Translations under genes and position numbers: made by a program
In this document: positions 1 to 64,000 of the stretch, in pieces
How the letters are laid out: each line of letters opens with the position of its first letter
Numbering within the stretch: position 1 is the stretch's first letter
The notes under the pieces: model-generated
Seen by the model: only the letters and a program-made list of their open reading frames with translations
The model's database searches: none
Told to the model about the DNA's origin: nothing
Source: Saururus chinensis
Taxonomy: Eukaryota; Streptophyta; Magnoliopsida; Piperales; Saururaceae
Reading direction: 5' to 3'
Assembly (NCBI GenBank): GCA_035235625.1
Contig: CP141149.1
Location: 16,805,893-16,869,892, forward strand
Length of the DNA: 64,000 bases

Positions 1-1398
1 ATGGACCATGTTTAACGCATATCATGACTGATTAGAGTATGTTTACCTATGCTTGCATTAATTTAACATTTGCTCATGTATGTATTATATTACATGCATC
101 ATAAGAATGATTGTAAGCGAAGATTATTCATGTTTAACCGTGATTAATCGGTTGGATGCCATTGTTTTCCGAATTAGCTGCTCGGAGGTTTGTCGAATCG
201 ATTTTACATCCAAAAGGACGGGGCTTTACGTCTAATGGATGGGGTTTTACGTCCCTTTGAAGATGGGTTTCTTCCCCGAGTGAGAAAAGTGGATTTGATA
301 TAATGAGTTAATTGAAATGTTTCTGGACTGGAGATTTTAGGCTGGTTTGTCCATGTGCACCGGCTTACAAGGGGGTATTTTCCCAGTTAGGGAATACACA
401 AACTACTCTAATTTTCCTTTTTAGGAATTCGGACTTCCCCGTTAGGGATGGTCCCGGGCAAGCATGTCTTCTTGTGCTTCAGCTAGGATAAGCAGGGTTG
501 TTTTATTAACTGTGAGACATTCACAAGATGGTTTATGCATGTATATGGAATATAATACTCATCGACAGAGGTTGTGTGGGGACAATAATGCTTATGTTAC
601 ACATGGTGTGTATGACATGATTATACTTGAACATGTAGGATAAAATGTGGTTTAATACACTTGATTATATAGGGTGAATGTGAATATTGAAACATATTTT
701 ATGCAGGATGTGAATGTTATATGAGATTTATATGATTGCACATGGAGTGCATGTGTTATGAAATATGAATGAACCTATGATGCACAAGTGGCATGAATGT
801 GTATATATGGAATGTGAATTTTCTCATGATGCATAGGTGGCATGAATGTGTATAGGGAATGTGATTTATCTAATGATGCGTAGGTGTAGAGAATAGATTT
901 GTGATACATGTGTAGATTGAGAATGCATGTAGTGTTTTCATGAGTTTATATTCATTATCAAAACTCTTAGTGACCGAAGCTCGCCCCTCTTTTGTTTGTG
1001 ATTTTTTGTGGGATGTATGTTGTGTCATACATGAGGATGGACTTGAGCCATGAGCGGGGGATTAGATATTTGGTTTGTGTTTAGATTTGCCATGCAATAT
1101 GTTGATCTCATACTTGATTTTACTATATACTTTGGATAGCCTATGTTGGCTTTTGATATATTGTAGCCATAAGGCTTGAGATTATATTATTATCTAGATG
1201 ATGTGGGTATTGTGAAGACTAAGATTGTTAGTACATCTCTTTTATCTTCCTCTATTTACTTTTGCATAAAGGGCATGTGTTCGTACTTCGATGAGAAACC
1301 ACCCAGGATGGGTTAAGTCTTCTACAACTCCACTTCGTCTCATCGTGTCCCACTCTTAGACCGGGTTCGGGTCATGAGGAGTGTGGCGAGCCATTACA
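1..1398 (+). repeat. 3' part of a C-family LTR, cut by the window start
   Basis: This stretch has no credible gene. Its order of blocks matches the complete solo LTR at 16990-19994: a block ending in an ATCGGTTGGATGC-like motif, a block with many ATG/TGTATG words, a 'ctcacccctct'-like segment, then a 3' end with ACCGGGTTCGG followed by a terminal TTACA. It ends about 1398, where sequence resembling a different LTR family (A) resumes, so it probably inserted into that older LTR. The 5' end and any target duplication lie outside the window. Similarity was judged by eye and is well diverged. Confidence 0.5.
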
Positions 1399-1752
1399 TT
1401 TACGACTGTGTTAAATGCAAGGAAAATTACCCCGGGTTGTGAAGTCAAGAACTACACTTAAGCTTAGTCATGGACCCATTAGAGTTCAGAAAAGCCTTGA
1501 ATCAAATGATAAAAATACCCCTATGAGCATATCGTCCACATTCGTGTAAATGGAAGAACAAGTCAATTTAAGAGTAGAGCCTTTAGAGATGTCAATGTCT
1601 TGAAATCAACAGAAAGACAATGAGATGACAAGAGTGACCAAAGGGAGAGAGTATCATGCCCCAAGAGGTAGAATTACCCCAATGTCCTTAGGGGCAGTCT
1701 ACCCCATTTTATTTGAAATAGATACCCTAGCCTAAGGAGAGTTAGGGTAGCC

Positions 1753-1930
<178 letters not shown>

Positions 1931-2284
1931 GTCTTTAAATGGAAGGGGTGTGATCAGTAGGTGACTTAAAGACCTTTGCGTAGCACATTGTCATGGAAAA
2001 CAAGGGGAAGAACCTTCATTCCTAAGGTTTAAGGTAACATATTATATGTGTCTGCAACGCAGTGTATCGATCCACTAGGGTAGTATATACTAACTTGCAT
2101 GATATGTAAGAGTTGTTTACATTTTTGAGATTAAATTTGGCTAGCCCTTACCCTACAAATTTGTGCAATGAGCCTCCATTTATCACTAATAAGCAGGAGT
2201 CCGGTTAGTGTTATCTGTTGGGACTTTAGAGAGTCCATGTTAATTATGTTTACTTACCTTGATGCATATTTTTTTATTTACTAT

Positions 2285-2800
2285 TTTTTTTAATAAGTAT
2301 AAAAGAAAAAAAATTATGACCCAAGCTAAGACTGGACTTTTGAAAGTTTACCTCACGCCTAAGTTAAGAAATAGGCTAACATACTAGGGCCAAGCCCCAG
2401 CTATGGTCTGGCCCAACCTAGCTGATTTCAGGCCTAATTAACGTATTTGAAAATTTTGTACATTGTCAAAAAATATATACTTCATATATCCTAAATTTAT
2501 AGTTTCTAATTTTTTAAAATAAATAAAAATTAATCTATTTTGAAAAACCAAATGGAGCTATTAATGTGGGACAAGGAAATATAGGAACATTTTTACATGA
2601 AATTCCATTTGTTTGGAAGTGGTATTGGTGGGAGGGAAGTGGTTGTCTAAGAGAGTGGTAGCATGCAAGAAGAAATTAAGATAGATAGAGAGGCAAGGCA
2701 TTGGGAGTATTAAGAGAGGAGGGTTGTGGTCATTTATGTAGTTGCTCTTAGAGCATCTCTAAGAGCACCAAGTGAACTTGGTTATTTATTTTCAAACTAA
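2285..2800. repeat. Dispersed repeat, copy 1 (with Stowaway-like core)
   Basis: About 500 bp closely related to 7435-7950. Both copies start in a T-rich stretch with 'ataagtataaaagaaaaa' or similar, pass through 'ggctaacat' and 'ctaattaacgtatttg', and end in 'aagagca(c)caagtga'. The middle (about 2478-2585) looks like a Stowaway-type MITE with the 'ggagctattaatgtggga' tail. No coding potential. Confidence 0.6.
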
Positions 2801-3012
2801 TAATAGACTTGTACTTAGATGGATAGCCTGCCCTTTATGAATTTTTGAAACATGTATTAATATCATATGATTTGATATTTGTATTTGTCAACCCCGGTTA
2901 TCATGACCTGAATATTTAATCAAATGGTTTGTTTTACATTAAGAAAAAAATTATTCATGACTCACCATTCATGCTATTTAAAAAGGGTTTTAAAAATCCT
3001 ACTCGTGATACC

Positions 3013-3607
3013 AGCTAGAGCATGTGCATACATTGTAGGCAGACATGATATGCACTTCTGTGATGAATATTCAACAAGAGAATTATAACAATAACTCAAT
3101 AGACAATATAGGGATTATAGCAAATTTAGGCAAAGCCTCCTACCTCGCTAAAACACCGATCTTTGAGCTTACTCCTCCTCACCTCTGTCGTCGACTGCCT
3201 TAGCCAAACAAATTTTCATGCAATTCCTTCTCTCTCTTTCCCTTCAAGGGCCAAAAGCTCCCTTAATTGAAGCACTAGTTAGCCTAATTGTCCTATTTTT
3301 TATTAATTTTTGTAACTTCAATCAACCAGGCCTGCAAAGCGCATTAAATGGCCTAATTACATGTCTAATTCGGGTAAACAGACCTTGCGCAACATTTTCA
3401 ACTCTGAATGGTTATATATCTCTCATCCGAACTCTAATTCGCATGATCTTGATGGTGTTTTGTAACTCTTTTGTCTACTTTCTAACTAAGTCTCTACCCT
3501 AAATTTCACCTATATAAGAATCTATTCAAATAAGAAGGTCAAATGGTCAAACTCTCTATTTTCCTCATAGTTAAGTTTCCAAAACTAGGAAAATCCGCAA
3601 TATTACG
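3013..3607 (-). repeat. A-family LTR 5'-end fragment, minus sense
   Basis: This resembles 39590-40116 of the solo LTR in the same direction, including 'taattcgggtaaac', 'tcatccgaactc' and the 'gaaggtcaa' segment near the LTR tip. It ends near 3606 with a degraded tip (ATATTACG against CGTCACA). The 94-residue open frame at 3218-3502 lies in this LTR DNA, resembles no protein I know, and is not taken as a gene. Confidence 0.45.
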
Positions 3608-6321
3608 TTGGGTGATGATGCTTCCTGGTGGATTCCTACGACACTAAGGATGGTGCCTTTTTAAGGATGGTACATGGTGGGTTTTATCACTTGTCACTCA
3701 GGATAACATGTGATATGTCTATTAATAAGATCTAGTAATTATTGTTTTCTAATTATCTTATTTGTGGTTGACTTGTAAAAATGTAAGGAGTTTGGCCTTT
3801 AGCATTACGAGTTAGATAACTCTCTAAATAGGTTGAATTTAGGGCGGAGACTAGTATGATTAGAAACTATATAAAAAGAGCTTCAAATGACACCAATAAT
3901 GCACAAATTGGATATTAGATTAGTGAAATATGGATGGTTGAAATTGTACTAGATGCACCATACGAGATTACCCGATTTCCTAAAATTGGGTCTTTTACTT
4001 AGCCTTTTGGGCCTATTTAAAGTGAGTAACTGGAATAATAATTTAATGGTCAATTTGAGTGGCTCTAGGTTGGTTTAGTAGCCTAAACCCTAGGGGGATT
4101 AGAAACTTTAATCCACACCCTTTATAAATATGTCATAAGAGCCTTAATTAGATAGTTTTGAAGTTTTTTAGATTTGGCTGAGAATTTGTGGTGCCCTAGC
4201 CTCTCTCAAGGTGAGTAATTTAATTATTTTCTTCTTAATCCTTTGATACTTAATGGGGAATTGAAGGTTCTTCATGCTTAATTATAATTCTCATGTCTTC
4301 TTCTATCAAACCCCACATTTTTTTCTTATTTCATGAACCATACAACCCTTGTTTTGATGTAAAACCTTATGCTTCATGGTTAGGAGTCATTAGACTCAAT
4401 GAAGCACTTGAAATTACATGGTGCTTGTAGTTATAAGCCTTTAGTTGGTAGAGATTATGTTTTATGCCTAGATTTATTAAAAAACCCTAATTTTGTTGAA
4501 TATGGATCTTTGGATTTAGGACGATTTGAGGACTTTTTTTTACCCTCGAGGTAAAGGGTTTTTGTTTGATGAGGTTTTACTTGCATTAAAATCATGTTTG
4601 TGGGTGAAATAAATTTCTTTAGGAATGGATATGACTTGAATATTTTTCAGTCTCTATTTTAGATTTATGACTATATTTCAAATATTTTACTTTGAGTTTT
4701 ACTCTTAATTTTTTTATAGGATTATATTATCATGTCTAGATCATATTCCTAATTTGTCAAAATTTTCCAAAATAATATGCATTTATTATAATTTTTGGAA
4801 TATGTGCTATACCGTAAAATAGTTCTATATTTATGTGTTTAGAAGTGTGTTTAGGGATGAAAATGTATGATTTTTTGTTCTTTCTTTATTTGATGGGTTG
4901 ATATATATGTTATGAATATGTTATAAAAATTTCAAGTCATTTGGATCGCGATAAGTCAAGGGCATATTCTTCAATTTGTAGGTTGATAGTCTTCAATTAA
5001 ATAATAAAAATTATTTTTGTAATTATTTTGATATGATATTTATTTATATTGTAATTAAGACTATGATGTAGGTTTCAATAAATTTTACATTAATTGGAGT
5101 TTATTTGTTATTTTTCCTAAAATATACTAGTTGCATGTTGTGATTATGCTAAAACATCTACTTAATTAAGCTATTGTGAGAATAAATGAGATATTGTATG
5201 TTACATTCGTACTTTTAGTATGTTTAACTTTAGTAAGGATATGCATGCATATATCTAAGGTTAATTTAGTAAATTTGTGTTTCATGCATATCTTAGTATA
5301 TATATAATCTTATTTACTAAATTATGTCGTGCATAAGATGGTATGATTACTCAAGGTTGCACTTGTAACTATACTTATATTTCATGCATCGTGAAAATGA
5401 TTTGTAAACTATGGATCAATCGTGGTTACTTTAGGTTTCTATGGTTGATGAATTAGTTGTATCGGAGGTTTATCGAATTGGTTTTATGTCCAAAAGGGTG
5501 GGGTTTTACGTTGAGTGGACGGGGTTTTACATATAAAAAGATGGGTTATTCCTCCCCTGAGCTGAGATGAATTAGACTACTTATTAAGACTTTTGGAGTT
5601 TTCTCCAGGCTAGTCTTGGTCGTTGTGCACTGACGTGAGTAGGGATTTTTGGTATTTTCCGGTATTTGGGATGTCAAGTGATTGGTAAAAGATTTTAATT
5701 GGTTGCTCCATTTTATTATCTTGTAATGACTTTTGATATTCATTTACACCAGATTGTTGTGTAAAGCTTTTTTGATTGAAATGCTAAGATTTATTCGCAT
5801 AGGTTTTTGTGTAAAGATTTTGCTTTGAATGGACTCATGTGTTAGGGTGTTAATGTAAGTGTTTTAAAGACTTTCTCAATTTATACTCACCCTTTCTTAA
5901 TTTTTGGAATCCTTTGGAATTCATATGTAATGGTGTCACGCAGGTACTCAAAACAACTTGTTTTGTGAGCAAAATGATAATTGAGGAGCAACTAAGCGGG
6001 GGATTATGATTTAATAAGGGATAATTAATAGAAAATAAATGAAGAGACATTATGAAACTTCATATTACTTGATAATGCTTCATTTCTAGTTTGTAGCTTC
6101 TTTTCTTTAGTTTGAGGCATATGTTTATAACATTGCACTATGACTCTAGTAGATGGATGTTCAATCATAGTTATGATAAAAGTAGTTAAATTTCTTTTTA
6201 CATTTTTCTCTGAGTTGTTTTTAAGCAAAACGATGACTCAACTGTGTAATTCCGATCTAATCCAAAGTTGGGTTAAGAATTGTTGCATCCTCTAACCAGT
6301 TACAGGTCAGGGGGTTTGACA
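3608..6321 (+). repeat. Decayed C-family LTR copy
   Basis: The layout matches the solo LTR at 16990-19994: a TATA-like box at about 4118 (TTTATAAATATG), a leader ending in a 'ggtgagtaatt' donor-like site, an 'aaaaccctaattttg' segment, the 'tcatgcatcgtgaaaatga' block near 5385, and an end around 6321 (GGTTTGACA). The exact 5' end and a target duplication could not be found. No gene is supported in this stretch. Confidence 0.45.
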
Positions 6322-7070
6322 CTGTATATCTTTAAGATTACATGTGGGTTTTAGTTATAAAACAAGGATATGTGAGATAATTAATGAAATTGTTTGTTTA
6401 ACTGGAACAAGTTGAACAACTAAATGACTCGCATAGAATGTATGTTGGTTTAAAATACTTACACATTACATGTACGAGGATATACTTCTTGAGAAACAAT
6501 TAGTTTATAGGTAAGACTATGTCTATATCCAATTTGGTTAGAAGTAACATTGTTGATGCTATCCAGTAAGCATGTGGTAACTAACATCTGAACAAGTTAG
6601 CCCAATCCATATAATAATAATAATAATAATCAATCATTTTGTTCTTTTGGAGACTTTCCTCCTTGGGGAAGAGATATTATGTTGTTGTTTAGTCTTGTTA
6701 GTTGCAGGTTCTTTTGGTAAGGATTAGCGATATCAAAATCATCAGTGGTAAATTGAGGACGACATCGCACTAGTGGGATTTAGTTTCTTAATTTTACAAT
6801 TTTATAAGTAATTATAATTACTGACATCAGAGCTAACTTTACTTAGTTATTTATTTTTAGTTTGACGACATACCTTAGAAGTTTAACCTGCTATTTATAG
6901 ATTTTTTATATATAAAAATATTATATATTTTGATATTTTTATTTGTGAACCCCACTTATCATGATCTAGATATTTAATTGAATAATTTCTTTTGTATTTA
7001 AATAAGAATTCTTTTGCACGTGATTTATCATGCAGTGTTTTTAAAAAGAGGTATGAAAATCTAGGTCGTG
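6322..7070 (+). repeat. LTR remnants with a primer-binding-site-like motif
   Basis: No gene is visible. A short AAT run sits at about 6611-6631. At 6822-6835 there is TGACATCAGAGCTA, close to the TGGTATCAGAGC core of initiator-tRNA primer binding sites that follow the 5' LTR of many plant retrotransposons. 6890-7070 again resembles the 3' end of an A-family LTR ('aaccccacttatcatga', then 'ggtcgtga'). Confidence 0.4.
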
Positions 7071-7434
7071 ACTGGCCCTTCGGCCCGTAAAAAATAAGGT
7101 TAGGGCTGAAAATTTTCAGCTTCATCTTAGGTGCAGGCCTTAAAATTTATAGCCCGCCTTAAATGGGGTCAGATTAGGGCTGAGGGACGAAAAACCCATA
7201 GGCCTGTTCGGCTCACTCTCAAGTATTAAAATTATTATTTTCACATGATAGTTCGACATGGGCCGCAAGGAAAAGAAAAAGGGTGCATCTTTTAAGGAAG
7301 TTTAGGAGATTTAAAACTTTAAAGTCATCATGATTAGTTGTGAATGACCTCACTTAAAAGCCAAAGACATATTATCTTGTGTCTTATGAGGTCAACTAGT
7401 GGGACCTTACCTAGAGATCATAATTTATTTACTA

Positions 7435-7950
7435 ATTTTTTTTAATAAGAGTATAAAAGAAAAAAAGAAAAAAAATTATGACCCATGCTAGGACTGGATT
7501 TTTGAAAGTCTACCTCGGACAAGGGCCGGGCCTAAGTCAAGAAATAGGCTAACATGCTAGGGTCAAGGCCCAACTTTGGTTTGGTCCAACCTATCTCGAT
7601 TTCATGCCTAATTAACGTATTTGAAAATTTTGTACATTGTCGAAAAATATATACTCCCTCTATCTTAAATTTATAGTTTCTATATTTTTTAAATAAATAA
7701 AAATTAATCTATTTTAAAAAATTAAATAAAACTATTAATGTAAGACAAAGAAATATAGAAACATTTTACATGAAATTCCATTTGTTTGGAAGTAGTACTA
7801 GTGGGAGGGAAATGGTTGTCTAAGAGAGAGGTAGCAGGCAAGGGGAATTGAAGATAGATGGAGAGGCAAGGCATTGGGAGGATTAAGAGAGGAGGGTTAT
7901 GGTCATTTATATAGTTGCTCATCTCTAAGAGCACTAAGTGAATTTGGTAC
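7435..7950. repeat. Dispersed repeat, copy 2
   Basis: Second copy of the unit at 2285-2800, in the same orientation, with the Stowaway-like core at about 7650-7755. The preceding 7071-7434 has no gene; it holds a short segment with repeated 'agggctga' words. 7951-8516 also shows no coding sequence and forms the distal downstream flank of the RNase-like gene. Confidence 0.6.
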
Positions 7951-8516
7951 TTGGGCACAATTTTCTACGTAGAAATGATGCCTCTCACGTGGGATTAAAA
8001 TTTGAAGTCCCATGTTGAGATGCCTTTTGTTTGTTTGAATTTTTTAATAATTACTTAAGGTTGTGGCCTTCCTTACTTGTATTTAACATCCACTGTTAAG
8101 TTTACTAATTGTCACATAAATAATTAAAAATGTCAATTTGAGCGGGTTTATCATCTCCCATCTCCGTTTGAGATGCTCTAAACAAGTTAATTAGGACATT
8201 GTTTTGGAAATCTTGAGAAGTTAAATTCGTCAATTGTACTTTCTAGTCCATTATATTAAATGCTATTTTTGTACTTTAGAATTTATATCAAGACTTCAAA
8301 AATATTTTTAGTACATTTTAATTTTTTTACCCAAATAGTGGAATAATTTGAGAATTCAGCAGCTGGTATGGGCAAAATCATTATCCTTTCAAGAAAAACA
8401 TCATCCTTTCAGAATCAGCCCCATACTGGTGTCAGTGATGATTATTTCATTGATTCAAGATCGCCCATATAACATTTTGGGAATGAAAACTTCAGTTCTC
8501 AACATTGATCACAAGG

Positions 8517-8522
8517 TTTATT
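8517..8522 (-). terminator. Candidate polyadenylation signal AATAAA
   Basis: Read on the minus strand, AATAAA lies about 136 bp after the stop codon of the RNase-like gene, a normal distance for a plant 3' UTR. The assignment rests on motif and position only. Confidence 0.4.
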
Positions 8523-8657
8523 AACAGATGGAGCCAACCAAGCACCAACACCCTCTACCTCACCCTTACTCCACTGAAAAAAACTCAAAAAAAAAAAGAC
8601 ACCAAACCACTCCTTGAGGTAAACTCATCTTCTAAGTGAGAGCCTGAACATCAAGTG

Positions 8658-9931
8658 TCACTCGGACTCAGGCATTCCAATCATGTCTGGCTTGGACTGA
8701 AAGTATTGCAGCTTGAGCATATCGGCAGTGAAGGGGTCAAAGATGACAGTCGCGGGGCAGTTGGAGACGTACTTAACAGGGCAATCGATGATGTTGGTGG
8801 CAGTGCTGTCGACACAAAGGTGGATGCCTTTGATGTTTTGGCTGCTGGTTGATCCACACTCGATGGCCGCCGTTGTTATCTTAAGACCTTCATTGATGGC
8901 CCTCTCCACTTCACTCAGTTTGTAGGTCTTGTAGATGGTTGGCTGAATATCTGCAAAAATCCTCTCCAATCAATTGAAACCAAAATGTCTCTCACAATTA
9001 ACACTGAAAGCTACTAACTTCTTAATTACCTCTCCTGCATCAAAACATTTGGCATGCCATTGTTTTTGCTAATTTTGTGCTAAGTACCAAATCACATGGG
9101 ACTGTTTTAGTCTGTTTTTTTGGGGTATTTTACTCTTCAAGCCCTGCTTGGTATTAATATGCACCAGTTATAATTGTTTTTGGTTTGAATGGCTTACAGA
9201 TAGAGGTTTTGGGGCTTACCCTTGAAATCCAGCTGGTCCATGATATTGGCCTTCCTGCGGACCTCCAGAGCCTTGGTGAAGTAGGTTGTCTGGCTTAAGC
9301 CAGAGCACTTGCCATCCATATCCCAAGCACTCGCCCAGAAGCTGGTACCATCGTTGCTTGGGCACTTGAGGCTCGGCCAGAAATTACTCATGTTACTCTT
9401 GAGGCCCTCAATCTGCTCCATACATTTTCATTAATATCAAACATATCACCATTGATAGCCTAAATCTAAATTCCTTCAATCAAGTCATTATTGTACACAA
9501 ACTGATGAAAAGACATCCAGTATTCCAGTGGACCATTCTAAGGATGGCTCATCAATATTTGAGATTATGAACTGGAAGATCTTACATCGGAATCGCTGAA
9601 TGAGGAGAAGCTGCAGGATCTGCTAGGGCCCCATCTGTTGTAAGCAATGAAGCGATTAAGGATGAAGTCAAATCTGGGGTACCCAGTTCTTTGCTGGCAA
9701 CACACTGGGGTGGGCGTATTACAATAACCTCCAGGCCACTGCCATGAAAATACACAAATTATCATCACCCGGAAGAAATGATTTGCAGAAATCAGTTAAA
9801 GAACAAAGTTAGAGATTAAAAAAAAAACATACAACAAGAAGGAGGCGGAAGTATTCTATTTGGGCGTGACCAATTGTAGCAAAGGAGACTAGAAGCAGGA
9901 GGAGCAGAGGTCTTGAAGGGAGGGGAGCCAT
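8658..9931 (-). CDS. RNase T2-family S-like protein, predicted catalytically inactive
   Basis: Four exons on the minus strand, 9931-9833, 9738-9586, 9412-9220 and 8950-8658, join in frame (phases 0, 0, 1) into 245 residues, typical for plant S-like RNases. Residues 1-23 form a signal peptide with a Leu-rich core, so the protein should enter the secretory pathway. WPGGYC (34-39), the CC pair (46-47) and later cysteines in LKCP, GKCSG, IECG, HLCVD, IDCP and SNCP match the family scaffold. Active family members carry a histidine in an IHGLWP-like site and again in an HEWxKHGTC-like site. Here the first reads ILNRFI, with Asn61 at the histidine position. The second reads SAWDMDGKC (112-120), with Ser, Ala, Met and Asp replacing His, Glu, Lys and His. 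RNA cleavage is therefore not expected. Similar inactive RNase-related proteins are known in plants, for example as storage proteins. All four introns boundaries are GT-AG and there are no stops, so it looks maintained. Confidence 0.9.
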
Positions 9932-9990
9932 GCTTTGGGTCAGTCTGGACAAGGTTAGGAAATGATGATAAGAGCTTCTGGTTCCACTGG

Positions 9991-10000
9991 TTATTTATAG
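9991..10000 (-). promoter_or_regulatory. TATA box of the RNase-like gene
   Basis: CTATAAATAA on the minus strand lies 60 bp upstream of the start codon at 9931. This would give a 5' UTR of roughly 30 nt and supports both the chosen start and an intact promoter. Confidence 0.65.
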
Positions 10001-10333
10001 AGTGAAGGCCAGCTGCTAGCATTGATGATGAATCTGTCCCACTTTCTTGAATATCATATTGGCAGCTCTTATCACGCAGACCAAACTTTTTATTTATTTG
10101 GTTGTTAACAAGCACGCAGATCAATTGTGAGGCTACATCATCTTTAATAATCACCATCTTTAATAATGGGATTAAAAGTCTAGCAGCATATGCCTTGGTA
10201 CACGTGGGGCACGTGGATTTTGGATCCATTGACTGTGTGGGCATTTTCACATGTGCACTTTATTTCTTTTCCTACCTTATCGGCTTATCCACCGCTTTGT
10301 AGTTTCTACAAGAAAAGGTTGTGATTTTTTATG

Positions 10334-10549
10334 AGGGAAGTTTCCCACCCCAACTCGAGGAAGAGTTTTTTTAAGCTCTTTGCTTACTGTGAGCCGTAAG
10401 AAATATATGTAGAGTATTTATTTTTAAGATTGACTATTTATATTAATGTGTATTAGTATATATATTATTGATTTTAAAAATAAATATTTTACATATATTT
10501 TTTGTACTCGGCTCAATATCAAGAGTGGAGCATGAAAAATACTTCCCCC
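10334..10549. mobile_element. Fold-back MITE upstream of the RNase-like gene
   Basis: The two halves are largely inverted copies. The inner arms run about 10390-10427 and 10471-10514 (GAGCCG, then 'aatatatgta' and 'tatttatttttaa'), and the outer tips are GGGAAGT and its partner ACTTCCCC. There is no coding capacity. It sits about 400 bp upstream of the RNase-like start codon, inside the likely promoter region. I could not define a target duplication. Confidence 0.5.
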
Positions 10550-10689
10550 AAGTTCTACAATGTCCATCCTTGTAAGTAACTTAAAATATTCTATTTCTTT
10601 TTTATATATCTCCTTAGATAGTTACCCACTCTAATAAACTTATTCACCCTATTACACTACAACCCATTAGAACTCATACACTAGATACA

Positions 10690-10890
10690 AATGAATAAGA
10701 CATGGAGTCTTCATATGATTGTGCAATTTTTTGAGGGGGGTGCCCCTTGCCAAAACCTAGATAATAATGTTTATGAAGTTTTTTGGTTGAGTTCCTATGA
10801 CAAATACAATTGAATTTTATGGAGACTTAGAGTCCTTGTGTAATTATGTAAATTTTTGTAGGGGGTGCCCCATGCCAGAACCTACCCCCC
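10690..10890. repeat. Diverged tandem duplication, about 125-bp unit
   Basis: A block running from 'catggagtcttcatatg' to 'ggtgccccttgccaaaacct' recurs as 'atggagacttagagtcc' to 'ggtgccccatgccagaacct'. It abuts the perfect palindrome that starts at 10892. No gene is seen here. Confidence 0.55.
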
Positions 10891-10891
10891 C

Positions 10892-11169
10892 TATGATATC
10901 CCCTACTGGCTAGCCTTCTGGCGGCCGCCATGATCTTATGGCCATAGAGTTGACCAGTGTTGAAAGACAACCTCGTATAAAACCCAACATGGTTTTGGAG
11001 GGGGGCGACCCCCCCCCCCCCCCATCTAATAAATGTACAGGTCTTTGGGGGGTTGCCCCCCTCCAAAACCATGTTGGGTTTTATACGAGGTTGTCTTTCA
11101 ACACTGGTCAACTCTATGGCCATAAGATCATGGCGGCCGCCAGAAGGCTAGCCAGTAGGGGATATCATA
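10892..11169. repeat. Perfect 115-bp inverted repeat (hairpin) with 48-bp spacer
   Basis: The left arm 10892-11006 and right arm 11055-11169 are exact reverse complements over 115 bp. They include GCGGCCGC and begin and end with TATGATATCCCC and its complement. The spacer holds a run of about 17 C. The same short open frame appears on both strands only because of the symmetry and is not a gene. Possible origins are a fold-back transposon, a hairpin RNA locus or an inverted duplication. Confidence 0.9.
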
Positions 11170-11419
11170 TATGCATGCGTTACATCTCATTTTATTGATA
11201 AATCATAGAGATTAAATAAGAAAATAATATATTTTAACAATATAAAATATCTTCATTCTGCCTCAATTATTAAAAAATCATAGTTGTCTATTTTAAATGA
11301 GTACTCAATTAAAGATAAAATTATGTCCATTACTTTAGATAATACTTCTAATAATAATTATGAGGTAGAACTTTTAGAATCTCATTGAGATGACATTGGT
11401 GTAATAGAATCCAATACAT

Positions 11420-12477
11420 TCCATATTAAATGTGCATCTCACATAATTAATTTATTTATTCAATATGGTTTAAATGTAGTTAAACCTCATTTTTTATTAA
11501 TTAAAACTACTTTGTTACATATCACCTCTTTACCTTCTAAAACACAAGAATTTAAAGACTCGTGTACATTGCATAGTAAGAAATATAAAAAAATTCAATT
11601 AGATGTTCATCATAGGTGGAATAGCACATATTTAATGTTGAAATTTTGTGAAGCATTTAGAAAGTTTAATCATAAGTTGGGCTATAGAAAAGTTACCTCA
11701 TCTACAACTTAATGAAGGTCATTTTGCCATTTTTATTTATTTGATGCATTTTCTATCTATTTTTTATAATGTTACTAAAGATTTATCGGTAGTTTACTAT
11801 CTTACTTCTTGTTCAATTCTAAACTATTTGTATGCCCTAACTTATGCATTTAAAAGTTATAGAGATAATAAAACTTTTGCATATCTTGTAGTAGAAATGG
11901 AAACAAAATTTAATAATATTGGTCTCATATCTCTTTAATTTATTGTTTAGGGGATGTAACGGATCCTAAGGTTAGATTATATGATATAATTTTAATCGAT
12001 GATATACATGACAAAATGAGTCCTTGTTCCGAAGAAAATGATACTATATAAAATTGGAGAAACTACTTTGCGTTCTTTATATACTACATATGAAACAATC
12101 TATGGGTCAAGACGGAATCTATTAACTTTTTTTTCTTCTACTCCTATGCCTCTTCCACACAAAATTAAGTCTTATATGTTACTTCAAAAAAATAAACAAA
12201 AAATATAGTTCTAATAATAATGAAGTAGCTAACTATACAAACTAATTTTTCATCTTTTCTTACCAAAGAATAACTTAATAATTTGAATATTTAACTTGGT
12301 GGCAGATACATGGAAAGAACTATCATGTGTTGTTTGCCTTAATTTGTGATTTACTAACCCCCACATGTTCACAGTAGTATCAGAACTTGCTTTTAGCGCA
12401 GGAGGTAAGGTGTTGGACAATAAGCAAAGTAAGCTAACGCATGATGTGGTGAAGGCATGCATTTGCTTGAAAGATTA
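11420..12477 (+). pseudogene. Broken hAT transposase
   Basis: Fragments in different frames carry hAT hallmarks in the right order. About 11430-11712 encodes CASHIINLFIQYGL, then DVHHRWNSTYLML, the RWNSTY motif of Ac-like transposases. 11713-11938 continues in another frame, with a segment like the family's central helical part. 12370-12477 encodes ELAFSAGGKVLD followed by a stop, matching the C-terminal hAT dimerisation domain. The N-terminal zinc finger and first catalytic residues are not recognisable, and frameshifts and stops separate the parts. The enzyme would have cut and pasted DNA; this copy cannot be functional. Confidence 0.75.
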
Positions 12478-12865
12478 GTTGGACACAAAGGAAATGACAC
12501 AAGCTCTCAATTTTGAATAGGAAATAGGAGAATATTTACAAGACTTGACAATAAATTAGTTAATAATATAATTTTTATTTATTTTGGTATTTGAGGTTTC
12601 CAATTATAATTATAAATGATAAATAGGTGAGTGGGTGCCAACCTATTTGAGATGTACTCATTCTATAATAATGCAATTCTAGCCTCTACTTAGTAAGTTT
12701 TTAAATTTTCATTAAGTATAACAGGGGGGGGGGGGGGAGTGGGCTTGGCGAGCCGGCCCACAACCCCTCTTTAAGGGTGGCAGGTTGGGCCGGGGTCCCC
12801 CTCTCCTTGGCCTGTGGTCACCCTTACCTACTACTTCCACTTGAGACATGTAAGTTTGGGTAAAT
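12478..12865. other. Gene-free spacer
   Basis: No coding sequence. It contains a run of about 13 G at 12724 followed by a GC-rich stretch with GGGCCGG words that resembles the end of a hAT-type MITE. The 8 bp GGGTAAAT at 12858-12865 is the left target duplication of the next element. Confidence 0.4.
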
Positions 12866-13308
12866 TAGAGGTGGCAATGGGCTGGGCCCATAACATGTGC
12901 AGGTCAGCCTGGGCCGACCCAACCCAACCCGAACCTCTAAAGTGGAGGCCCGACATGACCTAGCCCGCACCTCCAAAGTGGAGGCTCGACATGACCCACA
13001 AGCCTGATGTGTCTGACCTTAGGTCGGGTTGGGCCGGCCTGTGGGCCCTCCCAAAAACAAAAAAAACTACGTGCATAGGACCGATCGATCAACCAACATA
13101 CATGCCCCCAATGACCATGTCAGACCTGCAATGCCTTATGGGCTTCGGTCTAAGCCTTTGACTAGGCCCTGAATGGGCTTGGGTCGGGCATTCTTAGGCC
13201 CATGGTCCTCAATCCAGCCTAGTTGTGAATGGGTTGGGCCCTCTTAGGCCCAAGGTCCTCAATCTAGCCTGGTTGTGAATGGGTCCGGCCGACCCTTTGC
13301 CACTTCTA
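12866..13308. mobile_element. hAT-type MITE with exact 8-bp target duplication
   Basis: The element opens with TAGAGGTGGCAATGGG and closes with the near-perfect inverse CCCTTTGCCACTTCTA. It is flanked on both sides by GGGTAAAT (12858-12865 and 13309-13316), the 8-bp duplication typical of hAT insertions. Inside are palindromic GGGCC/GGCCC words and no coding sequence, so it would depend on a transposase supplied elsewhere. Confidence 0.85.
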
Positions 13309-13377
13309 GGGTAAATAGATACATACCTGAATGAGTAGTTGGATTACTTATTCACTGTGAACCTTATAAAGCATGGG

Positions 13378-16300
13378 TGTTACGCTTGAGGTTTTTTCAT
13401 ACATTTACTTTAAAATTTTACTAAACTTTTATTGCAAAATATAGATGTAAATCAAAGGAATCAATGAAATTCAAAACATGTGAAATGATTTTTATAAATG
13501 AATCCATCGTACAACCAAACCAACATTCTCAAGTGTGACCCAAAACGAAAACATAAAAGTTAAACCTACCATGGTCATGGTCTTTAAAAACAAATACATC
13601 ACAGATATTTCTAAGTTCAAGTTATTCAAGAGTCTGAGTTCTAAATCATACATATATGCACAAGACTAGAAAAATAACACATTTGACTCTCATCTTACTC
13701 AATACATGAGATCGTGACAACAAAAATTAAAGAGCCTCACTACGAGTCCACAACACACCGAGGAAGAATGATCCACCACATAGAACAAAGTCCATCCCAA
13801 AAAGCTCTCGACCGAACCTACAAAAGCCTTTAGACTAAGGGGCTAAAAATAGGGGAAATGAGTATTTTTATACTCAGTAGGGGAAATTAAATCAATGAAC
13901 TTCGTAAGTCCATACATAGATGCTTTCATGCAACTTCACATAAAGCAAAAAATATATATAACATAAACAGTGTATCTCACACTAACCATCACACTAGCCA
14001 AACATTTACATCACTTACTCTTATGCTTACTCTTACACTTCCTCTTACAACATACTCTTATACTTACACTCTTAATCAGAGTCTTACCAACTTACTCATA
14101 CAATCGTACACTTACTAATACAACTTACACTTACTTATATAGCCTTACTTGTACAATCTTACTCGTACGACCTTACTAGTACAATTTTACTTGTACTTAG
14201 AAGCTTACACATACAACCTACTCTTACAAGCATACGCATAATCATACAATCTAACTCTAGACAACTAAAGCTCATTACCATCTAATAAGCTCTAGTGTCG
14301 AAGGAAATGAATGCCACTGGGGCTTCACTGTAACCTCTCGGGAGCAACTAGACTCCATGGACTTTTATGAAAGCAAGGCACACCTATGCTCATGGGGCAC
14401 ATGATCAAACAGGTAAGAGTTAGATCCATGATATTACTTCCATGAGCGTGCAAATGCCCACTCTCTAGGGCCATATAGTGCTAACTGAGGGCCATATAGT
14501 GCAAACTAAGGGCGAAAATCTTACGGTGCCACTCTTGGGTAGAAATCTTACACTGCCACTCTAGGGTAGAACATACAGTACTATCTATAGGCAGAAAGAC
14601 ATACAATGCCAACAAAGGACAAAAACTGCAATGCTCTCAAAATAGCATCAAATGAACTTGGCTTAAATACATGACTAAGACAAGACTGACAAAACATATA
14701 TAGCTCTCAACAAAGCATTAGACGTTTGGGCTGAAATACAACACAAAGACAAAATCTAGTAGGATAACACAATGGCTAGACATGGAAGGATGCTGAGTCG
14801 ATACTTATTAGCTGGCTCAAATATGGAACTTAATATGTCGAAGCCCTTAGTTCAAACTCACAATTTTATCGTATTAGGGTTACTTACAATTCAAGTTTAT
14901 ATTATGTAACTTATGCATGTATAATTATGCCAAAAACTCCTTTGGTCTTACATTCTTCAGCCAACCAAGCTAAAACCACGTCCGTTCTAAAGCTCTAATC
15001 CACAAGGGCAACATACTTCACTTAACACATCCATTTCGTACTCATAACTCACCCTTACCCTTACAGTTTTATGGATCTCCACACAACCTTACTTGTCAAA
15101 CTCAAACTACATACCAACATACTCTTACCATTGTCCACTTACAACCAGACATCCACACCATCTGCCTTAAAACCAAATTGTCTTACTCAAACTCCTCAAA
15201 TGAAACCCTTATTATCTAAATCCAATCATCAAACCCTTACTAATTCTTTACTACCCAACACACTACTCAATTTCCATGTCCTAGTCCATGAAACACCCCT
15301 CCAACAAACTTACAATCAAATGCACATACTCGTGCCCATCAACCAAGCACAACCAACACACATACGAATATTCATTACTCTCTCTCTGATCACACACACA
15401 CACACACACAACTCATCGAACAACTTACTAACCTACTCCTAAGTCTTCACTAGCATATGTATAGTTCACATACATAGAACATGCTCATGGTTTACATACA
15501 TTTGATACACATAATCTAACTTAACATAATTTCTCATTTATCTTGCATACATCATGCCATTGAATCATCATTTACCATGCAAAGCATTAAGTTTCAAACT
15601 CCTAACACGTTGCTAAACAATCAAAACATGTTATCATGAAACTACGAGTTCAAGGTCCTCTACTTCGTAATCCAAGTGAGTTAGATGGAGAACACACGAT
15701 GGAGGCTGCATCGATGGTAGAGTCGGCTGCCAAATACATCGCACTGAGAGAGTTGTTGTCCCAAGGATTTTAGAGGCAACAAAATTAATCTTGGGAAGGC
15801 GGGGCTAATTTTTCTTAAAGCAAATGCTTTGGTTGACTAGGGCGGCCAGGCACAAGGTTGTGCCACCAGAAATGGCAAATGCGACCACACAATGGGGGGT
15901 GTCTAATTGGAGGTCATTCAACTACTAAAAATAATTTGTTGGCCACAAGATGCTAAAATTAGTCGCGAACCATGCCCAACGACAATGAATTTGCATTGTA
16001 GAAGCCTCACAAAAGGGCAAAGGGCTTAGTTGCGTTCTCACAGACATAGGAGAGGCGGGGGAGGGCTTTGGCGGTCATATTTAACAAGTGGTGGTGTCAG
16101 TTAATCATCAAACACTGCAAAAGTGGTGCCTTTAATCGCGACCACCAGTGCATGACAGCAAAAGGGCAACCAGGGGAGGACAGGTTGTCAGTGCATCTCG
16201 ATGTGACTCAAGCCGGTGGAAGCAAGATCCAACTACTAGCGGGCGGGATGGGCTGTTGAATAGCATATGCACGTGCTGTCATGGACAAACCCTAAAATGA

Positions 16301-19300
16301 GTGGCCTTTTAGGGGGTTGGGGTGGTCAGACATGGAAGAAGTAGGTGGCGGTACCCCAAACAAAAGTCGTAGGCACTAAGGTCCGTTGAAGGTGGCCAAC
16401 AAAGGCTGCAACATCTCCAATCGCCACCCACAACCAAAACCATTGGTTTCGGTGGACATGGATCAAGCATGGCTTAGGGTGGAGGATTTGGGCATGGAAA
16501 TGGCCAAGTCTTCGATTGCAGAAGTGGCTTCCGATGCTGCTTCCCCTTAGAAGGACTCGGAATTGGGATTCTTGCCCGCATGTTTTGGGTCGTGCATAAG
16601 GGGAAGTAAGTGGGGGTGCAGAGATGGAATCAGGCAAGAATAGCTGGCCCTTGCCATCATTGGGCTAGAGCAGAGCCCACATCGGCCGGACAGGTGGCAC
16701 AAGTCCACATGGTGCAATGCCGAACATATTGGCCATGGGTTGCAGTTGGGCCTGTGACAGCGATCAGAGTCGTAACCCGAAATTTGGGGGCATCTGGTTT
16801 AGGCAGAGGAGAGGAGTAGGGGATGCTAGGAATGGTGGCCCATTGGGTTGAGCCGACGACCGCGGCTGTCCACTGGCCAATGCCAGTGCCAACAAAATCG
16901 CCAGTCAGAATAAATGAAGAAGGGGAGTCAATCCGATCAGGGCGATGATATGTTGGGCTAGGGTAGCGGACACGCTATTGCATGGCCAATGTAAGATCTC
17001 TGATCTTAAACCAGTTTTCGTTTCATTTTAATTATCAGTTATCGTGTGGTTAACACGTTTTCTGATTTATTCGGTGGTTTCAAAGATAGATAGTGTTTCT
17101 CATGTTTTTAATCAAAATTAACTTTACAGATATTGGTTTTAAGTGATTTTGAGTCAAATTTGAATTTTTGGGATTTTTTTGATTTTTCACTAATTTTCTG
17201 AAAATTAGTGTTTGGCGGGACCCCCTATGGGCCCCACCGTCGAAATTTGGGTTTTTGGACAAAAGTAACCCAGACATCAACACAAGCCTTTACCAAAAAT
17301 TTTCATAATTTTCCCAGGTTTAATTAGTGCTCAAATAGCTAAATTACCTATTTTTAGCCTATTTTTCTATTCATACCTCACAATTTACCCATACACACCC
17401 CAAACCCTACTATAAATAGAATGACCTGAGTCATTCCCATTTTGAGAATAGGCTGGGAAAGGGAGGTGAGGCCTAATTCCCTAATTAGGCCTGGATTAGA
17501 AGGAGTTTAAGGTAAGTCTCTTGTGATTAAGCCTTAAAACCTAGATTTTCTCTTAATCCTTTCTAGATCTATCATTCCTCTTTGTTTTAATTCGTTTTTA
17601 AACATCAAAACTACTGATTTGCATCTTTACTTCAAACCCTAGATCTAAAAATCCAATTTTTATGTTCCACAAGCCTTAGATCTAAGTTTTTCATTAGGGT
17701 TTTCTATGTTAAATCAGTTTTAATAGAGTTTAATTTAAACTCTATGTCTTTGTAAGGTTTTCAAGAAGGGTGACCATCAAATCTAAGCCTAAGTTCATTA
17801 GGGTAATGGACTTTCGAAATTTCAGTCTTCCTATGGTAAAAATCTCGATTTTGTGGTTTATTTGGAGTGAATTTACTTGATTTAGTGCTTTAATGGCGAG
17901 ATTAGTAAATATTAATCTTTCATCCTGATTTCTTAAGGTTTTATCTTGTTATGATGTAGATTAGCTTTCTGGAAGGTATTGTGAAGTTTTAATATCATTT
18001 GAGTTATTAGATGGAGATTTTAAGATTTATCAATGGAGTTTCAGTTTGAAAAATTGAAATGAAGAAGATGACCAAAACTGCTTTGTTGGCGTTAGAACGG
18101 CTCTGCAGGGCGTTTGAACGGCTACACTGCAGAATTTGACAATTTTATGTATGTTGTTTATTTCAACATATCTACTTCAAAATATCATTTTTATGTTTAT
18201 GTGGAGTGTTTTGATCTATAATAAGCTACTTGAAGAGCATTCTATTGATGTTAGAATTTGTGGTGTATATTTAAAGTTTATGTGAAATGGCTTGTAGTTG
18301 GATGTGCATGTTAGAGTTTGCTATCTTGAAGTTATGAATGGTTGATTCTCTATGGTTATGTATATTTTCAGTAGAGCTATAGCATACTAACGGACTAATA
18401 TATCATGTTAGGATGTGGTTAATTGATGTGTGAATGTTAGTGAATGTCATGACTCAAGTATGAAGTGATTGATCTTATATGTATTTACCTTGTGGTTAAG
18501 CTTTGATTTGAGTCATGATTTTAATGATTCTTCTTCTATGATTTCCGCTGGAATTCATGATTAGATGTTAATGTACATGTGTAGTGTGATGGTGAGTTAA
18601 TTACAAGCATGTTGATATGCATTGAGTGAAGTGCTTCTACTAGGTACACACACATGTAAGGTTTAATGATGATGATGAGGATTGATATTATGATTATGAA
18701 TGATGCATGAGGGGCTGATGAGAGCACTTATCATGAATTAGGATTCATGTATGCCTTGTCCACGTATGTATCATGTTGCATGCATCATGAAAACGGATTT
18801 CCGATTGAGGCTTAATCGAGATTAACCGAGTTTAATCGATTGGATGCAATGTGGTGAAATTGCGTACCGGATTAATCGATCGTTGGCTTAATCGAAACTT
18901 GATTGGTTCGGAAGGACATGTTTTGATTTGAGTTCCTGCGTGTGGAACATGTGCACTCCTTAGGTTGAGTCTAGTTAAATGGAATTATGTGGTGACGAGT
19001 GATGTATTTGTCTTGCGAATTGAGATTTACTTATTGAGATTATCTGGACCTTGAGAATCTAGCTGGTTTGTCCAAGTGCACCGGCTTACCAAGTATTGTT
19101 GCTTAAGACTTTAGTCTCGACAAGCAAGAGTTGCTCGAAGGCGTTGGCCTTGAGGAGCATGTCTATTTGATAAGTGTTTGCTCGAGGGCTTCGGCCTTGA
19201 AGAGCAGGTTTATTCTCTATGTGTATGGACTTGCATGTTAGACTAGTGTGTGTTGAGACACTATTACATGCCTGATGAATGAGAATGTTGATGCATGATT

Positions 19301-21000
19301 TGATATGTATGTTAGAGATACATTTCATGTAGGTTGATATGTGAATGACACTATGTGGATTATACACTATGATGCAAATTTAGGTGATGTGTATGTGTGA
19401 TCAGAAAATGATACATCTTGTCAACCTTTAATCTGATTGATTATGTTGCTATGTTGTCGTGTTTCCGATGATGTTAGGTATATTAAAAATCATTGCTGAG
19501 TTTATTAAACTCACCCCTCTTTCTTATGTTTTTGCTTTGGGGCTGCGTGGCGTGACATGCAGATGGACAGAATCTCCTCCATGAGGAAAGGTCAGAGACG
19601 ACTTGGGAGTGATCGCGGAGACCCCCTTATGTGATCTGTTTCCTTGTTTATGCTTTTATGATTAGAACCTTTGTGTGTGGTTCTTATTTTGGGTTATGCT
19701 ACATTACACATTTGTGTTGCTTAAGACCTATTTTGGAACCTAGAGTGGGATATGGTTTTACTAAGCATATGGGTTTGAGACTTTTGTTTATCTTGAGTTA
19801 ATGTAATTCTCTTTCTTTTCTACTTATTTACTCTTGCTTAAAGTGGTGTGCATACTCCGTAATTCTGTTAGATCGCCCGTAATTAGGGTTAAGTCTTCCG
19901 CTAAACCGTATTTCAATTCTCCTTGTCACCCTCATGCGCTTGATCGGCCCCTGGACCGGGTTCGGCTCAGGTTGGGCAGTGCCAGGGCGTGACAGCCAAG
20001 GATGGCCATACAGTGGTCAAGGGTTGAACCCGAAAAGACGATGGAAATCCAACAGTTGTCAGACCATGGTGAGATGAATGGACTTGGTCTAATATCGTCC
20101 GACGGTGGAGGATGGATGTAGCGAGAGAACAGGGGGGAAATTTTGCTCGAGTCCAAGTCGGCCAATCGAGCAAATTGGAACCGATCAGGGCAAAGGAGGA
20201 TAGACGGGGCCAAGTATGGTTGCTCATCACCAGCTTGAGGTAGCAGCTTGGAAGCCGATTGACGCTTGGAGGCTGGTAGTGAAAAAAAAAACATAAGAGG
20301 TGAAGGGGAAACAAGACTAGGGGATGCGGCGATCTAGGCCGAGGCCTCGCTGTCACTTGACCAAAGGCTAGCCGGCAGTGACCAGTGAACGACAGTGTCG
20401 CCTGTGGTGTTGTGCACAGAAAAACTTAAAATAAAAGTAAAGGGGGAGGGGCGTATAGTTCTTACCTCGCGCCGACAGAGGAGGGGCGGGGAGGTCGGGA
20501 CAACAATGCCTAGATGTTATCTTGGCCGAGGCAAAGCCATGGTAGCTGGTTGGAGGTCATTTGACCGGCGGGTTTGCAGGGCTAAAACTAGAAAAGAGGT
20601 AAGAGAGAGGCAGACAGCCAGTGGGGCCAGTCAAGTGTGGCAGTGACAGCGTCTCTAGGCTGATGCCAGTCGAGCGGAAGCTAGTGGTGGCATGCCCCTG
20701 GGCTTCACAGAAGAAGATAGCAGAAGTTTTTCCTTCACTCCCATTGGGTTGGGCCCACTGCACCCAATCCATTCCTCTCTCTCTTTTTACACATCCATTT
20801 TTCTTTCTTTTCTCTCATGTTTTCACACTGAAAGTTTATGTCGCACGTCAAGGCCTATTACCTGCAACTAAGGTCAACTCCCGACTCTACATATATGAAT
20901 ACCGGAAAAAAATACAAAAATAAATACGTGTTAAAATTTCTCATTGAAAGTAAGAGCAAAAAATAGCAGAAAATTTATAGAAATATCAGGGACGTTAAGA
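13378..21000 (-). mobile_element. Old solo LTR (D), minus sense, interrupted by a younger LTR
   Basis: It begins TGTTACGC, the mirror of the GCGTGACA-type 3' ends of the other LTRs here. It ends near 21000 in GGACGTTAAGA, comparable with GGACGTCACA of the solo LTR at 40116. Flanks ATGGG (13373-13377) and GTGGG (21001-21005) could be a decayed 5-bp duplication. Without the nested copy at 16990-19994 the length is about 4.6 kb. Internal marks include a 'tttttatactcagtagg' segment near 13870 shared in spirit with the other LTRs. Open frames at 13970-14179, 15071-15442, 16068-16819 and 20395-20923 are biased or GC-rich LTR sequence without recognisable protein similarity. Confidence 0.5.
16990..19994 (+). 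mobile_element. Solo LTR (C) of an LTR retrotransposon, 3005 bp
   Basis: The ends are TGTAAGATC and GGGCGTGACA, with TG...CA termini. An exact 5-bp duplication GCCAA lies at 16985-16989 and 19995-19999. A TATA box (TATAAATAG) at 17411-17419 is followed by a leader and a donor-like GTAAGTC near 17512. There is no primer binding site, gag or pol, so only one LTR remains, the usual product of unequal recombination between two LTRs. It sits inside the older LTR D. Confidence 0.85.
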
Positions 21001-21005
21001 GTGGG

Positions 21006-21782
21006 TTAGCTAAACAAGAAGAGAACTGCGAACAACCTCCAAGTAAGAACTAATTGAAATTTATTAGGTGTCGTTTGTTTCACCATCAAGTTGAAATTAA
21101 GGGAAGAGACTACATAAGTAAACTTAAAATTCAAGCCTAGGTGAAAAGATTAATTTGTGGTTCATGTTTTAATCAAGTTAAATGACACACTTAGAATACT
21201 TTGTTGAATAAACTTTGTCAATACATATTAGGAGTACTAGTAGAAGTGTACGTACATAATGTATGTGTTTCCATAGATTTAGAGTTACATTACCTTATGT
21301 AAATTGAGTTTTAAGTTTAATTTTCAAATTGAACTTTAAGTTTAATTATCTTTCCTTATCTATAAATAAGTTCATAAATAATATTTTTGGTATATTGGGG
21401 ATAATTTTGGACTGGTATGAGAAAAACCTCGACCCTTTTTTCACGTTAATAATAATGTAAATTTGGGGTAATTTAGGATTTCTATGACAAAGATCTTTGA
21501 CCCTCTTCTCACTTTAATAAGTTTTAAACCGATTAGGACGAGAACTAATCAGGACTATGATATTTATATGTAACTACAAGGTTATACTTATCTTGGAGAA
21601 ATTATTGTAATATTGTAGGTCTATTAAATTTTAAATTAATTAAAAATTCATTTAAAAGAGCATGCACCCCTTCTTATTTTAATAATAATGTATTTATATC
21701 GAAGGATTTATAGTGTGGGCTTTGTGATGTATTGGGTGTGACCGGACCCAATTCATTTTATTGGCCAAGCTATCCAATTATT
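21006..21782. other. Gene-free spacer
   Basis: AT-rich DNA with no coding sequence. It contains a local near-repeat: 'gaccctttttt' to 'taatttggggtaattt' around 21430-21480 resembles 21380-21420 and 21485-21510. I see no other structure. Confidence 0.5.
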
Positions 21783-23177
21783 AGGGGTATTAATGAGTTG
21801 AGTATTGGGCTTGCTTAGCTTGAATTCAAATTGCTAAAGCTCGACTCAAAGCTCAAAATTTTCAGCACGAGTTTGACTCAAATTGAAAATCTAAAGATTG
21901 GCTCTAGCTTGAGCTCAAACAAAAAAAATAAAATAAAAAAATATAAATCTAAAGTATATGAAGTATCACACATATGAAGATGCTTTTAGTATAATATATT
22001 AATAAATATACTTCAACGAGTATTACGACTACACCTAGAACATCTGACTATAGTCACTAGAAAGAAGAAAACTATGACAAATGAGTTTTAGTCGTAGATG
22101 CTAAGAAAAGACAACATTATCATTTTCTTCTCTTTATGTACATATAATCACTAAAAAATGCAGAAATAGAAATTCACTTAGGCAGCATTACTATCTACTT
22201 TTTCATATCTTCTTTTCTTTACATGCTTATAAATCACTTATAAAAAAACTATTCTTTAACCTTGATATGTGTCTAAAAAATTCACAAGCACACGAAAAAG
22301 AAAAACATTCCGTAAGCTGAGGCTTGTCCTTGTGTCATAAACTTTTGAAAGAATATTTTAATCATTCTTTTGTAAACTAAGGTTGGTCCCCCTAGTGTCA
22401 TGCTTCTTTTAGAAGAGTTTTTGGGTATATTAGTGTGATATCATGTTCCCTTTATCATATATTAATAGATCTATTTGGTTTTTCAATTATACTAAATTTA
22501 ATTCATCTTAAAAGACCAAATGAAGCTATTAATTTGGGACAGAGGAAGTATATTAGTATTTTTGTCTCCAATATTTTTATTTTTAAAAAAATATATCTAT
22601 TATAATTTAATGAGGATATATATCACAGAAAATTTTTATATGACTTTGGGCTTATGCACATCAGTGTGATCTAAGACATCATGAGCCATTAGATTGAGAT
22701 CTGAGGGCACAAGGAGACATAAATTAATATGCTTCTTGAGCTATGTGTGTTGTTGGATCGAAATTAGAGGGCATACGCCATCGGGGTTCACATATTCGTG
22801 AGTGAGCCTCAGCTCATATAAACAGGTCTTATATATCATATACGATACAAATATATATATATAGTTATTTCTTTTTATATAGTCCATTCATCCTAGATCA
22901 ATAACTTCATTTAAATTTTAAAAATAAACTAATTAAATAGAGCTATTAATCTAAGATAAAAGGAGTATGTCATAAATATAAATTTAAATTAATAATTATA
23001 TTTATAATATATATTATTTATATATAATTCTAAATTTATATCCAAGTTCAAATTATATTGGAGCCATGGGGGTACGCTCGAATTCTGCTCGAACCTACTC
23101 GAGCTTGAGCTGAGCCTTATTTGAGCCGAATTGGGCTTGCTCGATGAGCCGGCAGGCTTGATTTGTTAACAGCCGTG
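21783..23177. mobile_element. Probable decayed hAT-like non-autonomous element
   Basis: The left end ('aggggtattaatgagttgag', rich in GCTTGA/GCTCGA words) and right end (around 23077-23177, 'ctcgagcttgagctgagcc' to 'ttgttaacagcc') are loose inverted partners of a type common in plant hAT MITEs. No convincing 8-bp duplication was found. Stowaway-like fragments lie within it at about 22448-22552 and 22881-22965. No genes are seen. Confidence 0.3.
22881..22965. mobile_element. Short Stowaway-like MITE fragment
   Basis: GTCCATTCATCCTAGATC at the left and 'ctaagataaaaggag' followed by TA at the right are diverged forms of the CTCCCTCCGTCC tips seen in the better copy at 33915. It is deleted internally. 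Confidence 0.4.
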
Positions 23178-24655
23178 TCGGTTATATTAGGTTTTAAAAC
23201 CCGTCCGGTCTAGAGGAAAGAACGAAAAATTATTCAATGGAATCGTAGGCAACGTAGTAGATATGGCTACTTGATAGTTAACATGTTTATCTATTTGAAT
23301 TTACGTGTGAAAACCTAAATGAACATAACCGCCGCCGCCCGGGTGTGGAATAGATTCGTAAACCCGGCCGGCATGAACCCGTGGTCGTCGGCCCGGCCCG
23401 GATGGGTTCACCCAGGCTTAGAAATAAAAAAATTCCTTTCCTGGAATGAGTCCCGATTCCTCCTTCCCGGTTCCCCCGACTCCTTGAGTCCCCTCTCCGT
23501 GGAGTGAAGGGCCTTCGGCTCCCGCCGCCTTGACCGTCCCAGCCTCCCCTCCGCCTTTCCACTTCCCAACCTTGCCGCTAGACAAGCCGCACCTCCAAGT
23601 CTGAGCTTGCCACAGGATACGACGCGCCTCCTCGTCTGATAACTTCCGTCCGTTTCTATTTAGTCCGCCGATCAGGCGCTCTAACCCTCGCTCATCTGCT
23701 GTCAGCCCGTGTCTCCGCCACTCTAAGAAAAAGGTAGTCTTTCCCTCTGTTTATAGGTCGTCATCTTTTCCTCCTATCACTTGGATATTTTTTTTGGAGA
23801 AATTTGGTCTTTTATTATGTGCATAATTGATGTTTGTCAAAATGCTTATTGGTAGAAGTCATTGGTTACATGTTAAATTTAAGTGCCGTTCGTTTATGCA
23901 TTTTAGATGTTTGTCAAAATGCTTAAGGTCAAATTTAATTGCTCATGTTCTGTATTATGCACTGATCGTTTATGCATTTATTAGTGGAACGTTAAAACGC
24001 TTAAATAATTGTAAACTGGGATTTGTATGAGTGTTGTTGATAAGTGCTGATTTAAATTTAAACTATCACTATTTAGGAATTAAGGGCTTGTTAGATTTAA
24101 CGGTGTGATTTAAGGTGCACTAGTTGTGTCATTTTTAACCTTAGTTTTGTATAAAACTTAAAACTTATCATCCATGATATAAGGATTCAAGGAGTGCTGA
24201 TTGAGGATTTTGTTAGAGTTGATAGAGGAGCTGAGGTTTGGTGGCCATTATTGTGTGCTGACTTTCATGCTTGATCATGTCCTTTTTCCTGTGAAATGTG
24301 TATGTGCTCCCACTTCTTTGTAGGTTGATTTTCTATTGTTTGTGCTCCCACTTCTTTGTAGGTAGATTTTCTATTGTCTGCTGGAATTAGTATATATTGA
24401 TATTCTTTGAGGGGGAAGGGGATTGATTTTTATAATAACCCTGGCTAACCCTGTTTGACCGCCAGTTGAACCCGGTTGGCCCGGCCTGGCCACCAATCCG
24501 GGTTGGTGACCATGTCACTTTCAAAAACACTCTCTGGGACAAGTAAGCTATCCAAATCAGGTAGGCACCCTATTGGTAATTTTAGGGCAAGAAAAGGCAA
24601 AGAAAGTGGCATCTTTTACTAAAATGACCTTCCCCTTCTCCTTTAGCCACTACTT
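23178..24655. other. Gene-free stretch with a GC-rich leader-like segment
   Basis: 23320-23740 is GC-rich and ends in a possible splice donor (AAAAAGGTAGTC near 23730), resembling a 5' UTR, but no coding exon follows. About 23820-23950 ('gatgtttgtcaaaatg', 'cgttcgtttatgcatttt') recurs at about 58960-59070, just upstream of the PMD pseudogene. This may be an orphan leader of a related element. Confidence 0.4.
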
Positions 24656-25060
24656 TTGTGCTGCCACCTCTGCCCCCTCGCTACCTTCTTCTACGCTCTA
24701 TGCCTTTGCCAATTGTTGCTTCCTCCTCTGTGTGCCTCGTCCTCCATGAGTTGTTACCCCCCCTTCTTCCTCTCCTCCCTCCACCCTCTTCAGCCTCCTC
24801 CTCCTCTATGCACTGTCGCCACCTCCTCTGCATGTTATTTCCTTTGATGCGTGTTGCCATCGCCTCCTCTTATGTGCATTGTCACTACCTCCTAATTTGT
24901 GCATCATTGGTGCCTCCTCCTTCCTCTTTTCTCTCATTTTGCATCCGCCCCCGCTGCCTTCTCCATCCTTGCCACCTCCTCCCCCTACTGCCACTTCCTC
25001 CTCCCTGCACTTCCTTCTCTTTCATGGGCTGCTTTCCCTCCTCTCCTTCTATGCGCCACC
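24656..25060. repeat. CT-rich low-complexity tract
   Basis: Strongly biased to C and T on the plus strand (CCTCCTCC, CTTCTCC words). Several overlapping open frames on both strands are by-products of the bias, and none encodes a recognisable domain. Confidence 0.7.
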
Positions 25061-25074
25061 ATTTAAATTGCGAT

Positions 25075-25470
25075 AGGTATAAATTATGATGGGTAGATTT
25101 TACGATTGGTAGATTATGATAGCACATGGTGCCTAATTTATGATGGTACATGTTGCAATAACATGTAGTGTTTTGATTATGATGGTATATAATGTCTAAA
25201 TTGCGATGATATAGGTCTCTATATTGTGATGGGGTCTAAATTGTGATAGGTACATTGTGACAATATATGATATATAAATTTTGATGGTATAGGTGTCTAA
25301 ATTGCAATGATGGATATTACAATAGTATGTGGTGTCTAAATTGTGATAGTATATGGTGTATAAATTATAATGATATAGATATCTAATATACGTGGGCATC
25401 TAAATTGATATAGGTAGAAATTGCGAGTGTATATAGTGTCAAAGATGTAACAGAGTATAAAATGTGATGA
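25075..25470. repeat. Degenerate tandem array, roughly 30-bp unit
   Basis: Diverged repetitions of a 'gtctaaattgtgatggtatat' pattern continue for about 400 bp with changing spacing. The minus-strand 67-residue frame rich in Tyr, Asn and Leu (25196-25399) is the translation of this array and not a gene. Confidence 0.65.
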
Positions 25471-26341
25471 TCAATTACGATGGTCGGGCAGAAGTACAAG
25501 ATAAGGTCCATATTTCATAACTCTTTTGAGAGGGTTCAATGAGACAAATTTAATGTTACAAAAAACGTGTAAATTTGACCTTGGTGCATGAGTTGTGACC
25601 CCAGGAAGTCCTGATGAAGGAAATGAGTAAAATGGTACTTTGGGGATTTTTCTAGAATATGTGACACGTGGTGTGCCTTTCTTGATTCTTGAATAAGGGG
25701 TAAAAGGGTGCTATCTTATTTGATTTTTATTCATGACGTGGTACTGAACCTGGTTAACTTTATTCTCTATCCTCCTATAAAATTGCCCCTTAAATCCAAA
25801 TGAACTTAACCTTTATTAATCGTTATCATGTGCAGAACAACCTGGGATGCAGTATACACCAGGTTCAAGCTTAAAAAAGCCCAAATAAGCAGGGGATAAG
25901 AAAACCCTTTTTATAGATGACCCATGTGGTTTCAGGAGTGGGTTCATGATAGTGTCGTTTGGTTTTATTCTTTTTGTAACAACATCAAGCTTCATGGTGT
26001 ATATGGCGTGGTTTTTATACACATGAGATGCCTGTCAATAAAAAAAATATAGAAGTATAATTATTATTGACGAGTAGTTCGCCACCGTTCCTTTAGCTAG
26101 ACCACTTCTTTATATAGAGACAGTGGTCGTCTAAATATATACGGAAAATGGGTGTCTACTATCATAATATCTTCATGTAGCCTTGGATGATAGGAAGGAT
26201 CAATCCGGAAAAATTGGTGTATAGATCTCACTAGTGACACTCCAATACAAAAACACACTTACCAAATGATTTTCTTGTGTTCATGTCCTTGCAAGCCATG
26301 GCCAGTTCAATTTTTTGTGTCATCACCCTAGGCAGGGATCC
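25471..26341. other. Gene-free spacer
   Basis: No coding sequence, repeat array or clear transposon end is visible in this stretch. Confidence 0.45.
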
Positions 26342-26344
26342 TTA

Positions 26345-26890
26345 GGGGCTGTTAGGATGTTGAATTTTCACTAATTCTGCCTGGGTCTAGATTAGCGGAA
26401 TCATGTTTGTGTGTAGAAGGTGGGTGGAATTAAAAATTGCTCTGAAAGTTGATTGAAAGCCATTCAAGCTGGAATTGGCTGGAATCACTGAATCACCTCG
26501 TGAGGTGATTCCGTCGATTCTGGCTCCGAGCCCTCGTTTCAGAATTGCAAATTCCGCTATTTTTCAACGGTTACCTTTCATTTCGATATGAGCCTTTAGA
26601 AGCATGTTGTATAGGTGGGGCCTATTTTAAAAGTTCAAAATTACCTACCCTTGTCGGATCTTATTTGATAGGGCTCGAATTTAGGAGCGTAATAGTACTA
26701 AGAACGTGTATATCCGAGTTCGGGAGAGAATTATAGTAGTTTAAAGTTTTAAAAGTGGGTTTGACGCGACATCCAAATTTATCTTAAAAACTTCCATTAC
26801 CACATGTAATTATGATTCAGTGGTGAATTATTGAAAAATTCTACTTCTATTTCTACTTCCATTTCTAAAAAATTTAACACAAACAGCCTC
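26345..26890. mobile_element. Tourist-like (PIF/Harbinger) MITE, copy 1
   Basis: The tips GGGGCTGTTAGG and AACAGCCTC are inverted and match the Tourist tip pattern GG(G/C)CTGTTTGG. Flanking TTA at 26342-26344 and 26891-26893 gives the 3-bp duplication of the superfamily. The inside closely resembles 36050-36604 on the other side of RIO2. The 63-residue frame at 26545-26736 lies within the element and has no recognisable domain. Confidence 0.7.
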
Positions 26891-26940
26891 TTAAAAACGT
26901 AGCTGAATCAATTTCGCATAGATCGGATTGTGGGTGCAAG

Positions 26941-29262
26941 TAGGGGTGTTCATAGACGCCCATTTTTTGATTGTCCATTTGTGTCCGCTTTTGTAAGTAA
27001 AGAAGGCAGACAATTCTTTATGTCTGCAGCAGACACATACATGAATGTAGACCAATTTTTCTGTCTGTCCTTATAGGTGCATGTGGATGTAGACAGACAA
27101 TCGTTCGTGTCTACGGGCACGCTAATAACCTGAGATTCGTATGCCCAAACTAGATTGCATCTCGGTTTGGGTTGGGTTGGGTTTTGTAGGACCCAACATG
27201 ATCCAACCCGAGATAGGAATTGATTCCTTGGGCCCAACTTGACATGAGATTGGAATAAAAAAACCCGAAAATTGAAATAGGAATTGAGATTTTATCTCGG
27301 GTTGGGCCGGTTCCAATAATTCAAACCGAATTGGCACTATATCGGGCTGACTCTTATCTATGAAAAATTACAAATATTCATATACCACCTAGGTTAGATA
27401 AAGTTTTATAGGTTAATGAAGAAGGAAAAAATTAGCGAGAGCTGCAGCTCTGGCTATTTGACCGTCAGATCATGGCCATAACCATGGTCTGATTTTCAGG
27501 GAGTTGCTAGGCATCCTCAATTAAGAACTCAGGTAAGTCGGTTTTGGGGTTTTCACATGCTTGACCCAACCCGACCCACCCGAGAATTGCCTAGGTATTT
27601 TTTCTTAGACCTGATCCGACCCGACCCGATCCAACCCAATCCGACCAGGTCAATCTCGAATCAGTTCCATCCGGATCGGGTCCGGTCAGGGTTTTGTGGC
27701 AGCCATAGCCCAAACCATTTACTCTAACTTTGCCCAAACAAAATCCCTGATGCCATTGCCTCTTCCAGAGCCCCCGATGGCAATGGCCCCATCCTCTCCT
27801 GCCCTAAGTGCTTAATTGATGTTGCCTTCTCCCACTGCACGCAGGCCACCGCTTCTCTCCACCACCGAGACCAGTCGAGGTAGACCCTCTCAATCTCCCC
27901 TTCTTCCTCACCTTCTTAGTTCTTCGTCCTCCCCATTCCCCATTCCCCACTGCTTGCCCTTTTGTAAAATCGAATCATTAAGCTTTAAATCCGGGAACTG
28001 AATAGGTGGATTTTTTAACATATGGTGCTTCCTCCATCGGTCTAAAGAAGAAAATGGATGGTTGCTGTTTGCTTCGTGTTATGAATTGAGGCATAATTTA
28101 TATCTTATATCAGCAAAACTGTTAACAGTACACAGTTGAGGTTGTCCTTTTGATTTCCGACCATTCAATATGGCATTTCTTCTGTCTATATATGAGGATG
28201 GGGGTGAAAGATGAAACCGTGGAAGGGGAGTTATAGGTATCTATTTGTCCTTGCATGATGTAAAAAACTATGGAAGTTTTGTGATTGTTGGCTTCCTTTT
28301 ATTTAGGTGCAATAGAAGCCGGTGACAAAAGCACAAGTTCACAAAGTTTTGAGTGACTCTGGAGGCTATCCTGGAGTTTAGTACACGGTTTGAAGGAGAA
28401 AATTCGAAGATTAGGGAGAATTAAGAGAAAAAGTAGAGGATGAATTGGACAGGTCTAGAGAAAATAAAGAAATGAATAACAAGAATTCTAGTGACGAAGA
28501 ACAAGAATTATAATTGTGACTGCTTACAATTGTTGTCATGCAGGTGAAGACAATAGATTTTCTGTGGTCTAATGAAAATACAATTTGCTTCTAATTAAGG
28601 ACCAAAAATTATTTATGAATGAAGCATTCTATTGGTGTTGTTAAAACTAAACTATAGATATCCTGATCAAATACTCAACCTGACATGATCCCAAGCCTCT
28701 TTGAATTTCAACTTAGAAATTCGGATCAAATACTTGGCCAGACTCGATGCCATACCTCTGTGAGCTGCAAACTAACTGTAGAAAACATATAAAATTGCTA
28801 AAAACTTACAACTATAGCCAGGTTGTGTTGCAGATGCTGCCTTAGTTGGAAATTGAAATCTTGAACGTGTTACTATACTGATGTATTTTTAGATAAGAAT
28901 GTCCGAAGTCAACTGTTTGTAGACTATTGAAAGAAACTATAAGTTAAGAATAAGCAGCATACTCGAGAGGCTGGTTCAATGAAAATTTTACTTTTGTTGT
29001 GACAGTGACTAGATCTTTAAAAGAATGTAGTTCTCTAATCGTACTGTAGAGCTGAGTTTGCTGGTTGGCTTCTTCAACTGAAAAATCAGAATATGTAAGT
29101 TAAAGTGCAATGGCAGGTTTGGCATTGACAATGGCAGACGGACACGAACATAGATCCTATGTGTCCATGCGGACACGAATGGACGCGGATAAGTGTTCTG
29201 ATCTGGCAAACGGACATGGATAACCTTCTGTTTGCATCCATGTCCGCCTGTGAACACCCCTA
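26941..29262. mobile_element. hAT-like element with gene-like cargo
   Basis: It starts TAGGGGTGTTCA and ends with the exact inverse TGAACACCCCTA. Subterminal regions on both sides share 'gtgtcc' and 'cagac' words. The 8-bp flanks GGTGCAAG and CCCGCAAG agree at five positions only. Inside, 27120-27700 is rich in GGGTTGGG and CCCGACCC words, like another MITE. 27700-28560 has GC-rich, CT-rich leader-like sequence followed by an A-rich segment that resembles a processed or captured gene piece, but no protein was recognised. Confidence 0.5.
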
Positions 29263-34473
<5,211 letters not shown>

Positions 34474-36046
34474 AATAAAGAATAGTTTATGGTATAGTTT
34501 GTGGAGATAAAGGGAACTAGCCAGGTTTTGCTTCTTCTGGCATCTATTCATCACCGACAAGCTGTTACATTGTTTTAAGGAGTTGCGATCAATCTGCGAG
34601 GTTCACATACCTAGTTACGGGAAATGACCGGTCCATGTCTTCATTTTGATAGTTTAGAAGTGAAGAGATATTGCTGTGAAAAACACACACCCACTAGCAA
34701 TAGATCTGGGTGACATTTGTGTGTATATATATTGACAAAAGAGAAATATGTGCATATGTGCATCATTGAGGCTCTTAGTTGATGTGAACTAAAATGGTTT
34801 ATTTATTAAAATAGTTTTTGGTGTGACATTGGTTTTTGGTGTGACATAGATTGCTGGCCTCTGATACAATATTTTTTGGGCTATATGATGTTTGGTGCGA
34901 AAGATTGTTAATTGTACCACTCTAAAATTACATATTGCCACATCTTTTGTTGCTCTATCAATATGAAATAACGAATACAAGCATTATAGAGAGGGAAAGG
35001 CATGACAAAAAAAGTGCATTGTAGAGACAGCGAATTTGATAATTACCTTGCTCATTATTAATTCAAGTTATGTAATTTTTATTTTTGCTACTAAGACCCA
35101 TAGTCTTTGCGTATGAATGGGTTACATTCATCACCTACAAGAGAGGTGAAGATTGCCCCACCCAGTGCATTACTAATTCAAGGCATGTAATATTTATTTT
35201 TGCTACTAAGACCCATAGTCTTTGCGTATAAATGGGTTGTATTCATCGCCTACAAGAGAGGTGAGGATTGCCCCAGCCTTGAAGATCAAAATCGGGTGGG
35301 AGGTCCAAAGGCGTAATACAAGTTATATAATGCTGGCAAAATTGAACTGAGGCTATAGAGGATTCTTAAGTGAAAATTTTTATCATTGCAAAACTCCCCT
35401 TTGTGAAAAGCCAATACATAATAAGACTATTAGGCATGTTTGTAATATGGGCCCATAATTGTTGTGCTTTTTGTCTGGTGGTCATCCGTATGATCATAAA
35501 ATTTCAATTAAGAGATGCTAAAATTAGGAAGTAGTGAGGTTCCCGCCTAGAACTTTTGCACTAAAACTTATATTTTGGATGTCTCTTCAATTCTCTTTAT
35601 ACCAAACTATTGCCATCAAAATGGTACTCGTTGGCATAAGTGCACATGTGATGCTAGTTACTCACAGGGAAAGTTGGTTTGTATTAGCCTACTCACCCTG
35701 CGATGCGATGGCGCATGAGCACTGAGTGCATTTTTTCAAATATGTGCCATCTCCATCCAATGGCACACGAGCTGAGCACATATTTTTCAAAGATGCATGG
35801 GGCACATATTAACCTTTTCCATTAAGCAATAGGTTTACAACTACCCTCTGGAACATATGAGCTACATTGAGGTTAAAATAAGGGTTTAGAAAGCTTAAGA
35901 ATAAAGATGATTCCTTTATTTATAGAATTCTGATGTTATCGCACTTTCAATTTCTAACTCTTTGTATTAAAGTAAATAAGCACAGAATGGATATTTATTC
36001 TCTTCTTCTTCTTGTTCCCATATATGCTCTAATAATGTTGGATGAT
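34474..36046. other. 3' flank of RIO2 with small tandem duplications
   Basis: This holds the RIO2 3' UTR and then non-coding DNA. About 35057-35282 carries a two-copy tandem repeat with a 115-bp period. A weaker two-copy repeat of roughly 60 bp around 'gagcac...tttttcaaa' lies at 35715-35800. Small open frames here have no recognisable domain. Confidence 0.5.
35057..35282. repeat. Two-copy tandem duplication, 115-bp period
   Basis: The block from 'attcaagttatgtaat' through 'tgctactaagacccatagtc' to 'gattgccccacc' is repeated at about 35176 with only a few changes, so the duplication is fairly recent. Confidence 0.8.
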
Positions 36047-36049
36047 TAA

Positions 36050-36604
36050 GGGCTCTTTGGGTGTAGAATTTGTGTAAGTTTTCATCGATTTTTCCCTAAT
36101 TTTGTTTTAGAATAATCGAAATCATGGTTGCGTGGAGAAGGTGGGAAGAAAATTCAGCCCGAAAGTTGATTTTAGGCTATTTCTAGCCGGAATCGACCGC
36201 CAGGTGATTCCGTTTATTTCTATTCTCAACCCATCATTTTAAAATAAAAGATTCTGTTATTTTTTAATTGTTACCCATTATATCGATTTAAGAATAAAAA
36301 AGTAAGTCATATTGGTATAGCTCACTTTAAAAGTTCAAAATTATATACCTATGTAGGATCTTATTTTATATGGCTCGAATTTAGGAGTACACCACTACCA
36401 AGAATCTACATATCCAAGTTCGAGCGAGAGAGAAAGAGAGAGTGATATGAATTTAAAGTTTTAAAAATAGGTTTGATGTGACATCCATATTTATTCTAAA
36501 TTTTTTTCATTACCAATCGTAATTTTTAATGAGCGGTAAATTATTGGAATTAATTCCAAAAAAAATTACTTTCATTTCTAAATATTTTACATGCAAACAA
36601 CCCC
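36050..36604. mobile_element. Tourist-like (PIF/Harbinger) MITE, copy 2
   Basis: The tips GGGCTCTTTGG and CAAACAACCCC are inverted, and TAA flanks both sides (36047-36049, 36605-36607). The body shares long stretches with 26345-26890, for example 'aggatcttatttgatagggctcgaatttagg' in similar form. It has no coding capacity. Confidence 0.7.
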
Positions 36605-36850
36605 TAAATATTACTTAAAACATTACTTACGAAGGATATGTGCCCTATTATGGCTTATGAGTCCAAAGGAATGGGTGTGGACAAGTTGAGACTAATGGAG
36701 GGTATAGCCTTATAGGCAAAGAACAAATGGTACAATATCGCAATTAGGTATAGCCAACATAATTATGGTTTTAAATGTTTTGGGTAACACAAAAGCTACG
36801 TCTCTTGTACAAAAAGAGTAATGTAGACCATGGATATCTACAAGGGTTTC

Positions 36851-39800
36851 TGTCACGACCCGGATTTTTAAAAGCATTTTTAAATAGCACGAACGGTAAG
36901 TAGCGAGAAAATTTTCTTTTTCTTTAAACACAAAACAAACCATTCGATTAAATATCCCGGTCATGATAACTGGGGTTCACAAATACGAATATTAAATCGT
37001 ATAATATTATTATGCATCTGAAAATTCATAAAGAATAGCTCATCCATCCAAGTACAAGTTCATTATCTGTCTGAAAATAAATAACAAGTTGACTCTCACA
37101 CTAAAGGTACACTTACGTACCAGAGTTGCAGAAACGTAACTTCTTCTTGTGCTTGCATGTCTTGATCTCACTTGTCGTCGCCTAGAAAATCTGTAACAAA
37201 GCAAACCAAACAACAACCACAACCACAATGGAGCATCTCCGCCTTCAGGAGAAGAGCTTCCAAAGGACAAAATATTTTATTAATATTATCCGGATCAGGC
37301 CAACATCACCCGATGTTAGTTGCCTACGTACTTATCAGACAACATCTCCTATGTTTCCAACAAAATTGGATCCAAACGTAGTTCTGCCTAGAAACTACTC
37401 TATCATAATAAGCATAGCACCACACATGCAATGCTTAAGTATATTTAACCTACATTTTAGTAAGTCATTTAATCGTTCCACTTGTCTAATTAACAAGCAA
37501 TATCAAACAATATTATTAATTATCTCACAACTCTTGTTCAATAATTAATACTATAAAATCTGTAACTCGGAGATGACTCGCCCTTCGAGAAATCCCCAAA
37601 CAAATCACTCCAACCTTGGAGTAGACTGCTTAACAGCAACTTGACCCAAATCCCCAGGGCTCTCAATAGCCTGTTACAAATATAGGGAAAAGGATCCCAA
37701 CTGTGCTCATGGACACAAATTGGCAAGAAACACAAACCTTCCATGATGGTCATGTAACTCCGCTTTTCGTATGTACTAAATAGTCCTGGGAAGACCTGCG
37801 GGAGACCCGCGGTAAAGACCCTATGGTCAATACCCAAACCGTCGTGGCGATGAAGAAGCATATCGCAATCTCTAGCATTATCCATAGAAGCCTCAGGTCT
37901 TTATGACCATTGACTCTGCCAAACATCTGCACTTAGACTAGATTATTTTTATCGAGTCAAGTATCCACTAAACCATTTGGGTCCTCTTCACTTTGTGAAT
38001 CGGCCCAATAAATAGCTCATCCGCTGAGCTAAGACTCAAAGAACATCCCATAATCATCCTCGGTTCATTAACCAAGGTAAGATTCTATGTCAGGGCCCTA
38101 TTCAAATCCATGAACCGGTCCCAAACCCTATTGAGGGTATTTTAGTCTTTATCTTGATTAGATGTTCTCCCTCCAAACTAATAGCAACCCATGTCTCTTG
38201 ATTAATCTTTATTAATCTTAAGTTACTGATATAACTTAACATAACAATAATAAATGTAAGCATCAAAATAATCAACATATATAATATGCAGTCACACAAA
38301 TGCATAAATAATAAACGGAGGCCCCTTGCATTCCTTTGCAGGGCCAGGGCTCAGAGAATTCAAGCCCGAAAGTGTAATCAACTCCAACACATCGCACGAG
38401 TTACATTTTTAATACTCTAGTCGATCGACGTACTCGGTTGCAGAGACGAGTAATCCGCTGCCCTAAACCTTGAGAATGAGGGTCATTCCTCTTGATTCCC
38501 GTGACACTATGACCTGACAAGGTCTTCGTGTCACTTACTAGTCACACCCCTTCATTTTGAAGCCGTTCCACGTCACTATAACGTACCCTAATACTTAGTG
38601 GTTAGGTTATTAGTTTTGATAGAAACGAAAAATACTGCCCTTAAGGGCATTAAGGTAATTCTACCCCTTAGGGTATGCTACCCTCCCTTGGGTCATTCTA
38701 GTCATTTTATTGCCCTTCCATTTATTTTAAGTCATAATCCTCTCAAAAGGCTTCACTCTCAAACTGACTCGTGCTTCCATTCACATGAATGTGGGCGGGT
38801 CCACTCAAAGGGTATTTCTGTTATTTGTTTTAAGGCCTTAATGACATCCAATAGGTCCAAAATTAAACTCAAGGGTACTACTAGGCTTCATAGCCTCTGT
38901 GTAATTTTCCTGGCATGTGACTGGGTCGTGAACCCTTTGAACCGACCCAGGTTTTGACTAACGGTTTACTATAAACCCTAAGGGCCAAAGGGTCAATTAA
39001 CCACTCACTGGGATTTTTCCTTACCAAGTGGTTTGGTCCAAAATTATGTTATCCATTAACCTCTTACTGAGAATTTTCCTCATTTTTAAATAAACTCCGA
39101 GGCCTCTGAACCATAGCCTCGAAGTCGGGTAAATGGTTCTCACACGATGATTTAACTACCAGGGGTAGAAAGGTCATTTCATAATCTCTGGGATTTTTCC
39201 CCTAGATGAAACTCGGTCAGAATAATAAAAAACCTCTCCAGGTACAATAGTAATTTTGTAGGATTTTTTTGACACAATTAACCCCCTGAACCGGACCCGG
39301 ATCACTCTATTCTAATCTTTACTTTTTTTTTTTTATACAACCTGACCCGCACGGCGGCTGCGAAACCAGCCGCCGGCGGTTTGCTCTGACATACTTTCCC
39401 AGTGGCGAGAGTTTCTAGCCAGGAAAGGAAACCGATCTGCCGGCCGACGGCTGATCAGCAACCAATATGGCCGGAGTATAAAAACAACAATGTTTTCTGC
39501 AATTTTAGCCATTACTATTCATGCAGAAATTAAACTATATACGGATTTATTTAATAAAACCTTCATTAATATACTTGAAAATAACGGTAACGATCCTACC
39601 TTAATCGCCGATCTGGTGTCGATTCACCGCCGCCAAAACTTCGCCGGAGTTTTGCCAGAAAAATTCCTCCTTTCCTTCGCCGTCCATCAAAAACTCCCCC
39701 TTTCTCTACTCTCACCGGGCAAAAGACCCCCCAAAAGCCCTAATTAATTCTATTTATAGGCATGGGATTAGGACTCCTAATCCCATGAGAAATTGAGCCC

Positions 39801-40116
39801 TAAAAACACAATTTCGGAATGCTAAATAATCGGGCCCGAAAAACGACTTAAACGGCCCAGTTACACGTTTAATTCGGGTAAATGGGCCCTATACGATATA
39901 TTCAACTTCGAACGATCGTATCTTCCTCATCCGAACTCCGTTTCGTGCATTCTTGGTGGCGTTTCGAAGCTCTTTTCGTCTATTTTCTATCCATATATAC
40001 TTTAGCCACCACTTTCAACTGATGATTAAGTTATTCTCATGAGAAGGTCAAGGGGTTCAACACCCTAATTTCTACGTGGTCGACTTCGGGAATTTAGAAA
40101 ATTCCCGGACGTCACA
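36851..40116 (-). mobile_element. Solo LTR (A), 3266 bp
   Basis: The ends are TGTCACGACCCGG and GGACGTCACA, flanked by an exact 5-bp duplication GTTTC (36846-36850, 40117-40121). Read on the minus strand the LTR starts TGTGACGTCC, has a TATA box TATAAATA at 39751-39758, and ends GGGTCGTGACA. No primer binding site, gag or pol is present. Short open frames on both strands (for example 37040-37548, 38598-38957, 39490-39747) are LTR sequence without known domains. Confidence 0.88.
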
Positions 40117-40121
40117 GTTTC

Positions 40122-41718
40122 AGCCCTAGAATACTGGGAAAAGAGAGAGAGACTAAGGAAGAAGATAGTAAATTAAACTAGCTATTTCATTAATTCTGAT
40201 TTTTCATTACTATATTGCATTAGGTATCACTTATATATAGGCTTCAAACCTTCTCCGAATAAGGAACCTATCATTGACAAAATATAACTATACTCCTTAT
40301 ACTAAGAACGTGCATAACTAAGAAGCAAGTCCGTTCTCAAGTACTCCTAGTGGTGGCCCGTGTTGGCTCATAAGAAAGGCTGTGCATACATCTAAGTCTT
40401 AATTAGATCATTCCAATAAAAATTAACATAATAATCCAAGTTTAGTACAACTTGTTGGTACTTGTGATGAATATGAAAGTCGTCTTCTACCTTGTAGATT
40501 GATTAAAAACATTAATTTCCTTGTTAGAGTACTTTATATCTTTGGATGCTGATAACCATATATCACTTTTTGTTTAATAAAAATTTATTCTAAATTTTGA
40601 TTGGAAGGAGAAAAATAGATCACACCTACCAAGTGGGATTCACTTTTCTTAATCCAATCAAGATGGGGAAATCATTTTCTATATATTTAGAGACACGTGA
40701 TAAAGTAAGAAATAATATTCCTCCTACGTCGACCAACCTGATGGATGAAGTAACAATAGGTTAATTATTCTGAGAAATTTAAATAATGCCACATTATATA
40801 ACCTTAAATTAAAGCAAAACATTAATGAAAAATTCATGGTGGCTCCTGAAGTGCACCATTATTGATTTTTTAACCGTATAATGACGCCAACAAACAACTA
40901 AAGGACATTAAAATTATGGCCCATATCTACTAAGGGCCATGATCTCGTATCATATGACTCATCTATGACAAAACATGTTAGCTGGTGGGGGTTCATTTCT
41001 GAAAGCAACTGTGGATCATCTACACTAGTCTTGAGCTTGTCGGTTTCCTTGTTTTAATCTTGGAGGGAGCGTTCGTCAGAAATTGAGGATAAGAGTGTGC
41101 CAAAACAGTGCTGTCCCTCTTATCTGCCTTTCAGATATCGATAACCATTGGCCAAACTTCACATGGGCCAATGTACATATACTCCATGACATAACTAGCT
41201 TCTGCATTGTATTGCTGTTTTAATTGGTGTCCATTCCACCAAGCTCCCTGAATACCTGATGAAGTGATAAATAAAGAGGAAATTATTAGGTATGCAATAC
41301 AAACGGAAAATAGTGCTCATCACTTATGAGTAATGGGCATGGCAAAAATTTTTAATTATAGACCTACAACTTGTTATACGTGTTCGTCACTTAGGTGATG
41401 AGTACTATTTCCCTGCACCTAATAATTTCTCTTAATGAAGATAAATAATAGTTGTACTTAATTGATCTAGAAGTTTGAATAACATTAAAGTTAAAAAAAG
41501 TAGTTTCCTGTCTCATTTAAAATATATTTGTCATATATTGCATGTCTTATGTCTCGTATTCCTACCATGTAAATATTGCTAATATTCTTCTTACTATATA
41601 TAATAGGAGGATCATGTGAATCAAGTCAATTAGAGTTTGTTAAAATTATGAGAATTTAAGTTAATTAGAGTTTTGCCTTTTTGTAGGATAAGGTGTTTCT
41701 CACCTTCCTTAAAATTTA
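40122..41718. other. Gene-free stretch with a segment duplicated at 57 kb
   Basis: No open gene is seen. About 40775-41180 resembles 57030-57470: shared words include 'gaaattaaagcaaaa', 'gccaacaaacaacta', 'gttggctggt' and 'catctacac.agtctt'. Both copies lie shortly after a solo LTR. Read on the minus strand, 41050-41260 looks vaguely like decayed coding sequence, but I could not name it. Confidence 0.45.
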
Positions 41719-41919
41719 CTCCCTCCATCCTAAATTAATAGCTCCATTCGGCAAATAAAATTATTCTATATTAATAGCTTCATTTTGTTAAATTTAAGTA
41801 GTTGGGTACTTAAAAAAGAGTATCATAAGTTTATTTTTCCTTGTCTTATATGTGGGTTTCACCATTTAATAGAAATTATTATTTTTTCAAATATAGCTAT
41901 TAATATGGGACATAAGGAG
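41719..41919. mobile_element. Stowaway-like MITE
   Basis: It starts CTCCCTCCATCCTAAATTAATAG-like and ends GGGACATAAGGAG, flanked by TA. Its middle shares 'aagtagttgggtacttaaaaa' in similar form with the copy at 43314-43515. Diverged and non-coding. Confidence 0.75.
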
Positions 41920-42907
41920 TATTATTTTTACAAATAAGATACTTAATATGAGATGAAGGGAATTTTTAGCCAATAAGAAGTTTTCCTTAAAACCGGTTAT
42001 TTTTTAATTAATAATAAATTAAAGATTGAAAAAGCATGTTTTTCAAAGATACTTCCACTTGCTTTCCTTCAATGCAGTTATGCAAATATAGTTTACTCAG
42101 GAAGTCGGAAATATGTTTCCTACAAAGGGCACAACATTTTCCATGAGAATCATTTCATCAACAAACTAATTTATCATGGGTATAAGCAAAATGAGACAAA
42201 GGCTATAAGCAAAATGAGAAAACAATACGTAGGCAGTTTTCCAAAAAGTTAGATTAAAAACATATAAAATTTTAAGCTGATATCTTAAATGGAAAGAACC
42301 CTCTCTAAATTTTAAATTTTAAGATGCTTTGTTGTTCCGGATAATTGTATGGCCCATGCTTAGATTATTTATATCTCAATTTGTAATGTATTTGATCAAT
42401 ATATTAACTATAAATGGTCTGATATGCCACCTATCTTGACCCCAGCAAATTTCCAGGGGCCCCAATTTGTAGGAGCCCTATTTGTCTTATGTTCTGATTG
42501 CAAAACCCCCTAGTCTTAAAAAAAAAAACATTGTAGAGTAATGCTACATTGATGTTAAATACATCGAGAACCTACTTCATCATTTAAACATGGTTGATTA
42601 GTAGTGTTAAAAAAATAAACCCTACTCATCAATCGTATTTGGATAATGAGTAAAATTTTGACATATAAAACTTAATGTCACTAAAGCATTTTCCTCATTA
42701 AATACCATAACTTCACCTAACATAATACTGCACCCTCAGGCCTCAACAAAGTTCACGAAGCTACTTGACAATGGCAACTCAAATTGTGTAGTAGGAGATC
42801 ATAGAAGCGGCACCGGTTCAATGATCGAATTTCGGAAGTATAGGTGGAGATGGTAACTCACCGGTGCTAGCTCACAATGAATCACTAGCACCCCACCCCT
42901 AGGTAGG
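41920..42907. other. Gene-free spacer
   Basis: AT-rich to about 42700, then a GC-neutral segment. No coding sequence or clear element ends are visible. Confidence 0.45.
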
Positions 42908-43108
42908 TATCATGGGACAGTGAAGTGTACTATTTGTGACACATGTTGGGGCGTACACACGTGTGGGTGTGTTGTATACATTGTGCAATTTTGAAAGTCT
43001 TCCCTTTAACACATGCATACAAGGTGAGAAATGTTGAGGGCATGCACACCAACTATGAACAAAGCCCTAGCATGTGTCACAAATAATATGCTTTATTGCC
43101 CCATGATA
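42908..43108. mobile_element. MITE with about 38-bp terminal inverted repeats
   Basis: The left tip TATCATGGGACAGTG with 'atttgtgacacatg' is mirrored at the right by 'catgtgtcacaaat' and ATTGCCCCATGATA with a few mismatches. The 200-bp body does not code. The long inverted repeats suggest a Mutator-like or unclassified MITE. No target duplication could be settled. Confidence 0.6.
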
Positions 43109-43313
43109 GGGGGCAATAGGGAAAAGGCAGGGAAAAACTAGTTGAGCAGGTGACCAAAGAACAAAGATGCTAAGTTTGGGTTCATGGTGACAACATTGAG
43201 AGGGGCGGTGGTGGGTTTGTAGGGGGGTCGAGGGGGCAAGAGGATCCTATTTAGGAGGAGAGATTGGGGAAGCTGGGTTGGTGGAATAGGCTCTTCCTCA
43301 TGCTTATGATGTA

Positions 43314-43515
43314 CTCCCTCAGTCCTAAATTAATAGCTCCATTTGGAAAAAAATATTTCTTCCATATTAATAGCTTCATTTTGTTCAATTTAAGTGATTG
43401 GGTACTTAAAAAGGAGTATTATAAGCTTATTTCTCCTTCTATTATATGTGGGTTTCACTATTTAATATAAAATACTATTTTTCTAAATAGAGCTATTAAT
43501 ATGGAATCGAGGAAA
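43314..43515. mobile_element. Stowaway-like MITE
   Basis: It begins CTCCCTCAGTCC after TA and ends near 'ggaatcgaggaaa' before TA. The body resembles the copy at 41719-41919. The 43264-43470 frame is a reading through this element and not a gene. Confidence 0.7.
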
Positions 43516-45154
43516 TATCTTTCGTGTGCATAAACCAAACTGTCACTCATAGCGCAAACTATTTTCAACATTAGTTTAGGGGCCTGTTTGGCTACTGATT
43601 TCAAGTACAAATTAAATGAATTTTTCATTGACTTCCTTTTGGGAAAGAAAAGCAAAAATCAATGATGGTTGAATTGTCAAATTTTGAAATGCCCTTTTTG
43701 TATAGTTTGGTCGTTTGGATAGCCAAGTGAGAAATGTGATTTACATATTTGAAATGACAATTATAACCTTAATGAATTGATCACAACCATTCATCCAATA
43801 TGAGGAGCCATCATGATGAATTGATCACAACTGTTCATCTAATATTAGGAGCCATCATGAAACTGAGAGGAGAGGGCTAGGGAGAGAACTGTCAATGAGG
43901 GCTATGGAGAGAACTATCGGCCTTTCCTCTGTGAGGCTGCAACTGGAGAGCTCCCGTGCCCTAGCAGTGGTTGCAACCGGATTATCACATCAGTGAATTG
44001 TTTACCACTGCACCACTTCTCCACCATTTCCCATGCCATTTCTATTGCTTTCTCCTCCCTCCCCTATGTCCTAGCACCATCTCGTCCACGCCCTAGAAAC
44101 CCAAAGAAGGCTTATAGGACCCTCCCAGAGTACTAAAGGTAAGCTTTCATTCATAAAGATAATGGCTTTCCAGTTCCCCGTTGTGTGTGTTCATATTGGT
44201 AATGTTTAATGTTGTTGGGCTTTTTATTTCCATGAAGATTACTTGCAAAAAAGATTAGTCGATGGATTTTCTTCTCTTGATGCTTCACTTATTTGTGTGT
44301 AACTGAATTTTCTTCTTATGTGCATAAGGTTTGTTGAGTTGATAACATTTGTGCCCAAGTTATTTACGACACTTTTATACACTCATAGGCTTTGCTAACG
44401 ACTCAGATTTTATTCTCAACCTTTGGTACAACGAATCCCCATCAACATAATGTGTTGGAAGTTTTATGGAAGGTTGTGTTTACTAAATCTTTCACTTTAG
44501 CATTGACACTCAGTTTTAGACCTTCCTTAGTTACATACTGATTATTGATGATGGTGTTTTTTTATTAATTACTGATAAAGTTATTTGACCAACTAAATGA
44601 AAACACTGATGGAGTTAGCTAACAAATTTTCTTGTGGTAAAATTAGTTGGCTTACATTTGGGTTGGTTTGGAACCAATTTACATCTTTGTGCGGGTTATT
44701 TAAAGCATAAGCCATGTGCGGGGTATTTCCTATCTCTTTTTCTTCCCCCTGTTCATATTGGTGTTATTGACTTCGGATTTGGTTGGTATTTTCTTGATGA
44801 AGGTTATCAAAATCTTTCATACTTCTAACATATTTGTCTGATTCATATATGGCATAGAGACGTTGATTGGGCATCAGCAGATAAGTAAGAACTAGAATGT
44901 ACCCTAATAAAAGGTAAAAGCATAAAAGCAATGTTAAAATTTGAAGCAAAAGAATATGTGCTAGGAATGTATGTTTACTTAGTAATGCAAAAATAAACGA
45001 AGTAAGTTGCTCCATTTATATTTTATAGCCAAAGTGAATTTGATTGGTTGCATGTAAGTATTTTGATGTTTGTTGCAATATACATTGCTTGTTACCTAAT
45101 AAACTATGAGAGGAGAAGTACATATGAATTATCTCATGGTGAAGAATGCATGAT
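43516..45154. other. Gene-free flank of the GRF gene
   Basis: At 43577 there is a Tourist-like tip (GGGGCCTGTTTGGC) without a recognised partner. A two-copy tandem repeat of about 47 bp lies at 43772-43864 ('gaattgatcacaac'). 43990-44150 is C-rich and could be an old leader with a donor near 44140. No coding exon is recognised before 45433. Confidence 0.4.
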
Positions 45155-45262
45155 TCTTTGAATTAAACTTTTCTATCTCATATCTACTTAATTCTTGACA
45201 TTATGATGACTAATTCTTAAAGATTTTTAGTCTCTGGATTGAGGCTTATAATTCAGAATCTC
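45155..45262 (+). repeat. Duplicated copy of the GRF gene's first-exon region
   Basis: The run 'tctatctcatatctacttaattcttga' and the following 'aattcttaaagat', 'gtctctgg' and 'gaggcttataa' recur at 45378-45490, where they overlap the start of the GRF gene. The upstream copy lacks the ATGGAAGA sequence that provides the start codon. Confidence 0.7.
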
Positions 45263-45432
45263 TATATTGATAGCAATACATTGGCTATATCGTTTGGTTT
45301 TTGGTCTTAGTATATGGTTGATGTTTGTTGCATATTCTAGTAATACTTGGTGAAGGTTATAAAAATCTTCCATACTTCTTTGAATTGAACTATGTTATTT
45401 GTTTTCTATCTCATATCTACTTAATTCTTGAT

Positions 45433-45984
45433 ATGGAAGATATTAAATTCTTAAAGATGTTTGGTCTCTGGCTCGAGGCTTATAACTCAGCAAATAATGA
45501 CATCAACAAGTTACAAAGGGAAAGCCATGGACCTTTATGTCCACGTTGTTCGGGCCGTATGATTTACGTTGTATCTACCACAACAACGAACCCAGGTAGA
45601 GCATTTTGGAAGTGCCCAAATAAATTATTTGTAAGTTTTAATGATTCATAAAGAATGTGTTTATACAAAATTCTAAAATGGTCCACTTGATAAAGTGATT
45701 TTTTTTTGCAGGGAGGGACTAGTTGTGGAGAGATGTATTGGTATGATGAGTTTGAAGGAAGTTTTACAAGTAGTAATATGAGTGCCCAACTACATCTTTG
45801 TCCATCCATGAAGTTGCAAAGCCATGGAAGTGCAAAGAATGGACTGACATTGGCATACCTAACACTCACTTTGGAGCATTTATTTAGGGCAATGACATTC
45901 ACAATAGGGATTATGCTTGCAACCATATTTGGATTGATATTAATATCTTACTTTTATGTATATTTGTTTACTTGCTTAAAGTAG
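45433..45984 (+). CDS. GRF-type zinc finger protein with C-terminal membrane segment
   Basis: Two exons (45433-45630 and 45712-45984, phase 0, GT-AG) give 156 residues. Residues 36-80 match a GRF zinc finger: CPRC (36-39), NPGRAFWKC (53-61) and CGEMYWYDE (71-79), so the four zinc ligands are Cys36, Cys39, Cys61 and Cys71. Such fingers bind single-stranded nucleic acid in larger proteins. In plants, many short GRF proteins of unknown role end in a membrane helix, as here (about 128-152, rich in Ile, Leu and Phe). An earlier in-frame start at 45325 would add a hydrophobic stretch; I prefer 45433 because finger proteins of this type start close to the domain. The first exon has a duplicated upstream copy. 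It may be a gene or a piece of transposon-borne sequence; function unknown. Confidence 0.7.
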
Positions 45985-46452
45985 TAGTAATGCCGATTGA
46001 GACATATTTCATAACTTCTGTAATTATGATTCATGTCCAAGTTGTTCCGCCACACTTTGAGATTGAAGAATCAATGTACATATTTTTTACCATAGCTTTT
46101 TTTGGCTAGCTATGTTATGCTTTTAGATCAACACTAGCCAAGAAATCATATAAGAATAGATCAACACTTTTTTTGGCAAGCTGTGTTAAGCTTTTAGATC
46201 AACACTTTGTTCTGCATAGATGTTTACTACTAGTAAATGATATGAGAATCTCATTCAAGGAAGATTCTTTATTTTCTGGATGGTTTTATGCTGTGGTGGG
46301 AACATCATACACTTTTTGGGCAGGTAGATCTAGGGAAGTTGGAAATTGTAGGTTCATAAGCTGGTTGTTTGATTTTGTCAGCTCTATCATAGCAGTTAAT
46401 GGGGGGAGGATTTGTGAGAATTTTACCGAAGCTGCATATGATCCTCGCATCG

Positions 46453-46462
46453 TTTGTGTGTG

Positions 46463-46497
<35 letters not shown>

Positions 46498-46498
46498 G
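46453..46498. repeat. Compound (GT)n(TA)n microsatellite
   Basis: About ten GT units run into about eleven TA units. The open frames with Cys-Val and Ile-Tyr runs that cross it are translations of the repeat. Confidence 0.95.
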
Positions 46499-46599
46499 TT
46501 CAAACAGAATATCATTAAGAAACATTTGAAAGAATGCTATCTTGGTAAATGTCATGGGCGTGAAGCTGATCCTAGCGTTTGCACAAGTGATGGCTTGGC

Positions 46600-47480
46600 T
46601 GCACCGCACAACCAGCAGCCTATCCACCCTTTCACCCAAGTTTGTGCACGTCCAAAACAAAACAAAACAAAGGGAAAGATAAGGGAAAAGGAGGATTACC
46701 TCCAATTTTTACACTAACAAGTCCCCTAGATTGCTCCCAAACCCAACACCGAGTCAGCTATCTTGCAAACCAGTCCGCCCCTTGGCTGAAAGCTGCCTCA
46801 AGCCTTGCTGAGTTGCTGAATATGGTCAGCCCCTTAGTTGAGTGCACTCTCAGCAGCTCCTCGAAGTCGCCAACAAAGTGTTTGTTGGCCAACAATCCCC
46901 TAAAACTATTGCCAAAGCTCTGAATCCTCCCCTAGCAGAAATCTGAGTTCTTTGAATGCTTCGATCTCCCTCCAACCTGCCATGACGCCCCCTTTATATA
47001 GGGAAGGGTTGGAAGCCGAGTCCTACTATGACTTGCCTACCCATATAGTTACAATTTCGGAATCCCACATCCCTACCCCATTACAAATAGGAAACTAGCC
47101 CATACAAATGCCCAAAACAGTCCCAAAGGACTCCTAACCCGACTAGTAGTCCAATTGACCTCTCCTTCAAGTGTCTCGCCTCTCCTAGCATTCCTCGGAC
47201 TCCTACTCTAGCTAGAAGTCCTCCGCTCACATGCCTTCTCATCTCATCCGAGTTTTGGGTGCGTCCACTTCTCACATGAAGTCCTTGTTCCACTAGGATA
47301 CTGCCGTCTTGAGGCAGATGGCAAAGATGACAACATACCACATGTTGGCCTTGTAAATACATGCAAATATTTTTTCCCCAACTTCTAGATATCTCCCTCA
47401 CACATACTCATACAAGACAAAGAAGACAACTTATCACATGTTGTCCCTGTAAATCAATGCAAATCTTGTATTTTTTTCTG
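46600..47480 (-). repeat. Probable LTR remnant with TATA box
   Basis: On the minus strand TATATAAAGGGGG at about 46986-46998 looks like an LTR promoter, followed downstream by a pyrimidine/purine-mixed leader. Near 47326-47370 and 47420-47470 a two-copy repeat ('acatgttg.cc.tgtaaat') is present. Ends and target duplication were not found, so the class (copia-like or other) is a guess. Open frames here have no known domain. Confidence 0.3.
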
Positions 47481-48429
47481 CTATGGTATGTAGCAAAATC
47501 ACCAGCCTTTCGTTTTCATCTCATTTAATTCATTGAGTCATATGAGAAAACCAAGTCCTTTGAAATAGAAATGCAAAACGCAAATAATGAGTCAACAATA
47601 ACATCCACTATACCAAAATGAATTTGTGTAGTCCATTTTTTCTATGCATGTATAGGCAAGTACAGAAGTAGGGTTTTAACCAAAAAAGAAGTTCAGCACT
47701 GTTTCTCCTGTAAATGCAAATAATAAGAAAACGAATGAAATTAGGAACCTTGACTGGGAGATTATCACTTAAATTTAAACAACTGCATCTTGTTGTTGGG
47801 CCCTACGACTGAAGCAAGCTCATAAACCTTAAATGCTTGTGGTGACTTGTAATTATCACTTTGAACCCTTGCCTTAATTTCTCTTCTCATAATACCTTCC
47901 TCTCTGACATAAAGATTAAGAAGTCAAGAATAAGAGGACGAACTTGATCTCAAGAAAAGAAATAAAAATCAGGACCACATTAATTCTGACTACCTTGTCA
48001 AGCTTGGAAGATTTTTAGTCTCTTTCTCCATTTCCCCCCGACCTTTGGCCCTTCCCTCTCATAATTTAGCCATTATCACGAGGGACACCATCCAGGGACA
48101 CTCATTGCTGGAGTTTTCATTTCTTCTCAGCTTCTATTCTTCTCTACGAAAGGTCTGCGCAAAGAGAGAAAACTTGGAAGAAATTTGCTGTGAAGAGCCA
48201 AGGATGCCATTCCAATGGCATAACCATCTAAAGTTAAACTAGCCGCAATCAAACGGAAATGATAATATTGATACATCAAGTAACATTGTTAGACTAGTCA
48301 CAAGCAAATACATGCATCAAACATAGGCAAAATAGTTTATATTATTACATAAAATCATCAAGTGCATAACAAACAACACATCTATTACTCCTAGTAGAAA
48401 TGAAGAAATTAGAGACAAATAACTAATTT
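47481..48429. other. Gene-free spacer
   Basis: No coding sequence or element ends recognised. Confidence 0.4.
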
Positions 48430-49716
48430 GAATATGAAGTATGCAAAAGACACACAACCAATTCATCCTCGGACCTGGAGCATCACCCAATGCCAACCAA
48501 ATGCACCTAAACTTTGTCTTCATAAATTTTGAGAGTGCAGTGGAGAAGATGTGGTCGTCTTCTTTGTACTCAGGCATAGCCATCATCAAGTTAATTGACA
48601 TCTTATATTGTTCCACTTCATATTGGTTCTTATTTGCATGGGATCTTTCTCGCGCAATTTCATTCTGATTAGACATGGCAATAGCAATGGACTCGTCAAT
48701 TGATGTAGTAGTGTTTCAAGACTTCCGCTTACAAGTCGGACTTTCCTTTTCACTTTGTGGTAGTGGAGGCATGGACGTCCCAGTAGGCAACAAAGTAGGG
48801 CTATGGGTTGGTGTGTGTGCACTCCCGGCTTGACTTGTACCACCAAATACTCGAGATGTATAGTTAGGCAGTTGGTCACCATCATTATCTTCATCAATCA
48901 AGCTATTAGTGAATGCACCAACGTATTTTGCTGTGTTCTTCCCGTTCCATACCTGGATGAAAAGTACATGTAGCCCTATAGTAAACCGTCTTGTCAAGAC
49001 TCTCATCAACCATATCATGAACCACCCTCTTACCAACCCTCTCAAAAACCCTATCATAACCACTATCATCACCATGCTCATCACCACTCTCATCAGCTAG
49101 GGTATATGCTCGGGCTATGGATGAGGGACAAGGTTTTGTTCCTAAATGGAAATAACTTGAATGGATACTTGTCGCATGGGTCTTGCTATATACACTATAT
49201 AAATTACCCTCTGACTCCTCATCGTACCCCCACTTCATGAGGCGACTAACATGTTTGTGTTTCTGCATCACAAATTCAACATACATATCGACATCACCAT
49301 TCAAATTACCATTAAACAATTGACCCAATATTTTCATAATACATACTATGAAGAAGGTGCTCCATGCATCTTCATAAAGGATGACTTTGTTTGTGTTCAT
49401 TTCACCCAACTCCAGTCATGTGCCTTAAAGCCACCCAAGCTTGATAGAATCATCTTCTGATATTTGAGTGATTTTTTAGCATGTCCTTATTCAAATCAAT
49501 GTGATGCTAATTCTTGAACATGTCAATAACTAAGGTCCAACACTCATGATCTAGGCTACTCCCTTTCCTATGGCCCTTGTTAATTACATGGGCCATGTAA
49601 GACAGGAGTGCATAATGAAGTGGCTTATCCCATTTAATGTTTTCTGCATACCTTTCACTTCCCTCTATAGGAGGATCGTTGGGACACATATTAAGAGGTC
49701 CAGGGTAATTTGCCAT
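48430..49716 (-). pseudogene. Broken Myb/SANT-like domain gene
   Basis: From 49716 on the minus strand the reading WDKPLHYALLSYM, GSSLDHECWTLVIDMF, DLNKDMLKNH and EDAWSTFF follows the order of plant Myb/SANT-like (Myb_DNA-bind_3) proteins, which are often related to PIF/Harbinger accessory proteins. After an Asn/Ser/Pro-rich middle, the residues MSINLMMAMPEY and FRCIWLALG (about 48490-48590) resemble the C-terminal part. The frame is broken by a TAG at about 49507, a TGA near 49460, a frameshift near 49405 and a TGA at 48716-48718, so no full protein can be made. Confidence 0.6.
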
Positions 49717-50470
49717 TGCAAGCTATAAGAAGCTATGCCAGTGTGAAAACCAAGGCTTCAGTTGATGTAACCTTATAACAAAAATTACAAAGTACAACTA
49801 CTAATTACACAAATAATAAATGTATGAACAAACAAATATACTTTTGAGAAAAAAGTACAATTATGCATGGATAATACAAACATAGTATCACATAAAAAGT
49901 ATAGAACTATAATGAAGATGATATGGCCATAGTATGCACATAATTACAAATTTATTTCCATGTAAAATGAATGGCGCAAATAAAATAAATAAATACTAAA
50001 TAAACAATTATTCAAAAATGTGTTTACCTAAACGAAAAGTGGCTTGTAGTGTCAACAAAGAGTTCGTGCTTGTTATCCACCACTGTATCTACTAAAGTAC
50101 CTTCATACATATAAATATTGAGTTTTAAGCTAAGCAATTGGAACATCAACTACATAGACATTACATTCCTTGAAAAGGTTAACTAATCCCTATTTTTTAT
50201 TTTCTTAAAATACTTCAATTGAAAGAGTTGTCTTCACTTCATATATATATCCAAATTCCAAGTCCCCTATCTATCAATTAACAATAAGTATGTTTTACAT
50301 ATATATAAATTCTAAGAACCTTAGGGCAACTAGACCTGACCCACTAGTTAGGCCATGGTTAATAATTGTGACACATTGATTAGAAACAACTCAGTAGTTG
50401 TAAGGTTCCATTAGGGTGGGTTAAGGGTAGGTGAGGGTTGTTCGAAAGAGGATATGAGGTATGGTATATT
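49717..50470. other. Gene-free AT-rich spacer
   Basis: No coding sequence. The last 5 bp before 50476, TATCT, form the left target duplication of the next LTR. Confidence 0.5.
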
Positions 50471-52172
50471 TATCTTGTCACGACCTGGATTTTTAAAACC
50501 CTTTTTAAATAGTACGAATGGTAAGTGAGGAAGAATTTTTTTTTTCTTTTTGTAAAACAAACCATTTGATTAAATATCTAGGTCATGATAATTAGGGTTC
50601 AAAAATACGAATGCAAAATCATATGATAGTATTATGTCTCAAAATCTATAAAGAATGGCCTATTCATCTAAGTATAAGTTTGTCATCAGTTGGTAAATAA
50701 ATAACTAAGTTGACTCTCATGCCAAAAATACAATTACTTACCAGAAAGACAAAAATGAGGAACTATAATCCACGCTCATCTGTCTTGGCAACAGTAATCC
50801 CTACCTAAAGAACCTGCAACCAACCAAATGATAATGAAACTTCTCCACCCTCAGGACAAGAGTTTCCAACATATCAAGAAAATTAATTAATATTTTTCGG
50901 ATCGGGCCAACATCACCTAGATGTTAGTTGCCTATGTACTCTTCAGACAACAGCTTTAATGTTATTCTAACAAGATTGGATCTAGGAGTAGTTTTTCTTA
51001 TGAACTACAGTATCTCAAGAAACATAGCATGAAACGTGCAATGCTTAAGTATTTTCAACCAACCTACATTTTATGTAAGTCCTTTAATTGTTCTACTTTT
51101 TCTAATTAACAATCAATGTGATTAATTATCTCACAACTCTTGTTCAATAATTAATAACCATGTCTAATCCTGTAGACAGACAGACACATCATATGTCAAC
51201 TAGAATGACACATGATACTAACCACCCTTCATTGTTCTGGCCCAACTTTAGGTTTAACAAAATATAACTCTTGACAAAGGTCAATACACTACAATCATAG
51301 TGTAAGGAAATACGAATATAATATAATATGTGTTCACCCAGAGATAACTCGACTCTTGAAGAAATCCTCAAATACCCAACTCTAATACTAGAGTAGACTG
51401 CTTAAACATAAGCTTAACCCAAATCCCTAGGGCTCTCAATATCTTGCCACAAATCTAGGGAAGTAGATCCCAACTGTGCTTATGGACATAGATTGGTGAG
51501 AAATGTTTGTGCGCACTATATGGTCCAATGAAGACTTGCGGGAAACCATCAGGAAAAACCTCTCTAGCCAATACCCAAACCATAATGGTTGTGAAGAAGG
51601 TGTACAAGTATCACCATCTCCACTCTCTCAGACTTTGGGAGAAATGTCCTCAATGATATAATAATGTAACCCATAGAAGCATAAGGTCTATATGATCACT
51701 AACTCCCTAAAATATTCAGAATTTAAACTTGATTATTTTTATCTAGTCAAATATTTATCCAACTAATTGGGTCCTCTTCATGTTGTGAATTGGCATAATA
51801 AATAGTGCATCCAATGAGCTATAACTCAGAAATCAACCCAAACCCTACTAGTCCCCATGAGACTAGGGTAGACTTTCGTAACTACCCTTGGTTCATTAAC
51901 CAATGTAAGTTTCTATGTAAGGGCCCTATTCACTCCCTGAACAAGTCCCAAACCCATTAAAGGTATTTTAGTCTTTATCTTGATCAGGTGTTCCCCCCTA
52001 ATCCAAATCTAATCAATCTCTCTTAATTAATTCTCATTGATCTTAATTTATCAATATATTACTAGCACATCAACATAAAAAAACATGTATCTGAGTAAGC
52101 GTAAACAACATGAACTCACACAAGTCCATCAATAATAAATGGAGGCCCATTGCACTCATTTGCAGGGCTAGG

Positions 52173-53740
52173 TGTAGCGCCCCAACTTTTTAAATTACTT
52201 TAAAGGTCGGAGTGCTGTCAATAAAAAGCGAGCCAAGATCAACCGTGTACAAAAGAGTAACTTTTAATTAATTTATGTAATTACAAAAACTTTACAAAAC
52301 AAGGCTTATCATGCCTAAGCAAAATCAAAGTCTCATGATGTACATAATTAGTGCGTAACAAAATGACTTGACAAAATAAATCTAAGCGTAGAACTTTCAA
52401 AGTTCTATAGGCAATCTTCATTAACATCATCTTCTTCATTCAAACTTGCAGCATCTTGGGGTAAGTGATTATAATTATACTCAGTAGATAGAATTAAATA
52501 TTATTAACATGCTAAAACATAAAGCATAAATAAATATGCATAAAATATTCCCATAATAATTTATATTCATAAGTTAACTCAAAATAATATTATCAACTAA
52601 CAGAATCCAACACACGTCTGATACAAAAGGTCAAATAAAATAGTTCTTCGCAGAATCCAGTAAACTCGGATAAATCGTTTGTAAGTAGAATCTGATAAAC
52701 AATTTAAAATCTGATAAATTATCCTTTACAAAATGCCTCTGATACCGGTGAGACATACATCTATGCTTGTGGGGCAACAAGATTAGAATAAAGATGATCT
52801 TCCCAAGATATCCAACTTCATGGGCGTGCCATATGCCTTAATAGGTGGTACCTAGGAGTCATAATTCCGATAGCTTTGGGGCTTTATACCAAATAGCTAC
52901 CCTTCAAAACTGATGATAGTTTTTGGGCTTTATACTAAATAACTACCCTTCAAATTTGAACAAAATTAAACATAATATTATTTGAATAATACTAATATTT
53001 TAAAGTCTATATAAGGATAAAATCTTTCTTAGAGGTATACGATACACTATTATTTTAGCGTTCGCCCGACCCCTAATAAATATCATATTGTTTTGAAATA
53101 ATCTTTTATGAAATAAATATGAAATCTTTTAAATATCATCTTTTTTTGAAATATTTAATCTTTTAGAGTTTAAAACCACCTACGATTTGTTCTTGAAATT
53201 GATCGGAGTAATGGCCAACAGTCGAAGCCTTGTCTCGTTCCCAAGCTTAGAAGTGGCGGGTGAAACCTCCCCCCCGCACTGGGACATAATCTCCTTTCAG
53301 GCTCGAAAGTGGCGGAGAGAGTCTCCCCTTGAACTAGGATGCTTTCTTCTTCTCGGCCCCAAAGTGCAAACGATGCCTCCCCTTACCCTGAGTCATTTCT
53401 CCCCTTTTGAGTATCTGACTTGAAAACGGAGCTCTCTACAACGTAGAGCATCCTTGAATTAGCTAGGAACGGTTTTCAAACGGAAGAAATCAAATGAGAA
53501 ATAGCTTAGAAACGAGCATTTAAAGCTATAAAACATGCAGAGGTTAAAAGAAAAGATTGGAGAAAATGGTGTAATGGAAGGCTCTCCCCTCCCCTTTTAT
53601 AAACACAATAGGCCATTGGATGTGCGACACGTGTCGTGCATCATGTGCCTTGCATAGGCCTGGCAGTTCACCTTCCACTGCAGTAGGTGTGAGTCAGCAC
53701 ATGCTGATGCCAAAGCTATCGTCAACATGCTGACGCAACC

Positions 53741-53831
<91 letters not shown>

Positions 53832-54229
53832 TTTTAAAATTTCATTTTTAAATCAAAACCAAATTCAAAACTTCAAACGAGTGTAATTCCTTACCCTAAA
53901 CTCAGAATCATGCGTTCTTGGTACTATTAGACTTGTATCAATGAGCCCTATGTACAAGACCACACAAGGGTATGTTCTCTTGCTAATATAAAGTAGGCCC
54001 CACCTACAATACGCATCTCGAGGTCATAGCCTAGTGTCCTGGTGTCCAATGGACATATTTTTGGGCTCGATACGTTTGTCTCTTTGAGCCTTATCAAATA
54101 TCTTAAGGTTCCCCTAAAAAAATCAAGGTCAAAATAGTCCAATTTTAAAAAAAATGTTATTGGGCCTTAAATCTCGCTAATGGGCCTAACCGTTCAAATT
54201 TTAAAACATTGAAATTCCAGAGCGTTACA
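52173..54229 (-). mobile_element. Solo LTR nested in LTR B, 2057 bp
   Basis: The ends are TGTAGCGCCCC and GAGCGTTACA, with an exact 5-bp duplication CTAGG at 52168-52172 and 54230-54234. The outer sequence reads 'tgcagggctagg' then 'gctcgacagattcaagccc' across the insertion, matching the uninterrupted copy at about 38335-38370. A TATA box TATAAAAGGGG lies at about 53591-53601 (minus). A TA microsatellite at 53746-53827 sits inside. No coding domains. Confidence 0.88.
53746..53827. repeat. (TA)n microsatellite, about 41 units
   Basis: An uninterrupted AT/TA dinucleotide run inside the nested solo LTR, immediately upstream of its TATA box on the minus strand. Confidence 0.97.
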
Positions 54230-56529
54230 CTAGGGCTCGACAGATTCAAGCCCAGGAATATAAATATCACCTAAGCATCATGCAAATAACTTACATACTA
54301 CCCTAATAGATTGATGCACCCCATTGTAGACACGTGTAATACACTTCCTTAAGCTTTGAAATTGAGGTTCTTCCCTATGTTTCTTGTAACACTGTGACTT
54401 TTAAAGGTCTTCGTGTCACCTACTAGTCACATCCCTTCTATTTAAGGACCTTCACGATTATTAATATAGGGTGCCCTAACTCACCTTTGGTTAGAGTAGC
54501 CCTTTTAGTGAAAACGAGGTGGACTGCCCATAAGGGCATTGAGGTAATTCTACCACCTGGGGTATGATACTCTCCATTGGGTCATTCTAGTCATTTCATT
54601 ATCCTTCTATTTATTTTAAGTCATTGACCTTTCCAAATGTTCTACTCTCAAATTGACTTGTACTTCCAATAACACGAATGTCGGTAGTCCGCTCATAGGG
54701 GTATTTCTATCATTTTGTTGAGGGCTTTCTTGAACTCTAATGGGTCTATAATTAAGCTCAAGGGTACTTCTTGACGTCATGGACCCTCGGTAATTTTCAT
54801 GGCATTTTATGAGGCCATGAACCCCTTGAACCGACCTTGTTTCGTTTAATGATTCACCCTTAACCCTAGGAAAAAATGGTCAATTATCTACTTACTCGGA
54901 TTTTTCTTCACATGTGAATTGGTATATATTTAGGGTACACATACACCTATCACTTGGATTTTTCTTAAGTTTTGAACCCACTCATAGGCCCATAAACCGG
55001 AGACCCTAAATCGGGTAATTGAATATTATTTTACTATTTGACTACAAAGGGTAAATTAGTTATTTTATAGCCTTTGGGATTTTCCCCCAACCTAAAACTT
55101 GGTCAAGATACTCGTCATGTTTCCCCGAGAACCCCATAAAATTTCCCCAAGTCTTTACCCCACTAAACCAGACTTGATTCTATAGTAATTTTTTTTTGGA
55201 CCAGGCATGGCGGGCCAGGTTGTTGGCCCAATCTTGGTAGGTCGAGCCGCAAGTGAAATTCTCGAGAAGAGAACAAGGAGGAGAAGCGGAGGCCCTAGGC
55301 GGTGGATCTGTGACCAGTAGGCGACATACCCATCCATCCTAGATGGAAAAGGGAAGAACCTCCGGTGGAGGTGTCCTTAGCGGTAGTCGACAGTTCCCAT
55401 AGCTTTTCCCACTTCATGTCAGTTCCTTTGTCATTGGAGCAATGACGAAAACGAGAAAAACCAGCGGCGAATCCCTGCCGCCATGACCATTAGACTTCAT
55501 TGGAAGTGAGGGGAAGAAGAACGAGACATGAAGGGGTTGGCCCAACAACCTCCCTCCACACTGTCACCACCAGCCACTGCACTACACTTCAGATTGACAG
55601 AAACAAAATGGTTTGTGGCTGGAGGCAACAGGTGATGATGGTCACAAGTGTGAAGCCAATCCTCTAGCTTCCTCTTGTTGGCCTCCGATAATGGTTGAAA
55701 CAAAGTCCCTCAAAGGCTCCAACTGGAGTTGAAGTCGATGGGTGAGGGAGAAGCGCTCATCTCCCTTCCCCGTTGGCGGGAGCAGAGAGATGGTTGAGGG
55801 ACACATGTTTCCCTTTTGTCGGCCAGACCAGTTCCACTAGCAATGGCCAAACGTCTGCTACTAGTGGTTGGCCGGTAGGCAAGGGTTGGTCAGCTGCAAA
55901 AGCTAGCCAACGTAAAAGCAAGCCGGCTGCACATCACTTCTTCGTTAATTAATTGTTTCATATCTAGCCCTAATTTAAACAAAATCAGAACTAAGTTAGT
56001 GTATTCAACTATTCTACCTTACTTGTCGGGTTCCCATTGATCCACCACCACTGGAGCTTCACGAATGCTCCTCCTTGCTTCCTCTTTGTCCGAACTCACA
56101 GGAAGAACTCCCAAGCGGCTCCTCCTTTCTCCTCTCCCACCTCTCAGTTAAGAGCTCTCTCTAATTGAGCCCTAGATGAGTATTTATACTGATGGGGGGA
56201 TTTAGGCTCCTAATCTCCTAAGACTTGGGCCACAACATCTCCTCTTCGGGAACCTAATTGGGCCTTAAAAATAATAATTCTTGTCACCCTAATTAACTAG
56301 GCCCGTAGAGCGACATAAACGGCTAATTTATACATCTAATTCAGGTAAACGGACCCTGCGTGCCATGTTTAACTTCAAATGACCATATTTCCCTCATTCA
56401 AACTCCGATTCGGATGTTCTTAGTGGCATTTCGAAGCTCTTTCTGTCTACTTTCTTTCTACATATAATTAGCTATAAATTTTATACATTAAGATAGTTAT
56501 TTTTAAAAAATCTAAGATATTACATATCT

Positions 56530-57480
56530 AATATGCTAAATACTTAATAGGTAACATGTATGGAAGAACTTTTTTGTTAACTGTCTCATTTTGAGAATGG
56601 TTAGATAAAAATATTTGCTTATACACCCATCAAATAATTATAATCATTATATCTAACTTATTATATTACAATATAAATGGTAAAATGGGTACTATTAGTC
56701 TTCAAAATATAACTGTAGAGCATGAGTGTCTCTAGGATAAAAACTAATGTTCCTTTTAAATTACCAAAAACAAGTAAAATTTTAGGGGTCCCGCAAATTG
56801 TCTGTGTCAAGATAGGCGGCGTAAACATAATAATTCTGGTTTTGTACAACATAATGGGGCTTGTGATAAACATGCAATTTTCTTTCAAAGTAAAAACAAA
56901 GGTCTTCTTCTAGACTTAGGGAGTAGGTGCGCGACATTAGTTTCCAAAAATGAAAACATAAGAGAGCATCATTTTCCTATATGGGGCAACCTGATAGGTG
57001 GAGTAGGTAATAAATTTATCTATCCTAAAAAACTCGTATGCTGTCCCATCATAGCTTGAAATTAAAGCAAAAAATTAATAAAAGATTTTATGATGATTCC
57101 TAAATTGTATTGTTAGATTTAACCATGGAAAATGCCAACAAACAACTAGAAAATGAATTTGTCTACTTATGTCACATATATCCAAGAAATGTTGGCTGGT
57201 CGGCGTCTATTTCTCGGCCCTGATAGCAAATTCTTTAATTACATCATCTACACGAGTCTTTAGTCTCTTAGGTTTGCTTGTATAATTTGGTAGGGAGCAT
57301 TTCTCTCATTTTTTTGGGGGGTCATTTGATCAAGGAGCGGATATATGAATTTTTTCATGCAAAATTAAGGACAGCAATTTGCTAATTGATAGTTCTTTAC
57401 TCTATTAAGCTTTTGAGGAATGGATAACCATATTAACAAATGTTCACATGTGTCACTTCACAAATCGTCCATACCATACT
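56530..57480. other. Gene-free stretch with a segment duplicated at 40-41 kb
   Basis: About 57030-57470 is related to 40775-41180 (see that entry). The two short overlapping frames at 56661-56913 on opposite strands show no known domain. Confidence 0.45.
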
Positions 57481-58640
57481 TGTCACACCTCGATTAGCTA
57501 GACTGCCAGTAGGGATTGCCTCGAATCAACTCATGTAAAACAAGTTGCCAGATATAAGTAGGCATAGTCATAATTATGTTAAAAATTAAATAAATGTTTT
57601 AACATAGCAGAATAACACAAAATAAAAGTCTCATTTTACAATTTAGTATTATTACAACTATGTGAAAATAACTAAGAAGTTGGAAGTCTTCTCCCAAACT
57701 ATCTGCATCCAACCTGAATAACACTTTATTTTCCTACTACAATTAACTTCAAATATCTACGCGTCGACAAACTCTCAAGCATTTGTACATACGGATACAT
57801 GCGGTGGCAATCATCCATGCAAAAAGAAGATACCATCCGTTATCCAAAGCTTAACAAGAACTACCACCACAATTAATGATAAGATCAATATTCATGTGAA
57901 GAAAAAGCATTCACAAATTTTCCATTACTTGTCAGGTGAGTTCATATTTCACCATATTTGTAAAATTCAACACATACTCAAATGTTTTCATTAAGTTCTA
58001 TAAGACAAAAACCAATTGCCAAGATAAGACAAATATGAAAACATATCATATAAAAAAAGTCATTTATCACAATTTTTCTTATTAAGGTGAAAAGACACTC
58101 ACACTGCCTCCACGAAAATGGCACCCTCCTAAAATGATAAAGGGGGCTCACACCCACCTCTAGCTAGTCTATTGGGCACGCACCTCAATCACTAGGGGGA
58201 ATATTGAGCGTTAGGCTATGACACAAATTACACAAACAAGTTAAAGCCAACCAGAGCTTTTGACTTGTTATCATATTTACATGTTATGCATTAGTGATTC
58301 CCATGCCAAATTCTCTATGTAGCATGCATAAGTGTGTTTTAAATTAATTGCCCGTGTCCTATTAAGAAAATATAACACAACATAATACATGGCGAGACAT
58401 ATAGGAAATAGAGCATAATCCATCACTACATATTTTTAAACAGGTCATACTTCCAAAATAAATGAAAAATACCATATCAATGTATTATTCCATGAATTTC
58501 AACAAACAGTGAGTTCACCCATGACACCAATCAGAAATAAATTGTTGTCTAGTAATTAAGAATAAAAGTATTTAAATTGATTTTTTGGAACAAAGTAAAC
58601 AATATTGGAATTTTTGCACATAGAGAATTGAACAAATTAG
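57481..58640 (-). repeat. Probable LTR remnant
   Basis: It starts TGTCACACCTCGATTAGC, the mirror of a GAGGTGTGACA LTR end. It follows the same kind of layout as the other minus-sense LTRs (A-rich stretch with 'attattacaa', then a 'gaaaaagcattcaca' segment). The far end and target duplication were not found. No gene. Confidence 0.4.
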
Positions 58641-58644
58641 TTCT

Positions 58645-58840
58645 TTGAATCATATGCGTAAGTTTTTCCCTATGTTTTGTGATTCATATGTGTAGGTTTC
58701 CCCCTCTTTTTTGTGATTCATATGCATAGGTTTTTCTGTCTATTTTGTGATTCATATGCGTAAGATTTCCCTCTATTTTGTGATTCATATGTGTAGGTTT
58801 TCCCCTCTATTTTGTGATTCATATGCGTAGGTTTTTTTCT
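58645..58840. repeat. Minisatellite, about six units of 33-35 bp
   Basis: The unit is approximately 'ttgtgattcatatgcgtagg' plus a T/C-rich tail. Copies differ by one to four bases. Minus-strand frames with repeated YESQNR come from this array. Confidence 0.9.
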
Positions 58841-59717
58841 TTGATTGCATGTATGTCTTTTTTGGATAGTGGATACAATGTATATTTCTTGTTGTTGTTC
58901 TATTTCTGATTTGAGAAAAACTGATTGGCCTTGCTTTTGTGTGAATGTTAATGTGGGCACAATCGATGTTTGTCAAAATGGTTGATGGTAGAAGTGATTT
59001 GTTTCATGTTAAAATTAATTGGCGTTCATTTATGCATTTTAGATGTATGTGAAAATGCTTAAGGTCTATTTCTAGATGCCATTGCCATATGCTTAAGGTA
59101 AATTGCCGCCCTATTTTTAGATGTTGACATGCCATCTACTTTGTGTGTGGAGTGAGTCAAGTGTTTTGGTTCGGATTATTCTTGGTTGCTTGAATACGTC
59201 CATTGCTATTGAAATGTTCTCATTTTTTACTTAAGTTTAGGTGAACTATTATTTCTCAATGTAGGCACTTTCTACTACATTTGTTTCGTCTTGCTAATTC
59301 AGGTCATTGTTGATTGCTTTCTTCCTTAAATATTCTAAGTTCTACCGAGGTGTCTTTATAAAAGCTCGTTTGTCTCCATGTAAAAATGATGTGGAATGTT
59401 TATTTCATTATTGATATATTCTTTGTCAATTATACTATTGCATTCGTTAAGAACATTTTGTTAATTATACTATTGCATAATTTTGTTAATTATATAGTTC
59501 TTTTTTGTCTTTGCTTAAAATCAAGCTGATTGGGTTTACATTTTTTTGTAATCCCACTATTGATCTTCACCTTATCAGGAGAGGCTGCTCATGGAACTGA
59601 TGAAATTGAATGCAAAAATAGACTTTTTTTGTTATTGTTTATACATATATTTGCAATAATTAAAGAACTATTAACTAATATTGAGGCTAACCTTTGCTTT
59701 TATTCTCCATACACTAG
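58841..59717. other. Upstream region of the PMD pseudogene
   Basis: No coding sequence. 58960-59070 recurs near 23820-23950. The region ends with CACTAG directly before the ATG at 59718, which looks like a splice acceptor, so this may be a leader intron. Confidence 0.45.
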
Positions 59718-59990
59718 ATGACGAGGCCACACCCAACTGCATCATACAGGAGACGACGAGCTGAATCAAAAGATGGAGATGTTGGTGAAGATGTACTTGG
59801 AGATGATGAATTAGAAGGAAATGCAAATGCACAAGAACAAAGACTAGAAATTGATGAAGAAACTAATGTCGTTGAGAGAAAACAAGAAGAAGGTCATGCA
59901 GGGGAGAAGGAGGAAGAAGGGCAAACAATGGAGGATGAAACTTATCCTTTCCCTGGAGGCCCTATAGAAATGACAGTTTTAACTAGTTAC

Positions 59991-61256
59991 TAGGGCTGCA
60001 TCAAAAAACCAGAATCGAACCAGGTAAAATCGAACCAAAATTTAATGGTTCGGTTCGGTTCAATTCCTAAATCGGTTTCAGTTCGGTTCTTAAAAAAAAC
60101 CGAATGAATTTCGGTTCGGTTTAGTTTTAAGAAAAAAAACCGAAACCGAACCGAACTGACATCACTACTATCTAAAAACACTCATTTTCACCAAACCCAG
60201 CCCTAAATGTGCATTCCGCCTAAATATCATCTCTCCCCAGTGGGCAGCGGCGACGCGGTGGTTCCCTCCAACTGTTCATCTCCCTCCTCTCCGGCCACTC
60301 CGCTGTGAAGAACACGACTCGTCGACACCCCCTCTCCCTGTCATCCCCTTCAAGTTAAGTCGATTCCCGAATCCCTCCCCTTGATTGTCCAGTTCAAAAT
60401 CCCCTTTTTTAGATCGGACATGAAGATCCTCTCTTTTCAGTCTCCTTTGTTTTTTCTTCGGATTTTTCATCTCATTTTTTAGATTCGATAGGCTGATTGT
60501 GTTTTTGCCTGTGAAAGTTTTGATTTTTATGGAATTTGCATTGGATTGCTTTGGTTTAGTTTTTTATTGCCTCTTCTTTTGGTGTGTAGAAGTAAATTAT
60601 TTGTTTGTATTTAGTATTTTATTTAGGTGATGGTTTGAATGTATGTATTTGTTTGATTTGGATAAGGGTGATGAGGGTTGACCCTTAATGCAGGCTACAT
60701 ATTACAAAATAGATCTGATGATGATATTCGAAAAGCTTTTCCAGTGGACGAAAAAGTTTTTGCCAACAGCACCTTCATCTTGATCAGCTGCCTAGTGCGG
60801 CTATTTTTTTGAGAATTTTTTTTTCTAGTGCGACTATTTTTTTCGTATTTTTTTATGCTTCTTCTGGGTTTAACTAGTTTACCATTTCTTTTTGGTTTGT
60901 TATGTATGATTCAGGACTTAAGGAGTGCGGACAGAGCTCGAAAGAAGGAAAAACTTTTGAAAATGGCACGAGCTAAAGTCGAGGGGAAAACTATTCAGAC
61001 CTTTATTAATTTTTATGTATAAATGCTTATGATAAATGACTTTGGTCTGGCAATTTTATACTATTTGGACTGATTTTGATTAATTAAAGTAACTTAATTA
61101 AAATATTTAGTTTTTATTCGGTTTCGGTTCAGTTTCGGTTTTTATGTCGGTTTGGTTCCTCCATCTCGGTTCCTTAATTCGGTTTGGTTTGGTTCCTATA
61201 TCTCGGTTCCTTAATTCGGTTCGGTTCGCCTAGAACCGAACCGAGATGCAACCCTA
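59991..61256. mobile_element. hAT-type element inside the PMD first coding exon
   Basis: The tips TAGGGCTGCATC and GATGCAACCCTA are inverted with one mismatch. The 8-bp flanks CTAGTTAC (59983-59990) and CTAATTAC (61257-61264) differ at one base. Removing the element and one flank restores the PMD reading (TSY to KTHVSKD). Subterminal arrays of CGGTTCGGTT and CCGAACCGAA lie at both ends. The middle, 60200-61020, has a leader-like GC-rich part, likely introns (acceptors GCAG near 60692 and TTCAG near 60913) and an exon-like segment. Confidence 0.85.
60914..61022 (+). pseudogene. Captured exon fragment within the hAT element
   Basis: After an acceptor-like TTCAG, an open reading of about 35 residues, DLRSADRARKKEKLLKMARA then KVEGKTIQTF, ends at TAA. 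Its charged helical look and the upstream intron-like DNA suggest a real host exon captured by the transposon. I do not recognise the source gene. An alternative is that the element carries its own small gene. Confidence 0.4.
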
Positions 61257-63267
61257 CTAATTACAAGACTCATGTTTCAAAGGATATATGGAAAAGAAAG
61301 GTAAATCGATTTACCTTTAAACCTTTATTGAATGCTTTCCTTATACACAATATTTTTTAACATAATTTATACTGCTTTTGTATAGGACCGTGGATCTCTA
61401 CGATGTCTACATCATCATAAGAAGCTTGTGGAATGGGATTCTCATGATAGTCTAATAACTCCATTGATAGAGTCTAGCGGTTTGTGTCCATTGACTTACG
61501 TATTTTATAAGACCATTAATAGGATGTGGATCTCTTCATTGGTTGAAAGGTGGTATCTGGAGACTAATACTTTTCACATGCCATTTTGAGAGATGACTAT
61601 CACCTTAGATGATGTCCAACAATTAATAGGGATTCCAGTGAGAAGACATGTTGTGTTGACCCCTGATTTTAATAGTAATGAGTTGGTCGATTTATGTGTC
61701 AACGCCCTAGGGATTGACAAGGAAGAAATTGAAGCTCAATTGAGCAAATGCAAAGGAAAGGGCTTGACAATGAATTGGTTGCGGGATACATTTCGACAAT
61801 TACCAAAGGATGCTACCCGGGAAGATATTCATTGTGCTGCCCGAGCTTATATTCTATATTTGTTAGGGTGCACAATCATGTGTGATAAATCAGGAACGAA
61901 AGTTCCGAGTAAGTATTTGAATTTACTTATGAGCGTGGATAGCATTGGCAAGTATGCATGAGGAGCAGCTGCCCTTGCATTCTTATATCGACAATTGGGG
62001 ATTGCATCAAGAAAAGAAGCACAACAAATTGGTGACTATCTTACATTGTTGGAGGTATGATAACATTCGTATTGTTATTTGTTATTTGTTACTAGATCAT
62101 ATATTGCCTAGAGATCTAATAATGGATTTTCTTATATTATAGGCATGGTCATATGAACATATTAAAATTGAGAGATCGGTCCCCAATATCTTGTATGAAA
62201 AGGGGCAGCCACGAGCCTTACTCTGGAAGGGCAATATCTCGCAACCAATCAATCCTGCACATAAGCTAATTAAATTCAGGGAGGCTCTTGATCATTTAGA
62301 TGCGCGAGAGGTATAATATGTTAATTTCATTTTCATTGATTGCAATTATAACAAGAGTTTATAACAATGATCTAGTATGAAAATTTTCAATTTTAAAAAT
62401 AGCAAGATGATAACGTCCATGTGTATTGCCTCATAGGTTATATGGAACCCATACAAAGAAGAACATGCGCATTATCCACAATCTAGTAATTCATTGTACT
62501 CGGGTTTCCTTTATTGTTTTCAAATTAGGGAACCCTATAATCCTACAAGAGTACTAAGACAGTTTGGTTTCATCCAAACAATCCCTCCACCACCACCCCA
62601 GCCAATACCCAAAGGTTCTAGCAGGGGTGAGCATGCAAAGGGGTACAAACTTGTGTATGATGCAAACGTAAATATTTGGAAGCAGAACAATAGGCATACA
62701 TTGCCTTCCAAAGACTATTGAAACCTCAGTAAAAATCCATGGGAGTGTGCACTTGATTACATTCAATGGTATAAAACAGTTTCACACCCCTTGGTGCAAA
62801 ATCCGGTTGGCCAAGTTTATGCGTTGGACTACACAGGCCAACAGACAAATGAAGAAGAATGGGTCATTATGTTAGTGAATTATTGATGGGCAAGTCTATT
62901 TTCATTTCTATATTAATGCTTTGTATTATGCAGTTTTTCCACAAGAAAAAAGCAATTGCCTTGTTACAAGACTCAATGACGGCTCTTCAAGGCAATGAAG
63001 GGAAGAGAAAAGTAAGCTTAGCACTTGAAGAGCTCCTTTACGATGAACCTGGTCCAAGTATCAATGACACTGGAAACAGAAGGGCAACTTGAGTTAAAAC
63101 TAAAGAAGTGAAAGGAAAGGGAAAGCGGGTTTCTAAATAGCCTCAAATTGTTTGTGTTTGTTGAGACATTTTAATGTCAGTCGTTTGTTAGAGACATTCA
63201 AATTGTTTGAGTTTGTTGAGACATTTCAGCGTTTGTGTATTATGAATGATAATTGTTTTGACATTGA

Positions 63268-64000
63268 TTAATTGTTGTGCTGTAAGAAGAGTTTGGGATT
63301 AGTGGCAGGCGCTATTCTAAAGGGGAATATAGTCATGCAAATGTGATTAAAAAAAAGAAGCAAAGGAACACCGTAGCAAAACGCAATCATATACCCCATG
63401 TCCGGCAAGGTCATCCAATTCTTCGGTGGTGCCACATCTCCAAAAAAGGATAAACTTTCTATCAGTTCATCAATCCTCTCATTTCCACCAAAAATACTAG
63501 CATATTTGGGTGTATGGGTGGACAATTCATATACAAGATTTGCTCTTACCTTTCTCCATCCTTGCTGACTCATTCCTAATACTAAGATTACATGGAACCC
63601 ACAATGTCCATCTGCAGTGACGTTGAAAATGTCCTTGACGTATGGATAAATAGTACAAGGAAGGAAATTCATATATCTTTCTTTAACATGACTTTATTTT
63701 AACTTCTTCGATATCTTCAACTTTTTCATCCCTGCATTTTGTTGAGCTTTTAACTCTGCTACAACATATTCAAAACCAAAAGGATCTCGCTTAGTAGAAT
63801 TTTCGTGCTTATTTTTACTACCTTTGGGCCTACCACGTGACCTTGTGGGCATTGAAGGCATTTCCAACTAATTTGATTTAGGATCTATAATATCCTTACA
63901 TTGTGATAATATTTGAGTTTTAACCTCATCACTTGCCATATCAAATCGAGTGGATATTTTCTCTAAGTACTTCAAAAGCTCATGTTCCATTGATGAAATA
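63268..64000 (-). pseudogene. C-terminus of a MULE transposase with OTU-like protease domain, broken
   Basis: The minus strand runs in one frame from the window edge. First comes EHELLKYLEKISTRFD, then a TAG at about 63869, a basic SRGRPKGSKNK segment followed by STKRDPFGFEYV, a TAA near 63700, then YVKDIFNVTADGHCGFHVI, GWRKVRANLVYEL and WMTLPDMGYMIA. The DGHCGF motif is the catalytic Asp/Cys region of an OTU cysteine-protease domain. The RGRP...STKRDP linker plus this domain is the known tail of a large class of plant Mutator-like transposases. The DDE domain would lie beyond 64000. Two in-frame stops make it a pseudogene. It converges on the PMD pseudogene with a gap of about 175 bp. Confidence 0.8.

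Follow-up and report, generated by a model that had tools for sequence, protein, structure and literature searches.

The window analysed here is a 64,000-nucleotide stretch of the Saururus chinensis genome (G000:C10:16805893-16869892; the genome comprises 516,460,831 bases in 11 contigs). It contains an RNase T2 gene in which every catalytic residue has been replaced, and the question raised by this locus is what such a gene is kept for. Catalytically dead plant RNase T2 proteins are common, and very few have an assigned job. That the window gene is dead but maintained we regard as highly probable. The best explanation we can offer is that it encodes a secretory member of a catalytically dead clade, kept for a non-enzymatic role and sorted by its tail to the vacuole for storage or stress; as a whole, this explanation falls a little short of an even chance. 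Its last part, the vacuolar storage or stress role, is proposed by analogy and is more tentative.

A complete class I gene without catalytic residues

The gene lies on the minus strand, a point that the earlier note did not give, and is organized as follows. Exon 1 (9931-9833) carries the ATG, the signal peptide and the first segment of the protein (residues 1-33), ending at the phase-0 donor GTATGT. Exon 2 (9738-9586) encodes residues 34-84 and contains the rewritten first active-site segment. Exon 3 (9412-9220) encodes residues 85-148 plus the first base of codon 149, and exon 4 (8950-8658) encodes residues 149-245 and the TGA stop codon. The three introns have canonical splice sites (GTATGT..GGCAG, GTAAGA..GAGCAG and GTAAGC..TTGCAG, read on the minus strand), and splicing yields a single open frame of 738 nt, 245 amino acid residues plus the stop. 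A TATA box, TATAAATA (9992..9999, minus strand), is found 68 nt 5′ of the ATG, and an AATAAA at 8517..8522 on the same strand is, from its sequence, a possible polyadenylation signal.

A spliced alignment with tobacco RNase NW, the query being the mature part only, independently recovers exons 2 to 4. The alignment overruns exon 2 at the 5′ side, does not reach exon 1, offers an alternative NAGNAG acceptor ending at 9416 that would add one Gln, and ends at 8721, leaving most of the C-terminal tail uncovered. The protein matches the Pfam Ribonuclease_T2 profile (PF00445) with an E value of 1.9e-31 over profile positions 2-188 of 188, and its score is above the curated cut-off of the Ribonuclease T2 superfamily (110.1 bits versus 26). 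A signal peptide with cleavage after G21-H22-A23 was judged by eye, and all ten family cysteines are in the RNase NW columns. The claim of the earlier note that the gene is complete, with four exons, a TATA box, a signal peptide and the cysteines of its family, is upheld. A T2 fold, predicted from the sequence, is presumably kept as well.

The active paralogs L031 and L034 have the same intron phases as the window gene, 0, 0 and 1, and the first intron is in phase 0 in all eight models measured, dead and active. Exon 3 is 193 nt long in the window gene and in the five other dead genes measured; in two active genes it is 208 and 199 nt. Class I genes have introns at positions 2, 5 and 9 (pattern I-D), position 2 being known only from class I (PMC5598434); the position numbers of the window introns were assigned by us from the layout described there.

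To the active-site list of RNase NW we added Glu93 and Lys96, which we take to belong to it. The former CAS I of the window protein (9643..9666, minus strand) reads F58-I-L-N61-R-F-I-A65, where the active paralogs have F-x-I-H-G-L-W-P, and the former CAS II (9305..9337, minus strand) reads W110-A-S-A-W-D-M-D-G-K-C120, where they have W-x-H-E-W-x-K-H-G-x-C. Comparison by columns with RNase NW, the site numbering being taken from the accessible text of PMC9762611, shows a replacement at each of the five catalytic positions: H39 to N61, H92 to S112, E93 to A113, K96 to M116 and H97 to D117. These are exactly the replacements named in the earlier note. Neither the CAS I His nor any member of the CAS II His-Glu-Lys-His set of an active RNase T2 is present, and, judged from its residues, the window protein should be unable to cleave RNA by the T2 mechanism.

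The surroundings of the gene are described briefly. A near-perfect palindrome occupies positions 10892-11169, about 0.9 kb upstream of the TATA box, with 123-nt arms that are 99% complementary and a 32-nt spacer. When an arm was searched against the genome, only those two places matched; therefore, it is apparently no repeated element; a local fold-back duplication and an assembly artefact are both possible origins. A fragment of a plant mobile domain (PMD) protein lies at 61590-61961 on the plus strand (E 6.7e-16).

Dead and active relatives and their descent

Genome searches with the Pfam profile (32 matches) and with the window protein (31 matches) were joined by us into 18 places. These numbers are lower bounds, and the 18 places are not the whole T2 family, as class II genes, with their many short exons, did not surface. 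Twelve of the places are of the dead type, eight of them complete and four degraded or incomplete, and six are of the active type. The complete dead genes are the window gene on C10, L044 (C9, 23.55 Mb), L035 (C2), L042 (C5), the group L037, L038 and L039 (C3, 46.14-46.20 Mb) and L041 (C3, 46.31 Mb). The start of exon 2 was not recovered in L040, and L043, L046 and L047 contain stops. The complete active genes are L031, L032, L033 and L034. Two further active-type places, L036 (C2, 57.45 Mb) and L045 (C10, 17.42 Mb), were modelled incompletely; they are near copies of the active L033 and are apparently broken or truncated, with later exons unrecovered or altered. The search with the window protein revealed no close copy of the window gene in the genome. 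As a separate observation, the genome has 100 Cupin_1 matches, with genes clustered at C9 35.57-36.42 Mb and C8 18.08-18.85 Mb that we take to be germin-like.

The window gene is not exceptional in the extent of its loss. In every complete dead gene at least four of the five catalytic residues are gone: H39, H92, E93 and K96 are kept by none of the eight, and a His at H97 is found in L041 only. Nine of the ten cysteine columns are occupied in L040 and L041, the total count in L041 being ten. The earlier note held so thorough a rewriting to be rare; besides the eight genes here, 91 of 711 plant T2 sequences in the survey of PMC5598434 are reported as dead or without an essential His, class I accounting for 67, spread over nine clades, so the claim is not supported. 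We also looked for new catalytic-like residues in the dead clade. Residue 2 aside, V217 is the sole residue shared throughout six dead lineages and missing from the active rows, so no new active site is apparent.

Is this loss old and shared, or has it occurred repeatedly? Two trees bear on the question. The first, without an outgroup, included RNases NW and LE and 12 dead rows, among them three degraded pieces (L040 from CCFP on), and all 12 fall on one side of a branch with support of 100/99. In the second, the three degraded pieces were removed and NT, CalsepRRP and trichomaglin were added; it had no class III rows. With CalsepRRP and trichomaglin as the class II outgroup, trichomaglin being assigned to class II from its grouping with CalsepRRP, the nine dead rows form a clade at 96/94, and the active class I rows, those of tobacco and tomato included, are its sister at 93/91. 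The window gene joins the class I rows at 100/99 against this outgroup.

The support for the dead clade falls to 67/58 without the window row, and the AU test does not reject an alternative topology that places L035 and L042 among the active rows (p-AU 0.072). Because of the latter, a single old loss of catalysis is the favoured reading, short of proof; the dead clade may also be drawn toward the outgroup by long branches. We suggest that catalysis was most likely lost once, before the members of the dead clade split, and that the window gene probably inherited its loss from the ancestor of this old clade. A recent loss private to the window gene was considered and rejected, as the rows closest to it in the tree are dead without exception.

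Constraint on the frame and the shared C-terminal tail

A dead enzyme may be on its way to becoming a pseudogene, and the earlier note had called for dN/dS along the window branch. Over 181 codons of the 12 complete genes, a single-ratio model gives an omega of 0.188. On the window branch, an omega of 1 is rejected, the free estimate being 0.04 (2ΔlnL 7.12); the four-class model gives 0.11, and the range by model is 0.04 to 0.22, with a dS of 1.2-6 by model that is near saturation and makes omega imprecise. A separate ratio for the window branch is not needed over the single ratio (2ΔlnL 0.72). For the dead genes overall omega is 0.22 versus 0.16 for the active genes, and three classes are not significantly better than one ratio (2ΔlnL 4.1, 2 df). 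In a neutral simulation with substitutions only, 2000 runs per distance, the frame came through intact in a single run at 0.3 substitutions per site and in none at 0.5, 1.0 or 1.2. The rejection of neutrality and the simulation agree with the proposal of the earlier note that the open frame reflects selection for a non-enzymatic role.

The dead genes share a further character. The four complete active genes end in FPSF or FPPF, nine residues past the last cysteine, and the DNA 3′ of their stop codons contains no comparable reading frame or tail. All eight complete dead genes extend by 18-32 residues at the C-terminus. The extension of the window protein, T223-ADMLKLQYFQSKPDMIGMPESE-245 (8661..8729, minus strand), has 23 residues. 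Near the C-terminal end, I-x-M is found in seven of the eight complete dead genes (window, L035, L042, L037-L039 and L041) and in none of the four complete active ones, and T-[AY]-D-M-L is common to the tails of the window, L035 and L042. When tails were shuffled for five selected lineages (window, L035, L042, L041 and L037), I-x-M occurred in all five in 0 of 200,000 trials; the motif was picked after viewing the tails, L044 was excluded, and L037 and L041 are partly dependent. In L044 the I-x-M tail is missing and the protein ends in NDEL, which we consider reminiscent of ER-retention signals. Our literature search, largely of papers outside subscription, found no report of a tail common to dead class I proteins, and the shared extension with I-x-M appears to be new here.

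A tail that follows the last cysteine of a secretory protein might be a sorting signal. The NPIR consensus is given as (N/L)-(P/I/L)-(I/P)-(R/N/S) in PMC12796998, where C-terminal vacuolar determinants (ctVSD) are described as ending in hydrophobic residues, the last two, and an acidic tail (VL43) is not sorted. NPIR-type signals are usually N-terminal, serve the lytic-vacuole route and tolerate little change (PMC4057694, in the text available). By eye, the fit to NPIR is three of four positions in L037-L039 (NPIE) and L042 (HPIR), two of four in L041 and L035 and one of four in the window (PDMIGMPESE), which ends P-E-S-E, an acidic end and not the hydrophobic one of a ctVSD. Since the window tail is barely NPIR-like and its end is acidic, vacuolar sorting is suggested for the clade and, with less force, for the window gene.

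Storage, defence and other possible roles

The solved structures most similar to the window protein are those of RNase NW/NGR3 (1vcz, E 6.1e-39), RNase NT (1iyb, 3.5e-31), tomato RNase LE (1dix, 2e-29) and CalsepRRP (1.5e-14). The window protein resembles the class I S-like RNases NW, NT and LE in its ten cysteines and its position in the tree, and differs from them in having all five catalytic and all three B1 residues replaced and in its 23-residue C-terminal extension. CalsepRRP (1jy5), from rhizomes of Calystegia sepium, is likewise described as a secretory T2 fold without activity, and both it and inactive rice RNases have been proposed as storage proteins (PMC5598434 and PMC5520845, as far as their available text goes). 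By sequence, the window protein is like such a CalsepRRP-like storage protein in its lost catalytic residues and its kept cysteines and T2 profile. However, CalsepRRP is placed in class II in PMC5598434, is the most distant of the four by E value, and in our alignment keeps the Glu, Lys and last His of CAS II (LAYEWAKHG), none of which the window protein has.

Nearer in class are the grass ‘monocot inactive cluster’, with OsRNS4, OsRNS5 and others, in which one or both catalytic histidines are absent, and a clade of Caryophyllales sequences, also class I and dead, with the histidines absent; both are compared here by description only. OsRNS4 and OsRNS5 are tandem copies (PMC5598434, PMC7793952) and are reported to respond to stress and phosphate (PMC7793952), and for a rice RNase that is putatively inactive and responds to zinc deficiency by induction a storage role has been suggested (PMC5520845). 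The dead class I clades in the survey include one of 37 Poaceae sequences and the Caryophyllales clade of 14, for which a basic shift in pI is reported (PMC5598434, in part). No such shift is seen here, the pI being 4.3-7.6 for dead and 4.6-8.5 for active proteins. Ginseng major protein (GMP), an inactive member of the T2 family with a reported storage role, differs in that it is treated under class III and keeps a catalytic His (PMC5598434). The portions of PMC9250077 and PMC7994793 that were available hold nothing further on dead members. Dead plant RNase T2 proteins are thus already known as a kind, which the window gene joins.

We propose the following course of events for the window gene and its relatives. 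After the loss of catalysis, the dead clade would have been retained for a non-enzymatic role of a folded, disulphide-bonded protein. The tail, which has I-[EGR]-M close to its end and is NPIR-like in some paralogs, would direct sorting from the Golgi to the vacuole, where the protein may build up in a storage or stress role, in line with proposals made for CalsepRRP and the inactive rice RNases. Storage by nitrogen enrichment was considered separately and rejected, the nitrogen content being no different between seven dead and four active genes.

A defence or interaction role is the alternative that survives best, although we think it unlikely. The dead fold would be a secreted scaffold for binding a pathogen molecule, an RNase or a receptor, with a diversifying surface. 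Tandem copies on C3 diverge fast, and between L037 and L039 (46.14 and 46.20 Mb) dN is about equal to dS over the whole gene (0.107 and 0.113, by counting). Exon 1 of this pair is identical and exons 2 and 3 are 84-87% identical, more different than the introns (89-94%), a pattern of either fast protein change or patchy gene conversion. The recent C3 branches have an omega of 0.71, indistinguishable from 1 (2ΔlnL 1.47). However, dN does not exceed dS with confidence in L037/L039 (bootstrap of dN minus dS, -0.063 to 0.045), L037/L038 is constrained (dN 0.021, dS 0.061, by counting), and the window gene has no close copy in the genome. The lectin-like role raised in the earlier note finds no support, as Pfam gave RNase T2 alone at E values up to 1.

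Less probable still is a nucleotide-binding remnant, that is, a window protein that no longer cleaves and would bind a base in its B2 pocket (Tyr38, Ser98, Leu99 and Phe109). Four of the five B2 residues are kept (Y17 as Y38, S78 as S98, L79 as L99 and F89 as F109, with Q12 replaced by V33), against none of the five catalytic residues and none of the three of B1 (W42 to I64, N44 to Y66 and W50 to S72); this distinction between B1 and B2 goes beyond the earlier note, whose suggestion of an RNA-binding role is weakened by the loss of B1. The base-stacking Tyr17/Phe89 pair occurs in the window protein and in none of the eight other dead rows compared, L035 and L042 having the Tyr only and L040 a gap at Tyr17. 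But the B2 count is unremarkable beside the rest of the protein. Six active rows have 83 invariant columns in common; the window protein keeps 39 of the 74 outside the substrate and catalytic sites and three of the nine at these sites, a difference that is not significant for the window protein alone (Fisher p 0.31).

That the gene is simply decaying, its constraint past and its intact frame that of a recent survivor, we consider quite improbable. Four dead-type relatives are already degraded or incomplete, as noted above for L040, L043, L046 and L047, but on its long branch the window gene retains its start and stop codons, its three introns and its ten cysteines, and the rejection of neutrality and the near absence of surviving frames in the simulation, already at 0.3 substitutions per site, argue against it. 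Finally, an RNase still working through an unusual catalytic apparatus or through splicing that restores the histidines, for which the kept cysteines and most of the B2 site might speak, can be set aside as extremely improbable, given the absence of His, Glu and Lys at all five catalytic positions and of the four CAS I and CAS II histidine patterns from six frames of 8300-10400, so that splicing there cannot restore the motifs within one exon.

Returning to the dead clade, part of it degraded, part constrained, and with a common tail, two questions follow from it: the destination of the tail, and whether catalysis was lost once long ago or many times recently. It is tempting to propose that the dead genes are one ancient class I branch that predates the split of this plant from the Solanaceae, in whose ancestor catalysis disappeared and a conserved C-terminal targeting peptide arose, a possibility that we regard as rather doubtful. 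If true, the dead genes would make up a subfamily of their own, one of secretory pseudo-RNases, as against scattered independent losses, and the window gene would be the most diverged complete member in this genome.
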